From Micromonospora sp. WMMD1082 (GTDB lineage: Bacteria > Actinomycetota > Actinomycetes > Mycobacteriales > Micromonosporaceae), in assembly GCF_029626175.1 (NCBI RefSeq), contig NZ_JARUBM010000002.1:1488001-1552000 (forward strand): DNA of 64,000 bases. Reading direction: 5' to 3'. The translations under genes and the position numbers were made by a program. This document shows positions 1 through 64,000 of the stretch, one piece after another (position 1 is the first letter of the stretch; every line of letters begins with the position of its first letter). Below the pieces are notes generated by a model. That model had not been told where the DNA came from. It did no database searches and saw nothing but the letters and a program-made list of their open reading frames with translations.

Positions 1-170
1 GGCTCGACTGGCGTCTGATCGTCGCGGCGACGGTGCTCGGACACGTCGCCGCCGTCGCATCGCTGCCTCTTCGCCGACGCGCGGACCAGCGACACACGCC
101 AATACCCATGGGCACCTACCTGATCGCCGCGTCGATCACCACCGTCGCCGTCGCCGCCGCGATCCGCTGA
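1..170 (+). CDS. C-terminal fragment of a membrane protein, possibly A24 prepilin peptidase
   Basis: The gene enters from the left edge and is read in frame from base 3 to the TGA at 168-170, giving 55 residues. Two hydrophobic stretches are separated by a basic loop (PLRRRADQRHTPIPMGTYL). The pattern of a polar loop, then I-P-M/F-G-x-(Y/F)-L and a final helix resembles the end of A24-family prepilin peptidases, where the loop precedes the last membrane helix. Only the tail is present, so the catalytic aspartates cannot be checked. The assignment is tentative. It could be another small polytopic membrane protein. Confidence 0.4.
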   Translation, partial: LDWRLIVAATVLGHVAAVASLPLRRRADQRHTPIPMGTYLIAASITTVAVAAAIR

Positions 171-280
171 TCGCGGGGCTTGACGCCGACCCGCACCGTT
201 GACCACGGGTTCGACCGGACGAACGCCGCTGTGGACAGCGGCGCACCATCCGCGCGCACGCGGAACCCCGTTTTGTTAGC

Positions 281-1174
281 TCAGTAGGAGCCGAGCGCGT
301 GCACGATGTCCATCAACTCGGCCCAGCCCAGGGGATCGGCCGGATCGGCGCGGAGCCGGTCGAGACCGGCGTGGATGCGCACCAACAAACAGGGGTCCAG
401 TCCCTTGTCCACCGCACAGGTGGCTTCGATGGCCAGTTCGTTCATCGCCATCGGCAGGCCGGGCGTCCCTTCCCGCATGGCGGCGATCTTGAGTTGGAGG
501 GCGAGGGCGCTGATCCCTGGGTCGCCGTTGTGGTAGGGCAGGCGCAGCGGCGGTTTGGCTTCCTTGCGGATCAGATCGACAGCGCAGGCGATCGTGCCGG
601 CGAGGTTCTCCTGCACGGCTTGTTCGGTCAAGGAGTGGCCGACCAGCGCCCGCACCGCCAGGGCCTGCGGGTACTCCGGTGATATGCCGACCGCCAGCGG
701 TACCGGATTGGCGATCTGGGTGCCGAGTTCCACCAGCGCTGACGGGTCCGCGTCGGACCCTTCGAACCAGAACATCGCCATGTCGCAGCGCCACAGGTGG
801 CGTCGCTGCCAGGCGACCTGGACGAGCACCTCATCATCGGAGCTGGTCGGCTGTTCCCGACGCGGGTTGGTGATGACCACCGGATGGGCGATCAGCGCCG
901 TGACAGCCTCAGCCTGCCAGTTGCGGTCCGGGGAGATCGTGCCGCCTAGATACAGCACCGAGAGCCCGCCGGGGGTGTCGAGGCTCTCCGGCGGCTGCAC
1001 CACACGGGTGTCGGTGCCCAGCAGCGGGTCCTCGGCGATCTGGAGCCGGTCCGCCTGCTCGGGCAGGGACGTGCCGACGTACCGCATCGCGCTGTGGGCG
1101 TCCGCGAGAGTCTCGGCCACCGCGATGAGCTGCGGCGACTGGGCCGAGTCGAGATAGTTGATGCGATATGCCAT
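281..1174 (-). CDS. Nucleoside 2-deoxyribosyltransferase-like domain protein
   Basis: 297 residues. Residues about 73-180 carry a nucleoside 2-deoxyribosyltransferase-like fold: a strand ending in LYLGGTISPDRNWQAEA, a second strand VVITNPRR, a CDMAMFWF strand and SALVELGTQ, where the glutamate near residue 149 sits at the usual nucleophile position. The N-terminal 70 residues and C-terminal about 100 residues are extra and unrecognised. The ATG at 1174 is chosen because GGGGGACG precedes it; longer reading to 1384 lacks a binding site. Proteins of this family cleave or swap nucleosides, or sense nucleotide-like ligands. The substrate here is unknown. It is the last gene of a minus-strand run after the APH-like gene, with a gap of about 195 bases. 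Confidence 0.7.
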   Translation of the reverse strand: MAYRINYLDSAQSPQLIAVAETLADAHSAMRYVGTSLPEQADRLQIAEDPLLGTDTRVVQPPESLDTPGGLSVLYLGGTISPDRNWQAEAVTALIAHPVVITNPRREQPTSSDDEVLVQVAWQRRHLWRCDMAMFWFEGSDADPSALVELGTQIANPVPLAVGISPEYPQALAVRALVGHSLTEQAVQENLAGTIACAVDLIRKEAKPPLRLPYHNGDPGISALALQLKIAAMREGTPGLPMAMNELAIEATCAVDKGLDPCLLVRIHAGLDRLRADPADPLGWAELMDIVHALGSY

Positions 1175-1368
1175 GTGCCGTCCCCCGGGCTTGTCGCGGC
1201 CGTGGTCATGTGGTGTGCGGGTCAGCCGAGGCCGATGCGGACGCCCACCACCTACGGTCCGCCAAGGTTCGTGCTGGCGCAACGCCGGATCTGGGCGTGA
1301 GCTGGGAGCCGGCTCGAAGCCCCGGGTCGGTACGCGAGCGGCCTGCGTCGTCGACCCTCGAATCGTGG

Positions 1369-2283
1369 TCAGGTTGCCGCCCATCGGACGGACCGGTCAC
1401 CGTTGCGCAGCGAGGCGATCCTGATGCCTAGTTGTGCGAGGGCTGCGGGTTTGCGGGTTCCGGTGCGGATGTACGCGGCGAGGGAGTGCAGGTCGCGGAT
1501 GTCGCGCAGGGCCTGGTAGTCGGGCCAGGTGGCGATGTCGTAGCCGTACGCGGTGGTGAAGGCGAGCCGTTCGTTATCGGGGTCTCCGAAGCGGCTGCCG
1601 GGTGCGCCGACGAGGACCACGTCCAACTCGCGCGGGCCGAGGCAGGCGCCTTCCCAGTCGGTGAGCAGGTAGCCGTACCGGCTGGCCGGGTCGCTCACCA
1701 GGTTGCCGGGGTGGGCGTCGTTGTGGATCAGTCCCGACCCGAGCGGGAACCGCATGCTGGCGTACCGGGCGGACAGGTGCTCGATACGGCGGTGTAGGAA
1801 CGCGGTGTCGTCGCGGTCGAGGACCGGTTCGGGGCGGGCCGCGTCGAGGCGCAGCGCCGCGCGCAGCCGGGCGAGGGGGTCCGCGGTGGGCAAGGCGAGC
1901 GGTGGTACGGGCAGCAGGTGCAGCTCGCGCAGGAGCCGCCCGAGGGCGGTGTTGACCTCCACCGGGGAGCCTGGCGCACGAGCGGCAACCTCGTGCCAGG
2001 CGGTGGCGACGAAACCGTTCGTCTCGATCGGGTTGTCGGCGGCTGGGCGGATCGTTGGGAAGTCCCGCGTCGCCAGCCACCTGGTGAGGCTGACCGCGCG
2101 GTGGGCTCGCGCGACGGCTTCCTCGGTCGTGGGGACCAGCCGAATCACGACGTGATCGGCTGGGAGCAGCAGGGTGGCCGCGTCGTGCAGCCGCAGCGTC
2201 CGGGCCTGGTCGGCGTTGAGCCCGAGCCGTGCGGCGACCGTACGCGCGGCGGCGGCGACCGGGGCGGGTAGCGGTTCAGGCAT
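1369..2283 (-). CDS. APH-family phosphotransferase, partner of upstream XRE regulator
   Basis: 304 residues of the aminoglycoside phosphotransferase/choline kinase fold. The catalytic loop HNDAHPGN is at residues 187-194 and the metal-binding aspartate lies in LLTDWEGA (D209). The N-lobe is short and the family glycine loop is weak. Its start overlaps the end of the XRE-TPR gene by 8 bases, so the two are translationally coupled. A second APH-like gene at 37564-38475 shares PTIRxA, a (A/T)xxW motif after it, and a similar C-terminus, and is likewise coupled to an XRE-TPR gene. The substrate is not known. Antibiotic resistance is possible but not shown; kinases of this type also act on small metabolites. 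The 3' end overlaps the spacer before the deoxyribosyltransferase-like gene. Confidence 0.8.
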   Translation of the reverse strand: MPEPLPAPVAAAARTVAARLGLNADQARTLRLHDAATLLLPADHVVIRLVPTTEEAVARAHRAVSLTRWLATRDFPTIRPAADNPIETNGFVATAWHEVAARAPGSPVEVNTALGRLLRELHLLPVPPLALPTADPLARLRAALRLDAARPEPVLDRDDTAFLHRRIEHLSARYASMRFPLGSGLIHNDAHPGNLVSDPASRYGYLLTDWEGACLGPRELDVVLVGAPGSRFGDPDNERLAFTTAYGYDIATWPDYQALRDIRDLHSLAAYIRTGTRKPAALAQLGIRIASLRNGDRSVRWAAT

Positions 2284-3673
2284 CGGCGAGGACGGCGTCG
2301 ATGCGGTGCTGGAACTGCGCCACCGCCGCGACGGCGGTGTGCGGGACGGTCAGCGCCTTCAGCGCGCGGAGCCGGTCCAGGGCGCGAGGTGAGGTGAGCG
2401 TGCCGGCACCGCCCAACGCCTGGTCGCCCACTGCGACGCCTTGCTCCAGGTCGTCGCCGCGTTGGAAGAAGGTGCCGGACAGGGCGATCAGGTTGAGGGT
2501 GCGGCTGCGGGCGTAGGCGCTGTCGCGGCCGGCGACCGCCTGCCGCAGCAGGTGCTCGGCCTCGTCGGCGACCTCGGGCACCCGGTGGGCGAGCACGTGG
2601 TAGGAGTGGCCGCGCAACGCGGCCAGCTCGGCGGCGTCGAGGTGGGACAGCCAGGGCGGCGCCGGCTCACCGTCGGCGTTGGCGAAGTGCTCCTGCGCTC
2701 GACCCAAGGCGCGGTGGCAGGGTTGCAGCTTGCCGGTGGCGGCGAAGCACCAGCCTTCGTAGGCGGCGATCTCGGCCAGGGCCAGTTCGGAGACGTGGTG
2801 GCCGGGGTCGACGGTGGTCGCGTAGGACAACCGGACCAGCCGCAGCGCCTCGTCTGTGCGGCCCAGGTGCAGGGCTTGGTGGGCGAGCTGCCGCAAGGTG
2901 GTACCGACCAGGTCGACGTTGTCGGCTTCGCTGGCGGCGTCTAGGCCGACCGTCCACAGCGCCCGCGCCTGCGGGTGGTGGTTCACGTCGTAGGACAGGA
3001 ACGCCGCGACTCCGGCCAGGTCCGCCAGCGCGGTGAGCAGCCGGTTCTTGACAGTCTCGGAGGAGCACACCGATCGGGAGGCGGTCGCGGCGACCCATTG
3101 GAGCTGCGCGATGACGGCGGCGCGGGACAGGCCGCCGCCCCACCGGTTGTCCCAGTCGCGGAACGCGCTCGTGGTCGCTTCGATCCGGGCGACGTCCGCC
3201 GCGCCGATCCGGCGGGGCACGTCCATGCTCACCGGCGGGATCAGGTTCATGATCCGTGTGTGCAGCGGCACCGTCACGGTGCCCCGCACGACGATCTCCG
3301 TGACGGCCGGCAGCAGGTCGCTCAGGTCACCGGGCGTTCGCGTCAGCGGGATGTCGGCCTCGACCTGCGGGTGCTCGGAGGGCTGCTGGCCGGGGTAGAA
3401 CCCGAGGTCGGCGGGGCTGGCCGCGCCGAGGACCGCCTGGAACGCGTCCCGGTACGGGCCGGTCGGCCAGCGGTGCTCACCACGTTCGAGCTTGCCCACG
3501 TAGGTGTCGTCGATTACGGTCCGGTGGTTCTTGCGGTTCGCCGCGAGCCACGTGTTGACCGCGTCGGCCAGCTCCTGACGCGACATCGGCATCCCTGACC
3601 CGGACGGCGAGACCCGCCGACGCCGAGCCTGCCGCAGCAGGGTATTCGGCGACTGGTCTCGACGCCGAGACAT
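2276..3673 (-). CDS. XRE-type regulator with TPR-like C-terminus
   Basis: 465 residues. A DNA-binding helix-turn-helix lies at about 8-70, with MSRQELADAVN and YVGKLERGEHRWP as hallmarks. The remainder (about 130-460) is alpha-helical and alanine/leucine rich, like the tetratricopeptide ligand-binding halves of signalling regulators. The ATG at 3673 has GGGAGG eight bases upstream; the GTG at 3682 would overlap that site. The family usually senses a peptide or small molecule through the helical domain. The overlapping APH-like gene suggests that it controls, or acts with, that kinase. Four relatives lie in this window at 21286, 22872, 38472 and 40614. Confidence 0.85.
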   Translation of the reverse strand: MSRRRDQSPNTLLRQARRRRVSPSGSGMPMSRQELADAVNTWLAANRKNHRTVIDDTYVGKLERGEHRWPTGPYRDAFQAVLGAASPADLGFYPGQQPSEHPQVEADIPLTRTPGDLSDLLPAVTEIVVRGTVTVPLHTRIMNLIPPVSMDVPRRIGAADVARIEATTSAFRDWDNRWGGGLSRAAVIAQLQWVAATASRSVCSSETVKNRLLTALADLAGVAAFLSYDVNHHPQARALWTVGLDAASEADNVDLVGTTLRQLAHQALHLGRTDEALRLVRLSYATTVDPGHHVSELALAEIAAYEGWCFAATGKLQPCHRALGRAQEHFANADGEPAPPWLSHLDAAELAALRGHSYHVLAHRVPEVADEAEHLLRQAVAGRDSAYARSRTLNLIALSGTFFQRGDDLEQGVAVGDQALGGAGTLTSPRALDRLRALKALTVPHTAVAAVAQFQHRIDAVLADA

Positions 3674-3924
3674 CAGCGGCACCTCCCACCCGCGTCCGGA
3701 ACAGGCCGACGATCACCGCGAGCCCGCTGCCGGTACCAGTGCCGGTCCGGACATTCCCTATGATGCCGCTCACGCGTCCACGGATCGTAGTCGAGGCCAC
3801 TACCGGGGGGACAACGCCAGCGCGGTCCGCCAGAAATGCGAAAAGAGCCGGGCTTTGCGGCCGGCGGGCCGCAGAGATGGTGCCGGGCATCCCACGCGGG
3901 GATGCCCGGCACCGATAGTGGCGG
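3674..3924. other. Spacer with upstream region of XRE-APH unit
   Basis: This spacer holds the likely promoter of the minus-strand XRE-APH pair and the hairpin at 3879-3912. Antisense and minus-strand open frames crossing it have poor residue composition and no ribosome-binding site. I could not define -10/-35 boxes with confidence. Confidence 0.4.
3879..3912 (-). terminator. 15-bp perfect hairpin after the 77-residue gene
   Basis: GGTGCCGGGCATCCC at 3879-3893 pairs perfectly with 3898-3912 across a 4-base loop. It lies 12 bases after the stop of the gene at 3925-4158, so it can act as its terminator, although no T-run follows. Confidence 0.7.
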
Positions 3925-4158
3925 TCAGAATCGGTACATGCGGCCGGCGCCACGCTCCAGCGTCCACCGGTGATAGTCGCGGTGGCCAGTGGCGTCGAAG
4001 TGGGCGGCGTGCCAGTCGTCGGCGTCGTTGGGCACCTTGTCCTGCATGGGGTCGCGGGCGACCGGTGATTTCTCGCCGCAGCGGCATGTGACCTGGATGA
4101 ACCGGATCACCCGCTCGTCCGGGTCGATCGGCTCGGTCAGCGCGATGTCGGCGATCAC
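3925..4158 (-). CDS. Small zinc-finger-like protein
   Basis: 77 residues. The layout C-x-C...H-x3-H...TGH-x-x-Y resembles small actinobacterial treble-clef proteins of the DUF7848 type (tentative). The start is a GTG whose last two bases overlap the TGA of the upstream gene (GTGA), so the two genes are coupled. Function unknown. A strong hairpin follows the stop. Confidence 0.6.
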   Translation of the reverse strand: MIADIALTEPIDPDERVIRFIQVTCRCGEKSPVARDPMQDKVPNDADDWHAAHFDATGHRDYHRWTLERGAGRMYRF

Positions 4159-4343
4159 CGCTGTGCCGCCGCGGTGGCGTTGCCGGTGGCCTCGCCGTCG
4201 TCGCAGGGCGCGGCGACGGTGTGTTCCGGCTGCGTGTACAGCCGGATCAGGGTGTCGACCACTTCGCCTCGGGTCTGGTTCCAGCGGGTGGCGTATTCGG
4301 TGAGCACGGCGTACGCCTCGTCACTCACCTCGATGAATGGCAT
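4155..4343 (-). CDS. Small hypothetical protein, possible ribbon-helix-helix-like
   Basis: 62 residues beginning MPFIEVSDEAYAVLTEYATR. The ATG at 4343 has AAGGAG nine bases upstream, which decides it over the longer frame to 4436. A short strand followed by two helices (to about residue 40) resembles small antitoxin or ribbon-helix-helix DNA-binding proteins, but the basic strand residues are not clear. The acidic/alanine tail is likely disordered. It is coupled through GTGA to the 77-residue gene, so the pair may act together. A toxin-antitoxin role is possible but unsupported. Confidence 0.6.
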   Translation of the reverse strand: MPFIEVSDEAYAVLTEYATRWNQTRGEVVDTLIRLYTQPEHTVAAPCDDGEATGNATAAAQR

Positions 4344-4440
4344 CGGATGGGTCTCCTTTGGTCGTGTCGGTACCGTCGGGACGGGCGGTGTCGTGGGTGG
4401 TGCCCGGGGTCGGCAGGCACCCGGAGGGGTTGCCACTGGT

Positions 4441-4866
4441 TCACGCCTGCGCGGTGTGGAAGTCAGCGCGGCGATGCCGCCGGTACCGCGGTTCGGTCTC
4501 CCACCGGGAGTTGCGCAGGCAGGTCAGGCAGGCGCCGCGCTCCGTGGCGGTGGCCACCCGCTCGGCCCAGAGCGCCGCCCGCTGCTGCTGGTAGCGCTGC
4601 TGCGCGGCGGCCTGCGCCTCGGCATCTCGTTGCCGCTGCTCACGTTCGGCCGCCTGGCGGGCTCTGCGGTCCTGCTCGGCGCGCACCTGGTCGGCGGTGG
4701 CGTACTTCGACGCCCAGCACGCCGGGTTGTCACAGTGCTGCGACTGTTCCGCCTCGGGCGGGTTCGCGGCCCCGCACCACGGACAGTTGAACCAGCCACC
4801 CTCAAACCACCTCGTGATCTCGCGGGTCTCTCCCGTCGCGATCCGCATGAACCGGGCCTCGGTCAC
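4441..4866 (-). CDS. Zinc-ribbon protein with coiled coil
   Basis: 141 residues if started at the GTG that overlaps the stop of the upstream gene (GTGA at 4863-4866); an internal ATG at 4848 is the alternative. A zinc ribbon NCPWCGAANP...CDNPACW lies near residues 25-50. It is followed by a strongly charged, Ala/Glu/Arg/Gln-rich helix (about 60-115) likely to form a coiled coil, then CLTCLR. No family is recognised. Overlap with the upstream Cys-rich gene suggests a two-protein unit. Confidence 0.6.
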   Translation of the reverse strand: MTEARFMRIATGETREITRWFEGGWFNCPWCGAANPPEAEQSQHCDNPACWASKYATADQVRAEQDRRARQAAEREQRQRDAEAQAAAQQRYQQQRAALWAERVATATERGACLTCLRNSRWETEPRYRRHRRADFHTAQA

Positions 4867-5561
4867 GACCGCGTCCCGGTGTGGCAGGAACACGGGCACG
4901 GCGTAGGAGCCTTGGCGCGGGGGCCGGGCTTGCTTTGCCCGGGGCACAGGTCGCACCAGCGGCGGTGACACGCGACCGTGATTCCGGGCGGGCTGATCTC
5001 GGGAACCGTGTCGATGGCCAGCCCCACCGCACCGCCGGTGTCGGCGAACCAGTAGGTCTGCCACAGCTCGGCCCAGCGGATCTCGACGGCGACCAGGCCC
5101 ACGTTGACCAGCAGGTCCGGGTCGATGCCCGGCGCGGTGAGCCAGTCCGGGGAGGGTCCGGTCGTGGTGTCGTGGTCGTGGGTGCAGCGCCACGAAGGAC
5201 AGGAGCAGTCCAGCGCGGTGAAGAACTCGCCGGCCGTGTAGCCGACGCGTGCGGTCTTGGTGGCGGAGCTGCCGAACCCGGCGAGGATTTGGTTGAGCAG
5301 CAGCCCGGGTGACATCGGCAGTTCCGGCTTGCCGTGCATCCGCTCCCAGTGCGTGGTGGCCATGAGCGCGCGGACCGCCGTACGGCGTGCGGGGGTGCCG
5401 GTGTAGCGGATGCCGGCGGGAGTCCAGTCGCGGTGCCCGCCCGGGATCGGGTGCTGCAGGTAGTAGGTGGCTTCGTCGTCGTCGGACGGGCACAGCTCGC
5501 CGTGGCCTGGGGTTTGCCGGCAGACGAGGCAGGGTGGAATCGCTTTCGGTGGCCTGGTCAT
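4863..5561 (-). CDS. Cysteine-rich hypothetical protein
   Basis: 232 residues starting MTRPPKAIPPCLVCRQTP. Several Cys/His clusters are visible: CLVC near the N-terminus, DCSCPSWRCTHDHD in the middle, and CHRRWCDLCPG...CPCSCH at the end. This suggests several bound zinc ions. The ATG at 5561 is the best start; AAAGGA lies 14 bases upstream, which is rather far. The 3' end overlaps the next zinc protein by GTGA. No known domain is recognised. Similar Cys-rich genes recur in the right arm of this element. Confidence 0.6.
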   Translation of the reverse strand: MTRPPKAIPPCLVCRQTPGHGELCPSDDDEATYYLQHPIPGGHRDWTPAGIRYTGTPARRTAVRALMATTHWERMHGKPELPMSPGLLLNQILAGFGSSATKTARVGYTAGEFFTALDCSCPSWRCTHDHDTTTGPSPDWLTAPGIDPDLLVNVGLVAVEIRWAELWQTYWFADTGGAVGLAIDTVPEISPPGITVACHRRWCDLCPGQSKPGPRAKAPTPCPCSCHTGTRS

Positions 5562-5589
5562 GGAAGGGGTCAGCGTCCTTTCGTGGCGG

Positions 5590-5625
5590 TGTGGCTTCGC
5601 CGCCTGCGAGGGCGGCGAAGCCACA
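5590..5625 (-). repeat. 15-bp perfect inverted repeat in leader of Cys-rich gene
   Basis: TGTGGCTTCGCCGCC at 5590-5604 pairs with 5611-5625. It lies between the YifB-like gene and the Cys-rich gene, ending 29 bases before the ATG at 5561. It could end the YifB transcript or form a leader structure. Confidence 0.7.
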
Positions 5626-5689
5626 GCGGAGATGCACCACCGCCCGCCCGGGTATTGCAGCGGGGCGGGGTGGCTGGAGGGGCGGGTCG

Positions 5690-7231
5690 TCAGGGCTGCC
5701 GGTCGACGTGCAAGTCGATGGCGGTGGTGACGTCGTCGAGGTCGGTACGGTCCGCGCCGCGCAGGTCGCACAGCGTCCAGGCGACGCGCAGGATGCGGTC
5801 ATGGCCGTCGTCGGAGACGGTGCCCACCCGCCGCAGGTGCAGCAGCGGGTTGATGTCGCAGGTGGGCAGCGCGCACACGCCGGTGCGCAGGATCTCGCCG
5901 GGGACCTCGGCGTTGACGCGGTAGCCGAGCGCGGCCCAACGGTCTGCGGCGTGCTCACGGGCGGAGCCGACCCGGGCGGCGACCACGGCCGAGGACTCGC
6001 CGGCCGCCGCGTCGTCCGGGCTCACCGCGTCTTTCGGGTTCATCGCGTCGAGGTGCAGGCGGATGTCGGTGCGCCGCCACAGGTCCGCCATCCGGGCCAG
6101 GCAGCGGCGACGGTCCAAGTCCGTACAGGTGCACAGGTCGGCGCCGTTCGGGCGGGCGCACGGGCACGGCTGTGCGGCGAGAACCAGTTGGAACCGGGCA
6201 GGGTAGGTCACGGCGCGGCGGGCTCCGGCGAGCATCACCTGTCCGGTATCGAGCGGGTGGCGCAGCGCCACCAGTGCCCGGTTGCCGAACTCCGGGGCGT
6301 TGTCCAGGTGGAGCACGCCGTGATGGGCCAGGCTCACCGCCCCCGGGTACGGGGCGCGTGGCCCGCCGCCGAGCAGCGCCGGAAGCGACGCGGTGTGGTG
6401 CGGCGCCCGAAACGGTGGCCTGCGCACCAGCCCACCGCCGGGCGGGGTCACCCCGGCGGCCGAACGCAGCGCGGCCACCTCCAACGCGGCGGCGTCGTCG
6501 AGGTCCGGCAGCAGCGAGGGCAGGGATTGCGCGATGAGGGTCTTGCCGGCTCCGGGCGGCCCGACCAGGCCGAGGTGGTGACCGCCGGCCGCGGCGACCT
6601 CCAGTACCCACCGGGCCTTCGTCATAACGGCGGGCACGTGGACCAGATCGCCGACGTACCCGTCACCGGTGCCGGGCCGCTCGCCGGTGGCGGGCTTCGG
6701 CGTCGGCGGGTGCTGGCCGGTGCTGGCCCACTGGGCAAGTTGCTGGAGGGTGGCGACGGCGACGACGGTGATGCCGGGCACGAGGCGGGCCTCGGCGGCG
6801 TTGGCCGCTGGGACGACGACCGTGCGCATGCCGAGGTCGGCGGCGGCGGTCACCATCGGCAGCACGCCGCGCACCGGGCGGACGGCGCCGTCGAGGCCGA
6901 TCTCGCCGATGAGCGCCGCCGCGTCCAGCACGGCCGGTGGGAACAGCCCAGCGGTGGACAGGATGACCGCCGCCATGGCCAGATCGGTGCTGGAGCCGGG
7001 TGCCGGGTCGTCGGACGGTGGCAGGGTGACGGTCACCCGATGTCCGGGGAGGCAGAGCCCGGCGTTGACGATGCCAGCTCGTACCCGGTCGCGGGCCTCT
7101 TCCATGCTGCGCCCGTCCGGGCCGAGGATGACGATGCCGCCGGGCTGGCCGGCGGCGGGTTCGGCCTGCACCGGCACGAGGCGGCCGGTGATGCCGGTCA
7201 GGCTGACTGAGGTGGCCGTGGCGTAGCTCAT
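5690..7231 (-). CDS. YifB/ComM-like Mg-chelatase-type AAA protein, divergent
   Basis: 513 residues, the usual YifB length. The N-terminal Lon-protease-like domain (1-165) keeps EARDRVRAGIVNAG, DLAMAAVILS and GEIGLDGAVRPVRGVLP. The AAA module starts near 205, with Walker A GPPGAGKT at 224-231 and the family RPPFRAPHHT at 271-280. Two changes are unusual. Walker B reads HLDNAPEF, with asparagine at 311 where the family has glutamate. The usual L-D-R-I-D segment is LWRRTD. ComM is a helicase that helps recombine incoming DNA, so a copy on a mobile element is of interest. The ATG at 7231 fits the family start. Confidence 0.85.
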   Translation of the reverse strand: MSYATATSVSLTGITGRLVPVQAEPAAGQPGGIVILGPDGRSMEEARDRVRAGIVNAGLCLPGHRVTVTLPPSDDPAPGSSTDLAMAAVILSTAGLFPPAVLDAAALIGEIGLDGAVRPVRGVLPMVTAAADLGMRTVVVPAANAAEARLVPGITVVAVATLQQLAQWASTGQHPPTPKPATGERPGTGDGYVGDLVHVPAVMTKARWVLEVAAAGGHHLGLVGPPGAGKTLIAQSLPSLLPDLDDAAALEVAALRSAAGVTPPGGGLVRRPPFRAPHHTASLPALLGGGPRAPYPGAVSLAHHGVLHLDNAPEFGNRALVALRHPLDTGQVMLAGARRAVTYPARFQLVLAAQPCPCARPNGADLCTCTDLDRRRCLARMADLWRRTDIRLHLDAMNPKDAVSPDDAAAGESSAVVAARVGSAREHAADRWAALGYRVNAEVPGEILRTGVCALPTCDINPLLHLRRVGTVSDDGHDRILRVAWTLCDLRGADRTDLDDVTTAIDLHVDRQP

Positions 7232-7432
7232 GACGCGTGCCCCCGTCGAGCCCGCCGGTTGGCGGTGGTGGCGTGGTGCGGTGTGGCCATGGGTTGGGTG
7301 CTCCTTCACGAACAGGCGCCTCGCCGCACAACCAGCGGCGAGGCGCACAGGGATGGGGATTGACCCCGCCTTCCGCGAGATCGCCCGCGCGGCGCGCGGG
7401 CGGGGCAGGGCGGGGAAACCTGACTCGGGTGG
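7232..7432 (-). other. Spacer with 12-bp hairpin at 7316-7346
   Basis: GCGCCTCGCCGC at 7316-7327 pairs with 7335-7346. It sits after the stop of the 107-residue gene and 85 bases before the YifB-like start. Nothing else could be defined here. Confidence 0.6.
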
Positions 7433-7756
7433 TCAGGTCGTCGGTGGGCGGACGCTGACGATGCCGTGCACGCCCGCGATGAGGTGGAACGCGGTGACCA
7501 GGTGCCGGCGGGCGTCGTCGCCCAGCTCGGCGGCGCGCTCGAACGCCTCACCAGTGCCGGGCTCGTCCTCGTCCACCGCCGGGAGCGCCGTCTCCAGCAG
7601 GGTTACGGTGATCGCGGCGGTTGCGGCGGCGAGGTCGACCAACTCGCGGGTCGAGGGTGCGCCGTCGCTGGTCGCCAAGCGGCGTAGGTCGGTGGCGACG
7701 GCGTCGGCGCGGTCGGCCACGGTGGGCAACGGGGTGAGGTCGGGCGTGACGGTCAT
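7433..7756 (-). CDS. Small helical hypothetical protein
   Basis: 107 residues starting MTVTPDLTPLPTVADRADAV. The ATG at 7756 has GGGGAGC upstream; the longer frame to 8008 has implausible composition. It is predicted to be mostly alpha-helical and alanine-rich with no cysteines or membrane segment. No family is recognised. It is preceded by a promoter-like site at 7811-7839 that also occurs upstream of the gene at 11288-12031. Confidence 0.6.
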   Translation of the reverse strand: MTVTPDLTPLPTVADRADAVATDLRRLATSDGAPSTRELVDLAAATAAITVTLLETALPAVDEDEPGTGEAFERAAELGDDARRHLVTAFHLIAGVHGIVSVRPPTT

Positions 7757-8189
7757 GATCGCTCCCCGGACAGGTGACAGGCGTGCCGCCGTTGTGGTGC
7801 GGCGGCTGGCATCGCCGCTCCATCCGCCCCGCTTGTCAAGGCCGGCGGAGGACCGCATCCCCGACCAGCCACCGGCCGAGCAGCAGCGGCCGGTACGCCC
7901 ACCGCGCAGCGGGTTACCCTGAGAGCGGCGAAGGACGCTGCCGGTCGTCGCCAGCGGCGGCCCGCCCGTTCCGCTTGCACGACGGTGCGCGCGCCGACCG
8001 CGCGACACGACGGCTGATCGGCGGGCACACCGCCGGTGACGTGCCCGCCGAGCGCGGCCGGGAAGGCTACAGCCTCTGGCAGCGGTACTGGGCGGCGCTG
8101 TTGAACATTCGGCTGCCCGTGCGCCACCCGCGTAGGCAGCGCTGAGGAGTCCCTACAGGACGTGCCGACAGCGACGGCGATCACCGTCG
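7757..8189. other. 433-base gap with possible gene remnant
   Basis: Apart from the promoter-like site there is no complete gene. On the plus strand, positions about 7978-8145 read ...GYSLWQRYWAALLNIRLPVRH and stop, which resembles a protein C-terminus better than random GC-rich sequence, but no start or body is found. It may be the relic of a decayed gene. Confidence 0.35.
7811..7839 (-). promoter_or_regulatory. Promoter-like site, copy 1
   Basis: On the minus strand TTGACA (7839-7834) is followed after exactly 17 bases by GGCGAT (7816-7811). The spacer shares GGATGGAGC with the second copy at 12110-12138. The predicted transcript start is about 48 bases before the ATG at 7756. The -35 box is consensus; the -10 box is not. 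Confidence 0.5.
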
Positions 8190-9257
8190 TCAGGGTTGGC
8201 CGAGCGCCGCCCCGTGAGCGCGCATCCAGCCCTCCGGGTCCACCGGCCCGCCGTTGACATGAACCTCATAGTGCAGGTGAGGGCCGCTGGAGTGGCCGGT
8301 GGAACCGACCTCGCCGATCGGCTGCCCGGCGATCACCGGATCACCGACCTTCACGTACGGCTCGGTATGCATGTGGCAGTACCGCGTGGTGATCCCTCCC
8401 GGGTGCCCGATGTCCACGTACCAGCCGCAACCCTTCGTGAGATCGGGGTCCCCGTCGCGGCCACAGCCCCACTCGCCGCCGGTGCGGCTGTCGATGGCGT
8501 TGCACCGCACCCGCTGCACGGTGCCGGAGGCGGCGGCCACGATGGTGGTGTGCCGCCGGGCGCCGAGGTCGACCCCGTCGTGGCCGGGCCGTTCGCTGGT
8601 ACGGAACCCGGACACGACCAGCGCACGCACCGGCTGCGTCCAGCCCTGGGCGGAGACCTCGCTGCACGGGTTGATCCCGACGGTGGACAGGCCGAGCGCC
8701 GCACCGACGTGGCTGACCAGGCGTATCGCCTCGGCGGTGTGCTTGGCGTACGCGTCCGGGTACGCCGAACGCTGCACTTTCTGGGCTGCCTCGGTGAGCG
8801 GCATCTGTTGCCAGCCCTCGATCGTGACGAGCTTGTCGAAGAACTTGCCCGCCTGGTAGGCCGGATCGCGAAGCTGCTGCGGGGTGCCCCACCCCTGCGA
8901 CGGCCGTTGCTGGAACAGGCCGATCGAGTCGTCCGCGCCGCCGGACAGGTTCCGCAACGTCGACTCCTGCATGGCGGTCGCGGTGGCCACCACCCATCCC
9001 CACGGCGGCACGGCTTTGCTGTTGCCGACGGTGAGGATGATGGCCACGTTGCCGAGCTGCTCGGCATCCCAGCCCTCGACCGGCGGTATCGGTCCGCCCG
9101 GCGCGGCCGGTCTGGACGATGCCGGTGCGGTCGTCGCCGATGCCGCTGTGGTGGGGATGCAGGTCGTGCCGCCGCCGAAGATGGCGGCGCCGCCGAGCAG
9201 CGGGATGGCGATGATGGCGGCGAGGATCGCGACGATGAGGCTGATGAGCTTGCGCAT
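8190..9257 (-). CDS. Lytic transglycosylase-M23 peptidase fusion (VirB1-like)
   Basis: 355 residues. A membrane anchor or signal segment occupies about 4-28. A helical transglycosylase-like domain (about 60-190) has AMQEST with a candidate catalytic E98 and GLFQQRPSQGWG. The C-terminal M23 metallopeptidase domain (about 205-345) has zinc ligands H226 and D230 in GHDGVD, CHMH at 294-297 and GPHLHYEV with H329. Together these cut both glycan and peptide bonds of peptidoglycan, so it probably opens the wall for the conjugation channel. AAGGAGG precedes the ATG at 9257. It lies in the transfer region but apart from the main secretion operon. Confidence 0.88.
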   Translation of the reverse strand: MRKLISLIVAILAAIIAIPLLGGAAIFGGGTTCIPTTAASATTAPASSRPAAPGGPIPPVEGWDAEQLGNVAIILTVGNSKAVPPWGWVVATATAMQESTLRNLSGGADDSIGLFQQRPSQGWGTPQQLRDPAYQAGKFFDKLVTIEGWQQMPLTEAAQKVQRSAYPDAYAKHTAEAIRLVSHVGAALGLSTVGINPCSEVSAQGWTQPVRALVVSGFRTSERPGHDGVDLGARRHTTIVAAASGTVQRVRCNAIDSRTGGEWGCGRDGDPDLTKGCGWYVDIGHPGGITTRYCHMHTEPYVKVGDPVIAGQPIGEVGSTGHSSGPHLHYEVHVNGGPVDPEGWMRAHGAALGQP

Positions 9258-9296
9258 GGCGGCGCCTCCTTCCGGGGCGTGAAGCGGAAAAAGGCC

Positions 9297-9325
9297 GGTG
9301 GGCCGCCCTCACGGGGCGGCCCACC
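9297..9325 (-). repeat. 12-bp hairpin before the M23 gene
   Basis: GGTGGGCCGCCC at 9297-9308 pairs with 9314-9325, between the winged-helix gene and the M23 gene. It ends 40 bases before the start at 9257. AAAAA follows on the far side on the plus strand only. Confidence 0.65.
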
Positions 9326-9355
9326 GACCTTGGGTGAACTGGTGGCGCGGTGCAG

Positions 9356-10390
9356 CTATCCGGCGTTGTCCGGCTGCTGCTCGGTGCTGCCGTCCGGCTG
9401 CCCGGCCTCCTGCTGGCTCGCCGCGTCGTCGCTGCCGGTCTCGCCGTTGGTGTCGGTCTCGCCGTTGGTGTCGGTGGCGGCGTCGGGCTGCGCGGTGTCG
9501 ATGAGCTTGTAGCGCTCGGGGTCGTCACCGATCAGTTCGGCCTTGCCCTCCTTGGCGAACTTGCGCATCGCGTTGGTCATCGCGCCGGGGCTGCGGCCGG
9601 GGATGTGGATGGCCAGGCGGCCACCGGTCCAGCCGACGATGCCCGCGAAGGCGGGCAGCGGCTGCTCCCGCATCACCTTGGCGACCATGTCCTCCAACTC
9701 GCCGGGGCGCAGCTTCGGCAGGCCGTTGGACAGGATGATCGGCTCGCCGGGCTCGCCGCGCCGGGCCTGCGGCATGTCCTTGCGGCACTTGCCGCAGTAG
9801 GCGGGGGTCTTCTGCCAGCAGCACTCGCATATCTTCGGCATCTGGGCCTGGCAGCCGCGGCACAGCTTCGGCGGTTCCGCCTCGGCCGGCTTCTGCTCGC
9901 CGTCCTGCTCGGCGTCCCCGTCCGATGTGACCTCGCCGTCGGCTGGTGCGTCGGTGGCCGGGCCGGCGTCCGTGGAGCTGTCGTCGGTGACCGGCTTGTC
10001 GGTGACCGGCTGCGGGTCCTGCGGCTGCTGCGGCGAGTCGCCCGACGGTGCCGGGTCGGTCGCCTGGTCCGGTGTCGTGGCGTCGGCCTCGGCCGGGCCG
10101 GCGACCTCGGTGTCCGGCTCGGTGCCATCGCCGTCGTCGGTCGCCTCGGGCTGGGTGGTCTCGTCGGCGGCGGGTGCCGGGTCGGCGAGCTGCCAGCGGG
10201 CCGGGGCGCCGTCGGCGGGGTCGCCGCCGTCGTCGACCTTGACGATCAGGTCGGCCTTGGCCAGGACGTTGATGGCCTTGTCGGTGGTCGAGCGGCTCAG
10301 GCTGGTGCGCTCGGCGAGTTCGTGCACGTTGCCGGGGCCGGTCTTCAGCGCGTCGAGCGTTCGCTGCGCGCTGGGTGTGAGCTTGTCCAT
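9356..10390 (-). CDS. Winged-helix protein with acidic linker and zinc cluster
   Basis: 344 residues. A MarR-like winged helix occupies residues 1-70 (LSRSTTDKAINVLAKADLI is the recognition region). A low-complexity acidic Pro/Asp/Thr linker spans about 70-170. A Cys cluster follows: C177, C180, C188, C190, C191, C199 and C202. A second compact domain (about 215-310) includes AGIVGWTGGRLAIHIPGRS, followed by an acidic repeat-bearing tail (TDTNGE twice). DNA binding by the winged helix is likely; the rest is unknown. The gene stands between the sigma factor and the M23 gene, with hairpins on both sides. Confidence 0.7.
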   Translation of the reverse strand: MDKLTPSAQRTLDALKTGPGNVHELAERTSLSRSTTDKAINVLAKADLIVKVDDGGDPADGAPARWQLADPAPAADETTQPEATDDGDGTEPDTEVAGPAEADATTPDQATDPAPSGDSPQQPQDPQPVTDKPVTDDSSTDAGPATDAPADGEVTSDGDAEQDGEQKPAEAEPPKLCRGCQAQMPKICECCWQKTPAYCGKCRKDMPQARRGEPGEPIILSNGLPKLRPGELEDMVAKVMREQPLPAFAGIVGWTGGRLAIHIPGRSPGAMTNAMRKFAKEGKAELIGDDPERYKLIDTAQPDAATDTNGETDTNGETGSDDAASQQEAGQPDGSTEQQPDNAG

Positions 10391-10428
10391 TGCGGACAGT
10401 TCCCTTCTTGGGTTGATGGATAGGGCAA

Positions 10429-10456
10429 AGCCCGACCCCGGGTTCGAGGTCGGGCT
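10429..10456 (-). repeat. Hairpin before the winged-helix gene
   Basis: AGCCCGACC at 10429-10437 pairs with 10448-10456, 39 bases before the ATG at 10390 and just after the sigma factor stop at 10474. Confidence 0.6.
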
Positions 10457-10473
10457 CGTCTATGGGTGCCGCC

Positions 10474-11139
10474 TTATCGGGCGGCGGTGGCGCCGGCCTG
10501 CGCGGTCTGCCGTTCGGCGACCGGCACGGGGGCTTCGGCGGCTGGGGTGAACTGGTGGTGCAGCCGGCGCAGGGCGGCGCGTTCGAGATGCCGGACCGCG
10601 TTGACGGTTCGGCCCATCGCCTTCGCGGTGGCGTCGCGGGGGTAGCCGTCGATGTGCCGGAGTTGGATGGCTTGGCGCTGGCCTGGGGTGAGCCGGGCCA
10701 GCGCGTGCACGAACGTCATCCGCGTTACGGCCTCGGACACAGTCGGCGTGGTCGAACCGATGAGGTCGGGGACCGGGTTGGTCTGCTGGTCTTCGCCGAC
10801 GGTGTATGCCGCGCGGATGTAGCGCCGGTTCGACCAGCCGTGCCGAGTCACCGCACGGGCCGCGAGCCGCAGCATGGAGCCGATCGGGTCGTCGCCGATG
10901 AGGGTCGGCTCGGCCAGCGCGAAGCAGTACGCGTCGTGGACGAGGTCCCCAACGGCGTCGCGGTCGCGGTCGCGCATGCGCACCGCGACGTAACGCGTCA
11001 CGGCGTCCAGGGTGAGCTGGTACAGCTCCGCGAACGCGGCCCGGTCGCCGCAGCGGGTCCGTTCGACGAGGCCGGCATCGAAGGTGGCGCCGCGTCGGCG
11101 GCGGTCGATCACTGTGGGCCGGTGCGGTGGTGTGGCCAT
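10474..11139 (-). CDS. ECF-type RNA polymerase sigma factor
   Basis: 221 residues. Region 2 lies near 25-95 (GDRAAFAELYQLTLDAVTRY, DLVHDAYCFAL). Region 4 lies near 145-200: ALARLTPGQRQAIQLRHIDG, then ATAKAMGRTVNAVRHLERAA as the helix-turn-helix. The ATG at 11139 is preceded by AAGGGAG. The order and length match ECF sigma-70 factors. It may drive transcription of transfer genes. No anti-sigma gene is adjacent, so control is unclear. A hairpin at 11171-11200 lies 32 bases upstream. Confidence 0.85.
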   Translation of the reverse strand: MATPPHRPTVIDRRRRGATFDAGLVERTRCGDRAAFAELYQLTLDAVTRYVAVRMRDRDRDAVGDLVHDAYCFALAEPTLIGDDPIGSMLRLAARAVTRHGWSNRRYIRAAYTVGEDQQTNPVPDLIGSTTPTVSEAVTRMTFVHALARLTPGQRQAIQLRHIDGYPRDATAKAMGRTVNAVRHLERAALRRLHHQFTPAAEAPVPVAERQTAQAGATAAR

Positions 11140-11170
11140 GGCAGAGGGACTCCCTTCAGCGGTGGGCAAT

Positions 11171-11200
11171 CCCGGGCATGGCCGTGCGGCCACGCCCGGG
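11171..11200 (-). repeat. Hairpin before the sigma factor gene
   Basis: CCCGGGCATGGCCG at 11171-11184 pairs with 11187-11200 with one G-U type mismatch, in the spacer before the ATG at 11139. Confidence 0.6.
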
Positions 11201-11287
11201 GGTGCGCGCGGTGGCGCGGGTTGGCCGGGCGTCGGCCGTGGTTCAGCGATGCATCAGCGGTCTGGGGTGATCGAGCGGTGCCACTGG

Positions 11288-12031
11288 TCAGGCGACCAGC
11301 GCGGCCTGCTCGGCGGCGGTGAGTTCGGCCGGCGTGCGGCCGTGCCATTGCTCGGAGTCTCGTAGCGCCCACCAGCGCAGCAGGGCTCGGCAGGCGGCGG
11401 CCTCGGTGTCGGCCGGCGGCAGCGGGTAGACCAGGTGCGGGCAGGTGGCCCGGTGCTCGGGGTGGGTGAAGGCGGTGGCCTGCCAGCCGGCGCTGCCGTG
11501 CCAGATGCCGCCGACGAGGACGCCGTAGGTGGACAGGCCGTGTACCTCGGCGGCGACCTGGTCCGGTGCGACGAACCAGCCGAGTCCGGTCTCGTCGGAG
11601 CTGAGCGCGACCATGCCCTTGCTCGGGTCGTACGGCTGGACCAGCAGGTGCCGTGCGCGAGGGTCGCGGGTGGTGTGCCGGTACCGGCGCCACATCCCGT
11701 ACAGCTTCAGCAGCGTCTCGCGTTGGGTGTCGAAGCGTTCCAGTTGCTGCACGAGGCGGACCGTGTCGCTGTCCAGCGAGTGCGGGTAGATGGTGGCCAG
11801 GTCGGTGATGGTGCTGGTGTGCCGACGGCACAGCTCGCCGACGTGGGCCAGTAGGCGGGTCAGCAGGTCGGTGGTGGTGTTGAAGTCGTGTGCGGCGCGG
11901 TGCAGCTCGACCGCGATGTGGGCGATCGGGTCGCCGTGGTCGGTGTCGCCGGTGTCGTGGCGCCACAGGGGTTCGGTCAGGGCGTCGTTGGTGGCGACCG
12001 CGATAGCGGTCAGCGCGGGGTCGTATGGCAC
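11288..12031 (-). CDS. Hypothetical protein
   Basis: 247 residues from a GTG at 12031, which has GAGGAGA nine bases upstream. The N-terminal half is helical (HIAVELHRAAHDFNTTTDLL, then QQLERFDTQRETLLKLYGMW). The C-terminal half has strands including GWFVAPDQVAAEVHGLSTYG and YGVLVGGIWHGSAGW, then a Cys-containing HRATCPHLVYPL. No known domain is recognised. It is preceded by a hairpin and by the second copy of a shared promoter-like site. Confidence 0.65.
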   Translation of the reverse strand: MPYDPALTAIAVATNDALTEPLWRHDTGDTDHGDPIAHIAVELHRAAHDFNTTTDLLTRLLAHVGELCRRHTSTITDLATIYPHSLDSDTVRLVQQLERFDTQRETLLKLYGMWRRYRHTTRDPRARHLLVQPYDPSKGMVALSSDETGLGWFVAPDQVAAEVHGLSTYGVLVGGIWHGSAGWQATAFTHPEHRATCPHLVYPLPPADTEAAACRALLRWWALRDSEQWHGRTPAELTAAEQAALVA

Positions 12032-12054
12032 GGTGTGGGGTCTCCTCACGGGCG

Positions 12055-12081
12055 TTCGGGCCGCCCCGACGGGCGGCCGAA
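12055..12081 (-). repeat. Hairpin 24 bases before the GTG at 12031
   Basis: TTCGGGCCGCCC at 12055-12066 pairs with GGGCGGCCGAA at 12071-12081, with one bulged base. It would lie in the 5' leader of the transcript made from the promoter-like site at 12110-12138. Confidence 0.6.
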
Positions 12082-12109
12082 ATGGGCCACCCGGCATGGG
12101 CCGGGGCGT

Positions 12110-12138
12110 ATCGCCGCTCCATCCGCACGCCTGGTCAA
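12110..12138 (-). promoter_or_regulatory. Promoter-like site, copy 2
   Basis: On the minus strand TTGACC (12138-12133), 17 bases, then GGCGAT (12115-12110). It matches the copy at 7811-7839 in both boxes and in GGATGGAGC within the spacer. The predicted leader to the GTG at 12031 is about 72 bases and would contain the hairpin at 12055-12081. Confidence 0.5.
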
Positions 12139-12223
12139 GGCGCGGTGGAGGACTCGAACGGCGAACAACCGGCCGCCAAAGGGCGACCGGCTGTCCTCAC
12201 AGGAGAGTTGATGGATGGATGGG

Positions 12224-12940
12224 TTAGGGCTGTGCTGCGACCGTGACGGCGAGGATCTGGTGGCTGCGGCGCAGCTTGTTCAGATACGCGCCGGCCTCGG
12301 CCAGGAAACGCAGCTTGTCCGCCAGCGACGGCGAGGCGGGCTCGATGAGCCGGCCGTCGTCGGTGACGACCGCGTCTCCGGTGATGGCCTGCTGCCAGTG
12401 CACGACCGTGTAGGTCGCTTCTCCCGCCTGGTAGGCGTCCAGTTCGTACGGGTTGAGTTCGACCTTGGACATCGGGTGGGAGTTGAACGACAGCATCGCC
12501 AGCACGCGGGGCTGTTCCTCGAACCGGCGGCGGGCCTCCTCCAAGGTGACCTTGGTGGGGTTGGCCTTGTGCTGGGCGAGGTAGTCACCCCAGGTCTTGG
12601 CGACCGCAGTGTTGCGGACCACCTGAGCCCAGGTGCGCCACCGGTAGACGGCGGCCGTGTTGGCTGCGGTGACCGCTGCGGTCAGGTCGAGTCGGCTCTT
12701 GCGGCCACCGGCGGCCCAGACGACCGCGCCGAAGCGGCGGGTCACCTGAACGAGGTGGCGAGCCGACCACCGGCTGACCCAGCCGATGAGGCGGGGCCGG
12801 CGGACCGGGTACATGGTGCGTGGAGTGCCAGCCGGCAGGTTGTGCCAGTCGAGGATCTCCGAGGCGGAGAACCAGTCGATGGTGGTGTCGGCGGGCATGC
12901 AGACGATGACGGTACGAGCGGTGCTGGTGTTGGTGGACAC
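12224..12940 (-). CDS. Hypothetical protein
   Basis: 238 residues from the GTG at 12940, which has AAGGGAG nine bases upstream; that site lies in a small AAGGG/CCCTT hairpin. The N-terminal half is basic and tryptophan-rich (WHNLPAGTPRTMYPVRRPRL, RLIGWVSRWSARHLVQVTRR). The C-terminal half is helical with charged segments (KVTLEEARRRFEEQPRVLAM). No family is recognised. It lies next to the replication-relaxation gene and the repeat region at 12941-13272, so a role in replication or transfer is possible but unproven. Confidence 0.6.
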   Translation of the reverse strand: MSTNTSTARTVIVCMPADTTIDWFSASEILDWHNLPAGTPRTMYPVRRPRLIGWVSRWSARHLVQVTRRFGAVVWAAGGRKSRLDLTAAVTAANTAAVYRWRTWAQVVRNTAVAKTWGDYLAQHKANPTKVTLEEARRRFEEQPRVLAMLSFNSHPMSKVELNPYELDAYQAGEATYTVVHWQQAITGDAVVTDDGRLIEPASPSLADKLRFLAEAGAYLNKLRRSHQILAVTVAAQP

Positions 12941-13272
12941 GGCAGGGTGCTCCCTTCGCAAGGGTCTTGCGGACAGGTGGGATTGACACCGGTGCCGTCG
13001 CCAGACGGACTGCTGTGGACAACGCCGAGGCGAACACCAGCCGACCCGAGAACGGGTGGGCTGAAGATGTGTTCGCGCGGGCGCGCGAGTCGAAGGTGGC
13101 GACGAACGGTGCTGGAACAAATAGATGTGCTTGGCACCGTAGCTTCGCCACCTGACAGGCCAGGCCCCGCAGGAAATCTCCGGCGGGGCTGTGACCTGCG
13201 GTGTTAGGAATCGGGCCGCCGGCTGACCGGTCCTGTCAGGTCCGGTCAGGTGCCCGCAGGCCCGTTGTCAGG
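12941..13272. other. 332-base spacer with GTCAGGT repeats and hairpin
   Basis: The spacer has two GTCAGGT copies exactly 10 bases apart (13235 and 13245), another at 13267, the inverse form CCTGACAGG at 13151, and a 7-bp hairpin GCCCCGC/GCGGGGC at 13164-13189. No gene is present. It lies beside the replication-relaxation gene, so it is a candidate replication, transfer or operator region. Confidence 0.5.
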
Positions 13273-14151
13273 TCAGGCCGCGAGGTCGGCCTGACCGGTC
13301 AGGTCGAGCTGTCCGCCGACCCAGTTGGGGTTCTCCGCGACGTTGCGGCCGTGCTCGCTGGGCAGGTCCGGCAGCGAGATCCGCTGCCAGCCGTCGATCG
13401 GCAGCCACACCGCCCCGGCGGGGTCCATCTGGTGGGTGGCGGTGGCCACCGGCACCTGCGGCAGCCGCCGGCGCAGCTCCTGCTGAAGGTGCGACTCCCG
13501 CTCGGCGCCCGGCAGCCAGAACAGCACCGGGTACCGCGGGCCGCCGGAGGCGACCAGCCGTTCGTACGCCTCCAACTTGCCAATGACGCGGGTCAATGGC
13601 TCGGTGCCCCGGTCGGTCTCCAGGAACCAGCCGACCGTGCGCCCGTGCTCGGTCCACAGCCCGTGCCCGTCCGGGCGGATGCGCATGAACCTCGTGGTGG
13701 CGGTCCGCTCGGACCACCACCGGTCCAGCCGCACCCGGGAGTCGATGCGGGCGGTGAACGCCAGCCGGACGAAGAACTCGTTCGTCGCGAGCAGGTGCGG
13801 CAGGCGCGGGCTGGCGGCCAGCCGGTTGACCTGCTCGCGGTGGGCGCGCACGGTCGGTGCCGGGCGGCCGGTGGCTCCGGCCATGAACCGGGCGCCGTGC
13901 AGGCCCAGAACCCAGTGCCACGGCTCGGACCCGCCGTAGAGGCGGGCGAACCGGAACCGGTCCAGCAGGCCGAGCTGGTGCAGCTCGTACAGCCGGATCT
14001 GACAGGTGCGCAGCGCCCGGTAGTGCAGGCGGTGGACCTGATCGGTGGTCAGGACCGAGTGCTCGTCCAGCAGGGCGAGCAGATCCCGGTCACGGGGGGT
14101 CAGACGGTGGTAGAGGGCCAGCGGATTGTTGGCCGATGCGGATGGAGCCAT
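13273..14151 (-). CDS. Replication-relaxation family protein
   Basis: 292 residues. The N-terminal winged helix (about 12-75: LTPRDRDLLALLDEHSVLTT, QVHRLHYRALRTCQIRLYEL) and the following domain with RIRPDGHGLWTEHG and FLETDRGTEPLTRVIGKLEAY match the replication-relaxation family found on actinobacterial plasmids and conjugative elements. Such proteins are thought to act in plasmid DNA processing. The ATG at 14151 has GAGGGG upstream. It is downstream of the secretion operon, separated by a spacer with several inverted repeats. Confidence 0.85.
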   Translation of the reverse strand: MAPSASANNPLALYHRLTPRDRDLLALLDEHSVLTTDQVHRLHYRALRTCQIRLYELHQLGLLDRFRFARLYGGSEPWHWVLGLHGARFMAGATGRPAPTVRAHREQVNRLAASPRLPHLLATNEFFVRLAFTARIDSRVRLDRWWSERTATTRFMRIRPDGHGLWTEHGRTVGWFLETDRGTEPLTRVIGKLEAYERLVASGGPRYPVLFWLPGAERESHLQQELRRRLPQVPVATATHQMDPAGAVWLPIDGWQRISLPDLPSEHGRNVAENPNWVGGQLDLTGQADLAA

Positions 14152-14180
14152 AGGCAGTCACCCCTCAGAGGTAGAGAGAT

Positions 14181-14236
14181 ACTCCCGGTACGGGAGTCTG
14201 GACAGGTGGATCTTGCGGACCGGTTGACCGGTCCGC
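14181..14236 (-). repeat. Two adjacent hairpins before the replication-relaxation gene
   Basis: ACTCCCG-GTA-CGGGAGT lies at 14181-14197, 29 bases before the start. GCGGACCGG-TTGA-CCGGTCCGC lies at 14215-14236. Further imperfect pairing of GCTCGTT/AACGAGC around 14270-14310 could end the secretion operon transcript. Confidence 0.6.
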
Positions 14237-14396
14237 TGGTGGACGGCCTGACAGCCGCCCAGCTCATGGCTCGTTCGGGCCTCGTTTCGCAAACGCCCCC
14301 AAACGAGCGACCAGCCGAGAACCCCGCCGAGCAGCCGGACGAGGACCACCAGACACCCGCTGGAGGTCCTCGCTGCTGCGGTTCAGTGGCTTCGGT

Positions 14397-16916
14397 TCAG
14401 GACTGTGGTGGGTTGGTGCGCCGGTGCAGCGACTTGCGGGCGACCTGCTGCATGGCGGTCTCCTCGGTGGGCCGGGCGTGCGCCGCGGCCACACTTTGTC
14501 GGATCGCGGTGGCCTCACCGACCGGCTCCACCGGCGGGTTGGTGGTGAACGTGAACGCCGGCATTTCCCGGTTGGCGACCAGCAGCCGGGCGGAGGCGGT
14601 GTACACGTCCAGATGTGCGAGGTCGTGGTCGTCCAGCTCCGGCCTGGTGTGCTTGGACAGCTCCCGGGCGTCGTTCGGGTCGACGTTGAAGAAGATCTTC
14701 GACCGGGCGTTCGCGGAGACCGCGTCAGCGGTCTCCTTCGGCAACTGGGCCAGGTTCTGATGCGCGAGCACCAGGCCCAACCTGAATCCCCGGGCCTCGG
14801 CGAGCATGTCGTCCACCGAACCCGGCAAATTAAGAAAATTTTGACATTCATCAATATATAGGGTGGCGTCTCGGCGTTCGTCCTCGCTCTGTCCGGCGCG
14901 GGCGATGGCGGCCTGCCAGACCCGGGCCACGATCAGCGAGCCAAGAATCCGGGCGGTCTCCTCACCGAGCACCCCCTTGGGCAGCCGGCACAACAACAGC
15001 CCGCCGTCAAGGATCTTCGACATCTGAAACGACGTGTGCGCGGTGCCGATGACGTTCTTGACGAAATCCCGCAGCAGGAACGCCCGCAACCTCGCGAGGA
15101 CGGGGCCGATGACCTGGGCGCGTTGGCCCTCGTTCATCGAGTCGTACCAGTTCCAGAACCCGCCCAGGCCCTCGGGGTCGGACAGGTCGTAGACGAACCG
15201 GCCCCGAAACTGCCGGTCGTTGAGCAGCGGCGGCACCAACGCCAACGTCGGGTTGGCGTGACGCATCAGCGTCAGGCAGGACACCCGCAACGTGTCGTCG
15301 ATGCGCGGCCCCCAGTGCCGCTGGAAAATCTTGGAGAAGACGCCGACGAGGTTGTCCACCGCCAGGTGCGCGTCCCCGCCGTCATCGAGCGGGTTGAAAC
15401 AGGCCGGGTTGTCCTGCTCCGGGTCGATGATCGCGATCCGGTCCGCGTACTCGGCGGGCAACCGGTCCAGAATGTCCAGGACGAGGTCGCCGCGCGGGTC
15501 GATGACCACCGTCCCGCGTCGGGCGTGCACATCGGACAGGATCATGTTGAGCAGCAGCGTGGACTTCCCGACCCCGGTCTTGCCGATCAGGTGCACGTGT
15601 TGGCGGGCGTCGACCACGTTCAGCCCGACCGAGTGCCCACCGATCTGCGAGCGGCCGAGCACCTTCACGCCGCGTCCGCCGGACGGGATGGCCGCGGGCG
15701 ACGGCATCGCCTTCGCCCGCGCCCGGTCGAGGCCGGGCACGGCGAGGTCCTGCGGCAGGGCCGCGAGGACCGCGAGCTCTTCCACCGTGGCCAGGAACCC
15801 GCGCAGCAGCCGCCGGGAGGCGAGCACGCTGACCGGTGCGGCCATCTTCATCCGCCGCAGCCGATTCGGGCGGGTGTAGGTGGCCGCCGCCGACGCGAAC
15901 GTGTGCCCGAGCCCGGCCAGCCGCGCCCGCATCTGCCTGCGCCGCTCGTCGTCGCGCCACTTCTCCTCCTTGGTCCGCTTGTCCGGCTTTTTGCGCTCGC
16001 CGCCCGTCGTGTTGTTCGCGCTGGCGGTGTCGTCATCGACGGCGACGCCGTAGCGGATGGCGATCTCGAAGTGCGGCACCCGCACCGCCTTGTCCACCAC
16101 CGCATGCTGATGCGCCTCAGCCACCGGATCCCGGCCCTCCGGGCGGGATCCTCCGCGCGTGGTTGTGCTGCGTCGAGACGGTCCGGGGAGGAACACTTCG
16201 AGCAGCCACAGGATCGGCTCGATCGCGAGGCGGGCCATGCTGTTGACCGCCTTGTTCGCCACGTCGCCGCCGGGGGTGCCGGCGGGTTTCGCGGCCGTGC
16301 GGCGGGCTCGGCGGACCCGCCGGGCCGAGGCGGGCCGGGCCAGGATCTGCACGCAGGCGTGTTCCCGATGCCGGACCCCGGCTCCGGCGGACAGCAGCGC
16401 CCGCAACGGGTCGGCCTCGTGCTCGGTGCGCAGCGGCAGCACGTCGGTCTCCTGCGGCCACAACGCCCCACCGGCCTGCTCGGCCACGGCGGCCGGGATC
16501 GGTGGCCCGGCGGTCTCGTCGACCGCGACGGTGCAGGCGGGCCACGCCGCCCGTACCGCGCTCTCGGCCGCCCCGGGCGGTATCGTGCCGGGCACCCACA
16601 GCCGGATGTTCAGGGTGCGGCCGGTCCAGGTGTACTCCCACGCCACATGCGGGGTGCCGTACAGCCGGCGCCGCCACACCGACGGCGTGAGCACCCCGGT
16701 CATCGTGGACCACAGCGCGGCAGCGGAGTGCTCATCGACCTCGGGTGGCGCGGCGATCGTCACCCATCGGGCGCCCTCGACGAGGCGGCGGTGCCGCCAC
16801 GCGAGGAGCTGGTCGCGGCCGAACACGTACCCGACCAGAACGAGCGCCGCCGGGACGGCCAGCCACGGCCGCGCCGTCACCCACGACACCCAGGACTCCC
16901 ACGGCTGGCTGGTCAT
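14397..16916 (-). CDS. Type IV coupling-protein-like ATPase (TraD/VirD4, HerA-type)
   Basis: 839 residues. An N-terminal membrane helix (about 17-33) is followed by a long variable region. The motor domain has Walker A IGKTGVGKST near residue 444 and Walker B LYIDECQNF near 685. FHQMSK-type and DPRGDLVLDIL segments between them are typical of coupling ATPases that feed DNA to the channel. The ATG overlaps the VirB4 stop by 4 bases. A short run of about 12 AT-rich codons at 14828-14865 covers Walker B and stands out from the GC-rich codon use around it. Confidence 0.88.
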   Translation of the reverse strand: MTSQPWESWVSWVTARPWLAVPAALVLVGYVFGRDQLLAWRHRRLVEGARWVTIAAPPEVDEHSAAALWSTMTGVLTPSVWRRRLYGTPHVAWEYTWTGRTLNIRLWVPGTIPPGAAESAVRAAWPACTVAVDETAGPPIPAAVAEQAGGALWPQETDVLPLRTEHEADPLRALLSAGAGVRHREHACVQILARPASARRVRRARRTAAKPAGTPGGDVANKAVNSMARLAIEPILWLLEVFLPGPSRRSTTTRGGSRPEGRDPVAEAHQHAVVDKAVRVPHFEIAIRYGVAVDDDTASANNTTGGERKKPDKRTKEEKWRDDERRRQMRARLAGLGHTFASAAATYTRPNRLRRMKMAAPVSVLASRRLLRGFLATVEELAVLAALPQDLAVPGLDRARAKAMPSPAAIPSGGRGVKVLGRSQIGGHSVGLNVVDARQHVHLIGKTGVGKSTLLLNMILSDVHARRGTVVIDPRGDLVLDILDRLPAEYADRIAIIDPEQDNPACFNPLDDGGDAHLAVDNLVGVFSKIFQRHWGPRIDDTLRVSCLTLMRHANPTLALVPPLLNDRQFRGRFVYDLSDPEGLGGFWNWYDSMNEGQRAQVIGPVLARLRAFLLRDFVKNVIGTAHTSFQMSKILDGGLLLCRLPKGVLGEETARILGSLIVARVWQAAIARAGQSEDERRDATLYIDECQNFLNLPGSVDDMLAEARGFRLGLVLAHQNLAQLPKETADAVSANARSKIFFNVDPNDARELSKHTRPELDDHDLAHLDVYTASARLLVANREMPAFTFTTNPPVEPVGEATAIRQSVAAAHARPTEETAMQQVARKSLHRRTNPPQS

Positions 16917-18691
16917 CGCTGCTCACCGCCAATTCCTGTAACCGCGATCTGGTGCTCGCTGCCGGAGGCTTGGGATCGAAACGGCACCCTCGATCGGCCC
17001 GCGACCAACAGGCCCTCGCCCCTGCCCGCGGACAGCAGCAGCCGGGCCTCCCCACCGGTCAGGCCGAACGCCTTCGTGACCGCGTCGATGGCCTGCGTGG
17101 ACTGGCGCATCAACACCTGCGTCGCCGCGTTCGACACGACCGTGAGCCCGAAGTTGCTGCCCAGCACATCGGCGGCGTCCTGGGTCACCACCGTCATGCC
17201 CGCGTTGCGTTTGCGGGACTGTTTGGCCATCTGGGACAGGAACCGGGCGCCCTCGCCATCACGCATCAACAGCCATGCCTCGTCAATGACCACGAGCCGC
17301 TTGGTCGGCTGCCCGCCGGTCGCGGTTTGGTCGATGCGACCCCAGATGTGTTTGAGGGTCAGCAGCGTGCCGATGGTGCGCAGCTCGTCTGGCAGGTGCC
17401 GCAACGACCACACCACCAGGTGGCCGTCCGGACGGCTCGTGCTCGGACCGTCGAACAGGTCTTTGAACGTGCCGGACACCCACGGGGCGAGCCGGACCGC
17501 CATCTGCTGCGCGGCCGGATCGGCATCGGCGCTCAGCGTGGCGGCCAGGTCCCGCATCAGCGGTGCCGGCCTGCCCCAGGTCGCCGGGTCGTTGGTGATC
17601 CCGGCCGCCTCGTAGGTGGCGGGAATCGCGCGATCCAACGCGCCCTTCTCGGCGGCAGGGATCGAAAACTCCTGTCCGCCCGAGCCGAGCATCACCTTGA
17701 TGATCGTGTGGACGGCCAACTGCTGGTCGCGGAACGTGGTCAACTCGGTGTCGACCGGTAGGTCGAGCGGGTTGAGCCGGACATCGGGCGCGCCGAGCTG
17801 GATGACGGTGCCGCCGACGTGTGCCGCGAGGGGTGTGTATTCGTCCTCGGGGTCGATCACGGCGACTTCGACTCCCTGGTACATCGACCTGAGCACTTCG
17901 AGCTTGACGAAGTACGACTTGCCCGCCCCCGAGCGGGCGAGCACCACAGAGTTGTGGTTGTCCTGCTTCCACCGGTTCCACATCACCACTCCGTGGGATG
18001 TGGTGTTCACCCCGTACATCACCGCCTGCGTGGACGTGTGCTGGCCGGGGGCGGGTGCGGCGAGGTCACCGGAGGCGAGTGGGAACGCCGCGGCCAGACT
18101 TTCGGTGTCGAAGATGCGCCGCATTCCCAGGCCGTCGACACCGAGGGGCAGGGTGGTGGTGTAGCCGAGGTGGTGGCGGAACGTCGCCGGCTGCAAGTCC
18201 AGCAGCATGGACGCGGCGGCCGACCGGACGCCGGCCGCTGTTTCGTGCAGCTCGTCGAGGCTGCGGCCGTGCACGGTGACGTAGACCGCGCCGTGGTGCA
18301 GCTTCGACGCGCCCCGGGCGACCCGTTCGGCCAGGTCGGCGGCGTCGGTGGCGGCGGCGTCCACCGTCGGATCGGACAGCTTGCCGCGTTCGGCGTCGAT
18401 GCGGCGGGTGGACTCCAGGCGGGCGCGCTGTTTGGTCAGCATCGGCGCGGCGATCGGCGCCGGCACGGGCTCGGTGTGCACGGCGACGGTGACTCGGCCC
18501 GGGTAGGACAGCAACGGGACCAGCCACGCGGGGCCGACCTCGGCCGGGTAGCCGCACACCGCGTAGGTGGCGGCGTAGTCGTCTCCGACCCGCACGTGGG
18601 TCGGGGTGATCTCCAGCGCCGCCGGCGCCGGCACCGGGTCGACCGGGGCCTTCGCGGTGGGGGTGGATCGTTTGCGGGTGAGCAGGCTCAT
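16913..18691 (-). CDS. VirB4-family conjugation ATPase
   Basis: 592 residues. The N-terminal domain (about 30-215) is the VirB4/TraC non-catalytic part. Walker A ARSGAGKS lies at 252-259, IDPEDEY near 280, and Walker B RLVVIDEAWLLM has D470-E471. SQMAKQSRKRNAGMTVVTQD follows, as in VirB4 proteins. The start ATG at 18691 overlaps the upstream stop by 4 bases and has CGGAGAA upstream. It energises pilus or channel assembly at the membrane. Both overlaps show tight coupling within the secretion operon. Confidence 0.92.
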   Translation of the reverse strand: MSLLTRKRSTPTAKAPVDPVPAPAALEITPTHVRVGDDYAATYAVCGYPAEVGPAWLVPLLSYPGRVTVAVHTEPVPAPIAAPMLTKQRARLESTRRIDAERGKLSDPTVDAAATDAADLAERVARGASKLHHGAVYVTVHGRSLDELHETAAGVRSAAASMLLDLQPATFRHHLGYTTTLPLGVDGLGMRRIFDTESLAAAFPLASGDLAAPAPGQHTSTQAVMYGVNTTSHGVVMWNRWKQDNHNSVVLARSGAGKSYFVKLEVLRSMYQGVEVAVIDPEDEYTPLAAHVGGTVIQLGAPDVRLNPLDLPVDTELTTFRDQQLAVHTIIKVMLGSGGQEFSIPAAEKGALDRAIPATYEAAGITNDPATWGRPAPLMRDLAATLSADADPAAQQMAVRLAPWVSGTFKDLFDGPSTSRPDGHLVVWSLRHLPDELRTIGTLLTLKHIWGRIDQTATGGQPTKRLVVIDEAWLLMRDGEGARFLSQMAKQSRKRNAGMTVVTQDAADVLGSNFGLTVVSNAATQVLMRQSTQAIDAVTKAFGLTGGEARLLLSAGRGEGLLVAGRSRVPFRSQASGSEHQIAVTGIGGEQR

Positions 18692-19575
18692 GGCGTTCTC
18701 CGGGTGGTGATCGGGATGCCGGGCACGGCCCTGGGGCCGGGTACCGGCGGCTGGTAGGGGTCGACCGCGCTGGCGAGCGCGGCGGTGACCGCGCCGCCGT
18801 CGAGCGGGTCGGCGGACACGCCGAGGGCGCCGAACGCGCGGACGGTGGCCTCGCGGGTCGGACCGGCAGGGACCACCGCGAGCACTTGGCGGCGCAGCGG
18901 GCTTCGGGTGGCGTCGAGGTCGAGCAGGAACGCGGCGTAGTCGTCGGCCGCCGCCCGCAGCGCCTCGTTGGGCAGCCGGGCGGTGTTGTCCACGACGGCT
19001 TGCGCGTACGGGGTCAGGTCGTGCCGCTGGGCGGCGACCACGATCTGCGCCGGGCCGTTCAACGCGTTGAGCCACTGCCCGTACCCGGCCAGCAGGGCGC
19101 CCTGTTCCTGGCCGGTGCGCAACGCGACGTTGGTGGTGCCGCAGGCGATCACCGATCGGGCCGTGCCGTCCACGGTGAGCGTGCCGTCGGCGGCGATGCT
19201 CGTCGCGGCGGTGCGCAGCGGCGCCGGCACCTTCGGCGGCGCCGCCGTGTCGACCAGTGCGTGCCCGGCACGCACACGGCCCGGGGCTTGCAGCTTCGGC
19301 ACCCGCCGCAGCGCGAACCCGTGGCGAAGCCACACGTCCAGGGGCAGGCCGTCACGGCGGCCGAGCGCCACGAACACAGTGACTCCGGCAACCGGGATCG
19401 CGGCGATCACCCACGCCATGGGTGGCAGCAGCGGCCCGAGGTTGGAGTACAGCAGCCAGCCGGCACCGGCGACGGTGCCGATGATGGCGAGCTGCCGGAA
19501 GGTCAAACCCCAGGCGATCTTGTCCGGGGTTCCGATGTCTGCGGGCACGGAGGCCCGAGGGATGTCGTCGTCCAT
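18688..19575 (-). CDS. PrgI/VirB3-like membrane protein
   Basis: 295 residues. The N-terminus IGTPDKIAWGLTFRQLAII with two membrane helices (about 27-45 and 51-71) and a basic loop GRRDGLPLDVWLRHG matches PrgI-family proteins that take the VirB3 place next to VirB4. The longer C-terminal domain (about 110-295) resembles SCO6880-type extensions and is probably cytoplasmic. It precedes VirB4 with a 4-base overlap. Confidence 0.8.
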   Translation of the reverse strand: MDDDIPRASVPADIGTPDKIAWGLTFRQLAIIGTVAGAGWLLYSNLGPLLPPMAWVIAAIPVAGVTVFVALGRRDGLPLDVWLRHGFALRRVPKLQAPGRVRAGHALVDTAAPPKVPAPLRTAATSIAADGTLTVDGTARSVIACGTTNVALRTGQEQGALLAGYGQWLNALNGPAQIVVAAQRHDLTPYAQAVVDNTARLPNEALRAAADDYAAFLLDLDATRSPLRRQVLAVVPAGPTREATVRAFGALGVSADPLDGGAVTAALASAVDPYQPPVPGPRAVPGIPITTRRTP

Positions 19576-19602
19576 AGTGAAACTCCTTGTCAGCGAGGGA
19601 TG

Positions 19603-20505
19603 TCAGCGGCGGCCGGGGATGCGCATGCGGCGGGTGATCGACTGGATGATCACGGCGCGCAGCACGACTCCGGCGGTGGACATCTGGCCGCCTCGGGTGA
19701 CGTATCGGCCGACCAGCTTCGGGATGCGCACGGTCACCATGAGCAGGCAGGCGGCGATGAACAGGTTGAACACGTCGGTGCTCGCGCCGCCGGGAAGGCC
19801 CAGCAGGATCGGCACGTTGTGCTCCGGGTCGAGCAGCAGGTTCACGCCGGTGGTGAAGAAGATGGCTTGTAGCAGCGGCGTTGCCAGGCACCCCAGTAGC
19901 GAGCGCCACCACAGCCCGGCGGCGGCCTGGGTTTGCGGCAGGGCGTAACACGCCAGCGCGACCGGGGCGATCCCGGCGAGCACGATCAGCGTGGCGATCC
20001 TGGCGAACCAGCCGACGAGCAGCATGTAGAACAGCACGACGATGATCAGCCCGATCACCACCGCGAGCACGGCCGAGGACGGGCTGGTCAACGCGCCGAC
20101 GATGCGGGCCTTGACGAAGTCGATGATCTGCGGACCGGACGCGGTCTGGCCGACCATCGCCACGGTCAACGCGTTGGCTGTCTCGATGCACATCCGGCAC
20201 AGCTCGACGCCGAAGTTCGATGCGACGAACCCGAACACCAGCCGTGGCAGCAGGTCTTTGGCCTGATAGCGGATCTGGAAGGTGCCGTGCGTCATCGCGA
20301 TGGCCCCGGCGGCGATGATCGCCAACACGAAGGCGGCGTTGACGAGCACCATCGACTTTCCCACCAGCAGTTGCACCTGCGGAAAGACGGTGACGTCCGG
20401 CGAAGTGAAGAACGTCGCGGTCAGCAGCGAGACCAGCCCGCCGAGCATGCCCTGGACACGCTCGGCGAGCCACTCGATCAGGCCGTTGTACAGCCAATCG
20501 GTCAT
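19603..20505 (-). CDS. VirB6/TrbL-like channel membrane protein
   Basis: 300 residues with about six hydrophobic segments, including VLVNAAFVLAIIAAGAIAM, AVLAVVIGLIIVVLFYMLL and FNLFIAACLLMVTV. An N-terminal amphipathic region precedes them. The size, hydrophobic pattern and place between pilin and VirB3/VirB4-like genes match the VirB6/TrbL inner-membrane channel component. It starts 8 bases after the pilin gene and ends 27 bases before the PrgI-like gene. Confidence 0.82.
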   Translation of the reverse strand: MTDWLYNGLIEWLAERVQGMLGGLVSLLTATFFTSPDVTVFPQVQLLVGKSMVLVNAAFVLAIIAAGAIAMTHGTFQIRYQAKDLLPRLVFGFVASNFGVELCRMCIETANALTVAMVGQTASGPQIIDFVKARIVGALTSPSSAVLAVVIGLIIVVLFYMLLVGWFARIATLIVLAGIAPVALACYALPQTQAAAGLWWRSLLGCLATPLLQAIFFTTGVNLLLDPEHNVPILLGLPGGASTDVFNLFIAACLLMVTVRIPKLVGRYVTRGGQMSTAGVVLRAVIIQSITRRMRIPGRR

Positions 20506-20513
20506 GACGGCCT

Positions 20514-20819
20514 CTAGCCGCCGAGGATGCCCTGCAAGACTTGCAGGATCACCGGTGCGAGTACGGCCAGGGCGTAACCGGCCAGGGCCGCCTTGAAGTT
20601 GCCCTTGGCCTGTTCTGCCTGGGCCGGGTCACCTCCGGCGGTCATGTACCGCAGGCCACCGATCACGAGGAAAAGCGTGGCGACAGCCGCCAGAATCCCC
20701 ATGATCCACAACTTGAGGCCATCGATGACCTCCGGGATGGTCTTCGCCGCCAGGACATCCGGTGCGGGCGCTGCGGCGAGCATGTCTCCAGCGACGGAGA
20801 CGAGGGTGTGCGTGTGCAT
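20514..20819 (-). CDS. VirB2-like pilin
   Basis: 101 residues. A short N-terminal part is followed by two hydrophobic helices (about 36-57 and 76-99) joined by RYMTAGGDPAQAEQAKGNFK, the typical VirB2/TrbC-like loop. It should assemble the conjugative pilus. The ATG at 20819 has GGAGA six bases upstream. That site lies inside a 9-bp hairpin (20821-20852), which could mask it. An earlier ATG at 20834 is possible. It is the first gene of the secretion operon. Confidence 0.8.
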   Translation of the reverse strand: MHTHTLVSVAGDMLAAAPAPDVLAAKTIPEVIDGLKLWIMGILAAVATLFLVIGGLRYMTAGGDPAQAEQAKGNFKAALAGYALAVLAPVILQVLQGILGG

Positions 20820-21285
20820 GGGCGGTCTCCACATGGGACTCGTGAGACCGCCTCGATGGGGAAACCCCATGACGGGTGCTGGCCGGTGGGGGCGCTCCTC
20901 CCTACGTCGTGTGCGAAGGTCGGTAGTCAGTACGCCGCACCGGTGATCCGGCCAGCCGCCCGAGGGATACTGCGTCCCCACCGAGGCGGGCACGCCATCA
21001 GCGGCATGCACCCGCCCAGACATCCGCTGTCAGCCCGCACGAACTCCCCGCCGACCTGACCCGACCTAACAGCACCTAACGGCGCTGGTAGCACCCTCAC
21101 CGCAGCCGCCGAGCGCCCAGCGGTGACAGGTCCGAGCACGGCCGCGGGGCGTCTGTCAGACTCCAGGGCACTCACCTGCCGTGAGCTGTCCACTACGCTT
21201 GCCGGTCGGCGGGCAGGCAATTGTGGTTCGGTACCGCCGAGCCGGCTCGCCGGAGCGACGAACGCGCAAGAAGGTGATAGCTGCG
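20820..21285. other. Divergent control region of the secretion operon
   Basis: This 466-base region separates the minus-strand secretion operon from a plus-strand XRE-TPR regulator. It holds a hairpin masking the pilin ribosome-binding site (20821-20829 with 20844-20852), a second hairpin ATGGGG-AAA-CCCCAT (20856-20870), three 10-base direct repeats (21052-21081) and scattered CTGTCAG/GTGACAG motifs. No convincing gene lies within it. Confidence 0.6.
21052..21081. repeat. Three 10-bp direct repeats (ACCTRAC)
   Basis: CGACCTGACC, CGACCTAACA and GCACCTAACG follow one another with a period of exactly 10 bases. The core is the reverse complement of the GTYAGGT repeats at 24076-24112 and 13235-13251. 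One repeat per DNA turn suggests cooperative protein binding on one face. Confidence 0.7.
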
Positions 21286-22689
21286 GTGCCGGATCAACGG
21301 AAGGCCCCGAACGATCTGCTGCGGCGGGCGCGGCTGCGGCTGCCCTCGCCGTCCGGGTCGGGGCGGGCGATGTCGCGACAGGAACTCGCCGAGGCGGTCA
21401 ATGCGTGGCTGTTCGCCGATACCGGCCGTGTGTTCCGCCTCGATGAGACCTACATCGGCAAGCTGGAGCGGGGCGAACACCGCTGGCCGAACGAGCGGTA
21501 CCGGGCCGCGTTGCGCGCCGTGCTGGGCGCGACCGACGCGCAACTCGGCTTCCACACCGGGCGCGGCAGCCCGATGCTCATCATCGACACCGCAGCGTCG
21601 GGGCGTGCTGGAGGTGAGCTGCTCGGCGGCGACACCTGGGACGAGGCGAGCGCGGCGGCGTTGGCGGCGTTCCTGGCGCACGAGGATGACCTCGGCCCGG
21701 ATGAGGCGATGCGGCTGTCCCACGAGTGGCGGGTGGTCGATCCGCCGCAGATCGTCGAGCTGCGCTCGGGTCGGCGGGTCGGGCGCCGCCTCGCGGCGAT
21801 GGTGACCGAACGCGCCGACATGCTGCGCCGCATGGACGACTTCCTCGGTGGCGGCGACATGCACGACCTCGTACGCCGCGAGCTGCGGGTCACGGTGGAC
21901 ATGGTGCGCAGCGCCTCCTACACCGAGGCGACCGGCAAACTGCTGCTGGCGGCGGTGGGCGAGCTGTGTCAGCTCGCCGGCTGGGTCGCCAGCGATGCGG
22001 GATTGACCGGGCAAGCCGAGCGGTACTACCTGGGCGGGGTCTCCGCCGCCCACGCCGCGCAGGACAATCCGCTGGCGGCGAACCTGCTCTCATCGCTGGC
22101 CTACCAGAAGGCCAACGTCGCCGACCCACGCGAGGCGGTGCTGCTGGCGTCCAGCGCCTACCACGGCGCGAAGGCCACCGCGACCGCGACCACGCGGGCG
22201 CTTCTGCTGGAGCGGGTGGCGTGGGCCAACGCCCGGTTCGGCGACGCGCAGGCCGCCCTCCGCGCGCTCGGTGAGGTCGAGGACGCGTACGCCAACACCG
22301 ACCCCAGCGCCGATCCGGCATGGGTGTACTGGCTCAACCGCGACGAGATCGACGTGATGGCCGGACGCTGCCTGACCCAACTGCGCCGCCCCGTAGACGC
22401 CATCCCGTTGCTGGCCGCCGCCGTCGACCGGTACGACGACACCCACGCCCGCGAGCTGTCGCTGTACCTGTCATGGCTGGCCGAGGCGCACATCGACGCC
22501 GGACACATCGACGAGGCCGCGCACCTCGCCGCCCGCTGCCTCACGTTGTCCACCGGCGTCACCAGCGCCCGGGGTACCGAACGTGTCCAGCTTCTCCGGC
22601 GGCTGCTCGTGCGGCACCACGGGAACGGGGCCGTCGACGCCTTCGCCGACCAGGCGGCTGCCGTGCTCGGCCCACCAGGAACGGGCTAG
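21286..22689 (+). CDS. XRE-type regulator with TPR-like C-terminus
   Basis: 467 residues from the GTG at 21286, with GAAGG upstream. The DNA-binding domain (about 8-75) has AMSRQELAEAVNAW and YIGKLERGEHRWP. The helical remainder (about 120-465) shows TPR-like repeats (ALLLERVAWANARFGDAQAA, AEAHIDAGHIDEAAHLAARC). It is divergent from the secretion operon and next to a repeat cluster, so it is the best candidate regulator of transfer. The leader and N-terminus closely match the short gene at 22872. Confidence 0.85.
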   Translation: MPDQRKAPNDLLRRARLRLPSPSGSGRAMSRQELAEAVNAWLFADTGRVFRLDETYIGKLERGEHRWPNERYRAALRAVLGATDAQLGFHTGRGSPMLIIDTAASGRAGGELLGGDTWDEASAAALAAFLAHEDDLGPDEAMRLSHEWRVVDPPQIVELRSGRRVGRRLAAMVTERADMLRRMDDFLGGGDMHDLVRRELRVTVDMVRSASYTEATGKLLLAAVGELCQLAGWVASDAGLTGQAERYYLGGVSAAHAAQDNPLAANLLSSLAYQKANVADPREAVLLASSAYHGAKATATATTRALLLERVAWANARFGDAQAALRALGEVEDAYANTDPSADPAWVYWLNRDEIDVMAGRCLTQLRRPVDAIPLLAAAVDRYDDTHARELSLYLSWLAEAHIDAGHIDEAAHLAARCLTLSTGVTSARGTERVQLLRRLLVRHHGNGAVDAFADQAAAVLGPPGTG

Positions 22690-22871
22690 CGGCCGGCGCG
22701 CGGGCCGCCCTCGCCTTGCCCACTTCACCGGGTGCGGCGGCGGCCTCCACCGCGCGGGGCAACCCCTTCGCCGGGGCTCGCACCGTCGGTCACGATTCGC
22801 CTACGCTGGCCGATACGGCGGGGCGGTTGTTGGAGCCGCGCACGCGGGCGAACGGGAAGGCGGTAGCTGTG

Positions 22872-23165
22872 GTGGCCGATGGCGGGCGAGTCGTCCCGAA
22901 CGAGCACCTGCGGCAGGCGCGGCTGCGCTCGGCGTCCGGGTCCGGGCGGGCGATGTCGCGGGCGGACCTGGCCGACGGGGTCAACGCGCAGGTGCTGGCC
23001 GATACCGGGATCGCGGCGCGGGTGGATGCCGCCTACATTGGCCGGTTGGAGCGTGGTCTGTACCGGTGGCCGCACCAGCGGTATCGGGCGGCGTTGCGGG
23101 CGGTGCTGCGCGTGGCGGGCGACGCCGACCTCGGCTTCGCCACGCCCCGTCCGCCAGGCCCCTAG
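22872..23165 (+). CDS. Short XRE protein, DNA-binding domain only
   Basis: 97 residues from the GTG at 22872 (a second GTG three bases earlier is possible), with GAAGG upstream. It aligns with the first 90 residues of the gene at 21286: AMSRADLADGVNAQVLADTG and YIGRLERGLYRWP. It stops right after the DNA-binding domain, without the sensor half. The preceding bases GAAGG-CGGTAGCTGTG-GTG also mirror those of the longer gene, so this looks like a duplicated and truncated copy. It might compete with the full-length protein for sites. Confidence 0.75.
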   Translation: MADGGRVVPNEHLRQARLRSASGSGRAMSRADLADGVNAQVLADTGIAARVDAAYIGRLERGLYRWPHQRYRAALRAVLRVAGDADLGFATPRPPGP

Positions 23166-23241
23166 CTCGGCCGGAAGCGCCCCGCGGGTCGTCGAGCGCC
23201 GGTGATCCCGCTGATACGCGACTGAGTTGTCTGGCCGTGCG

Positions 23242-23991
23242 TCACGCGTTGGCCGTTGGCACGGCGGCCGTGACCCGGCGTGGAACGGCGAGCTGACCCT
23301 GCTTCAGAGCGGCCACGAGCTTGCGTTCGGCGCGCTTGCGCCGCATCCGCACGACCGCGCCGGGTTGGCCGCACTCGGCGGCGATCTGCTCGATCAGCAC
23401 GTCGCCGAGCCTGGTGGCGGCGATCAGCTCGGCCTGGGCCTCGGTGATGATGCCGGCGGCGACGGCGCGGCCGAGGACCAGGTCCGGGTGGCCGTAGGGC
23501 CGGTACGGGGTGCGGGAACCGACCGGCACGTCCGGCGGCAGCTCAAGCAGGTCGTCGCTGCGGCGAGCCTTGACCCCGGCCCGCCACGCCGCCCAGCACA
23601 GCCGCAGCCACACCCGCGGCGCCTGAAGGTCGTCGGTACGCAGCGCGTGCAGGAACGCGGCGAGCAGTTCGGAGTCGATGTCGTCGGCCAGCTTCGCGAA
23701 ACCCTTGGACAGGCGCGCGGCGAGGTGGGTCAGGCCGGGCAGGGCGACGCCGACCGCGCCGACGGTCCACGCCGGACCCCAGTGCTGGGCCTGGTGGGCG
23801 AGCTGACGCCAGATGGCGTCGGATGTGTCGGGGCTCATCGTGCGCGCCCGCAACAGCGTGCGCAGCTCATCGAGGGGGATGTGCCGGTCGGGGAGGCCGG
23901 CGATCGGGCGGCCGTCGAAGGCGAGGGGCGCTGGTTCGCAGACCAGCAGCCGGAAGGCGTCCTCGGCGACGGTGAGGGCGGTACGGCGCAT
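23242..23991 (-). CDS. Sigma-70 region 4-like helical protein
   Basis: 249 residues, largely alpha-helical. The C-terminal segment LIAATRLGDVLIEQIAAECG followed by VVRMRRKRAERKLVAALKQG looks like a sigma-70 region 4 helix-turn-helix, but there is no clear region 2. The N-terminal two thirds are unrecognised. It is transcribed away from the methyltransferase pair, and the shared upstream region contains a strict 10-bp repeat array. It may be a transcription regulator of the element. Confidence 0.6.
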   Translation of the reverse strand: MRRTALTVAEDAFRLLVCEPAPLAFDGRPIAGLPDRHIPLDELRTLLRARTMSPDTSDAIWRQLAHQAQHWGPAWTVGAVGVALPGLTHLAARLSKGFAKLADDIDSELLAAFLHALRTDDLQAPRVWLRLCWAAWRAGVKARRSDDLLELPPDVPVGSRTPYRPYGHPDLVLGRAVAAGIITEAQAELIAATRLGDVLIEQIAAECGQPGAVVRMRRKRAERKLVAALKQGQLAVPRRVTAAVPTANA

Positions 23992-24075
23992 AGCGGCTCC
24001 TGAAGCAGGACTGCCCCACCTGGTGCGGGGCGAAGACCCTCATTGCGCCATCGGGACCTGTCACCACAGCCCGCT

Positions 24076-24144
24076 GTCAGGTTCTGTTAGGTCGGGTTAG
24101 GTCCGGTCAGGTTCGCGGCCTGTCAGGTCCGCCTCCGGTTAGGT
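24076..24144. repeat. GTYAGGT repeat array, 10-bp period
   Basis: GTCAGGT or GTTAGGT occurs at 24076, 24086, 24096 and 24106 with exact 10-base spacing, then at 24122 and 24138. It lies between divergent genes (23242-23991 and 24234-24821). This is consistent with an operator or iteron. Confidence 0.75.
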
Positions 24145-24233
24145 GCTGTCAGCTCGGCGTGCAGTTCGTTTCACCGGTCAGGTCGCGTCTGTGCAGTGTC
24201 AGTACGCCCGCCCCGGTCCGGGGGCCAACGCCC

Positions 24234-24821
24234 ATGACCGAACCCACTCGTCATCCCGCACCGGAAGCCGTCGGCGACATCATCCCCGGCGAGCCGCCGG
24301 TGCCGATCACCGTCTGGCACGCGCCCGCCCCGCAGGCGGGCGACACCATGTCCGTCATGCTCGCCGACCGCCTGGTGCGCAACTTCACCCGGCGGCGCTG
24401 GCTGGTCCTCGACCTGACCAGCGGCGAGCAACTGGCCCGCGCGGTCCGCGCGGCACAGCGCCACCACGCACGGCACACCCCGCAGAATGTGACCGTCGGC
24501 ATCCGCCGGGCGGCGCTGATCGTCACCGGCTGGCCGCTCGGCGACACCGCGCCGGTGCCGTTCCTGGCCGACTGCGCGCAGCGGGTGATGGTCGGCGGCT
24601 GCGTCGCGGTGGTGCTCCAGGCGGCCGAGCTGACCGTCAACCAGGTCCTCATCGCCGCCGCCCGCGCGGCGGGGCTGACCTACCTGCAGCACATCGTGGC
24701 CGCGCACGACCTGACCGCACCGTCCGGGCAGCTCGACGGCGGCACCCACCTTCCCGTGCACAGCGACGTGCTGATCTTTCGCAGCTCGCTGGACGCGTTG
24801 CGGGGGTCCACCGATGGCTGA
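24234..24821 (+). CDS. Hypothetical protein coupled to DNA methyltransferase
   Basis: 195 residues starting MTEPTRHPAPEAVGD. It is rich in beta-strand/helix alternation (RWLVLDLTSGEQLARAVRAA, VGIRRAALIVTGWPL, VMVGGCVAVVLQAAELTVNQ, HSDVLIFRSSLDALR), resembling a Rossmann-like fold and perhaps a degenerate methyltransferase. The glycine-rich cofactor motif and a (D/N/S)PP(Y/F/W) motif are missing. It overlaps the methyltransferase gene by 8 bases, so the two are coupled. A non-catalytic partner subunit is one possibility. Confidence 0.65.
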   Translation: MTEPTRHPAPEAVGDIIPGEPPVPITVWHAPAPQAGDTMSVMLADRLVRNFTRRRWLVLDLTSGEQLARAVRAAQRHHARHTPQNVTVGIRRAALIVTGWPLGDTAPVPFLADCAQRVMVGGCVAVVLQAAELTVNQVLIAAARAAGLTYLQHIVAAHDLTAPSGQLDGGTHLPVHSDVLIFRSSLDALRGSTDG

Positions 24822-25662
24822 GCTGCTGCCGGTCACCTCGGTCTGGCTGACCTGCCAGCGACCGGCCCGTGACCAGCGACGCGGCCGGTACGTGGAGGAA
24901 ACCTCGAAGCATCCGGCGAAGATGCTGCCCGACCTGGCCGCACACGCCATCAAGGCATACACCGCCCCAGGCGACCTCGTGATGGATCCGATGTGCGGGT
25001 CCGGGACGACGATGGTCGAGGCGGTCCGATTGGGCCGCGACGGCATCGGGGTGGACATCGAACCCAAGTTCACCGCCCTCGCGCACGCGAACCTCGCCCT
25101 GGCCGCCACGCATGGGTGCACCGCGTGGGGGCAGGTCGCCTGCGGTGATGCCCGCGACGTGGCCTCGCTGCTGCCGGCCAGCTCGCACGGCAAGGTGTCG
25201 CTGGTGCTCACCTCGCCGCCGTACGGGCGGCGCACCCACGGTCTGGTCCGCACCAAACCGGGCGAGCGGGTCCACAAACGCGACCACGTCTACGGCGACC
25301 GGGGCGCCGGTAACCTGGCCTACGTCGGTTGGGAGCGGCTGCTGGACGGGTGGCGGCGGATCGTGGCCGGCTGTATGGAGATGCTGCGCCCCGGCGGCAC
25401 CTTCGTGTTCACCGGCCGCCCGGTCCGCCGTACCCCGGACGACCTGATCGACCTGCCCGGCGAGCTGTTCACCGTGGCGTTGTCGGTGGGGTTGGAGCCG
25501 GTGGAGCGGTGCGTGGCCATGCTCGCCGCCGTCCGCGACGGGCAGCTCATCCACCGGGCCAACATGTTCGGGCTCATGGCGGTGCGCAAGGCGCGGGCCG
25601 ACGGCATCCCGGTCGCGCTCGTCGCGCATGAGGACGTGTACGTGCTGCGCCGGCCGCGCTGA
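24814..25662 (+). CDS. DNA methyltransferase (N4-cytosine/N6-adenine type)
   Basis: 282 residues. The SAM-binding motif DPMCGSGTT lies at 58-66 and the catalytic TSPPYG at 133-138. The motif order fits the beta-class DNA amino-methyltransferases. GVDIEPKF and PGGTFVFTGRP are further supporting segments. No restriction endonuclease gene is adjacent, so it is an orphan enzyme that may protect the element on transfer or mark its DNA. The target sequence cannot be read from the protein. Confidence 0.85.
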   Translation: MAELLPVTSVWLTCQRPARDQRRGRYVEETSKHPAKMLPDLAAHAIKAYTAPGDLVMDPMCGSGTTMVEAVRLGRDGIGVDIEPKFTALAHANLALAATHGCTAWGQVACGDARDVASLLPASSHGKVSLVLTSPPYGRRTHGLVRTKPGERVHKRDHVYGDRGAGNLAYVGWERLLDGWRRIVAGCMEMLRPGGTFVFTGRPVRRTPDDLIDLPGELFTVALSVGLEPVERCVAMLAAVRDGQLIHRANMFGLMAVRKARADGIPVALVAHEDVYVLRRPR

Positions 25663-26124
25663 CCGGCTCCGGCTCCGGCTCGTCACCCGAGCCCGGCGCC
25701 GGCGGATGAACCTACCCCGGTCTCGCTGACCTGCGGTGTCAGGTCCCGCGAGCGACGCTGACAGCTTCTGCTTCCACGAACGACGCTGTCAGACGTCCCG
25801 CACAGGGTGCTGTCAGCTCCGGTCAGGACCGCCGGACGCGGGCTGGCCTGGCTGACAGGTCATCGAGTTAGCCTCGGCGCACACCTTTTCGCAACACCCT
25901 CGTGCTGACCTGACAGCCGCCGTACGCCGGCACCATGCCCACCCCGCCGGGGTCGGCCGCCGACGCTCGGGCTGACAGCCGTCCAGCACCTATCTCCCAC
26001 ACCGTGTCGACCTCGCACGCCCGAACCAGGCGCGCGTGGCGACCCAGCACATCCCTGTTCCGCGAGGGCGGCCACCACCGGTGGCCGCCCTCTTCGCCGT
26101 GCCCATCGAAAGGGGAACCGCACC
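25663..26124. other. 462-base spacer with many CTGWCAG motifs
   Basis: CTGTCAG or its reverse CTGACAG occurs about seven times (near 25759, 25786, 25810, 25851, 25912 and 25972), with GTCAGGT at 25738 and GGTCAGG at 25820. Several copies extend to the near-palindrome GCTGWCAGC. A 13-bp hairpin lies at 26064-26092. A long open frame crosses the spacer (25935-26732) but its early part has poor composition. It is a candidate origin, transfer site or operator cluster. Confidence 0.55.
26064..26092 (+). repeat. 13-bp hairpin 33 bases before the gene at 26125
   Basis: GAGGGCGGCCACC at 26064-26076 pairs with 26080-26092 and is followed by TTCG. There is little room for a promoter between it and the start codon. 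Confidence 0.7.
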
Positions 26125-26607
26125 ATGCTCAAGAACGCCTGGTACCTGATCACCCACGCCGACTTCTTCGACGGCGTCCCCAACTTCCCGCGCCTGCCGC
26201 AGGCGAGCGAGCTGATGGCGACGCTGGAGGAGCTGTTCGGCGACGAGGCCGGGATCAGCCCGGCGCACACCGCCACGGCGGTCGAGGTCATGCTCCGCAT
26301 GGCCGAGCACCTGTCCGACGCCATCCCACACGGCGGCCGGCACGCGGTGGCCAACACCGACCAGCTCGCCCGACTGCTCACCGGCCTGAACCTGCTGCTT
26401 GCCTATGCGGCGCAGGTCAGCGGCCGGCTGGCCCACCAGGTCGACACCGGCACCGGCGCCGACCTCTCGCACCTGCCCACCGACGACCGGGCCGCATTGA
26501 CGACGGCGGTGGCGGCGGCCAGTTGCCGACTGGAGGAAGCGGCCGGGCTGCTCAAGGAGGCCCACCTCGCCACCGGCAGCACCGCCCGCCCGGCGGCACG
26601 GCCGTGA
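26125..26607 (+). CDS. Hypothetical helical protein
   Basis: 160 residues, starting MLKNAWYLITHADFFDGVPN with AAAGGGG upstream. It is predicted to be mostly helical (SELMATLEELFGDEAGIS, AVAAASCRLEEAAGLLKEAH). No family is recognised. It is the first gene of the plus-strand accessory arm and overlaps a very short second gene by GTGA. Confidence 0.6.
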   Translation: MLKNAWYLITHADFFDGVPNFPRLPQASELMATLEELFGDEAGISPAHTATAVEVMLRMAEHLSDAIPHGGRHAVANTDQLARLLTGLNLLLAYAAQVSGRLAHQVDTGTGADLSHLPTDDRAALTTAVAAASCRLEEAAGLLKEAHLATGSTARPAARP

Positions 26608-26732
26608 CCACCATCTCCATCGGCCATGTGCCGGCTCGGGTTCGCGAGCTGCGCGCCGAGACGGTCGCCGCCATCGAACACCGCGACGTCGGATTCGGCA
26701 TCGACGAGCACCTCGACCCCGACACCGACTGA
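26604..26732 (+). CDS. Very small hypothetical protein (42 residues)
   Basis: The GTG at 26604 overlaps the TGA of the preceding gene (GTGA). The product starts MTTISIGHVPARVRELRAET and ends with an acidic tail, DEHLDPDTD. Support comes from translational coupling and good third-position GC. No family is recognised. Confidence 0.5.
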   Translation: MTTISIGHVPARVRELRAETVAAIEHRDVGFGIDEHLDPDTD

Positions 26733-26787
26733 ACCTCCCGCCGGCCGCCGGCCCGGCGGTCGGCAACCACTCAACCTCGGCACCACG

Positions 26788-26817
26788 CAGGCGGCACCCA
26801 ATCCCGGGTGGCGCCTG
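26788..26817 (+). repeat. 12-bp hairpin before the DUF932 gene
   Basis: CAGGCGGCACCC at 26788-26799 pairs with 26806-26817 with one mismatch, 31 bases before the GTG at 26848. Confidence 0.6.
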
Positions 26818-26847
26818 TCTTCCATTCCCTCCAATAAAGGAGCTTTC

Positions 26848-27822
26848 GTGGCACACGAGATCGAACAGTTCACCGACGGCACCGCAGCGTTCTTCACCGC
26901 CAGGCAGGACGCCTGGCACCGGCTCGGCACCGTCACCACCGACTGCCTCACCGCCGCGCAGGTGATGGACGTCGCCTACCTCGGCGGCTGGGACGTGCGC
27001 AAGGAAACCCTCCAGACCGTGCCGTCCGGCGCGGCCGTGCCGAACCGGTGGGCCACCACCCGCAAGCACCCGAAGACCGGGCTGCGCGAGGTGCTCGGCA
27101 TGGTCGGAAAGTCCTATCAGGTCGTGCAGAACGAGCAGGCAGCCGGCCTGCTGAACTTCATCGTCGATGCGACCGGCGCCCACTTCGAGACCGCCGGCAG
27201 TCTACGGGGCGGCCGTGAGGTGTTCGTGACGATGAAGCTGCCCGACTCGATGATGGTGGCCGGAATCGACGCAATGGACCTGTATCTGGCCATGTGCACC
27301 TCGCACGACGGTTCCCGGCTGGCCCGGGTGCTCGTCACACCGGTGCGGATCGTGTGCGCCAACACGCAGGCGGCGGCGTTCGCCGACAACGTCGGCGAGT
27401 ACGCGTTCAGCCACTCCGGCGACATCGAGGGCAAGCTGACCGAGGTCCGCGACGCACTGAAGCTGGTGCCGGTGTACCTGGACCAGTTCCAGGCCGAAGC
27501 CGAGAAGATGATTGAAAAGCAGCTCGAATGGGAGCAGCTCCAGCGCATTTCCGACGAGCTGTGGCCGTTGGATGAGGACGACAAAGAGGCGGCGTTCCTG
27601 CGCAAGCTGGGCCGCGAGCGGGACCTGAAGTACCTGTTCGAGGAAGCCCCCACGCAGGAGAACATCCGCGGTACCGCGTGGGCCGGATACCAGGCCATCA
27701 CCGAGTGGCTGGACCACAAGCAGCCCGCCAAGAGCGACTTCCACCGCGCCAACAAGGTCCTCGCTGACGGCACCGTAGCCGCCACCAAGAAGCGGGCCTT
27801 CGACCTGGTCCTGGCCGCCTGA
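26848..27822 (+). CDS. DUF932 phage/plasmid-type protein
   Basis: 324 residues from the GTG at 26848, with AAAGGAG seven bases upstream. The sequence matches the DUF932 (phage/plasmid-like) family: an N-terminal FFTARQDAWHRLG, EVLGMVGKSYQVVQNEQA, the central VTPVRIVCANTQAAAF and a helical C-terminus. Family members are common on plasmids and phages, and their biochemical role is not settled. It is followed by a 13-bp hairpin. Confidence 0.88.
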   Translation: MAHEIEQFTDGTAAFFTARQDAWHRLGTVTTDCLTAAQVMDVAYLGGWDVRKETLQTVPSGAAVPNRWATTRKHPKTGLREVLGMVGKSYQVVQNEQAAGLLNFIVDATGAHFETAGSLRGGREVFVTMKLPDSMMVAGIDAMDLYLAMCTSHDGSRLARVLVTPVRIVCANTQAAAFADNVGEYAFSHSGDIEGKLTEVRDALKLVPVYLDQFQAEAEKMIEKQLEWEQLQRISDELWPLDEDDKEAAFLRKLGRERDLKYLFEEAPTQENIRGTAWAGYQAITEWLDHKQPAKSDFHRANKVLADGTVAATKKRAFDLVLAA

Positions 27823-27850
27823 GCCCGGCCACCAGTTCGCACATCCGATC

Positions 27851-27880
27851 GCAGGGCCAGCCGTCACCGGCTGGCCCTGC
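27851..27880 (+). terminator. 13-bp perfect hairpin after the DUF932 gene
   Basis: GCAGGGCCAGCCG at 27851-27863 pairs perfectly with 27868-27880. It lies 28 bases after the stop and 118 bases before the next start. No T-run follows. Confidence 0.65.
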
Positions 27881-27998
27881 CGTGCGCGCCCACCGACGCA
27901 CCAGCCGCGCGCCGGGTGTGCGGGTCACCGCTCACCCGGTACCTGCCGGCCCACACCTCTACCCCAACCAGTCTTCGCGAACATTTATGGAGATCATC

Positions 27999-28985
27999 AT
28001 GGTTTCAAGCAGCACCCTGACGGTCCGATCCGCCGCCGACATGGTTACGGCGGTGCCCTACCTCATCGGCTTCCACCCCGGCGACGGCAACCTCGTCGTG
28101 ATCGTCTGTGCCGGCGGCCGGGTGACGTTCGCCGCCCGAGCCGACCTGCCCGACCCCGACGCCGCCGCAGCCCACATCCACGAGCTGGCCGGCGGCCTGG
28201 TTCCGGTGGTGCGGCGCCAGCAGCCGATGACCGCCGTGGTCGTCATCGGCTACGGCGACGCCGCGCACGTAGACCCGGCACTGCGCACCGTCGAGGAGGC
28301 GTTGACCGCCGCCGGTCTGCCGGTGCGGGAGCTGCTGCGGGTCACGGCCGGGCGGTTCTTCAGCCTCACCTGCGATAACCCCGCCTGCTGCCCACCGCAG
28401 GGCACCCCGTTCGACCAGACAGCTTCCGTGGTCGCGGTGCAGGCCACCGTCGCCGGGATGGTCGCGCTGCCGGACCGGGCGGCCATGGCAGTGCGGTTCG
28501 CGCCGGTCGAAGGCGCCGCCCGGCACGGCATGCGCCGTGCCACCCTCGCAGCGGCCAGCCGTCTGGAAGCCCTGGCCGACGCCGGCAGCGACGCCATGCA
28601 CGAAGCCTGCGCCGCCGCCGTGCGTGACGCGCTGGGCAACCACGACGGCGGCCGGCACCTGTCCGACGACGAGATGGCCTGGCTCACCCTGCTACTCGCG
28701 CACCCCGTGGTGCGGGACTTCGCCGCCGAACTCACCGAGCCGCATGAGCGGCACGTCACCGTCTGGGCCGAGGTCACCCGCCGCGCCGAGGAGCCGTTCG
28801 TGCCGGCACCGGCGACACTGCTTGCCCTCGCCGCGTGGCGCTGTGGTGACGGCGTTCTCGCGGCCATGGCCCTGGAGTACGCCCTGCACATCGACCCGGA
28901 CTACACCCTCGCCGGCCTGCTGTTGCAGGCGCTCCAGGCTGGGCTGCCGCCATCGGTGGTCCAGCAGGCGTTCAGCGGCCAGTGA
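27999..28985 (+). CDS. DUF4192 domain protein
   Basis: 328 residues. LTVRSAADMVTAVPYLIGFHPGD is typical of DUF4192 proteins of actinobacteria, and the rest follows the family (LVVIVCAGGRVTFAARADLP, the central VRELLRVTAGRFFSLTC, a helical C-terminus). The ATG at 27999 has GGAG six bases upstream; an in-frame ATG at 27987 is less well placed. The function of the family is unknown. It is an unlinked single gene in the accessory arm. Confidence 0.85.
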   Translation: MVSSSTLTVRSAADMVTAVPYLIGFHPGDGNLVVIVCAGGRVTFAARADLPDPDAAAAHIHELAGGLVPVVRRQQPMTAVVVIGYGDAAHVDPALRTVEEALTAAGLPVRELLRVTAGRFFSLTCDNPACCPPQGTPFDQTASVVAVQATVAGMVALPDRAAMAVRFAPVEGAARHGMRRATLAAASRLEALADAGSDAMHEACAAAVRDALGNHDGGRHLSDDEMAWLTLLLAHPVVRDFAAELTEPHERHVTVWAEVTRRAEEPFVPAPATLLALAAWRCGDGVLAAMALEYALHIDPDYTLAGLLLQALQAGLPPSVVQQAFSGQ

Positions 28986-29005
28986 CCCGACAGACGGCTC
29001 ACCGA

Positions 29006-29057
29006 GGCGAGCAGCCGCTCGCCCTCCCACACCAGCCCGGTGCCGCCCATGGCGGCA
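29006..29057 (+). repeat. Two small inverted repeats
   Basis: GGCGAGC-AGCC-GCTCGCC lies at 29006-29023 and TGCCGCC-CAT-GGCGGCA at 29041-29057, between the DUF4192 gene and the next gene at 29089. Confidence 0.5.
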
Positions 29058-29088
29058 GGGAGAACCCCTTAGAACAGGAGTAACCACA

Positions 29089-29544
29089 GTGGACCCCATT
29101 CGCAGCATGCTGCTCGCGCTCGCCAAGCGGGCCAAGGAGACCCGGCTGAACTGGCAGGCCGGTCGCGCCGCCGTACGTGCCCGGGGCGAGGTTCCCGGAC
29201 GCACCGAGGCGTTCGCCCACTACGTCGAGGCCGACCTGTGCTTGCTCGCCGCGCTCCGCGCGGCCGACATCCCGGCGAACTTCCGCGTCTACGACATCAC
29301 CCTGTCCCGCGACCCGGTCCGCGCGGCCAAGCAACTGCAAGAGCTTGTCTACGGCCACGACCACAGCGGGCCGATCGAGGCCGCGCACGAGGCAGCCCGG
29401 CTGGCCTACAAGGCGGCGTTCGCCGAGCCGGTCAGCGACCAGGAACAGCGATGCATCGAGTTCCTCGCCGACCTGCCCGCCGCCCGCCGCGACAGGGTCA
29501 TCGAACTGGCTGAGGACCGCGCCCGCCACCGCGAACGGGCATGA
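29089..29544 (+). CDS. Hypothetical helical protein
   Basis: 151 residues from the GTG at 29089, with GGAG eight bases upstream. It is largely helical and charged (LLALAKRAKETRLNWQAGRA, FLADLPAARRDRVIELAEDR). No family is recognised. It ends 4 bases into the frame of a spurious upstream extension of the next gene, whose real start is at 29706. Confidence 0.6.
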   Translation: MDPIRSMLLALAKRAKETRLNWQAGRAAVRARGEVPGRTEAFAHYVEADLCLLAALRAADIPANFRVYDITLSRDPVRAAKQLQELVYGHDHSGPIEAAHEAARLAYKAAFAEPVSDQEQRCIEFLADLPAARRDRVIELAEDRARHRERA

Positions 29545-29645
29545 GAACCAGCCGCGCAGTCCTGATCTCGGCAACCCCGTTCGGCTGGTCGACGCGGCCC
29601 TGTTCGCACCAGCCACCCGACCACGACGCCACGGCCGACGGCGGA

Positions 29646-29666
29646 GGCGAGCCAGCACGGCTCGCC
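29646..29666 (+). repeat. Hairpin before the 408-residue gene
   Basis: GGCGAGCC at 29646-29653 pairs with GGCTCGCC at 29659-29666. Flanking CCACGG and CCGTGG extend the pairing imperfectly. Confidence 0.55.
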
Positions 29667-29705
29667 CCGTCGTCCGTGGTCGGCACACCACTCCAGGAGG
29701 AGACC

Positions 29706-30932
29706 ATGACACCCACACCGCCGGTCAACCCGGCGCCAGACACCGCATGTCCCGAGCCCTCGACCGCGACCGCAGCGGCCGTCGTGGGGCAGGAGGCCGC
29801 CGCCTGGCGGCACCTGACCCACGCGCTGGGCGTCGAGCTTCGCCGCCGGTTGATCCCCCTCGTGCGCGCGAACCTCGTGCCGCTGGAGGTCGCCTGCCGC
29901 ATCCTGCGGGCAGCCGGCCTGCCGGCCCTGCCGGAGATGTGGACCGTGCATATCGCCGCGAACCTGCGCCGCCGCGCCAGCTCCACCAGCCCGCACCGCG
30001 CGGTCACCGCGTTCCGCGACGACCTGCACCAGACGGTACGCCGAGTGCTCGGCCTAACCGCCACCGTCGCGTTCGAGCAGCCGCCGCAGGCCCTGGCCGC
30101 CGGCCCCCGCGACGACTCCGGCCACCGCCGCTACGAGACGTGGGGCCAACCGGTGATCACCGCCGTGGTGCGCGCCGAGACCGGTCACCAGGCGCGCACC
30201 ACGGCGGTCGCGGCGCTCACCGTCGGCCTCGCCGAGCTGCCCGGCGTCGAAGCGAGCCTGGGGGCGACCGACGCCGAACCCGATCTGGAAACCGATGTCG
30301 AGCTGGACGTGGACATCGACGCACCGCGCCAGCCGTGCAGCCCACCACCGGTCCACCGCCTGGCGCACCTCACCGAGGCGTGCACGGCGCGGCGGCTCGC
30401 AATGCAGGCGTGGCAGTACCAGGTGCGGCAGATCCGGGCGGCACTGATCGAGGTGCTCATCGCCGGGGACATCGACGACCGGCCCGGCTGCCACGCCCCG
30501 TACGGCCTCGTCGATGACCTGCTGCGGGACCTCGGCCTGACCGGGTTGCCGCACGCCCACCTGTACGAGATCACCGTCGCGATCCCGCTCACCGTGACCG
30601 CCGACACCCCGGCCGCCGCGCGCCTGGCCACCTACCGGGCCGTGCGCGACGCGTCTGCCACCTGCCCGCAGTACGGGCTGCCCATCACCGTCAGCGCCAC
30701 GCACCGCGAGCCGGACATCGTCGCCGACGGCGAGGACCGCTACCGAGTGACCTGGCACGACAGCTACCTGGTCTGCCTGCGCGGCGCCCACTGCACCCGG
30801 CTCGCCGAACAGGCGGCGCGGCTGCAACTCGGCGTCCTGGCCGACGAACTGCCGCAGGTCGCGCCGGTGCCGCTGTCCACGGTGTACCTCGGCGAGTACA
30901 TCGACCACCGGCTCGACCCCGACCGCGACTGA
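29706..30932 (+). CDS. Hypothetical protein, 408 residues
   Basis: The ATG at 29706 has GGAGGAG four to five bases upstream. The N-terminal 140 residues are helical (HALGVELRRRLIPLVRANLV). An acidic segment near 185-205 (DLETDVELDVDIDA) separates it from a second half with LYEITVAIPLTVTADTPAAA and VTWHDSYLVCLRGAH. No known domain is recognised. A strong hairpin follows the gene. Confidence 0.6.
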   Translation: MTPTPPVNPAPDTACPEPSTATAAAVVGQEAAAWRHLTHALGVELRRRLIPLVRANLVPLEVACRILRAAGLPALPEMWTVHIAANLRRRASSTSPHRAVTAFRDDLHQTVRRVLGLTATVAFEQPPQALAAGPRDDSGHRRYETWGQPVITAVVRAETGHQARTTAVAALTVGLAELPGVEASLGATDAEPDLETDVELDVDIDAPRQPCSPPPVHRLAHLTEACTARRLAMQAWQYQVRQIRAALIEVLIAGDIDDRPGCHAPYGLVDDLLRDLGLTGLPHAHLYEITVAIPLTVTADTPAAARLATYRAVRDASATCPQYGLPITVSATHREPDIVADGEDRYRVTWHDSYLVCLRGAHCTRLAEQAARLQLGVLADELPQVAPVPLSTVYLGEYIDHRLDPDRD

Positions 30933-30954
30933 CCAAAGCGCGGCAACAGCCCCG

Positions 30955-30978
30955 GCCCGCCCGAAACCTCGGGTGGGC
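30955..30978 (+). terminator. 10-bp hairpin followed by TTTCG
   Basis: GCCCGCCCGA at 30955-30964 pairs with 30969-30978 with one mismatch, loop AACC. It follows the stop at 30932 and ends 28 bases before the next ATG. Confidence 0.65.
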
Positions 30979-31005
30979 TTTCGTATGTCTGAAGGGACGA
31001 ACCTC

Positions 31006-31656
31006 ATGCACACCACCAAGCCGATCGGCACCGTGCCCCTTCCGGGCCTGGGCAGCGGTATCACGCTGACCATCTACGTCGAGTACGACCCGCAGGCGCT
31101 CACCCCGAGCGGCCCGGCCGACCCGACCACCGCACGGCGGCCCGCCACCGTGGCGTTGTCCGTCGTCGGACACGTCGGCGGTCAACTCCTCGACCTCGGG
31201 GTCCGCCGGCCCGACGTCCCCGCCCAGGGGCTACCCGCCGACCTCGGCGTATTGGCCGCCACCGAACCGGTCGCGAGTCTCATCGGCGAGTTCCGGGATC
31301 GGCTCGCCGACCTCACCGTGCACCTCGCCCGGCTCGGCGTGGCCACCGGCGACGGCGTCGCGGTGGCCTTCACCGTCGACGACCTGGAGTTCCTGCGGCA
31401 CTGCCTGACCCTGACCGAACTGCGGTGGCGCGAAGCCATCGACGGCGCCGAAACCGCCGCGCAGCAACCCCAGCGCGACGAGCCAGCGCCGCCTGGCTTC
31501 ATGAACATCGAGCCGACACCCGCCGGGTACCGCGTCGCGGCCGGCCGGTTCCGCGCCGAGCTGCACCGCGTCGAGCGGTACACGACGCGGCTGGGCCGGC
31601 TGCTCGACCTCGCCCGCGACACGGCCGGCGACCACGAGCCCGGGGAACCGCAGTGA
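31006..31656 (+). CDS. Hypothetical protein
   Basis: 216 residues starting MHTTKPIGTVPLPGLGSGIT; GGGA lies eight bases before the ATG. A strand-rich N-terminal part (GITLTIYVEYDP, ATVALSVVGHVGG) is followed by helices, including VAFTVDDLEFLRHCLTLTEL. No family is recognised. Its TGA overlaps the GTG of the next gene, so the two are coupled. Confidence 0.6.
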   Translation: MHTTKPIGTVPLPGLGSGITLTIYVEYDPQALTPSGPADPTTARRPATVALSVVGHVGGQLLDLGVRRPDVPAQGLPADLGVLAATEPVASLIGEFRDRLADLTVHLARLGVATGDGVAVAFTVDDLEFLRHCLTLTELRWREAIDGAETAAQQPQRDEPAPPGFMNIEPTPAGYRVAAGRFRAELHRVERYTTRLGRLLDLARDTAGDHEPGEPQ

Positions 31657-32213
31657 CCACCGACGACCCGGAGCCCGGCGGGGTGAACCCGTGGGTGGCC
31701 CACACACCGGAGCCGGTGCTGAGCATCACCGGTCACACCGCCGTCATCTCGCCGGTGCGCTTCGTGTGGCCGGGCACCTACTGCTCCTGGTGCCGGCAGT
31801 ACGTGGCGCTGTGGACCGATGGCGGCGCGATCGAGGCCGGTATCCGGACTCGGAGAATCTCGCGGCGGTCATCGGCGACCACGCCGTCGTGGTTTCGGGT
31901 CTACCGGCCCGCGAGCGCACCGTCCATCCCGGACGGCTGTCCGCACCCGGGCTGCCCTCGCCCCGCAACCCGCACGTTGCCCACCGGGGAACAGGTGCCC
32001 ACCGGGTGGCTGGACGGCAAGTGGAACCTCGCCGTCGGCCCATTCACCTTCGAACACCCGGTCGATCCGCGATGCCCGCACCCGGTGCCGTGGGCGAAGA
32101 TCTCGCCGCTACTCGATCAAATGTGGTCGACGATGCGGCGCACCCACCCGGATCTGGCCGCCGCCGCCGACGCGTACGCCGCCGAACAACGCCGCCGGGC
32201 CGAACGCGGCTGA
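31653..32213 (+). CDS. Cys-containing hypothetical protein
   Basis: 186 residues from a GTG overlapping the previous stop (GTGA). Metal-binding-like pairs are visible: YCSWCRQYVALW near residue 45 and DGCPHPGCPRPA near 95. It ends with a helical YAAEQRRRAERG tail. No domain is recognised. A strong 16-bp hairpin follows. Confidence 0.55.
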   Translation: MTTDDPEPGGVNPWVAHTPEPVLSITGHTAVISPVRFVWPGTYCSWCRQYVALWTDGGAIEAGIRTRRISRRSSATTPSWFRVYRPASAPSIPDGCPHPGCPRPATRTLPTGEQVPTGWLDGKWNLAVGPFTFEHPVDPRCPHPVPWAKISPLLDQMWSTMRRTHPDLAAAADAYAAEQRRRAERG

Positions 32214-32244
32214 CCCCGCCACCCGGCGCACCCCTATCCCACTA

Positions 32245-32280
32245 CGGCAGCCCGCCACCGAACCCGGTGGCGGGCTGCCG
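32245..32280 (+). terminator. 16-bp perfect hairpin
   Basis: CGGCAGCCCGCCACCG at 32245-32260 pairs perfectly with 32265-32280, loop AACC. It is the longest stem in the window. It lies between the gene ending at 32213 and the GTG at 32316, 35 bases before that start. Confidence 0.75.
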
Positions 32281-32315
32281 GCACATCCACCCCTGACACG
32301 ACAGAAGGGACCACC

Positions 32316-32936
32316 GTGACAACCACCATCGAACGATGGGTGCAGGACTGGTACGGCCTGACCCTGCACACCGACCGACCCGACTTCGACCTCTACGTGT
32401 CCACCACCGGGATGCTGGCCGCCGCCCACGCAGCCGGCTTCACCACGGCCCTGGACACCACCGACGACACCCTCGCCGCGCAGCTCGCCAGCACCGGCCG
32501 AGGCATGGTCGACCCGCCGGTGCGGTTGCTGGCCGCCGCCCGCGACCTCGCCTGGCAGGCCATCACCGCGTACGCCGCCGCCGCGCACAAGGCCGGCTTC
32601 GCCAGCCTGCCCACCGGAGCCAACCGACGCTGGACACCGGTCTGCGTCCACGCACACGCGATCGGATCGAAGACGTACCCGGCCCTGGCCCACACGAAGC
32701 GGGCGGACGCGCCGGTGCGGTTCACCCGCACGACCGCCGAACGCATCAGCGCCGATCTCGCCACCCAACACGGGCAGCCCATCAGCCTCACCTTCACCGG
32801 CGACGTGCTCACCATCTCGCACGGCGAACACACGAGCGTCCAGCCCACCCGGTATCAACCCGACGCCGACGGCCTCTACGCCATCGGCGCCGGCATCCTG
32901 CACTGGCAGCGGACCGCAGAGGCCAGCCGTGAATGA
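32316..32936 (+). CDS. Hypothetical protein
   Basis: 206 residues from a GTG with AAGGGA upstream. It starts MTTTIERWVQDWYGLTLHTD. A helical middle (RLLAAARDLAWQAITAYAAA) is followed by strands (PISLTFTGDVLTISHGEHTS). No family is recognised. Its end overlaps the next gene by 8 bases. Confidence 0.6.
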   Translation: MTTTIERWVQDWYGLTLHTDRPDFDLYVSTTGMLAAAHAAGFTTALDTTDDTLAAQLASTGRGMVDPPVRLLAAARDLAWQAITAYAAAAHKAGFASLPTGANRRWTPVCVHAHAIGSKTYPALAHTKRADAPVRFTRTTAERISADLATQHGQPISLTFTGDVLTISHGEHTSVQPTRYQPDADGLYAIGAGILHWQRTAEASRE

Positions 32937-33507
32937 CTCCGGTCCACCTGCCATTCCGGTACGGCTGCGCCACCGCCCGCTGCTCGCCGGGCTCGTCGTG
33001 CCGTACATCACGGCCCGCACTCCGCAGGGCGGCTACCGGTTCGGCTCGGTCGACGCCGACCGCGCAGCGCACGCGCTGCACCGCCGGTGGTGCCAAACCT
33101 GCGGACAACCCCTGACCGCCCGGTTCGTGTTCGCGATGCGAGACCGCGACCTGGACCGGCACACCGCACCCGAGGCCGCGATGCACCCCGAATGCTTCGG
33201 CTACTCGGTCGCCGCGTGCCCGATGCTGGCCGGTCGCATGGACCACTACCGCACCAGCGGGAACGCCGAGCTGTTCGCCGGCATCGGCAGCATCCTCGGC
33301 GACCCCACCGACCGACGCGCGGGCCAGCCCGCCGAGCCGTGGCACGCCGTCTGGGCACGCGACTACACGGTCATCACCGACCCGGTCACCAACCTTCCGG
33401 CGGCCCTGCTGCTTCCGAAGCAGATCCTCCGCGTGCGCCCCATCGCAGGCGGACAGCCGACGCAACCCGGCAACCCGACACAGCCGCAACCATCCACAAA
33501 GGAGTAG
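32929..33507 (+). CDS. Zinc-finger protein, treble-clef-like
   Basis: 192 residues from a GTG. The pattern WCQTCGQPL ... AAMHPECFGYSVAACPML (about residues 53-100) is C-x2-C...H-x2-C and looks like a small zinc-bound domain. The same layout occurs in the gene at 34677-35210 (LCGLCGQ ... DPPGHVDC ... LCPYL), so the two are paralogues. The role is unknown; such genes are frequent on actinobacterial phages and elements. Confidence 0.65.
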   Translation: MNDSGPPAIPVRLRHRPLLAGLVVPYITARTPQGGYRFGSVDADRAAHALHRRWCQTCGQPLTARFVFAMRDRDLDRHTAPEAAMHPECFGYSVAACPMLAGRMDHYRTSGNAELFAGIGSILGDPTDRRAGQPAEPWHAVWARDYTVITDPVTNLPAALLLPKQILRVRPIAGGQPTQPGNPTQPQPSTKE

Positions 33508-33511
33508 CGCT

Positions 33512-34330
33512 ATGCCCGCACAACCCTCCCGCCTCTGGTGGCACCTGGAGGACGTACTACCGATCGCGCAGCACGCGCTGGCGGCCCCCGAACGGCGGCT
33601 CACTCGGGCACAGGCACTCGCCGGCTCGGCCACCCACCCGGCGCTGATCTGGGAATCCGAGCCCGACGAGGACTGGCTCGGCAGCAACGGCGTACCCATC
33701 TGGTACGACAAGGACGGCAGCCCGCGCCGGGTGCCGGCCCGCACCTGGATACACACCCCGACCGGAACCCGTGGCACCCCCGGCCAGCCCGACGGCGCCG
33801 CCGGGTTCCTACGACTCGACCGCCGCAGCCGCGACCGCCGGCGCAAGCCGCTCATCGAGGTACTACGCCAGGGCGCCAAGGCCGGCGGGCACTGGTTCGT
33901 CCTCGACCCGAACGCCGCGCACACCAGCGACGGCATCCAGGTCCTCGACCACCACGACGACATCGCACCCCCGGACGCGACCTGGACACCGGCCACCGTC
34001 ACCTGCCGCGAGGTGGTCGAAATCGAACTGCCGGCCCTGATCGCCGACGGCTACACCGTCCTCGGCGGGGTCCTGCCCACCTTCGACCGCGCCACCGTCG
34101 AACAGATCGCCGACATCCTCGACACCGTCCGCGTCGGCGACATGCCCGGCGAACACCCACGCATCCGGCTCCACGGCGACATCGCCGTCATCTGCTGGGA
34201 GGTCGACGACGGCCACGACAACCCGCGGGAGGTCGAAGTCGACCGGGTCCACCCGGACCCCGCCGGACGGTACGCCCTCGGTGTCCACCTCTGGCCGTGG
34301 ACCGTGGCCTCCGGCGAGGTGACCCGGTGA
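33512..34330 (+). CDS. Hypothetical protein
   Basis: 272 residues starting MPAQPSRLWWHLEDVLPIAQ, with AAAGGAG eight bases upstream. A basic stretch (FLRLDRRSRDRRRKPLIEVL) lies in the middle. The C-terminal half is strand-rich (RIRLHGDIAVICWEVDDGHD). No domain is recognised. The stop overlaps the GTG of the next gene. Confidence 0.6.
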   Translation: MPAQPSRLWWHLEDVLPIAQHALAAPERRLTRAQALAGSATHPALIWESEPDEDWLGSNGVPIWYDKDGSPRRVPARTWIHTPTGTRGTPGQPDGAAGFLRLDRRSRDRRRKPLIEVLRQGAKAGGHWFVLDPNAAHTSDGIQVLDHHDDIAPPDATWTPATVTCREVVEIELPALIADGYTVLGGVLPTFDRATVEQIADILDTVRVGDMPGEHPRIRLHGDIAVICWEVDDGHDNPREVEVDRVHPDPAGRYALGVHLWPWTVASGEVTR

Positions 34331-34680
34331 TCATCATCTTGGGGTTCACCCAGTCCGACCGCGCCGCTGACTACATCAGCTTCTCCGACGGCTACCGGGT
34401 CGGCGCGCGGCAAGTGACCGTCACCATCGCGCTGGAAGGCGACGGGTCGCAGTACAGCGCAGAGGACTGGGCTGAGGCGGCGTTCGTCGCGTCCAACTAT
34501 CCGGGCCAGGCACCCGCCGGACCGGCCAGGGCCATCCAGCTCGCCCTCGCCGAACAGGTAGACCACCCGCTGCGGAGCCTGTCCGTCGGGGACACGGTCA
34601 CCGCGCACGGCCAGATGTGGGCGTGCGAAAGCAACGGGTGGCGGCGCGTCGAGCCGGCACAGCCGGGAGAAACCGAATGA
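34327..34680 (+). CDS. Small hypothetical protein
   Basis: 117 residues from a GTG overlapping the previous TGA. The sequence begins MIIILGFTQSDRAADYISFS and ends SLSVGDTVTAHGQMWACESN, which suggests a small beta-rich fold. It overlaps the next gene by ATGA. No family is recognised. Confidence 0.6.
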   Translation: MIIILGFTQSDRAADYISFSDGYRVGARQVTVTIALEGDGSQYSAEDWAEAAFVASNYPGQAPAGPARAIQLALAEQVDHPLRSLSVGDTVTAHGQMWACESNGWRRVEPAQPGETE

Positions 34681-35210
34681 GCGGGCAACGGCCGGCGATC
34701 CCGGCGCGGCTTGCCGCCCGGCCCGTCGACCCGCGTCGAGGGTTACCTATCCCGTACGTCAGCGAGCAGGACGACGGCAGCGTCAACTTCGCGCTAATCA
34801 ACGGCGGCCGGGTTCTGCAATGTGTCCGGGATCGGCTGTGCGGGCTGTGCGGACAACGGCAGGACTTCCTCGTCGCGTTCGTCGGCGGCCTCGGCGGGTT
34901 CCGCCAGCGGATGTACACCGACCCGCCAGGCCACGTCGACTGCATGCGCTCAGCCGTATTGGATCTGTGCCCGTACCTGGCCATCGAGCGGCACCGCCGC
35001 CGAGGGCTCAGCGAAGTCACCGCCGCGCCCGGGTTCACCGACATGGAGAAAGCCGACCCGGTCATCCTCGCCGTCACCTGGGCGTACGAGGTGGCGGCCA
35101 TCGGCGAACCACCCGCCCTGATGTTCCTGCCCGCCGCGTGGATGTCGGCCACCAGGTTCGACTACACCGACGGGCGGCTGGTCGAGATCGGGCCCGAGCC
35201 CCTCCGGTAA
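34677..35210 (+). CDS. Zinc-finger protein, paralogue of the gene at 32929
   Basis: 177 residues. The ATG at 34677 overlaps the preceding stop (ATGA). RLCGLCGQRQDF ... TDPPGHVDCMRSA ... LCPYLAI forms the same C-x2-C/H-x2-C layout as the earlier paralogue. The C-terminal part VILAVTWAYEVAAIGEPPAL is unassigned. It closes a coupled group of five genes (32316-35210). Confidence 0.65.
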   Translation: MSGQRPAIPARLAARPVDPRRGLPIPYVSEQDDGSVNFALINGGRVLQCVRDRLCGLCGQRQDFLVAFVGGLGGFRQRMYTDPPGHVDCMRSAVLDLCPYLAIERHRRRGLSEVTAAPGFTDMEKADPVILAVTWAYEVAAIGEPPALMFLPAAWMSATRFDYTDGRLVEIGPEPLR

Positions 35211-35285
35211 CCAGCGACGCAAACCTCTTCGCACCCCGCAACCACCAGAGCGCGCGCCGCCACCCGGCGGCGCAAACACAAAAGC

Positions 35286-35308
35286 GGCCCGCCAACCGCC
35301 GGCGGGCC
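35286..35308 (+). terminator. 8-bp GC hairpin followed by TTCG
   Basis: GGCCCGCC at 35286-35293 pairs with 35301-35308. It lies between the coupled group ending at 35210 and the GGDEF gene at 35387. Confidence 0.6.
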
Positions 35309-35386
35309 TTCGTCATTGTTTGGACCCGGGACGCCAACGCCTCAGAAACGATGCGTCCCGGGTTCTCTCGGAAAGAGAGGACTCCA

Positions 35387-36115
35387 GTGTCCATCCTCGC
35401 TGCCCTCGCCGCCACCGCGGCGCTCGGCTTCATCCTGGGCCGGCTCAGCAACCGCCCCGAATTCCGCAAGCTTCGCTCCGAGAACACGCACCTGCGTGAA
35501 CTGGTCGACAACCTCGACGTCCAGCTCCGCCTGGCCACCTACATGGCCGGGCACGACCGCCTCACCGGCCTGCCGAACCGGTCCTCGGCCGCGAAGGTCT
35601 TCCTCATCCGGGAGATGCAGGGCCTGCCGACCCTCGTCGCCCTGATCGACCTCGACCGGTTCAAGCACACCAACGACACCTACGGCCACCACGTCGGCGA
35701 CGACCTGCTCCGGGCCATCGCCGAACGCCTGGCCCAGGCCGTCAAACCCCACGGCGGCACCGCGGCCCGCCTCGCCGGAGACGAATTCCTCCTGCTGCTA
35801 CCGGCCGACGATCACACCGACCAGGCCAAGCCGGTCGCGGCGATCCTGGACCTGCTCGCCGAACCCGCCACGCTGTCCACCGACGACGGCGACATCGTCG
35901 TGCACCCCGAAGCCAGCGCCGGCATCGCCGTCTACGACGGCAACTACGGCACGTTCGACACGATGCTGCACCACGCCGACGTGGCCCTCTACCACGCCAA
36001 ACAGCAACGCGGCACGCACCGCACCTACGAACCGCACATGCGGATGCCCCGCAACGCCAGCCGGCACGGGCCACGCAGACGAGACCAGCGCCCCGCAGAC
36101 AACGAAGCGAGGTGA
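35387..36115 (+). CDS. GGDEF-domain protein (possible diguanylate cyclase)
   Basis: 242 residues from the GTG at 35387, with GAGAGG upstream. One N-terminal membrane segment (about 2-18), a charged helix (about 24-50), then a GGDEF domain (about 55-210): HDRLTGLPNR, DLDRFKHTNDTYGH with metal-binding Asp, and the signature RLAGDEFLLLLP at 128-139. The first glycine of GGDEF is alanine, a change seen in some active cyclases. It may make cyclic di-GMP, which links transfer or surface behaviour to second messengers. The basic tail is disordered. Confidence 0.85.
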   Translation: MSILAALAATAALGFILGRLSNRPEFRKLRSENTHLRELVDNLDVQLRLATYMAGHDRLTGLPNRSSAAKVFLIREMQGLPTLVALIDLDRFKHTNDTYGHHVGDDLLRAIAERLAQAVKPHGGTAARLAGDEFLLLLPADDHTDQAKPVAAILDLLAEPATLSTDDGDIVVHPEASAGIAVYDGNYGTFDTMLHHADVALYHAKQQRGTHRTYEPHMRMPRNASRHGPRRRDQRPADNEAR

Positions 36116-36119
36116 CCGC

Positions 36120-37448
36120 ATGATCGAGCACGACATGGCGTGCACGGTGTGCACCTACGCACTCAACGCCATCGACGACGACGGCACCATTACCTACGAA
36201 CACCCCGTCGCACCGACCAGCGGTGACCACGACCCGGCACCGGTGCCGGCCTACCAGCTCGCTCACGTGTTCCGGCGTTGCCACCTGTGCAGCGCCAACC
36301 CGCCCGTGTGGATGTACCGGACCCCGCAGATCGAGGCCCTGTCCCAGGGCGGCACCCGCCCCGTCATGGAGACCTACAGCACCCAATGGAACGTCTGCTG
36401 CCGATGTGCTGCGCTCATCGAGCAGGACGACCACCGCACGCTGACCGACGCCAGCATCGCCGTCATGCGCTGGCGTCGCACCGACCCGAGGGCACAGATC
36501 CTCGCCGTCCTCCACCGCGCCATCGTGCTCATGCGCGAGCCACGCAGAACCCTACTCACCACCGGTGACTGGAGCCCGGCACCGCTGAAGGCGTCGACCC
36601 TGCCCAAGGTGCGCGACCGCCTCACCGGGCTGTTGCGCGGCCCGATCGGCCTGCCCTCGCCAATCGACCACGCCGAACCTCGCCGGCTCATCGCCGACGG
36701 GCTCGACCAAGCCCGGCTCTACTGGATCGACCCCGAGTTCACGACCCTCGTCGCCGAAGTGCTCGCCGACCTGCCCAACACCCACATCACCGACCGGATC
36801 GCGCCCGGCGGAAGCGGCCTGCTCGCCTGGTCCACCCCGCTCGACCGGCGCCATCGCATCGCCGCAGCCTGCTGGACCCCGCGCCCAGACGGCTGGCAGA
36901 TCGTCTGCTACCGCAGCCTCGGCCTCGACCTACCACCAACCATCATGGAAACGGTCCGGCACGAGATCGGCTGGCTCGTGCCCATCCACGTCGAACACGT
37001 CCGCAAGGACCTGACCGTCAACGGAGACCACCCCCTGGCCGCGCTGGTCGCCTCCTGGCTGATCATCGCCCAGCAGCTCACCCACGACGAGCCGACCCCG
37101 GTCGACCCGCCCATCCGCAAGGCGTACACCCGCGCCCACCGGCCACCACCCGAAGTCCGGCTCGTCCGCATCAAACCGGCCACCTCCCGACCAAGCCTTC
37201 CCCCCATGATCGAAGGTGACCGCACGCGGAGCGGCAGGGCGAAACCAGATCACCGCTACTGGGTCAGCGCACACGAGCGCAACCAGGCGTACGGCCCTGG
37301 CCGAAGCCTCCGCAAGAAGATCGACATCGACCCATTTTTGAAGGGGCCGCAGGACACCCCGATCAAACCCAGCACCACCGTGCGGGTCCTCGGCACAGCC
37401 CGCCGACGACGAGCTGAAAACGACAACTCAACGGCTGCGGACAGCTAG
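36120..37448 (+). CDS. Large hypothetical protein with N-terminal zinc sites
   Basis: 442 residues with GCGAGG upstream. The first 110 residues carry CTVC, CHLC and CCRC pairs that could bind zinc (MACTVCTYAL, RRCHLCSANP, WNVCCRCAAL). The middle (about 150-330) is unrecognised. The C-terminus is basic (RSLRKKIDIDPFLKGPQD, RRRRAEND) and may bind nucleic acid. It starts 4 bases after the GGDEF gene stop and is the last gene of the accessory arm. Confidence 0.6.
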   Translation: MIEHDMACTVCTYALNAIDDDGTITYEHPVAPTSGDHDPAPVPAYQLAHVFRRCHLCSANPPVWMYRTPQIEALSQGGTRPVMETYSTQWNVCCRCAALIEQDDHRTLTDASIAVMRWRRTDPRAQILAVLHRAIVLMREPRRTLLTTGDWSPAPLKASTLPKVRDRLTGLLRGPIGLPSPIDHAEPRRLIADGLDQARLYWIDPEFTTLVAEVLADLPNTHITDRIAPGGSGLLAWSTPLDRRHRIAAACWTPRPDGWQIVCYRSLGLDLPPTIMETVRHEIGWLVPIHVEHVRKDLTVNGDHPLAALVASWLIIAQQLTHDEPTPVDPPIRKAYTRAHRPPPEVRLVRIKPATSRPSLPPMIEGDRTRSGRAKPDHRYWVSAHERNQAYGPGRSLRKKIDIDPFLKGPQDTPIKPSTTVRVLGTARRRRAENDNSTAADS

Positions 37449-37459
37449 TCGGCAAGCGC

Positions 37460-37492
37460 CGGGAGCACAGGAAAAGCCCGCCTGTGCTCCCG
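37460..37492 (+). terminator. 12-bp hairpin ending the accessory arm
   Basis: CGGGAGCACAGG at 37460-37471 pairs with 37481-37492, followed by GGCTTTGC. It lies between the convergent genes at 36120-37448 and 37564-38475 and can act in both directions. Confidence 0.7.
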
Positions 37493-37563
37493 GGCTTTGC
37501 CCACGCAGTTGGCCCTTTTTGCGTTTGGGGGCCAGCGCGAGCTGGTGGTCTTCCACCAGCAGT

Positions 37564-38475
37564 TCACCTGGACACGTCCGCGAACGGTGTCCACCGAATG
37601 TCAGGATCGTCGCGGACGATGGAGCCGAGCCGTACCGCGAACTCGTCGGCTATTCCTGGCGCGCTGGCCAGCAGCGGTACCGCCGCCGCGACCATCTTCA
37701 GTTCACGCGCCTCGCGCAGCAGCCGCCAGTCCGCATCGGTGGTGACGTCGTAGCCGTAGGCGGCGGCGAGCGCCCGGTGCGCGCCGGCACGGCCGAACCG
37801 TGCCTCGCCGACCGCGACCGCGACGAGGTCAACTTGCCACGGGCCGACACAGGTGGCGTCGAAGTCGCACAACACGGGCCGACCCTCCGGCCCGCGCAGC
37901 AAGTTGCCCACATGCGCGTCGCCGTGGACCAGGCGGCGCTCGGCACGAGCGTTGAGCTCGGCCACCCGTGGTGCCAGCCGGTCGCACCAGTCGAGCAGGA
38001 ACTCGCGGTCGCTGTCACGCAGCGCCTCGGCGTCGCCGAGCCGCGTGCGAGCGTCGCCGACCGGATCCCACGCCGGCACCGCGACCGTGGCGGCGCCCAA
38101 GTCATGGAATTGGCGGAGCACAGCACCGAGATCTGCCACGGTCGGCTTTGCGGGCGTGGGCGGCACGTAGCGCCAGACCGTCGCCAGGAGGCCGTCGGCC
38201 TCGACCGGTTGCACAACGCCAGTGGCCAACCGGATCGTCGGTGCGTTCACGCTCTCGAAGTAGCTCGCCAGTCTCACGACCTTGTGCACCCGGTCCTGGA
38301 GGCCGTGCGACCGGGTGATTCGGACGACCAATCCCGCTGTCGGCAAGGCGAAGACAGCATTGTTTGTCAGTCGAAGCAGCCGCGCATCATCGGTCATAGC
38401 GCCAATCTGCCCGGCGATGCGCCGCATCAGTGCGGTCATCGCCGCTTCGGTGAACCGTCCGGTGGAGGTCATCAT
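37564..38475 (-). CDS. APH-family phosphotransferase, partner of upstream XRE regulator
   Basis: 303 residues of the APH/choline kinase fold. The catalytic loop VHGDAHVGN lies at 183-191 and the metal aspartate in LCDFDATC (D204). RLTNNAVFALPTAGLVVRIT marks the N-lobe. The ATG at 38475 overlaps the stop of the XRE-TPR gene (ATGA). It is the same two-gene arrangement as 1369-3673, with visible sequence similarity. Substrate unknown. The catalytic residues are intact, so it is likely active. Confidence 0.82.
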   Translation of the reverse strand: MMTSTGRFTEAAMTALMRRIAGQIGAMTDDARLLRLTNNAVFALPTAGLVVRITRSHGLQDRVHKVVRLASYFESVNAPTIRLATGVVQPVEADGLLATVWRYVPPTPAKPTVADLGAVLRQFHDLGAATVAVPAWDPVGDARTRLGDAEALRDSDREFLLDWCDRLAPRVAELNARAERRLVHGDAHVGNLLRGPEGRPVLCDFDATCVGPWQVDLVAVAVGEARFGRAGAHRALAAAYGYDVTTDADWRLLREARELKMVAAAVPLLASAPGIADEFAVRLGSIVRDDPDIRWTPFADVSR

Positions 38476-39845
38476 GCCGCACCCGCCAGAGGCTTCGGCA
38501 GGGATCGGGCGAACTCGGCGACCGCCGGCAGGTCGCGGTGACGGGCGAGGTCCCGGCGTAGGTTGGCGATCCGATCGGTCACCCGGCGCGAGGACACCTG
38601 TGTGGACTGCTGCTGGACCCGCCGGCCCACGAGCAGCGCTTCCTCCGGCTCATCGGCCAGGAACAGCGCGCTGCACAGGCCGACCTCGTTCAGGACGGTG
38701 CTGCGCACGTTCTGCGGTCCGAACGCGGCGACCGCCTCGCTTACCCACCGCACAGCCTGGGGGCCATAGCTGCGGTCGGCGCGAGCCAGGTCCCGGTAGA
38801 CCCGCCCGTACTGGGCTAGAACTTCGCCCTGGTCGTAGAAGCCCATCCAATCGGGTTCCCGGTCGGGGTTGATGCAGTCGAACTCGTTGCGGGCCTTGCC
38901 CAGCGCGGACAGGGCCAGGTCGGCGTGACCGAGTGCCGCCCGCGATGCCGCTTCCGCACCGTAGATCATGGCGCTAACCGCTGGCGTAGTGGCGGCGCCG
39001 AGCTGGTCGCGGGCAAGCCGTAGCGTGTCGAGGGCATCGCGGTTGTGGCGAAGGTGCTGGAGCTGCCGCGCCTGGCAGTAGCGAATCCGCGCCGCGAGCA
39101 ACAGATCGCCACCTGCAACCGCTTCCCGTTCCGCCGAGAGCAGATGCCGTTGTGCGTCCGAGTGGCGACCAGCATCGAAAGCGGTCCACCCCGCGAGTTG
39201 ACGGGCGGCGGCGATCGACGAATGAAGCGCCGGTGCCAGCGAGTCCGAATACGACAGGTCCAGCAGGGCGGAAGCCGACTCCGCGAACCTGCCGACATCC
39301 GTCACCAGGGCGCCGCCGCCGTACTCGTAGTCCATCGACCGGTACAGCATGGTAAGAGCGTTAAGCCTCGCCACATCTGCTGAACCCACGCGGCCCCGCC
39401 CTGCCCACGCTGAGCCGCCGAACAGCCCCGATGCTGCCGCGATCATCGCGACGCCGCTGAGCAGCACCCGACGGCGCTCACCCAAACCGCTCGCGTTCGC
39501 GACCGATTGGGGATCAGGTAGGCCGGGAAGCACGGCGGTGACATCGTTTCCTTCGGCTGCTCCGCGAATGATGAAGAAGCCGATCTCGGCGTCTGTCTCC
39601 ATCTGGAGCACCGAACGGAACGCTTCACGTCGAAGCTTCCCCGGCCAACGGTTCTCACCGCGCTCCAGCTTGCCGATGTCCTTCTCGTCAAGGCGTTCGC
39701 GGACCCGATGCGCGGTCCACATGTACGCGTTGACCGCGTCGGCCAACTCCTGGCGGGACATCGGTCGGCCCGAGCCTGTCGGTGATCGGTGTCGGCGCCG
39801 GGCATCGCTGAGGAGCGTGTTCGGCGATGACCTGCGGCTGACCAC
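38472..39845 (-). CDS. XRE-type regulator with TPR-like C-terminus
   Basis: 457 residues from the GTG at 39845, which has GGGAGG ten bases upstream; the only longer start is a TTG. The DNA-binding domain (about 5-70) has MSRQELADAVNAY and DIGKLERGENRWP. A hydrophobic patch, RRVLLSGVAMIAAASGLFGG (about 120-140), could be a membrane segment or a buried helix. The rest is TPR-like. It is coupled to the kinase downstream and is paralogous to the gene at 2276-3673. Confidence 0.85.
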   Translation of the reverse strand: MVSRRSSPNTLLSDARRRHRSPTGSGRPMSRQELADAVNAYMWTAHRVRERLDEKDIGKLERGENRWPGKLRREAFRSVLQMETDAEIGFFIIRGAAEGNDVTAVLPGLPDPQSVANASGLGERRRVLLSGVAMIAAASGLFGGSAWAGRGRVGSADVARLNALTMLYRSMDYEYGGGALVTDVGRFAESASALLDLSYSDSLAPALHSSIAAARQLAGWTAFDAGRHSDAQRHLLSAEREAVAGGDLLLAARIRYCQARQLQHLRHNRDALDTLRLARDQLGAATTPAVSAMIYGAEAASRAALGHADLALSALGKARNEFDCINPDREPDWMGFYDQGEVLAQYGRVYRDLARADRSYGPQAVRWVSEAVAAFGPQNVRSTVLNEVGLCSALFLADEPEEALLVGRRVQQQSTQVSSRRVTDRIANLRRDLARHRDLPAVAEFARSLPKPLAGAA

Positions 39846-39868
39846 GTCAGTTCGACCTCCCAAAACAG

Positions 39869-40609
39869 CTACTGTGTCGGCACGCGGCTGGTGTCGCCAC
39901 CCAAGCCCAGAGCGGTCAGGTGATCGGCGAAGGCCCCGACAAGATTATCGAGAATGGCCTTGCCCTTGGCTGCGGTCCCGGCGGAGGGAAGGCCGATCAC
40001 TCCGCTTTCGGTGTAGCCGCCCATGCCGTGCACCAGCAGCATCGATCGGTCGGGCACCATATGATCCGCGCCGTACGCGCCCTCCTGGATCGATTCTGGC
40101 CAGACGGCGGCGAGGATTGAAACTTCGAGCTCGCCAGCGTGCATGTCGTGGTGCGACGTGGTCTGCAGGCCGGCGGCCGTTCGCGCACGGTCCCAGTCAG
40201 CTCGTGTGGGAAACAGCGTCATGGTCGCCGGTGCTGCGGCGTTGACGGATTGCACGATGTTGGACAGGACGTAGTTGCCGCCGTGGCCGTTGACGAGCGC
40301 CAAGCGGGTGATGCCCTGCGACCTCAGTGACGCGGCCACATCGGTCACCACGGCCGACAGCGTCTGGTGAGTGACACTGACGGTCCCGGGCCAGGCTGCG
40401 TGCTCATGGGAGCACGAGACCGTCATCGGTGGCAGTGCGAGTACGTTGTGGGCGGCGGCGATGTTCGCGGCGATGGCGCTCGCGACGATCGTGTCGGTCG
40501 CGAGCGGCAGGTAGTCGCCGTGCTGCTCGAAACTGCCGACTGGTAGGGCCGCGATGAGCGGCTGCCGGCGTCGTACGTCCGCGCTGGTGGTGCTTGGGAT
40601 CAGGTTCAC
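39869..40609 (-). CDS. Creatininase-family amidohydrolase
   Basis: 246 residues. All metal ligands expected for the family are visible: GSFEQHGDYLPLATD (E28, H30, D39), NGHGGN (H109) and HAGELE (E160). Relatives include creatininase, the mycofactocin peptidase MftE and riboflavin-type formamide hydrolases; which reaction applies here is not clear. It lies 4 bases after the XRE-TPR gene at 40614, so the pair is an operon. This parallels the XRE-kinase pairs. Confidence 0.87.
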   Translation of the reverse strand: MNLIPSTTSADVRRRQPLIAALPVGSFEQHGDYLPLATDTIVASAIAANIAAAHNVLALPPMTVSCSHEHAAWPGTVSVTHQTLSAVVTDVAASLRSQGITRLALVNGHGGNYVLSNIVQSVNAAAPATMTLFPTRADWDRARTAAGLQTTSHHDMHAGELEVSILAAVWPESIQEGAYGADHMVPDRSMLLVHGMGGYTESGVIGLPSAGTAAKGKAILDNLVGAFADHLTALGLGGDTSRVPTQ

Positions 40610-40613
40610 GCTC

Positions 40614-41882
40614 TCATCCTGTCAGCCTGCCGATGAGAGCTTCGCGGTGCGCGCTGAGGAACCGGTCGACCGGTTCGACACCACGGTACGGCCGTAGGGT
40701 GATGGCGAGTGGAAGCAGTGCGCGGACCACACGAGCTGACGTGCATTGTCGGGCGATGGCGAGAGCCTCGGTGCCTGTGTCTGCCGCACGTTCGGGATCA
40801 TGAAGCCGGTAGGCGTCGGCAAGGTACGCCAGCCAGATGCCGGCGTCCAACGGCGTCGATGGCGATTCCTCGGATAGGACCTCTTCGAGGATCGTGGCCG
40901 CGCTGCGGTGGTCGCCAAGCAGGTACCGGCACCGCGCGTTGGCGGCGGTGATGTAGCGATGGTCGCAATGCCGGGCGAGAGCGTTGGCCGGATCGTCGCT
41001 AGGAGATCCGGCTTGTCGGCCCGCGGTCGCGCCGAGCGCCAGGCTGTCATCGTCGCCGCTGAGCGCCAAGGCTTCGGCCAGCCTGGTCAGGCACAGGGCG
41101 TGGATCTTTGGGGGGAGCGGTTCGCCCTGCAAGGCATCCCGGGCCAAACGCGTGGCGCCGGGCGCGTCTCCGTCATCGGCGGCACGCTGGCTCTGCCGCA
41201 TTAATACATAAGCACGTAAATGGGTATTTTGGGCCTCCACCGCTCGGGCGTGAGCCCGTGACAGCCACTCGGCGGCATCGCCGAGACCGTCGTTGTCACG
41301 GATCCAAGAGATGAACTCCGACCAGCGGGTGTCTGCGGTGGCAAGGTCAACTCGCGGCAGCCGGCTTGACCGGCGAGCGTGGTCGAGCCGTCCAATCTGC
41401 TCCACGGCGATGGGATATAGCCCCGCATGCCCATGCGTCACCGACGCTGTGGTCAGGCTGTCAAGCAGTCGGATGGAGGCATCCAGCGACCACAGCGAGG
41501 GCTCGATCGCCACTGCCCATACGTCGCCACTCTGCCCGCTAAACGTCATGCCGTTCGATGCGTCAGCCTCATCATCCAACCGACTCCGACGAGTCCGGTG
41601 AAATCCAAGCTCAGCGTCAAGGTGCACCCCGAGAACGGCCCGAATGGCTGATCGGCGACGCTCGTCGCGGGGCCAACGGTGCTTGCCGGACTCAAGCTTC
41701 ACGACATAGTCCGCGTCGATGTCCGCGTCGAGGATCCCGTTCGCATGCAGCCGAGCGTTGACGGCGGTGACGAACTCCGACCGAGACATACACCTGCCAG
41801 GGCGCAACGGCGAGGTCAGGCGGCGCCGCGCCTGCTGGAGCAGGACATTCGGCGGCACCACCTTTTCCGGATTGCGCTGCAT
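40614..41882 (-). CDS. XRE-type regulator with TPR-like C-terminus
   Basis: 422 residues from the ATG at 41882, which has GGAG eight bases upstream. The DNA-binding region (about 10-75) has CMSRSEFVTAVNAR and YVVKLESGKHRWP, more diverged than its four relatives. The C-terminal half is helical with TPR-like repeats (WLSRAHARAVEAQNTHLRAY, LCLTRLAEALALSGDDDS). It heads an operon with the creatininase-family gene and likely responds to a small signal. Confidence 0.83.
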   Translation of the reverse strand: MQRNPEKVVPPNVLLQQARRRLTSPLRPGRCMSRSEFVTAVNARLHANGILDADIDADYVVKLESGKHRWPRDERRRSAIRAVLGVHLDAELGFHRTRRSRLDDEADASNGMTFSGQSGDVWAVAIEPSLWSLDASIRLLDSLTTASVTHGHAGLYPIAVEQIGRLDHARRSSRLPRVDLATADTRWSEFISWIRDNDGLGDAAEWLSRAHARAVEAQNTHLRAYVLMRQSQRAADDGDAPGATRLARDALQGEPLPPKIHALCLTRLAEALALSGDDDSLALGATAGRQAGSPSDDPANALARHCDHRYITAANARCRYLLGDHRSAATILEEVLSEESPSTPLDAGIWLAYLADAYRLHDPERAADTGTEALAIARQCTSARVVRALLPLAITLRPYRGVEPVDRFLSAHREALIGRLTG

Positions 41883-42197
41883 CGACCCTTCTCCTTCAGA
41901 TGGTGTCGCCGCCACCAGGCAAACGCCGACAAACGTCGGGTCGCCCGGCAATACGAATTGCGCCTGGCGTTCGGCGGTCGCCCGCCATGCCGGTACCTCC
42001 TGTCAGCCCATCGCCGCCGTTGCGATCGAGGCGGCCTGGGTTACCGGCTCGCCCCGTGTTGTCTGCTGAGGGCTCAGCATGGCAGCGTGAACGTCTTGCC
42101 TTCAAGCGGCACCCCGCTTGGCGGACGGAAGCGCACGCCACGTGCGCCCCGTCCGCCGAGAGATGACCGGACGATCACGCCATCCGACAAACAAACG
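41883..42197. other. 315-base spacer, promoter side of the XRE-creatininase operon
   Basis: The spacer holds a long imperfect hairpin (42120-42157: GGCGGACGG with CCGTCCGCC, inner GCGCAC with GTGCGC) that can terminate the DUF397 transcript. Promoter elements for the regulator at 41882 could not be set with confidence. No gene is evident. Confidence 0.5.
42120..42157 (-). terminator. Nested hairpin after the DUF397 gene
   Basis: The outer 9-bp stem is at 42120-42128/42149-42157 and the inner 6-bp stem at 42131-42136/42142-42147, about 40 bases after the DUF397 stop at 42198. Confidence 0.6.
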
Positions 42198-42398
42198 TCA
42201 GGCGTCGAACTCGCTGTCACGGATACCGCCGGTGAACGCCGCCCACTCAGCCGGGGTGAACTCGAGGACCGGCCCGGTGCGGTTCTTGCTGTCTCGCACT
42301 CCGACGGAGCCGTCGGCGGCGAAGGCGACCTCGACGCAGTTGCCGTCGCCGTCGCTGCGGCGGGACTTGCGCCAGTTGGTGAATTTGCTGGGGTTCAT
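42198..42398 (-). CDS. DUF397 protein
   Basis: 66 residues with the family features FTNWRKSRRSDGDGNCVEVA, VGVRDSKNR and EWAAFTGGIRD. These small actinobacterial proteins are encoded next to XRE-DUF5753 regulators and act with them, often on development or secondary metabolism. The ATG overlaps the stop of the regulator gene (ATGA). Confidence 0.92.
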   Translation of the reverse strand: MNPSKFTNWRKSRRSDGDGNCVEVAFAADGSVGVRDSKNRTGPVLEFTPAEWAAFTGGIRDSEFDA

Positions 42399-43276
42399 CG
42401 TCGGCTCCCTGTGTAGTCGGGCAGTTCCTCGGCCACGGCGGCGAGGAGGTCGAGGCTGTCGGCGGGGGCGAGCGCCGCTTGCTGGAGACGCTGGTAGAGG
42501 TCCAGATAGGGGCTGGTGTCGGCGGGTTCGGTGAGGACCAGGTCGGAGGTGACGGTGTCGACGGCTACGACGACCGGATCGCCGGGATCAGGGTACCGAT
42601 AGGTGAAGAACGCCGACCTGGGTACGACGTGCCCGGGGAGCGACGCTGACAGCGGCAGAATTCGGATGGTGATCCTCTTGTGGTCGTATCCGACCTGCGC
42701 GAGGTGGTCGAGTTGGGCGCGGACAACGTCCGGCGGGGCGGTGAAGCGCCGCACGGCGAGCTCGTCGATGATGACCTCGTAGCTGGGTCCGCCGGCGCGG
42801 GCGAGGACGCGTTGGCGGATCGCGCGGGCCTCCAGGGCGCGGGTGGGGTCGAAGTGCTCCGGGTGGTTGCCGCGGTTGGCGCGGGCTCGGACTTCCGTGA
42901 ACGCGGGGATTTGAAGCAGGCCGGGGAGCAGCGTCAGTTGGTACTCAGCGATCGAGCGAGCGCCGGCTTCGAGGTCGGCGTAGAGGGCCTGTCTCGGACC
43001 CATCTCGTCGCGGAACTTCTCCCACCAGCCGCGTTCTCGGGCTTCTCGGGCGATGGTCATGATCTGGTCCCAGCGGCGCTGGCCAACCTTGAGCACGTTG
43101 AGGATGCGCATGATCTCGTCATCGTTCGGGCGCACGTGCCCGTTCTGTAGTTGGCTGATCCGCTGCCGAGGTATGCCGACGGCGGCGGCAAGCCGTTGGG
43201 TGGAGTAGCCGTGTTCCTCGCGTAGCCGGATTAGCTCGGCCGCGAGGCGACGGCGTCGCACGTAGGGGCTGATCAT
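42395..43276 (-). CDS. XRE-family regulator with DUF5753 domain
   Basis: 293 residues. A helix-turn-helix lies near 8-65 (LREEHGYSTQRLAAAVGIPR, QRISQLQNGHVRPND). The DUF5753 domain follows (about 100-285; ADLEAGARSIAEYQLTLLPG, LQIPAFTEVRAR). The ATG at 43276 has GGGAGG seven bases upstream. It is paired with DUF397. Three 12-bp tandem repeats lie about 150 bases upstream and are candidate operators. Confidence 0.92.
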   Translation of the reverse strand: MISPYVRRRRLAAELIRLREEHGYSTQRLAAAVGIPRQRISQLQNGHVRPNDDEIMRILNVLKVGQRRWDQIMTIAREARERGWWEKFRDEMGPRQALYADLEAGARSIAEYQLTLLPGLLQIPAFTEVRARANRGNHPEHFDPTRALEARAIRQRVLARAGGPSYEVIIDELAVRRFTAPPDVVRAQLDHLAQVGYDHKRITIRILPLSASLPGHVVPRSAFFTYRYPDPGDPVVVAVDTVTSDLVLTEPADTSPYLDLYQRLQQAALAPADSLDLLAAVAEELPDYTGSRR

Positions 43277-43602
43277 CAACGAACCTCCCGCGCGGACAGA
43301 TGCGAAGGCGACCGTGACTGTCCAGCCGCGCGGGACTGTCCGGTGCGGCCAGAGCGTAACCCCAAATTCCGGCACCAAGATCCTCCAAGGCGCCCCGCAT
43401 CGTGAAGAAACCGCAGGTCAAGGGCACGTCTCCTGCTAACTCTCCTACTAAATCTCCTATCAACTCGGGGTTCCGCACTCGCGGACCGTCGGTGATCGTA
43501 GGCACACGGCACGCGACGCATCGATGTCGCGGGCCGCCAATCATCCGCTCAGACAGCCGCACCACTGGCGAGCATGATCCGACCGTTGCCGAGGAGGATG
43601 TG
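43277..43602. other. 326-base divergent spacer with tandem repeats
   Basis: It separates the minus-strand regulator from a plus-strand zinc-type gene. It contains three tandem 12-bp units at 43429-43464 and the ribosome-binding site GAGGAGG at 43591. The open frame extending across it from 43402 begins without a ribosome-binding site, so I treat this part as non-coding. Confidence 0.5.
43429..43464. repeat. Three 12-bp tandem repeats
   Basis: TCTCCTGCTAAC, TCTCCTACTAAA and TCTCCTATCAAC follow without gaps. They lie upstream of the XRE-DUF5753 gene (minus strand) and a plus-strand gene, where an operator is expected. Confidence 0.75.
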
Positions 43603-44451
43603 ATGACCGCCACCGGGTCACCGACATGGACCGTACGCCGTCGCCACTCGGCCGTGCCCGGCGTGGCACCGGCCTCGGTGACGCTCAGTCGTCCGGTCTC
43701 CCCTCGCGCCGATGCGGTGATTTGCGGCTTGCGGTTCTCGCCACTGTTCGTGCTGGCGGTGCAGGTCTACAGGGTGCACCAGCGGGATTGCGCTGGCCGG
43801 TGCCGGTCCTGCATGACCCAGACGTGCCGGTCGCGAGTGCACGCGGCGAGCGTCATCGCGGCGGCTGGAGTCGACCCGGCCGATGTCGACGTGCCCGCGC
43901 GGTGCGGCGGCTCTGGCCGACGAGGCCAGCAGCGTGGCACGAGTCTTGGCCACCGTTCACCCGTGCGGGTGGCGGTCGCCGGAGGTGTCCGGTCACGGCC
44001 TTCCCCCGAGTGTCGTGGCCGGACCCGGCCGTGCGGTTGGTCCGCCCGATCACGGCGCGACCAACCGCACGGCCGCAAGGCGTTCGTGGCGTCCCGTCCA
44101 CTCGCCTCGACCGAGGTCGAGTCCTGCGCGTCCGGCGAACTGGTGCGCCTGGCCGCCGCGAGCAATCCGTATCCGCTGTGCGGCTGGTTGTTCTGTCGCT
44201 GTGGGGCGCGGTTCTGCCGGTGGGGTTCGCTCGACTGGACGCGCGAGTACATGGCCCTGTGTGGGTGCCGGCTGCGGCCGATCGACGCGGGCGCCATCGA
44301 GCGCCGCGTGTACGCCGACGCGGCGAGGCTCGATCCGGCGTTGGCCGCCGGCTGCTGGACGGAAGCGCCTTCCGAGCTGCTGGCCCGTCTGTACGTCCGG
44401 ATTGAGGTTGGCGGGACGGTCGACGACGTGCGGTTCGTCCGGCGCACATAG
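43603..44451 (+). CDS. Zinc-ribbon-like protein, possibly frame-disrupted
   Basis: 282 residues if read through from the ATG at 43603, with GAGGAGG upstream. The first 100 residues (RDCAGRCRSCMTQTCRSR, a Cys-rich motif of small actinobacterial proteins) and the last 110 (LCGWLFCRCGARFCRW, MALCGCRLRPIDAGAIERR, resembling the zinc ribbon of recombinases) look coding in this frame. Between about 43895 and 44090 the residue composition is poor, while other frames look better (ALADEASSVARVLATVHP in the next frame). It may therefore be two genes or a decayed gene. Confidence 0.4.
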   Translation: MTATGSPTWTVRRRHSAVPGVAPASVTLSRPVSPRADAVICGLRFSPLFVLAVQVYRVHQRDCAGRCRSCMTQTCRSRVHAASVIAAAGVDPADVDVPARCGGSGRRGQQRGTSLGHRSPVRVAVAGGVRSRPSPECRGRTRPCGWSARSRRDQPHGRKAFVASRPLASTEVESCASGELVRLAAASNPYPLCGWLFCRCGARFCRWGSLDWTREYMALCGCRLRPIDAGAIERRVYADAARLDPALAAGCWTEAPSELLARLYVRIEVGGTVDDVRFVRRT

Positions 44452-44629
44452 GCCGCGCCCGCCGTCGCTGCCGGGGAGGGCGCGGCGGCGGGTGGCGCGG
44501 CTTCGCCCGGCATGCCTGGTACCGCACGGCACCCGTCCACGTAAACCCATGACTTCTCCGCTCGCTCGCCCCGCGGGGGGCCTGCGGAGTCGATACCCCT
44601 CAACAGCAGCCAGTGAAGGGATTCCCCCG

Positions 44630-46042
44630 GTGTCGTATCCGGTCGAAGAGTTGCAACGGTTCGGCTATCAGCAGGAGCTACGGCGGGCGCTGCGGTTTCG
44701 GGATTTGCTCGCGTACGGCTTGATCTTCATGGTGCCGATCGCCCCGATGGCGATCTTCGGTGTGGTGTTCTCCGCGTCGGGCGGCATGGTGGTCCTGGCG
44801 TACGCGATCGGCGTGGTAGCGCTGATCTTTACCGCGTTCTCGTACTCGCAGATGGTCAAGGCGTTCCCGCTGTCGGGCTCGGTCTACAACTACGTCGGCC
44901 GGGGCATCGGCGCCCCGGTCGGATTCGTGGCCGGCTGGGCGATCATGCTCGACTACATCCTCGTGCCGTCGCTGCTGTACCTGGTGGCCTCGGTCGCGAT
45001 GAACGCCACGCTGCCGGCGATCCCGGTGTGGGCGTGGCTGGTCGCCTTCGTCTTGGCGAACACGATCGTCAACTCGCTGGGCATCAAGATGACGGCCCGG
45101 TTCACCTGGATCATGTTGGCCGGCGAGCTGGTGGTGCTGTTCGTCTTCCTCGGCTTCGGCGCGTGGGCGATTGCCAGCGGCAAGGGCCGGTGGACGTGGG
45201 AACCGCTGTACAACCCGGACACGTTCGGCGTCTCGCTGGTGCTCGCCGCGACCGCCGTAGCTGTGCTCAGTTTCCTGGGCTTCGACGGCATCGCGATGCT
45301 GGCCGAGGAGGCGAAGGGCGGCTCACGGGTGATCGGCCGGGCGATGGCCGGAGCCCTGTTCGTGGCCGGTCTGCTGTTCATCGCCCAGACCTGGCTGGCC
45401 GCCGTCCTGACCCCGGACCCACAGGCCCTCATCGCCAACGGCGACGCGACAGGTACGGCGTTCTACGCCGCCGCCGAGGTCGCCGCCGGGCCGTGGCTGG
45501 CCACGCTGTGCGCGGTCGCGACCGCCATCGCCTGGGGACTGCCGGACTCGATGGTCGCGCAGGTGGCCATCTCCCGGCTGCTGTACGCGATGGCCCGCGA
45601 CAAGCAACTCCCGGGCTTCCTGGCTAAGGTGTCCCGCAAACGCAACGTGCCCCGCAACGCGATCCTGCTCGTCGCCGCCGTGTCCCTCGCCCTCGGCCTG
45701 TACATGAACAGCCGCGCCGACGGCATCTCGCTGCTGGCCAGCCTGATCAACTTCGGGGCTTTGACCGCATTCCTGCTGCTGCACCTGTCCGTGATCGTCT
45801 ACTACGTCATCCGCAAGCGCAGCGGCAACCTGTTCGCGCACCTGCTGATGCCGCTGATCGGCGGAACCATCCTCGGGTTCGTCGTGTGGAACGCCAACGT
45901 CGCGGCGCAGCGACTGGGGTTCGTGTGGATCGGACTCGGCGTCGTGGTGCTGATCGGCCTGTACGCCGCCGGGCGCAAGCCAGAGCTGTCCGGGTTTACC
46001 CCCGCGCAGCACAGCGGCGCCGCCGTGACCGAGAGGGTCTGA
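44630..46042 (+). CDS. APC-superfamily amino acid/amine permease
   Basis: 470 residues with about 12 membrane helices, e.g. LLAYGLIFMVPIAPMAIFGV and VVLIGLYAAG at the end. FSYSQMVKAFPLSGSVYNYV is the family's conserved first segment and FLGFDGIAMLAEEAK the central one. The GTG at 44630 has GAAGGG upstream. It is followed after 3 bases by an acetamidase/formamidase gene, so it probably imports an amide or amino compound for that enzyme. Confidence 0.9.
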   Translation: MSYPVEELQRFGYQQELRRALRFRDLLAYGLIFMVPIAPMAIFGVVFSASGGMVVLAYAIGVVALIFTAFSYSQMVKAFPLSGSVYNYVGRGIGAPVGFVAGWAIMLDYILVPSLLYLVASVAMNATLPAIPVWAWLVAFVLANTIVNSLGIKMTARFTWIMLAGELVVLFVFLGFGAWAIASGKGRWTWEPLYNPDTFGVSLVLAATAVAVLSFLGFDGIAMLAEEAKGGSRVIGRAMAGALFVAGLLFIAQTWLAAVLTPDPQALIANGDATGTAFYAAAEVAAGPWLATLCAVATAIAWGLPDSMVAQVAISRLLYAMARDKQLPGFLAKVSRKRNVPRNAILLVAAVSLALGLYMNSRADGISLLASLINFGALTAFLLLHLSVIVYYVIRKRSGNLFAHLLMPLIGGTILGFVVWNANVAAQRLGFVWIGLGVVVLIGLYAAGRKPELSGFTPAQHSGAAVTERV

Positions 46043-46045
46043 ACG

Positions 46046-47065
46046 ATGGGCGAGAAGCACACGTACATGCCGACCGAGAAGGACCTGTCGTACACGTTCG
46101 GCGGCCGGATGCCGCTGGCGCACCTGCGCTCCGGTGACGTGCTGTCCACCTACACCGAGGACTGCTTCGGCGGCGCGGTCACCACCGTGGACGACCTGCC
46201 GTCGAAGGTGTGCACCTTCCCGTACCTGAACCCGGTGACCGGGCCGTTCTTCGTCGAGGACACCGAACCCGGCGACACCCTGGCCGTCCATTTCCTGTCA
46301 ATCGTCCCGGCCCGCACGGTCGGCGTGTCCAGCACGTTCCCGCACTTCGGCGCGCTCACCTCAACGTCGCACACGGCCACGTTGCAGCCGCCGCTGGAGG
46401 AACGGGTGTGGCTGTACGACATCGACGTCGAGGCCGGCGTTGTGCGTTACCGCGCCCGAAACTCCGACTACACCGTGGACCTGCCCCTGGACCCGATGCA
46501 CGGCACGGTCGGCGTCGCCCCCGCCGGGTTCGAGGCTCGCAGCAGCATCACCTGCGACACCTACGGCGGGAACATGGACACCCCGGAGCTGCGGGCGGGC
46601 ACCACCTTGTACCTCGGGGTCAACGTGCACGGCGCGATGCTCGGCCTCGGCGACGGGCACGCCCGCCAAGGCGAAGGCGAGGCGAGCGGGGTCGCGGTCG
46701 AGGTCGCCATGCGCACCACCATCGCCGTCGAGGTCATCAAGGGCGCGCCGACCCCATGGCCGCGCATCGAGACCGACGACACGATCATGTCCGTCGGATG
46801 CGCCCGCCCCCTGGAAGACGCGTTCCGAATCAGCCACCACGACCTCGTCGGATGGACCGCCGAGCTGACCGGCCTGGACACCCTCGACGCCTACCAGCTC
46901 GTCGCGCAGGCGGGCACGGCACCGGTGGGCAACGTGTGCGACCCGAACTACACCATGCTCGCCGCCCTTCCCAAGCGAGTCCTGCGCGGCGCCGCTACCT
47001 ACGGCGGCGTCCACGAGCGGCTGCGTGCCATAGCTGATGTCGCGCCGGGGACCGGTGCGCCATGA
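46046..47065 (+). CDS. Acetamidase/formamidase family protein
   Basis: 339 residues of the FmdA/AmdA family: LRSGDVLSTYTEDCFGGAVT, GPFFVEDTEPGDTLAVHFLS, GTVGVAP-type loop, NVHGAMLGLGDGHARQGEGE and GNVCDPNYTMLAALPKR. The family hydrolyses short amides to ammonia and a carboxylate; the true substrate here is unknown. It sits between the permease and a GPP34 protein, overlapping the latter by 4 bases. Confidence 0.9.
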   Translation: MGEKHTYMPTEKDLSYTFGGRMPLAHLRSGDVLSTYTEDCFGGAVTTVDDLPSKVCTFPYLNPVTGPFFVEDTEPGDTLAVHFLSIVPARTVGVSSTFPHFGALTSTSHTATLQPPLEERVWLYDIDVEAGVVRYRARNSDYTVDLPLDPMHGTVGVAPAGFEARSSITCDTYGGNMDTPELRAGTTLYLGVNVHGAMLGLGDGHARQGEGEASGVAVEVAMRTTIAVEVIKGAPTPWPRIETDDTIMSVGCARPLEDAFRISHHDLVGWTAELTGLDTLDAYQLVAQAGTAPVGNVCDPNYTMLAALPKRVLRGAATYGGVHERLRAIADVAPGTGAP

Positions 47066-47850
47066 CCCTGTCCGTAACTGCTGACGAGGCCCGCCCCGTG
47101 CCCACAACGATCCGACTCGACCCCCGAGCGGCCCTGCCGCTGCACGCCGAGCTGTACCTGTTGGCCCACGACGACGACACCGGCGAGCTACTGATCAACC
47201 AGCAGTCCCTCGCGATCGGCTTGGCCGGGGCGCTGCTGCTGGAGTTGTCGCTCAAGGGGCACGTCGCGATCGGCTACGTCTACAACGAATTCAGCCGCGT
47301 TTGGCAGCCCCAACCGGGCCGGTTGACCGTTTGCCGGCCCGGCCCGGCCGGGAGCCTTCCGCTAGACGACGCGTTGGCGGCCGTCGAACGCACCGTGCGT
47401 ACCCAGCTCAGCGGGGACCAGCTCCGGGCGTGGCTGCGTTCGTTCGCCGCCACCGAGCTCTACGAGCGGGTCCAAGCCGCCCTGCTGGCCGTGGGGCTGC
47501 TGCAGCGCACTCAACGCCGCAGACTCGGGGGACTCGTCAAGACCGACATCTACCTGCCGGTCCACTACGGCTATGCCGTGCGCGCCCGCGCCCACGCGAA
47601 AGACGCGGTCGCCTACCACCAGCAGCGAGGCAAGCACCGGCATGCGGCGCCCGACGACCAATGCGTGGCCTTGTGCGGCCTGATCGCCGCGCTGGAGCTG
47701 GCGGAGTTCCTGTACGACGGCATGCCGACCCGGGAACTGACCCAGTGGCTGCGGCACGTCGTGACCGAGCACAAGAACCCGACCATCACCGCCGTGGTGC
47801 AAGCAGTCGACGCCGGCCGCGGCGATCTCGCCGTGGCCGCCATGGCGTGA
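47062..47850 (+). CDS. GPP34 (GOLPH3/VPS74-like) protein
   Basis: 262 residues. LPLHAELYLLAHDDDTGELL, AIGLAGALLLELSLKGHVAI and CVALCGLIAALELAEFLYDG fit the GPP34 family, known in eukaryotes as a phosphoinositide-binding Golgi adaptor and common but uncharacterised in actinomycetes. It has no membrane segment. The ATGA overlap places it in the permease-amidase operon. Why a lipid-binding-type protein is coupled to an amidase is not known. Confidence 0.88.
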   Translation: MTLSVTADEARPVPTTIRLDPRAALPLHAELYLLAHDDDTGELLINQQSLAIGLAGALLLELSLKGHVAIGYVYNEFSRVWQPQPGRLTVCRPGPAGSLPLDDALAAVERTVRTQLSGDQLRAWLRSFAATELYERVQAALLAVGLLQRTQRRRLGGLVKTDIYLPVHYGYAVRARAHAKDAVAYHQQRGKHRHAAPDDQCVALCGLIAALELAEFLYDGMPTRELTQWLRHVVTEHKNPTITAVVQAVDAGRGDLAVAAMA

Positions 47851-48021
47851 CACCCCGGTTCGCGCCCATGCCCACACATTCATCCTGGATCTGAGAGGCA
47901 GCCCCATGTGTACCCCTGGCGTACGGGTCGCCGCACATTACAAGCCGTCGCATCCCGGCAAAGGCGTTGCTCGGGTTCCTCGCACAGGCCCATCACACGG
48001 GAATCGAACGAGGTGACAGTT

Positions 48022-49251
48022 ATGGCCGCCATTGCCGATGTACACCTCACGCACGACGCTTCTTCCGCTGCCCGCCTGCCGTCTGGATCCGTCGGTGGGC
48101 AGCTGGCACCTAACGGCCGTGACTTACCCGAGCAACGTTCGGCCGCGGTGCCCGGGTGGTGTGCCGCCGCACCGCCTCCCAATCCGGCGGCACACCACCC
48201 TTTTACGGTGACCAGGTCGCTCAACCGGCCCCGTCCGGAACCGTCGGTGAAGGCGACCGGGCTGCGACTGCTACACGAACCTCCGACCGAGGCCCACCTG
48301 GACAAGCCCAGTGTCGCGCGAATCTACGATTATCTCCTTGGCTTCGCTCACAACTTTCAGGTCGACCGCGACGCCACCGACGCCGCCATCGCCGTCGTCC
48401 CCGGACTTGTTCACGCTGCCCGCGCCAATCGCGCCTTCCTGCGGCGCGCAGTCCAATATGCGCTTGCACAAGGAGTCCGGCAATTCCTTGACCTCGGCGC
48501 CGGCCTGCCCGCGGTTGGCGCTGTGCACACCATTGCCCATGAGGTAGACCCGGACGCTCGCGTGGTGTACGTCGACATCGATCCGATTGTCATCGCTCAC
48601 GCGCGTGCCACCGTACGCGGCCTAATGACAGTCGGGGTCCTCCACGCGGACATTCGCGACACCACGTTCATCCTCGACCATGCCGAGGTCCGCCGGCTCA
48701 TAGGCTTCCACGAACCCGTCGCGATCTTGCTCGCCTCCGTGCTGCACTTCGTCCCTGACGACGTTACCGGCGTGGTCGCCGCGCTGTGTCGGGTAATGGC
48801 TGCAGGGGGCTACATCGTCATCTCCCACGCCTGCAACTCGGAGGACGTATCTATGACGGACGCGATCCGCGAGTTGTACGGCAAGACGTCTACGCCAATC
48901 CACCCTCGCAGCCGGCAGCAGATACGGGGTCTTCTCGCCGGCCTCGACCTAGTTTCCCCCGACCCCCGCTCCCAGGAACCAGACGACCTGGTGCCCGTCA
49001 CCCGCTGGCGCCGGGACCTGGATGAGCTGGCGCTGCCGACAAGTGCAAGCGACAGTTCGCAAGTCGCCGGCCTACTTGCCGCCGTCGGCCACGCACCCCG
49101 CCTCACGACGGCTGTCGCGGTGGGTCACTCGAACCAAGGCGCTCCACCTCAGACGCACGACCTCTGTGTCAACCGGACCTGGGCGCCGCACGCATCGCGA
49201 ATACGGCACGAAGCTAATTGGGACCGCAACGATGACCGTGATACGACCTGA
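48022..49251 (+). CDS. SAM-dependent methyltransferase (DUF574 type)
   Basis: 409 residues. After a poorly conserved, proline-rich 90-residue N-terminus, the family domain begins at KPSVARIYDYLLGFAHNFQVDR. It continues with ANRAFLRRAVQYALAQGVRQ, FLDLGAGLP (SAM loop), VVYVDIDPI and VLHFVPDD. This family is common in actinomycetes near secondary metabolism genes. The ATG at 48022 has GAGGTG upstream. The last 45 residues are an unusual extension. Confidence 0.85.
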   Translation: MAAIADVHLTHDASSAARLPSGSVGGQLAPNGRDLPEQRSAAVPGWCAAAPPPNPAAHHPFTVTRSLNRPRPEPSVKATGLRLLHEPPTEAHLDKPSVARIYDYLLGFAHNFQVDRDATDAAIAVVPGLVHAARANRAFLRRAVQYALAQGVRQFLDLGAGLPAVGAVHTIAHEVDPDARVVYVDIDPIVIAHARATVRGLMTVGVLHADIRDTTFILDHAEVRRLIGFHEPVAILLASVLHFVPDDVTGVVAALCRVMAAGGYIVISHACNSEDVSMTDAIRELYGKTSTPIHPRSRQQIRGLLAGLDLVSPDPRSQEPDDLVPVTRWRRDLDELALPTSASDSSQVAGLLAAVGHAPRLTTAVAVGHSNQGAPPQTHDLCVNRTWAPHASRIRHEANWDRNDDRDTT

Positions 49252-49495
49252 ATCCCCACCGGCACCGGCTCAGTCAGGATGCCGCCCTACAGCCAGCTCT
49301 GTCCGCTCAGCACCGCCGGAAATTGACGAACCGCTGGACGCGAACCTCGGACCAACTGGCTTAGGAAGCCGGCACCCAGCAAGCGCCGAGAAACGCTACC
49401 ACCAAGTCGTAGGTGTAGATGCGGTGTTGTTTCTAAGCTTCGGCGACCATCGGCTGCTGCTATCCGGCGGCACCATTAGCCTCTACCTGCCAAAT

Positions 49496-50479
49496 TCACA
49501 CCTGCGCCCGGACGGCACTGGCAGGGTGGCCATTTACCAGCACGTGAATCGAGTCGTAGATCTTCATCGAGGACGCCACCAGCGCGTCGGTCAGCACATC
49601 CTCGTTGCGACGGTTAACGAGTATGACGACGCGGCCGACGTCCGGCTTGAGTACCCGCTTGAAGGACTCGGCCATCCTCGCGGCGAAATCCCGGTAGTCA
49701 CCGATGGACTGCTCATGCTCGCCCCACGGGGGGTCCGTGACGATCACATCGACGGTGCCAGTCTTCAGCGACGGCAACCGCAGCGCGTCCTCGCCGAGGA
49801 ACCGCACCTTGCGGGGTATTGGTGGTCGGAAGCTCTGCCGATGGCGGTCGAGTTCGATGTCGTTGTAGATGACAGATCGGGCGGGAGTATGCAGCCGTGC
49901 GCGGACCAGTGCACCACTCCCGGCGAACGGGTCCAAAAACACGTCGTCGGCACGGGGTTCACCGGCCGCGACAAGCAGGGCGGAAAGCTCCGGGGAGAGC
50001 GCTCCCCGGGCTTGGTGAGCGCCACGGCTCGGCAGCCGCTCGGCGAAGTACAAAACCGGCGACTCCCGGCGCCCGATGACCCAGAACTCGAGGCACTGGC
50101 CGCGGGGGGTGAGCCTCAGGCCGCTGGCCTGCAGGACCGCCCGTTCGAGAGCCCGGCGGGCGCCGGGGTCGGGCGAGACCAACTGTCCGTCGATGTGGTA
50201 CATCAGCCGGAATCCCGGGGACTTGGGGCTACGCAGCGATGGCAGGCCGCCGGCCAGTGCCGAGACAGACGGCCCGAGCCCTCGGCGCTTCGTTTCGGCA
50301 TGAACGAGAAATACGTTCTTGGCGTACGGAATGTCGTCGGCAGAGCGGATTCGGTCTCGGGTGTCGAATACCAGAGCACTGTCGTCGACATACCGGACCC
50401 GCATGTCCGCGAAGTCACCGTGAGCCACCTGCTCAACAAGCTCGGAAAGCCCCGCAGGGAATTGAATCAGATAGCGCAC
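49496..50479 (-). CDS. THUMP-type RNA methylase (UPF0020-like)
   Basis: 327 residues. The N-terminal half matches a THUMP-like RNA-binding part (VRYVDDSALVFDTRDRI, FRLMYHIDGQLVSPDP). The C-terminal Rossmann domain has FLDPFAGSGALV at 181-192 and VTDPPWGE at 247-254, typical of RNA guanine-N2 methylases. The GTG at 50479 is only 6 bases after a perfect TATAAT box, so the mRNA is likely leaderless. It is not part of the glycan cluster. Confidence 0.82.
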   Translation of the reverse strand: MRYLIQFPAGLSELVEQVAHGDFADMRVRYVDDSALVFDTRDRIRSADDIPYAKNVFLVHAETKRRGLGPSVSALAGGLPSLRSPKSPGFRLMYHIDGQLVSPDPGARRALERAVLQASGLRLTPRGQCLEFWVIGRRESPVLYFAERLPSRGAHQARGALSPELSALLVAAGEPRADDVFLDPFAGSGALVRARLHTPARSVIYNDIELDRHRQSFRPPIPRKVRFLGEDALRLPSLKTGTVDVIVTDPPWGEHEQSIGDYRDFAARMAESFKRVLKPDVGRVVILVNRRNEDVLTDALVASSMKIYDSIHVLVNGHPASAVRAQV

Positions 50480-50927
50480 CCCCTAATTATACGCGCAGGC
50501 TTTCCCCCGGGCAGAGCAGGGCGCACCTGGGGGACGGGGGAAGAAGCGGGTTGCTCAGGCGCTCGCGACAGCCCACCGCGTCGAGGCTCGCGGCGAGTCG
50601 ATGTGCCCCATGCGCAACCTCGCGGTAACGCTATGTGTTCGCAGGGCTTGATCCCGAGAGCGCCCCGCCGAAGCCGCAGCGACACCCCAGGGCGCCCGAC
50701 TCCCTGCAAAACGGCTCTCGGGCAACACGCAGCCGCAATCGACTACGTTCAGTTACGTACTCCTCATCGACAGCGATCTCCGCTAATATTCGTCGAGTCG
50801 GGACGAGGCGATGGCAAGCTCGACAACCGCGCGGAGGAGGCGCCCGTCCCGCCCCTCTGGATCATGTCGCATCGAGCGCCGACTGGGCGAAGACGTGGTT
50901 AATGCGTCCAATCACCGAGGAGCGACC
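50480..50927. other. 448-base divergent spacer at the cluster border
   Basis: The spacer separates the RNA methylase from the first glycosyltransferase. It has the TATAAT box for the minus gene and a plus-strand TAATAT at 50784-50789 that may be a -10 box for the glycosyltransferase. No coding sequence is convincing. The GTG at 50895 could extend the glycosyltransferase upstream. Confidence 0.5.
50486..50491 (-). promoter_or_regulatory. -10 box TATAAT for a leaderless mRNA
   Basis: On the minus strand TATAAT occupies 50491-50486, and the GTG start follows after 6 bases. That places transcription start at or next to the start codon. No clear -35 box is visible 17-18 bases upstream. Confidence 0.55.
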
Positions 50928-51725
50928 TTGCGGTTCAAAGTAGTAATGGCGGGCAGGGATTGTTTCCGCTTCGTCCCTCGCAGCCTGGAATCCGTGGCGG
51001 CGCAGCTCGATTCAGCTGTCGACGTCTGCGTAATCGACGACGCCTCGTTGGACGAGCGCCAGCCGGAGTTCATGCAGCGGTTCTGCCGAAATCATGCATG
51101 GACATTCATTCGGAACGAGGACCATCGGGGATCGCTGTATAACCACGTCGCCGCGGTCGACGCGTTGTCGCCGGAGCCAGAGGACGTTATCGTCTCCGTC
51201 GATGCCGATGACAGGCTCAGCGGCCCGGACGCTCTCGGCAAGGTACGTGCATACTATGACCACTTTCAGCCGCTTCTCACCTACGGCAGCTATGTGCCAG
51301 ACCCGGATGACTGGCGGGTCATGCCGGCGAAGCACCTGCCGGACGAGGTTATCGTCACCAACGCATACCGGGCGTTCTGTGCACGTGACACTGACGAGGA
51401 TCCGATCTGGTTCAACCACCTGCGGACGCTGAAGCATAGTCTGTTCGCCCGGCTTGACCCAGCCATCGACTTCATGCATTCCGACGGCTCATGGTTCAAG
51501 ACCTGCTACGACCTGGCTATCACTATCCCCGCCCTGGAAATGGCATCCGGCCGCCACCTGATGCTCCCCGAGGTGCTGTATATCTACACGCGTGACAATC
51601 CGAGCAGCGACTGCTACATCCACACGGACGCCATCGAACGTGACAAGGCCCGGATCTTCAGCCTTCAGCCGAAGGAACCATTGTTCGAGATCGTGGTTCC
51701 TCCCCAGATCGAGCGGCTGCCATGA
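50928..51725 (+). CDS. Family 2-type glycosyltransferase
   Basis: 265 residues from a TTG at 50928, with GAGGAG five to six bases upstream (a GTG at 50895 is the alternative). The GT-A fold is seen in VDVCVIDDASLDERQPEF, NHVAAVDALS and the metal site VSVDADDRL. The middle (LFARLDPAIDFMHSDGSWFK) and the C-terminus are typical of short family 2 enzymes. It should transfer a sugar in the cytoplasm. Its 3' end overlaps the convergent phosphatase-fold gene by 61 bases. Confidence 0.75.
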   Translation: MRFKVVMAGRDCFRFVPRSLESVAAQLDSAVDVCVIDDASLDERQPEFMQRFCRNHAWTFIRNEDHRGSLYNHVAAVDALSPEPEDVIVSVDADDRLSGPDALGKVRAYYDHFQPLLTYGSYVPDPDDWRVMPAKHLPDEVIVTNAYRAFCARDTDEDPIWFNHLRTLKHSLFARLDPAIDFMHSDGSWFKTCYDLAITIPALEMASGRHLMLPEVLYIYTRDNPSSDCYIHTDAIERDKARIFSLQPKEPLFEIVVPPQIERLP

Positions 51726-52498
51726 TGGCCACCCGCAGGGCGGCTCCCTACCTCGATTGTGACTCGGACCGGAAGGTGGTCGGAGCCCCGCACCGGCACG
51801 ACTGTGCTGTCCTTGGCGCAGACCTCGGTGCCGCCCAGCACATGGTCGAGTTGGGCCACTGGGCGCTTGGTCGGCCAGGTGCGGCCCCGGACCAGTGGAC
51901 GGTACGGCCGTGCGAGGTAGACGGTTGGCCGACACATGTTCAGGTCGCCGGCGATCACCGTAGGCAAACCGTCATCCCGAAGTACACGAACGAGGCGTCG
52001 AAGCTGCCGCGGGCCGTGTATGAGCCGGTGCGTGAGATGCACATTGACCAGCCGAGCGGTAACGCGCTCGTCCACGACGAGGTCGATGACTTGCGCAGCT
52101 CGTTGGCCCATGTCGCGCGGGGCGACCCCGAGCCACACCGGTTCTTGGACCACGAGCGGAATCCGGCTCAGCACCGCAAGTCCCCAGGCTCCCGGCTCAT
52201 CTGCCCTTCGGTCGGTGACGACACCGAGGTCGTACAGGCTCGTGTCGGCGAGCACGTCGAGCTCGGTGATATGCGGATAGCCGCACGTCACCGCGGCCTG
52301 CAGCGCGGCACTGTCGCCGCCGCGGGGTCGCCAGTTCTCTTGCACCAGGATGACCTCGGCTGCCAGGGCCTCCAAGACGGAAGGCATGGAGTAGAAGGCC
52401 CCGAGTGCATCCCGCCCGCAATGCGCATTGAGGGAGGCAAGGCGGAAAGCAACAGGTTCGGCTCCCGTCGAGCGGCTTCCCCTGGACGCGTACGTCAT
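51665..52498 (-). CDS. Endonuclease/exonuclease/phosphatase-fold protein
   Basis: 277 residues from the ATG at 52498, with GAGGTGGGGG upstream (an ATG at 52528 is possible). The family motifs are present in order: LNAHCG (N24), LVQEN (E54), VNVHLTH, IAGDLNM, LDHVLG and GSDHLPV. This fold includes sugar and lipid phosphatases as well as nucleases. In this setting a phosphatase acting on a sugar phosphate is plausible but not shown. It is the only minus-strand gene inside the operon region and is divergent from the first PhyH gene. Confidence 0.8.
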   Translation of the reverse strand: MTYASRGSRSTGAEPVAFRLASLNAHCGRDALGAFYSMPSVLEALAAEVILVQENWRPRGGDSAALQAAVTCGYPHITELDVLADTSLYDLGVVTDRRADEPGAWGLAVLSRIPLVVQEPVWLGVAPRDMGQRAAQVIDLVVDERVTARLVNVHLTHRLIHGPRQLRRLVRVLRDDGLPTVIAGDLNMCRPTVYLARPYRPLVRGRTWPTKRPVAQLDHVLGGTEVCAKDSTVVPVRGSDHLPVRVTIEVGSRPAGGHHGSRSIWGGTTISNNGSFG

Positions 52499-52526
52499 AT
52501 CAGCCCCCACCTCGGATGGACGAAGC

Positions 52527-53318
52527 ATGACTGAACAGCCCGGGAAACCAATGCTGCCACCCGCCACTGATGATCCCAAAGAGGCTAGCACGCACCTCAT
52601 CGAGCACGGCGTCTGCCGGCTCGAAGGCGCACTGCCCTCGGCAGACCTGGACGTTCTCCGTCGTGAACTGCGAGTGGCGGCGACGGCGGACGCGAAAGCC
52701 GAGCGGTCCTACCTCTACGGTGCAGGCAGCAACCAACGGATCTGGACGTTGTTCAACCGTGGCGAATGCTTCCTGGAACTTCTCGAAAACGGCGCGACGC
52801 TGGAGGCGGTCCATGCGGTACTCGGCCGGGATGCGCTCGTCTCCAACTTGAGCGCGAATATCACAGGCCCGGGCGGGGCGGCCATGGCTCCGCACTGGGA
52901 TCAAGACTGGGCCGAACGTCCCTGGCCTCATGCCTTCGTCGCACACGTCATCTGGATGATCGACGACTTCACGGTGGAGAACGGCGCGACGCTCGTCGCG
53001 CCAGGCAGCCATCTCATGGATACGCCGCCACAGGGTGACTGCATGGTGCCCGCTACGGGATCAGCCGGCACCGCAATGATCATCGACGGCCGCGTCTGGC
53101 ACGGCACGGGGGCGAACGTCACCGCCGATGAGCACCGCACCGGAGTCCTCGCCTACTACTGCCGTCCGTATATCCGGCAGCAGGAGAACATGGCATTGAG
53201 CTTGTCACCAGAGATACGCGCCAGTCTCTCTCCCGCGCGCCGCAAGCTCCTCGGGCTGGAATTCTGGGAATACCTCAACATGGTTGGCGGCCCGCCGCAA
53301 GAACTATCGCGGTTCTGA
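52527..53318 (+). CDS. Phytanoyl-CoA dioxygenase family oxygenase 1
   Basis: 263 residues. The iron-binding triad is intact: H123-W-D125 (PHWDQDW) and H192 (RVWHGTG), with R204 to bind 2-oxoglutarate (EHRTGVLAYY). GATLVAPGSHL is also typical. It should hydroxylate, or otherwise oxidise, a small substrate or sugar unit using Fe(II) and 2-oxoglutarate. It is the first gene of a nine-gene operon; PIG-L follows after 5 bases. Confidence 0.88.
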   Translation: MTEQPGKPMLPPATDDPKEASTHLIEHGVCRLEGALPSADLDVLRRELRVAATADAKAERSYLYGAGSNQRIWTLFNRGECFLELLENGATLEAVHAVLGRDALVSNLSANITGPGGAAMAPHWDQDWAERPWPHAFVAHVIWMIDDFTVENGATLVAPGSHLMDTPPQGDCMVPATGSAGTAMIIDGRVWHGTGANVTADEHRTGVLAYYCRPYIRQQENMALSLSPEIRASLSPARRKLLGLEFWEYLNMVGGPPQELSRF

Positions 53319-53323
53319 ACGGC

Positions 53324-54097
53324 ATGTCGTCCGTCCTCTCCTTGCGGCGAGGAGCGACCGTCATGGTCCTCTCACCGCATCTCGACGACGCGGTGCTGTC
53401 CTGCGGAGCCCTGATAGCGGCTCTGGACTCGGTCATCGTGACCACCGTATTCAACGGGCGGCCGGTCCCACCGATAACTGAGTCGGCCGCACGGTTCCAC
53501 GCGCGGTGCGGCCATACCGACAACAACGCCATGACGGAGCGGGAGAAGGAGGACGACCGAGCACTGAGTCTCGTCGGTGCTAGCAAGACGCGCCTCGGAC
53601 TGCCCGAGGCACTGTACCGCAAGGACCAGTACGGCGCTCCGCTGTACGACTCGGACACCGCGATCTTTGTCGACAGCATCTCCGAATCCGGCCAGGAACT
53701 GACCATGGTCCTAGACGCCGTCCACAAGTGCGTCGAGGCGGCAGATCCCGATCTGGTGCTTGCGCCGCTCGGCATCGGCGGCCATGTCGACCACCTGCTG
53801 GTGTCTATGGCGGCCCGGCGGCTCGACCGGCGCGTCCTTTACTACGAGGACGTTCCTTACGTTCTGTACGACCGGTGCAAGGGCTGGGAAGACGACTTTC
53901 AGGGTCAGCACGCCTACCTGTATCCAAGTACGTCGGACTCCTGGTCAGCCAAAACCAGGGCCATCGAAGAGTACGCATCGCAGCAGCAGGTGCTTTGGTA
54001 CGAGCCTGACGCATGGCGGGAACAACTTGGCGCATACGCCCGCTCGATCGGCTGCGGCCACTATGCGGAGAGGCTTTGGAGCCTTGATGGCCAATGA
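53324..54097 (+). CDS. PIG-L family N-acetyl sugar deacetylase
   Basis: 257 residues. The zinc motif SPHLDDAVLSCG (H19, D21, D22) and the second ligand loop GIGGHVDHLL (H154, H157) are complete. Relatives deacetylate N-acetylglucosaminyl compounds in mycothiol, aminoglycoside and glycopeptide pathways. An N-acetyl sugar made by a cluster glycosyltransferase is the likely substrate (inference). It ends 11 bases inside the next gene. Confidence 0.9.
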   Translation: MSSVLSLRRGATVMVLSPHLDDAVLSCGALIAALDSVIVTTVFNGRPVPPITESAARFHARCGHTDNNAMTEREKEDDRALSLVGASKTRLGLPEALYRKDQYGAPLYDSDTAIFVDSISESGQELTMVLDAVHKCVEAADPDLVLAPLGIGGHVDHLLVSMAARRLDRRVLYYEDVPYVLYDRCKGWEDDFQGQHAYLYPSTSDSWSAKTRAIEEYASQQQVLWYEPDAWREQLGAYARSIGCGHYAERLWSLDGQ

Positions 54098-55262
54098 ACC
54101 CCTTCGGATCACCCACCTGATCCGAGCGAAGCCTCCTGGCGAAGTCGGTGGCGCCGACGCTCACCTCCTGGATCTGGCGTCGGCGCAAGCTACGGCCGGC
54201 CACGGTGTTCGCGTGGTCTTTCTGGGTCCGGCTCACCTCAGCATGGCGCTACGCGACCGTGGAGTACCGGTGATCGACATCCACTCCATGTCGATGATCG
54301 CGTGGCTACGCGCCACCTGGACCGCGGTGCGCGCCGACCCGCCCGACGTGGTGCATTCGCATGGCTACCGCGCTGACTTTGTGGCCGTGGCCCTGCGGCT
54401 TCTCCGGCCCTCATCGGCGCGGTGGACCCTGGCCATGACCGTCCACGGCTTCATCCGGACGCCCCACAGCCTACGGGTGATGAGCCGGCTGAATGAACAC
54501 GCACTGCGGTACGCCGACGTCGTGATCGCGGTCAGCTCGCCCGAGACTCAGCGCCTGACCGCAATGCTCCGGCGGAAGGTGAGCTTCATACCCAACGGAG
54601 TTGCACACACCGAGCTCCTTCCTCGCCACGAGGCGCGTCGACGGCTCGGTGCCAACCCTGCGCGACGGGCCGTCGCGTTCGTCGGACGCTTGTCCCCCGA
54701 GAAGCGCCCCGACCTTTTCGTCGCTATGGCGGCCCTCGTCGCCCGGGACCGGCCGGAGGCTGAGTTCATCGTTGTCGGCAGCGGAGACCGGTATGACCAA
54801 ACCGTGCGGCTGGCCGCGGCCGTTCCGAATGTGCCTATCTCCTTCACCGGGCTGGTGCCCGACGTCGCATCCCTTATGAAGTGTTTTGACGTGCTCGTGT
54901 GCCCGTCCGACACGGAAGGAACTCCGAGAGTCGTGATCGAAGCCATGTCTGCCGGCGTGCCCGTCGTCGCTTCCCGAGTGGGTGGGTTACCGGACCTCAT
55001 CGTCGATGGGAGGACGGGGTTCCTCGTCCCGCCGGATTCCGCAGCGGCCCTCGCCGAGCGGGTCAGCCGGCTACTCGGCGACGAGTCGCTCTCACGCGAG
55101 ATGAGCCATCGTGCGCGCACCCATGCGAAGCGGACGCTCTCCGTGGCGGCGATGGCAAGCCGTGTCACCACCGCCTACCGATCCGGTCGCGGTGACACCG
55201 CGCCAGAATCCAACGTTGGTGCAGCGGCCATGTCGGGCGACCCGGATGGGTGCCAGGCATGA
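54087..55262 (+). CDS. Glycosyltransferase family 4
   Basis: 391 residues of the GT-B fold. The acceptor half has PGEVGGADAHLLDLASAQAT and VVHSHGYRADF. The donor half has AFVGRLSPEKRPDLFVAMAA, FTGLVPDVASLMKCFDVLV and the E-x7-E region DTEGTPRVVIEAMSAGVPVV. It retains configuration at the sugar. GT4 followed by PIG-L is the MshA-MshB logic of N-acetylglucosamine transfer then deacetylation, here in reverse gene order. It overlaps both neighbours. Confidence 0.9.
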   Translation: MANEPLRITHLIRAKPPGEVGGADAHLLDLASAQATAGHGVRVVFLGPAHLSMALRDRGVPVIDIHSMSMIAWLRATWTAVRADPPDVVHSHGYRADFVAVALRLLRPSSARWTLAMTVHGFIRTPHSLRVMSRLNEHALRYADVVIAVSSPETQRLTAMLRRKVSFIPNGVAHTELLPRHEARRRLGANPARRAVAFVGRLSPEKRPDLFVAMAALVARDRPEAEFIVVGSGDRYDQTVRLAAAVPNVPISFTGLVPDVASLMKCFDVLVCPSDTEGTPRVVIEAMSAGVPVVASRVGGLPDLIVDGRTGFLVPPDSAAALAERVSRLLGDESLSREMSHRARTHAKRTLSVAAMASRVTTAYRSGRGDTAPESNVGAAAMSGDPDGCQA

Positions 55263-56155
55263 CCAATTACGCAGGCGCCATCCGGATCGGCTGGTTAGCG
55301 GAGCAGCGACTCCCCTGGGCGGATCTACTCGAAGTGACCCAACAGGTCGAACGCCTTGGTTTCGACAGCGTTTGGCTGTCCGACCACCTGACCGACGAGC
55401 GGGGCAGATGGTTCCTGGACCCGTGGACGGCCCTCGGCGCCGTGTTGAGCTGTGTTCCACGTATCGAAGCGGGGACGTTGGTGGCCTCCAGCAGTCTCCG
55501 TCCACCTCTGCTGACCGCCCAAATGGCGAGGACTCTTTCCGGCATCGGACCTGATCGCTTCGTGCTGGGGCTCGGAACCGGAGGTTCTCAGGAGGAGCAC
55601 GAACGCGCCGGTGTCGCGTTCGGCGACCTCGATCGGAGGGTGGCGGCGCTTCGGGAGACATGCATGCTTGTCCGGGACAGCGTAGCTACCAGCTCACCCT
55701 GGTCCAGCACCCGCGACGGAGCGGCAGTTGCGCACGCGCCCATTCCACTCCTTGTCGGGGGCGGCGGATCGGCCGTCCTGAGGGTCGCTGCTCAGTACGC
55801 CGATCGCTGGACTATTTGGGGCACCCCGCGGCACCTTGCGGAGAAGGGTGCGACGCTGTCCGCCTTCGCCCGTGACGCTGGCCGGCGCCCCGAAGATATT
55901 GCGAGGGGCGCGATAGTCATGATCCTGCCCCACCATCTACCGCTTCGTGAGCACTCGGAGCCTTGGCCGGCAGAGTTACGTGGCGGCGAGACAGAGATCC
56001 GCCGCCAGTTGGCTGAGTACGCGGCGGCGGGCGTCGGCGAGATCGTCGTATGCGACTTCGGAGTCCAGCCGGAGCATCGGCTAGCAGCACTGGAATGGTT
56101 CGCATCCGTCGTCGACAGCGACCGTCGGTTGGCTAGGCCGGGGGTCCCCTCGTGA
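55259..56155 (+). CDS. LLM-class flavin-dependent oxidoreductase
   Basis: 298 residues of the luciferase-like monooxygenase fold: LGFDSVWLSDHLTDERGRWF, TLVASSSLRPPLLTAQMART and PDRFVLGLGTGGSQEEHERA. It may use FMN or F420; F420 is common in actinobacteria. The ATG at 55259 overlaps the GT4 stop (ATGA). It likely oxidises or reduces a pathway intermediate. Confidence 0.85.
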   Translation: MTNYAGAIRIGWLAEQRLPWADLLEVTQQVERLGFDSVWLSDHLTDERGRWFLDPWTALGAVLSCVPRIEAGTLVASSSLRPPLLTAQMARTLSGIGPDRFVLGLGTGGSQEEHERAGVAFGDLDRRVAALRETCMLVRDSVATSSPWSSTRDGAAVAHAPIPLLVGGGGSAVLRVAAQYADRWTIWGTPRHLAEKGATLSAFARDAGRRPEDIARGAIVMILPHHLPLREHSEPWPAELRGGETEIRRQLAEYAAAGVGEIVVCDFGVQPEHRLAALEWFASVVDSDRRLARPGVPS

Positions 56156-57138
56156 CGCTGCCGGGCGCCCGATCGACGCAGGCCACCCCCCGTGCGGCCG
56201 TCGGCATATTCGCCCACAACGAGGAGGCAACGATCCGGTACGTGGTCGAGGGCTTCCTCGGACAGCGGATGCGCGCGGCGTCCTTGTGCGAGGTCGTCGT
56301 CGTCTGCTGCGGATGCACGGACGACACCGTCGACATGGTCAAGGATGTCGCCGCGAGCGACGCGCGGGTCCGCCTTTTGGTCCGGCCGCGCCGTGAAGGC
56401 AAGGTAGCGGCAATCAACGAGTTCCTAAGCGTCGTCGACGCCGATGTCCTGGTGCTCTCCAGCGGTGATGTAGTGCCAGCCGACGATGCTATTGATCGGC
56501 TGGTGTCCCCGTTGGCCGAGGACGGCCAATGCATGATGACGGGGCCGCGGGTCGTGATGGCCAAGACGTGGATCCCGCGCCGCATCGTCGACCACCTGCA
56601 CGATGTTCTGTGGGCTCTGCACCATGCCGTATCGCTACACAACCCCAAACTGGGTGAGATCGTCGCGATCCGGAGTGAGGTACTACAACGGCACCTGCCA
56701 CCTGGAATCCACTGCGACGAGGCGCTCATGGAATCTATCGTCGTTGACCAGGGCGGCAGCCTCGGGTACGTAGCTGATGCCCTGGTGTACAACTTCGCCC
56801 CGACCAACGTCCGGGAGCTATACCGGCAGCGTCGACGAGTTGCGGCTCAGCATGTCGCCCTGCGACGTCTGCGCGGATACCGCCCGTCGACCACCCAGCC
56901 ACGGCTCATCTTCTTGGCTCTTCGCAGCTTGCCGTTGCGGCGGTTTCCGCTGGTGCTTGTGCTCGCTGGGTTTGAGACAGCCGCCAGGATTCACGGCTAC
57001 CTCGATGCCCGCCGCGGGCGGTCCTATCAGTTATGGCGGATCGCCCGTCCGCCGTCACGGATGGACCACCTCGACGTGGGATCGGGCACGTACCGCAACG
57101 AGACATGCGCTCATGCCGACGATGAGAGGTGCGCATGA
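56152..57138 (+). CDS. Family 2-type glycosyltransferase with C-terminal hydrophobic part
   Basis: 328 residues from a GTG that overlaps the LLM stop (GTGA). VGIFAHNEEATIRYVVEGFL and VVVVCCGCTDDTVDMVKDVA are the nucleotide-binding start. VLVLSSGDVVPADDAIDRLV holds the metal site. A later LRRFPLVLVLAGFETAARIH stretch could bind the membrane. It should add a sugar, or act on a lipid carrier. It overlaps the epimerase gene by 4 bases. Confidence 0.82.
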   Translation: MTLPGARSTQATPRAAVGIFAHNEEATIRYVVEGFLGQRMRAASLCEVVVVCCGCTDDTVDMVKDVAASDARVRLLVRPRREGKVAAINEFLSVVDADVLVLSSGDVVPADDAIDRLVSPLAEDGQCMMTGPRVVMAKTWIPRRIVDHLHDVLWALHHAVSLHNPKLGEIVAIRSEVLQRHLPPGIHCDEALMESIVVDQGGSLGYVADALVYNFAPTNVRELYRQRRRVAAQHVALRRLRGYRPSTTQPRLIFLALRSLPLRRFPLVLVLAGFETAARIHGYLDARRGRSYQLWRIARPPSRMDHLDVGSGTYRNETCAHADDERCA

Positions 57139-58148
57139 ACGTGTGGATCACCGGAGGCGCCGGGTACATCGGGTCGACGATTGCCCACATGTGCCGCGCG
57201 TACGGCATCACCCCAGTCGTTATCGACGATCTGAGTTCCGGACACGCCGAGGTCACCGCGCACTTGCCGTTCTACCTCGGCGACTTCGCCGACCTGCAGC
57301 TGCTGCGGCGGATCGTCACCGATCATGGCCGGCCGCGAGTCGTAGTGCACGCGGCGGGCTTGATCTCCGCTGGTGCATCTATGACGGAGCCCATGGCGTA
57401 CTACCAAACCAACGTCACGAAGACGCTGCGGCTATGCGAATTCCTCATCGAGATAGGCTGCCCACGGCTGGTTGTCGAGTCCTCGGCAGCGGTATACGGC
57501 GACTGCACCGTACCGATCGTCGATGAGCAGGCCGCGGCGCGCCCCGTCTCGCCGTATGCCTACTCGAAGTACGCCCTCGAGCGCATGCTCTGCGATGTCG
57601 CGGCGGTTCACCAACTACAAGTCGTGTGCTTGCGCCTGTTCAATGTCGTTGGCTTCGGTGACGGTCTGCCGCGCCACAGGTCCTCCCGGGACGTCCTGTC
57701 TCAATTGCAGAACGCTGACAAGCACGGCGAGCCGTTCAAGATCTACGGCACCGACTGGCCCACCGTCGACGGGACCGCCCTACGTGACTTCGTGCATGTG
57801 GAAGACGTCGCCCGCGCCCACATGTCCCTGATCACCGCAGCGGATTGGCGGGTCCACGGCACCTTTGACGTTCTCAATCTCGCAACCGGCGTTGGCACAA
57901 CGGTCAGGCAGCTCCTCGGCCTGTATCAGTCTCTGCGCACCGCCCCAGTGCGGCTGGTTGAGGCCGGCCGGCGGCCCGGCGACATCGCCGGGTTCGTCGG
58001 CGATCCAGCACGCGCCCGCCGCCTTCTGGGGTGGTCACCGACGCTGGCGCTATCCGACGCGATGTCGCAACACCGCCGGGTTCAAAGCGGCGGCGATGCG
58101 GCTCACCTGCGGGCGTCCGTGGCATCAACAGTCGACTCGAAGAGGTAG
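57135..58148 (+). CDS. UDP-glucose 4-epimerase-like (GalE family)
   Basis: 337 residues. NAD-binding GGAGYIGS at 7-14, catalytic Ser pair ESSAAVYG (about 116-122) and Y141-x3-K145 (YAYSKY). GTALRDFVHVEDVARAH and NLATGVGTTVRQLL are GalE hallmarks. It probably makes the UDP-sugar donor for the cluster transferases; the exact sugar is unknown. The ATG at 57135 has GAGAGG upstream. Confidence 0.9.
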   Translation: MNVWITGGAGYIGSTIAHMCRAYGITPVVIDDLSSGHAEVTAHLPFYLGDFADLQLLRRIVTDHGRPRVVVHAAGLISAGASMTEPMAYYQTNVTKTLRLCEFLIEIGCPRLVVESSAAVYGDCTVPIVDEQAAARPVSPYAYSKYALERMLCDVAAVHQLQVVCLRLFNVVGFGDGLPRHRSSRDVLSQLQNADKHGEPFKIYGTDWPTVDGTALRDFVHVEDVARAHMSLITAADWRVHGTFDVLNLATGVGTTVRQLLGLYQSLRTAPVRLVEAGRRPGDIAGFVGDPARARRLLGWSPTLALSDAMSQHRRVQSGGDAAHLRASVASTVDSKR

Positions 58149-58159
58149 GAAGGACCCCC

Positions 58160-59011
58160 GTGCGGCTCCACATCTTTGGCATCGAGGTCAACGCCGTTAT
58201 GCAGTGCAATCTCGCGTGCGCGGGGTGCAGCCACGCGAGTCCGGTCGCGACGGCCTGGAGCGCCGATCCGCGGACGGTGCTACGCGACCTGACCGCAGTG
58301 GCGTCGGTCGCGGACGTCGACGAGGTACGCGTCGTCGGCGGCGAACCGCTACTCCACCCGTCCTTCACCGAAGTCCTGCGGGCTATCAAGAGCTCCGGCA
58401 TCGGCGGCACAGTGCGTGTCATCACAAATGGCACCCGCTTGCACCGCGTTGGGCTGGAGTGGGTCGAGCTCGTCGATGAGGTGTACGTGTCGGTCTATCC
58501 CGGTGCGGTCATCTCTGCCCACGCGGTGCGGGACCTTCGAGTCCGCGCTGGCGAGGCCGGAACGCGTGTGGCGGTCAATCGGTTCACCAACTTCCGTCCC
58601 GTAGTCCCGGTGAGACCGCTGACGCCGGACCAGGTCGCGGCGGTCTTCGAGACCTGCCAGGTCGCCCATTCGTGGAGTTGCCACACCATCCAGGAAGGCT
58701 ACGTCTATCTGTGTCCGATGACGGTGCCCGGGCCGTCTAGCCGGCAACCGCAGGCCAGCCGGTGCGCGATCGAACCGCTGGAGACCTTGGCCGAGCGCCT
58801 AGATGCGTTTCTCAATGCCACGACGCCGCTGCCCGAGTGCCGCTCGTGCCTCGGGACGGTTGGGCAGCCGACACCGCACCGGCAGGCCAACCGCAGGACC
58901 TGGCTGCCGCTGTCTCGGTCTGACATCGATTGGGAACACGTCGAGCGGGTCCGTGCGGACCCTTGGGCGGACAACGGCTGCGTTGACAACACTGTGCCGC
59001 TTGGCCTCTGA
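58160..59011 (+). CDS. Radical SAM enzyme
   Basis: 283 residues from a GTG with GGAAGG upstream. The cluster motif C16-NLA-C20-AG-C23 and VVGGEPLLHP are clear. The C-terminal third has further Cys (TCQVAHSWSCHTIQEGYVYL, then CPM, RCAI, CRSC) that may bind an extra Fe-S cluster like SPASM or twitch domains. It may perform a radical step on a sugar, amine or peptide, such as epimerisation or C-C formation. It lies 11 bases after the epimerase gene. Confidence 0.88.
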   Translation: MRLHIFGIEVNAVMQCNLACAGCSHASPVATAWSADPRTVLRDLTAVASVADVDEVRVVGGEPLLHPSFTEVLRAIKSSGIGGTVRVITNGTRLHRVGLEWVELVDEVYVSVYPGAVISAHAVRDLRVRAGEAGTRVAVNRFTNFRPVVPVRPLTPDQVAAVFETCQVAHSWSCHTIQEGYVYLCPMTVPGPSSRQPQASRCAIEPLETLAERLDAFLNATTPLPECRSCLGTVGQPTPHRQANRRTWLPLSRSDIDWEHVERVRADPWADNGCVDNTVPLGL

Positions 59012-59044
59012 CAACGCTCACCGTTGACCGACACGGAGGTTGGC

Positions 59045-60937
59045 ATGTACTTAGGCATCAACTACAACGGTATGCACGACAGCTCCGTCTGCCTGGTGGG
59101 CACTGACGGAATCGTGCGGTACGCCGTCAGCGAGGAACGCCTCTCGCGTGTCAAGCAGGATGGAAGATTCCCCAACCGTGCCTTAGCGAGCATCGACCTC
59201 CGGCAGATCCGGGCAATCGGTGTGCCGTACTTAGCGGCCAGCGGGCCTGCCGTCCCGAGCAACGAGGTCTTCCGGGACGTCATGGCGCCGCTACCCGGTT
59301 ACCAGGTTGGAGAGTTCCCCGCAGTGTGGCGTGACCGGCTGACCGCACTAGGCCGGCCGCTTGAGTTTTTCGACCACCACGACATGCACGCCTTTTCGGC
59401 CTACGTGCTTGCCGGGTACCCCGAAGCGATCGTTCTGACGTGTGATAACGGCGCGTACACGTGCCCGGTCACCGCCGCTGTGTTCCACGTCCGTGCCGGG
59501 GCGACCGAACGCCTCGCGGCTGCCGCTTACGGGGAACTGGACACGCTAGCCTCGCTGTACTCCGACGTCACCGCGCTACTCGGATTCACCCCTTGCAAGC
59601 ATGAGGGCAAGGTCACCGGCTTGGCCGCACACGGGATCTCGCGGCCAGACTGCCGCCGGGAGGTATGGCGGGTGCACCGGCAGATGCGCACGGAGCACCC
59701 CAGGGCGTATGGATGGATCGGCTTCTGCGACGAGGACGTCCCGCCATTCTATGAGCCCAACCTGCACCAGATCGCGCAATACCGAAGACAGCTTCCCTAC
59801 ACCGACGCCGACATCGCCCGAGCCGCACAGGACGTCTTGGAGGAAAAGGTCGTCACGATCGCCCGATGGATCAAGCAGCAATGTGGTGCAGACTTGCCAC
59901 TTCTGCTCTCTGGCGGCGTCTTTGCTAATGTCAAGGTCAACCTGGAGATCGCTCGCCTCGGATTCCGGGCTGTGTTCGTTTGCCCGCCGATGGGCGACGA
60001 GGGCCTGTCGATCGGGGCGGCCCGGGCGGTGTTTGACCGGTACGAAGGAGGAACTCGCGGTCGGAACTCCGTACCGTCGCGCCAAAGGCCGCGCCGAGAC
60101 ACCGTGGCTCTTGGGCCAGACCCATGTAGCGACGCGTCAACGGCTCTGGAGGAGATCGGCCTTGTGTACCACCGCCTCGGCCGCTCGGCTGCGAGCCGTG
60201 CACTGAGCGACGCCCTCGTCTCAGGGCAGTTGCTGGCGGTGGTCCGCGGCAGGCAGGAATTTGGACCACGGGCACTGGGCCTACGATCCGTCCTCGCCGG
60301 CGCCGGCGACGTGACGCTCAACGATCGGCTTAACGCAAAGCTGCGACGTACCGACTTCATGCCCTTCGCGCCGATCCTTCGGGCCGAGCGCTTCGCCGAT
60401 GTCTTCGACCTGGACGCGGTACCTACCGATGTCGAGGACTGTGCACGATTCATGACGATCTGCCTTCCGGTGCAGTCGTGGGTGGCAGAAAAGTGTCCGG
60501 CCGTGGTGCATGTTGACGGCACGGCCCGACCGCAAGTTCTCCGGCGTGAGGACGACCCATTCCTACATGACGTGCTCGGTAAGTACGAGGAGAGCACCGG
60601 CCTCCCCATGCTGGTGAACACTAGTTTTAACATTCACGACGAGCCTATGGTCTCAAGCGCAGCCGATGCCGTCGCGGCGTTCCTGCTGGCCGAACTCGAC
60701 CTCTTACTCCTCGACGACTGCCTGGTGAGGTTGGCGGAGAACTCCCAAGCCAAGAATCTGGCCCGGCTGCTCCGCCGGCAGGACGGCGCCGTCGCCAAAG
60801 CACGGCACGCCGCGCTCAACCGCAGCTTCGGCCGGCAGATCTTCGAAGGACCCGGCCGATTCAACGATTACGCACCGAGCACCGCTGATAGCTCCGCGCC
60901 GGCAACGCGCACCGCCCCGGCTGCGACTCCCGCATGA
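59045..60937 (+). CDS. O-carbamoyltransferase (NodU/CmcH family)
   Basis: 630 residues from the ATG at 59045, with GGAGG upstream; a TTG at 59024 is less likely. The N-terminal YrdC/Kae1-like half has YLGINYNGMHDSSVCLVG, the metal site HHDMHAFSAY (H111, H115) and LLLSGGVFANVKVN. The C-terminal half has RQEFGPRALGLRSVLA, FMPFAPIL and PMLVNTSFNIHDEPMV. It should add a carbamoyl group from carbamoyl phosphate and ATP to a hydroxyl. The C-terminal 60 residues are an extra low-complexity tail. Confidence 0.92.
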   Translation: MYLGINYNGMHDSSVCLVGTDGIVRYAVSEERLSRVKQDGRFPNRALASIDLRQIRAIGVPYLAASGPAVPSNEVFRDVMAPLPGYQVGEFPAVWRDRLTALGRPLEFFDHHDMHAFSAYVLAGYPEAIVLTCDNGAYTCPVTAAVFHVRAGATERLAAAAYGELDTLASLYSDVTALLGFTPCKHEGKVTGLAAHGISRPDCRREVWRVHRQMRTEHPRAYGWIGFCDEDVPPFYEPNLHQIAQYRRQLPYTDADIARAAQDVLEEKVVTIARWIKQQCGADLPLLLSGGVFANVKVNLEIARLGFRAVFVCPPMGDEGLSIGAARAVFDRYEGGTRGRNSVPSRQRPRRDTVALGPDPCSDASTALEEIGLVYHRLGRSAASRALSDALVSGQLLAVVRGRQEFGPRALGLRSVLAGAGDVTLNDRLNAKLRRTDFMPFAPILRAERFADVFDLDAVPTDVEDCARFMTICLPVQSWVAEKCPAVVHVDGTARPQVLRREDDPFLHDVLGKYEESTGLPMLVNTSFNIHDEPMVSSAADAVAAFLLAELDLLLLDDCLVRLAENSQAKNLARLLRRQDGAVAKARHAALNRSFGRQIFEGPGRFNDYAPSTADSSAPATRTAPAATPA

Positions 60938-60982
60938 TCTCTTGTTCCGCCCGTCGTCACCACTCACGATCGGAGACCACTC

Positions 60983-61861
60983 GTGCTGACCGCAGAACAG
61001 ATGGACACGTACCGAAGTCACGGCTGGCTCATTATCCCGGACTTCTTCTCGCCTGACCTGGAACAGATCGTCGCCGATCTCCTGCAGATCTTCCCAGCCC
61101 CACACGACTATTGGGCCGATCCGAGTCGGTATCCCGAGCTGCAAGGTGGGCAATTCGACTCGGTGCGAACTATTCCGACCGGTGTGCCGCTGCTGGACGG
61201 GTTGCCCTTCGACCACCGGGTACGGGACATCGCCGTGCAGGTGACCGAATCGAACGATCTTCGGCTCATGCGCGGGGGCTACCAATCAAAGTTCACTGCA
61301 GCCGCAGACTTTGAACAAATCCTCCACCTGGACTACACCAACCACACGCTGGTCGTCCTGCCGGACGAGGAACGCTCCGCCATGGTCGGCTTCTTCGCAT
61401 ACTTCACTGACGTCACCACCGACACCGGCCCGACCATGGCAGTGTCGCGGACGCACTGCGGTCAGTTACGCATCACGGACACACACCTCGAACGCGACCG
61501 ATGGCCTCAGATCTACGAACACGAGGAACCACTCTTGTGCAAGGCGGGATCCCTGCTCGTATACGACTACCGAACACTGCACCGCGGCAGTGCCCTGCAC
61601 GGACAGTCCGCAAATCGGCTGACGTTGAGCTTCGCGTACGGGGTGGCGGCACCCTGGCACGGTTTCTACTCCTGGCCGAACCGAGCGGACGAGCCGGCCG
61701 TCCGGCAACTCATCGCCGCTCTCACACCGGACGAGCGGGTTCTGCTCGGCTTTCCGGCGGTCGGGAACCCGTACTGGACGCCCGCGACCATTGAGGCGGT
61801 CGGCCGGCGCTATCCAGGGTTCGATGGCACGCCGTACCGGCAGGCCCTTGGCGCGAGCTGA
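60983..61861 (+). CDS. Phytanoyl-CoA dioxygenase family oxygenase 2
   Basis: 292 residues from a GTG with GGAGA upstream. H115-L-D117 (ILHLDYTNH) and H200 (RTLHRG) form the iron site, and NRLTLSFAYG provides the 2-oxoglutarate arginine (about 212). It has an ordinary PhyH length and is likely active. It is the last gene of the plus-strand operon, 45 bases after the carbamoyltransferase, and is convergent with the next glycosyltransferase. Confidence 0.87.
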   Translation: MLTAEQMDTYRSHGWLIIPDFFSPDLEQIVADLLQIFPAPHDYWADPSRYPELQGGQFDSVRTIPTGVPLLDGLPFDHRVRDIAVQVTESNDLRLMRGGYQSKFTAAADFEQILHLDYTNHTLVVLPDEERSAMVGFFAYFTDVTTDTGPTMAVSRTHCGQLRITDTHLERDRWPQIYEHEEPLLCKAGSLLVYDYRTLHRGSALHGQSANRLTLSFAYGVAAPWHGFYSWPNRADEPAVRQLIAALTPDERVLLGFPAVGNPYWTPATIEAVGRRYPGFDGTPYRQALGAS

Positions 61862-61874
61862 CAGCACCATGGGG

Positions 61875-63302
61875 TCACGAACCGGCCGACACGTTCCGGT
61901 GATTGAGAACCTGATGCAGGAAGCGGTCCATCTCTGCCGCACGCTGCAGGTAGTGGTGCGGTTCGCCACGCTTGCCATTCTCCGCCGGGCACCCGTCGGC
62001 GCGTCGGCGACGTGCCAGTTGGACAAAGGACGCGAAGGCGTCGGCGATGGCCTCCTGACTGCGGTTGTCGGCGATCAGCACGTCCGGCAACCCAGCCACC
62101 AGATTGGATGCCGCTCCAGCGGGATCCGCCACGATGAGGATCGGACGGTCGGTGCCAAGGTACTCGTAAACCTTGGTAGGGAGGCGATCGCGGTCGCTAT
62201 CGAGAGCCGGCAGCACGGCGAACAGCCCGTCAGCGCGGCGCGTCGCCGCCAACGCGTCGGAGTAGCTCCCCGCGGCGGTCAGCCGGACCAGGTGACTGAG
62301 CCCCCAGCCGTCGAGTTCCTGGACCAGGTGCTCGGGGAACCCCGAGCCCATGAACTCAAGTTCGATGCCGTCGAGTGCCTCGGATCTGCGGCTCAGTACC
62401 AGCCGCAAGGCGCTGATCAGCTGGTGCGGTGTATAGAAGTGGTAGAAGAAGCCGGTGTGCAACAACCTCAGCACCGGGGTGGTGGCATCGGAGCCCCGTT
62501 CTGGAGCAGTGTCCTCGATATCCACTCCGTTCCGAATGTGGGCGATTGGCTTGCCTGCTGTCTGACGCGGAAACGCCGCTGCCAAGCGATCCACGTGCGC
62601 CTCGCCGTTGACAATGATGGCGCCCGCCGAGGCTTGCAGCAGCGTCGCTTCCAGCCGGCGGGTGAGGCGGTATCGCGCACGGGTCGCCACATCGCTACGC
62701 GGTCGGCCGTCCGCGTCGGACGTCCAGAAGGCGCCCACCGTCCACGGATCGCGATACTCGACCACGTAGGGGATCCCCCGCAGACGGTTCAACAACCAGC
62801 CCACCGTGCCAGACGCCGCAGGCGGCAACGACACGACCGCTACGTCGATCGGACTGGTGCGGTGGGCTCGAAGAGCGGCGCGCAGGGCAGGAAGCACCCA
62901 GCCGATCTTCGAAGACTCGATCTCTCGTTCCTCATACGCAAACCCGCGGTCCAACGACGTTCGGCCGGTTTCCCCGCGCCGGGCGAACCGCTCCGAAGCC
63001 AAGCGCAGGACACGGACCGTGCCGCCGACCACCTTGAGGAGCCATCCCAGCCGCCATTCCCGAACTCGGAGCACTGTTGCCACACCGTCAACGGACAGTC
63101 GCGGGTCGACTGGACCGGCACCGTGGACGGTGAGCACGGTGACGTCCCAGCCCAAGTGCCGCAGGTACTTCGCCATCTTTACTGGACGCGGAACACCACC
63201 TCCAGTCATCGGCGGAAAGAAATAGTTGACGAGCAGGACGTGTCTCGATACTCCCTGCTTTCGATCGGGACCAGGCTGCGAATCTTCTCGATTGGAGTTC
63301 AC
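61875..63302 (-). CDS. Glycosyltransferase family 4-like
   Basis: 475 residues, GT-B fold: HVLLVNYFFPPMTGGGVPRP at the start, VVEYRDPWTVGAFWT, IAHIRNGVDIED and LPTKVYEYLGTDRPILIVAD. The last segment is the donor-site region in this branch of GT4. It is on the minus strand, convergent with the operon and divergent from PhyH-3. The GTG at 63302 has no clear ribosome-binding site and lies 7 bases after a TATTAC box, so it may be leaderless. Confidence 0.82.
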   Translation of the reverse strand: MNSNREDSQPGPDRKQGVSRHVLLVNYFFPPMTGGGVPRPVKMAKYLRHLGWDVTVLTVHGAGPVDPRLSVDGVATVLRVREWRLGWLLKVVGGTVRVLRLASERFARRGETGRTSLDRGFAYEEREIESSKIGWVLPALRAALRAHRTSPIDVAVVSLPPAASGTVGWLLNRLRGIPYVVEYRDPWTVGAFWTSDADGRPRSDVATRARYRLTRRLEATLLQASAGAIIVNGEAHVDRLAAAFPRQTAGKPIAHIRNGVDIEDTAPERGSDATTPVLRLLHTGFFYHFYTPHQLISALRLVLSRRSEALDGIELEFMGSGFPEHLVQELDGWGLSHLVRLTAAGSYSDALAATRRADGLFAVLPALDSDRDRLPTKVYEYLGTDRPILIVADPAGAASNLVAGLPDVLIADNRSQEAIADAFASFVQLARRRRADGCPAENGKRGEPHHYLQRAAEMDRFLHQVLNHRNVSAGS

Positions 63303-63383
63303 TAGGACAGTAATACACTACTCGGGCAACGATGTCGACATCCTTTATCAACCCCCAACGATCAGGGAGACGGAGTCCTAGAC
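63303..63383. other. Short divergent promoter region
   Basis: This 81-base gap holds a minus-strand TATTAC box close to the GTG at 63302 and the plus-strand ribosome-binding site GGAG eight bases before the ATG at 63384. Confidence 0.4.
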
Positions 63384-64000
63384 ATGCGCGAGGAAGAACG
63401 CTATCTTTTCGACCTGAACGGCTACATCGTTGTGCGATCGGTCTTGACCGAGCCGGAACTGGATGCACTACGCGCCGAAGTGCGAGGCGCTGGGGTGGAG
63501 GATGCATTGACCACCCAAAAGTACCTGCATGCCGGATTCCCACGCGACTACTATGATGATGCCGAGTGGACGGGCAAGGACGGTTACCGCTATTCCTCAG
63601 AATCATTCGTTCTCGACTGGGGACCCGCTGTCCGGTCGCTGGTGGCGCATCCCAAGCTGCTGAAGTACTTGTCCGCCCTGGTCGGGCCTGACTACCGGCT
63701 CGATCACGCGTATGGCGTGTTCTCCCGGGGCCGGACCACTTCGCATGCGCTGCACAACGGCGCGACTCCCTTCGACCCTACGCAGATGTACGTCTGCCGC
63801 GACGGGAGGATCCACAATTCCATGGTGGTCGCGCAGTTCGCGCTGACGCAGGTCGGCCCGAATGACGGTGGATTCTGCTGCCTCCCAGGCAGTCATAAAT
63901 CGAATTTCCCACTCCCGTCGGAAATGCCAGCCCTGGAGGAATTGGACGACGAATGGAGCGCACACGTGCGGCGCGTACCGATGAATCCCGGTGACGTGCT
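63384..64000 (+). CDS. Phytanoyl-CoA dioxygenase family protein 3 (cut by window end)
   Basis: 205 residues are present before the window ends. The family fold is seen in LFDLNGYIVVRSVLTEPELD and GGFCCLPGSHKSNF. Where an iron-binding H-x-D is expected the sequence reads HALHNGATPF (H124-N-G126). H-x-G is seen in some Fe/2-oxoglutarate halogenases, but also in non-catalytic or differently organised PhyH members. The distal His and the Arg lie beyond the window. It is divergent from the last glycosyltransferase. Confidence 0.8.
   Translation, partial: MREEERYLFDLNGYIVVRSVLTEPELDALRAEVRGAGVEDALTTQKYLHAGFPRDYYDDAEWTGKDGYRYSSESFVLDWGPAVRSLVAHPKLLKYLSALVGPDYRLDHAYGVFSRGRTTSHALHNGATPFDPTQMYVCRDGRIHNSMVVAQFALTQVGPNDGGFCCLPGSHKSNFPLPSEMPALEELDDEWSAHVRRVPMNPGDV

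Follow-up and report, generated by a model that had tools for sequence, protein, structure and literature searches.

A probable sugar-only biosynthetic cluster with a HygY-family radical SAM enzyme, unmatched to a known pathway, in Micromonospora sp. WMMD1082

The right end of the window (the whole stretch of DNA analysed, 64,000 nucleotides) and its flank hold what, judged from the sequence, is a real cluster of specialised metabolism that is sugar-only and unmatched to a known pathway in the collections compared. The cluster spans about 49.5-67.9 kb and comprises 17 genes (Table 1), whose families were assigned by Pfam and NCBIfam profile searches, the window being scanned with Pfam from 44 kb rightward, and whose start codons are the choice of the ORF caller used in this analysis. 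Its product is likely a sugar-derived specialised metabolite, perhaps an antibiotic, and we hold with moderate confidence that it is a small sugar-only oligosaccharide or pseudo-oligosaccharide made by the route proposed below.

Table 1. Genes of the cluster and the adjoining restriction-modification pair, in window coordinates.
Feature	Position	Strand	Evidence or remark
EmtA/TRM11-like (UPF0020) N-methyltransferase, DPPW motif	49496-50428	-	Pfam UPF0020 55 bits; left of the initially annotated region
GT2a, glycosyltransferase family 2	50946-51725	+	Pfam PF00535 33 bits
Endonuclease/exonuclease/phosphatase-fold (Exo_endo_phos) protein	51665-52498	-	Pfam PF03372 53 bits
PhyH1, 2-oxoglutarate oxygenase, HWD motif	52551-53318	+	Pfam PF05721
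PIG-L N-deacetylase	53363-54097	+	Pfam PF02585
GT4a glycosyltransferase	54087-55262	+	Pfam PF00534/PF13439
Luciferase-like (F420-type) oxidoreductase	55259-56155	+	Pfam PF00296 128 bits
GT2b glycosyltransferase	56152-57138	+	Pfam PF00535 63 bits
GalE-like UDP-glucose 4-epimerase (SDR)	57135-58148	+	NCBIfam galE 240 bits, cut-off 262
Twitch radical SAM enzyme, HygY family	58160-59011	+	PDB 7wzv 197 bits
O-carbamoyltransferase	59045-60937	+	Pfam PF02543 and PF16861
PhyH2, 2-oxoglutarate oxygenase, HLD motif	60983-61861	+	Pfam PF05721
GT4b glycosyltransferase	61875-63302	-	Pfam PF13579/PF13439, C-terminal half weak
PhyH3, HxG-type 2-oxoglutarate oxygenase	63384-64217	+	crossing window edge; best PDB sequence match HygX
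ADH+Gfo/Idh/MocA protein (ADH-Gfo), 673 aa	64218-66239		outside window
ADH-like protein, 183 aa	66236-66787		outside window
GT4c, fifth glycosyltransferase	66784-67860		outside window
Type III restriction-modification pair	68034-72250	-	beyond cluster end, fetched flank

Gene content, families and conserved residues are read directly from the DNA, as is the composition of the island. Every enzyme named in the initial annotation (two GT2, two GT4, three PhyH and others) was recovered with Pfam or NCBIfam, and the families found support its prediction of a deacetylated, oxidised and carbamoylated glycoside. The nine plus-strand genes at 52551-61861, which it had described as an operon with overlaps, are indeed closely packed, with junctions of 44, -11, -4, -4, -4, 11, 33 and 45 bp, four of the eight overlapping. 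Its gene set was nevertheless incomplete: in the fetched flank, right of the window edge at 64,000, PhyH3 is followed by three further cluster genes encoding ADH-Gfo, the ADH-like protein and a fifth glycosyltransferase, GT4c, after which the cluster ends at 67.9 kb against the type III restriction-modification pair. On the left, the minus-strand Exo_endo_phos gene overlaps the plus-strand GT2a gene by 61 bp, and its product has a weak, partial match to VanJ (21 bits, NCBIfam). No transporter or regulator was recognised among the 17 cluster genes, and no tRNA gene was found in 39001-119000. The stretch at 48-68 kb has a GC content of 0.649, lower than the 0.711 at 1-40 kb and the 0.725 at 102-119 kb. 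A horizontally acquired cluster in a foreign-looking stretch of chromosome is the best explanation, one that, taken as a whole, we regard as reasonably probable.

The initial annotation had noted that scaffold genes were absent from the window and had proposed looking past 64 kb for a polyketide synthase, cyclitol synthase or peptide synthetase. None is encoded in the window, and none turned up near the cluster outside it either: the nearest ketosynthase lies about 263 kb away and the nearest condensation domain about 951 kb away, while genome-wide PF01761 matches number only two, one AroB-type and one glycerol-1-phosphate-dehydrogenase-like, both far off, with no 2-deoxy-scyllo-inosose synthase among them. 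The DHQ-like gene at 2.63 Mb, considered as a cyclitol synthase, proved to be of the glycerol-1-phosphate-dehydrogenase-like kind. These distances, and the lack of a fitting PF01761 gene, make a separate aglycone synthase unlikely, so that the scaffold is probably sugar, perhaps with inositol.

The radical SAM protein matches PDB 7wzv, which we take to be SpeY, at 197 bits with 37% identity, and HygY at 35%; because HygY and 7wzv share 46% with one another, the cluster protein appears to form a separate branch of the family. No account of the 7wzv or SpeY enzyme was found among the literature matches listed. The comparison protein is that of the Streptomyces hygroscopicus locus L024, named the hygromycin B locus via its oxygenase (582 bits to PDB 4xcb, entry title HygX). 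Common to the three proteins are the CX3CX2C motif, with Cys16, Cys20 and Cys23 of the cluster protein aligned, and the four C-terminal auxiliary-cluster cysteines (Cys166, Cys185, Cys227 and Cys230). The cluster protein also has the fifth, HygY-type cysteine: Cys174 aligns with HygY Cys183, where 7wzv has Ser, and the position is Cys in 118 of 120 radical SAM homologues among the matches listed. HygY Cys183 is reportedly the epimerase cysteine, proposed to return hydrogen. Given this alignment and the membership in the HygY family, the enzyme probably acts as a sugar epimerase; the prediction drawn from Cys174, of an epimerase and not a dehydrogenase, is open to direct test.

The carbamoyltransferase has as its best PDB matches GdmN (188 bits), novobiocin carbamoyltransferase (NovN, 182 bits) and TobZ (148 bits), and PIG-L is closest to glycopeptide pseudoaglycone deacetylases, with Dbv21 first at 79 bits; the substrates of these enzymes have other cores, and no such core is encoded in the cluster. 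The GalE-like protein matches a PDB UDP-glucose 4-epimerase at 162 bits, and the luciferase-like oxidoreductase stays below cut-off for the F420 subfamilies of NCBIfam. PhyH1 has an HxD at residue 115 and PDB matches to EasH, SptF and kanamycin B dioxygenase. PhyH2 matches PDB 8xp6, a '2OG-Fe(II) oxygenase' of which a literature search found no account, at 120 bits, and its single-sequence structure model, with a pLDDT of 36.5, is too poor to use.

PhyH3 raises the question of orthoester chemistry, at which the initial annotation had hinted. In this reading, PhyH3 closes an inter-sugar orthoester like HygX in a chain lacking 2-deoxystreptamine, i.e., the product is an orthosomycin. As a matter of similarity, the hint holds: HygX (PDB 4xc9) is the best PDB sequence match of PhyH3 (E 7e-14), HxD is absent from both, and the radical SAM, PhyH, GT4 and GalE types occur together in 8 of the 83 loci tested, these eight being of hygromycin B type. 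The eight, the hygromycin B cluster itself and seven others, encode a HygY-family radical SAM protein (35-39% identity to that of the cluster), an HxG-type PhyH (27-30%), a GT4 (32-38%) and a GalE-like SDR (29-38%). The cluster differs from them in having no deoxy-scyllo-inosose synthase or aminotransferase, and in adding a carbamoyltransferase, PIG-L, two more PhyH proteins, the luciferase-like oxidoreductase and ADH-Gfo. In a tree of 106 rows, however, HygX groups on a long branch with the L013 and L034 proteins, apart from PhyH3, and, subject to the long-branch warning, PhyH3 was rejected as a HygX orthologue. Since the two are not joined, best-match similarity does not establish orthoester chemistry. 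Moreover, LHxG (118/120) and E[AS]xxHG (120/120) are widespread in PhyH3 homologues among the matches listed, Paenibacillus and Poribacteria proteins included, and SptF and other oxygenases equal HygX in Z. According to reviews (PMC8234114, PMC6804068), avilamycin and evernimicin (everninomicin) clusters combine a radical SAM protein (AviX12), 2-oxoglutarate oxygenases (AviO1-3), UDP-glucose 4-epimerase-like proteins (AviQ1-3), glycosyltransferases and rRNA methyltransferases, a set to which the present one may be likened; they differ in that no polyketide synthase or ABC transporter was found in or beside the present cluster. We consider an orthoester in the product improbable, and the orthosomycin reading equally so. 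PhyH3 does allow one to ask whether the HxG-type PhyH subfamily, HygX included, oxidises sugars more widely.

Two other products were weighed. An inositol-based aminocyclitol pseudo-oligosaccharide, whose glucosaminyl-inositol unit, made by glycosyltransferases and PIG-L, is later extended, would accord with the top NCBIfam match of ADH-Gfo (inositol 2-dehydrogenase, 108 bits, cut-off 355), with the two inositol-1-phosphate synthase genes of the genome, albeit far from the cluster, and with the alphaproteobacterial locus L013, which pairs a radical SAM protein of 41% identity with inositol-1-phosphate synthase and further holds Gfo/Idh, DegT, GT2, GT4, GalE-like and PhyH genes. The cluster, however, has neither aminotransferase nor cyclitol synthase, and GT4a falls below the cut-off of all NCBIfam equivalogs shown (BshA 101, MshA 99 bits), other GT4 models matching it better than MshA, which leaves this reading unlikely. 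Five glycosyltransferases, several of whose best NCBIfam matches are polysaccharide enzymes (all below cut-off), might instead suggest a locus for a cell-surface or exported polysaccharide, yet polymerase, flippase, ABC exporter and lipid-linked priming transferase are absent from the 17 genes by Pfam, a hydropathy scan detected no multi-span membrane protein (a single window above 1.6 in 4 of 18 proteins), and for both the carbamoyltransferase and PIG-L the nearest matches are enzymes of antibiotic tailoring. We consider a polysaccharide locus highly improbable.

For the favoured small oligosaccharide, we infer an order of steps, a product and a target as follows. The GalE-like epimerase would supply UDP-galactose. 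Using common nucleotide sugars, up to five glycosyltransferases would assemble the chain, possibly with inositol as the starting unit. An N-acetyl group would be removed by PIG-L, and the radical SAM enzyme would invert one carbinol carbon, the hydrogen being given back by Cys174 in the manner proposed for HygY. The three 2-oxoglutarate oxygenases may then hydroxylate or oxidatively cyclise the chain, ADH-Gfo, the ADH-like and the luciferase-like enzymes would adjust oxidation states, and the carbamoyltransferase would add an O-carbamoyl group. What counts against this route is the lack of a close characterised relative, the sequence identities being about 35% to HygY for the radical SAM protein and 27-30% to HygX-type proteins for PhyH3, and likewise the lack of a recognised transporter or regulator. 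The Exo_endo_phos and ADH-like proteins fit no evident step.

The methyltransferase beside these genes bears on the target. EmtA is a 23S rRNA methyltransferase conferring evernimicin resistance, and the cluster enzyme, if it likewise methylates rRNA, may protect the producer, in which case the product would be a ribosome-binding antibiotic. EmtA is its first-ranked NCBIfam model, yet the score of 50 bits falls far short of the 625-bit cut-off, and its homologues carry the name TRM11 family; the motif [ND]PP[WYF] is present in 120 of 120 homologues among the matches listed. A housekeeping gene of the genus was rejected, its own genome alone having it in the genus sample (1/61), with no match in the 60 others at E 1e-10. 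Within the family, one other genus also has it, in 8 genomes, and in three of four Streptomyces loci with a homologue no cluster homologues lie nearby. In Streptomyces sp. NPDC004237, methyltransferase and PhyH3 homologues share one 53,834-bp contig, and in locus L113 the gene for a methyltransferase homologue immediately follows one for a carbamoyltransferase. On this mixed evidence, self-resistance by rRNA methylation is possible, short of probable; the enzyme may be unrelated to the product, because it scores far below the EmtA cut-off, occurs in another genus and stands in Streptomyces loci devoid of cluster homologues. Sugar-only antibiotics are few, and a cluster in which a radical SAM enzyme of the HygY family occurs with a carbamoyltransferase, three 2-oxoglutarate oxygenases and a possible methyltransferase of rRNA, and whose nearest radical SAM homologues are environmental sequences, is a pointer to an unexplored compound family. 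That it should represent a new, mostly actinobacterial class of ribosome-binding carbamoylated oligosaccharide antibiotics without deoxystreptamine or aromatic cap, epimerised by radical SAM chemistry, cyclised by 2-oxoglutarate oxygenases and protected against by an EmtA-like methyltransferase, is a speculative and rather unlikely outcome.

No second complete cluster was found in the sampled family, class and Streptomyces genomes or plasmids, and no fitting cluster in the portions of the literature searched for this gene set. Outside its own genome, the radical SAM protein has homologues in 3 of 353 family genomes (33-38% identity) and 2 of 393 class genomes (29-37%), and PhyH3 in 3 of 392 Streptomyces genomes (32-38%). 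Of the eight neighbourhoods, six show no second cluster match apart from a weak one to ADH-Gfo in a single case. Another (G743, assigned to S. abikoensis by identity) corresponds to the hygromycin-type locus L035, and for the last (G030) the comparison covered its short locus only. Plasmids yielded one radical SAM homologue (36%), two PhyH homologues (27-28%) and no methyltransferase. In three cases, PhyH3 and radical SAM homologues lie on contigs of equal size (16,505, 32,297 and 106,887).

The cluster is real, and it is probably one for a sugar-only specialised metabolite. It comprises 17 genes, counted from the EmtA/TRM11-like methyltransferase to GT4c (see table), the neighbouring Methyltransf_19 protein (Pfam; 48247-49251) being excluded by judgement. 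Gene calls and Pfam matches confirmed every enzyme named in the initial annotation, and the overlapping nine-gene operon it described corresponds to nine plus-strand genes with overlaps at four of their eight junctions. It did not match the cluster to a known pathway. No paper with this gene set was found in the open-access literature searched; "unassigned" here means unmatched in the collections used, cluster databases lying outside these. In its logic, the cluster is similar to oligosaccharide and aminocyclitol antibiotic pathways.

Features of the cluster and its right border, in window numbering
Feature	Coordinates	Strand	Remarks
EmtA/TRM11-like methyltransferase	49496-50428	-	left side of cluster
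Exo_endo_phos protein		-	left of nine-gene run
GT2a			left of nine-gene run
Nine-gene run	52551-61861	+	PhyH1, PIG-L, GT4a, luciferase-like oxidoreductase, GT2b, GalE-like, radical SAM, carbamoyltransferase, PhyH2
GT4b		-	directly after nine-gene run
PhyH3, ADH+Gfo/Idh/MocA protein, 183-aa ADH-like protein, GT4c	to 67860		abutting or overlapping
Type III restriction-modification pair	68034-72250 (flank piece L003:9034-13250)	-	low GC (0.58); directly right of cluster

Scaffold genes might have lain past 64 kb: the cluster does run on to 67860, and no polyketide synthase, peptide synthetase or cyclitol synthase was found nearby. Across the whole genome, the nearest ketosynthase match ends at 1,274,482 and the nearest condensation-domain match begins at 2,506,834, against 1,537,499-1,555,860 for the cluster. 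A genome-wide PF01761 search for cyclitol synthases gave two matches, one of AroB type and the other glycerol-1-phosphate-dehydrogenase-like. In a hydropathy scan of the 17 proteins and Methyltransf_19 (18 in all), none showed multiple membrane spans; in four, a single 19-residue window exceeds 1.6 (highest 2.01), which is read as buried core. Because scaffold synthases are distant and multi-span membrane proteins were not detected, soluble enzymes probably assemble the product from primary sugars. Two inositol-1-phosphate synthases are encoded elsewhere in the genome (2.72 and 4.45 Mb), and inositol is perhaps the starting unit.

The solved protein closest to the radical SAM enzyme is 7wzv (197 bits), which we take to be SpeY, the spectinomycin-pathway dehydrogenase. 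A scan of genome contigs confirmed 125 relatives, of which 80 were kept and tested, together with three family loci, by tblastn with 18 proteins. Genes resembling the radical SAM enzyme, PhyH3, GT4a and GalE occur together in eight of these 83 loci (L017, L019, L021, L023, L024, L028, L030 and L035). L024, from S. hygroscopicus NBRC 13472, encodes an oxygenase that matches PDB 4xcb (582 bits), titled HygX from Streptomyces hygroscopicus; on this basis L024 is treated as the hygromycin B locus, and the radical SAM protein it encodes as HygY. The other seven, from Streptomyces and Streptoalloteichus, are likewise of hygromycin B type. Cys183 of HygY, in WRCHT and numbered from the likely start of the L024 protein, aligns with Ser203 in 7wzv and Cys174 in the window protein. 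HygY Cys183 is reportedly the hydrogen donor in epimerisation, its mutation leading to dehydrogenation. Among the 120 homologues listed, 118 have Cys at the position of Cys174, and the other two have Ala and Thr. Four further C-terminal cysteines are common to the window protein, HygY and 7wzv, whose identities are 35% (window protein-HygY), 37% (window protein-7wzv) and 46% (HygY-7wzv).

The deoxy-scyllo-inosose synthase looked for as the mark of a hygromycin-type aminoglycoside cluster was not found, and the tests of HygX orthology tried for the cluster failed. In alignment, PhyH3 (63384-64217) falls, as does HygX, in a broad PhyH subfamily with LHxG replacing HxD and an invariant E...H pair.

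Among the best 120 of 157 radical SAM homologues examined, 23 besides the window's own share at least 57% identity, named isolates appearing from 48% down. The best 120 of 493 PhyH3 homologues include one at 95%, a Micromonosporaceae MAG (80%), a Streptosporangiaceae MAG (74%) and Streptomyces sp. NPDC057521 (66%). Compared by eye, both listings contain contigs of 16,505, 32,297 and 106,887 bp, which makes it very probable that the two genes travel as a pair; a shared length is no proof, as 1,045 and 1,948 bp, too short to trust, also recur. The alphaproteobacterial MAG RI_41 (L013) combines a 41% radical SAM relative with inositol-1-phosphate synthase, Gfo/Idh, GHMP kinase, DegT, GT2, GT4, GalE-like and PhyH genes, which suggests that relatives of the enzyme serve sugar-chain or aminocyclitol pathways. 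This locus is aminocyclitol-like, with a HygY-family radical SAM protein, a HygX-like PhyH and two glycosyltransferases.

Against NCBIfam, the methyltransferase matches EmtA best (50 bits, cut-off 625), followed by TIGR01177 (43 bits). Within the genus, only the window's own genome among 61 carries it. It also occurs in four of 199 Streptomyces genomes and in nine of 354 of the family, the eight besides the window's own all coming from one other genus; this may be Glycomyces, as one named homologue is from Glycomyces luteolus. In one Streptomyces locus (L113), the homologue comes immediately after a carbamoyltransferase gene with 31% identity to the cluster's; the other three of the four hold no cluster homologues near it. 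The L113 row holds genes for carbamoyltransferase, EmtA/TRM11-like methyltransferase, a different radical SAM, DegT and nucleoside phosphorylase. Streptomyces sp. NPDC004237 carries PhyH3 (49%) and methyltransferase (46%) homologues on one 53,834-bp contig, and a second such pair lies on contigs of equal size (49,093). Passages of PMC6804068 place rRNA methyltransferases in the evernimicin and avilamycin clusters and a proposed RNA methyltransferase in that of spectinomycin. A self-resistance role is plausible, though not strongly so.

The 7.44 Mb genome is in two contigs, and the window spans 1488001-1552000 of contig C2; positions beyond 64000 carry its numbering on into the flank. GC content is 0.649 at 48-68 kb, compared with 0.711 at 1-40 kb and 0.725 at 102-119 kb. 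The cluster scored low under a codon model built from genes typical of the region, so the gene-calling model was retrained on the cluster stretch itself. The right flank also holds a DDE transposase and a D12 DNA methyltransferase, and the region looks like an acquired, mosaic island. Farther right, class I lanthipeptide-type genes (84062-90446; flank piece L004:5062-11446) comprise lantibiotic dehydratase matches split across two adjacent reading frames, a LanC-like gene and a Lant_dehydr_C+PCMT fusion.
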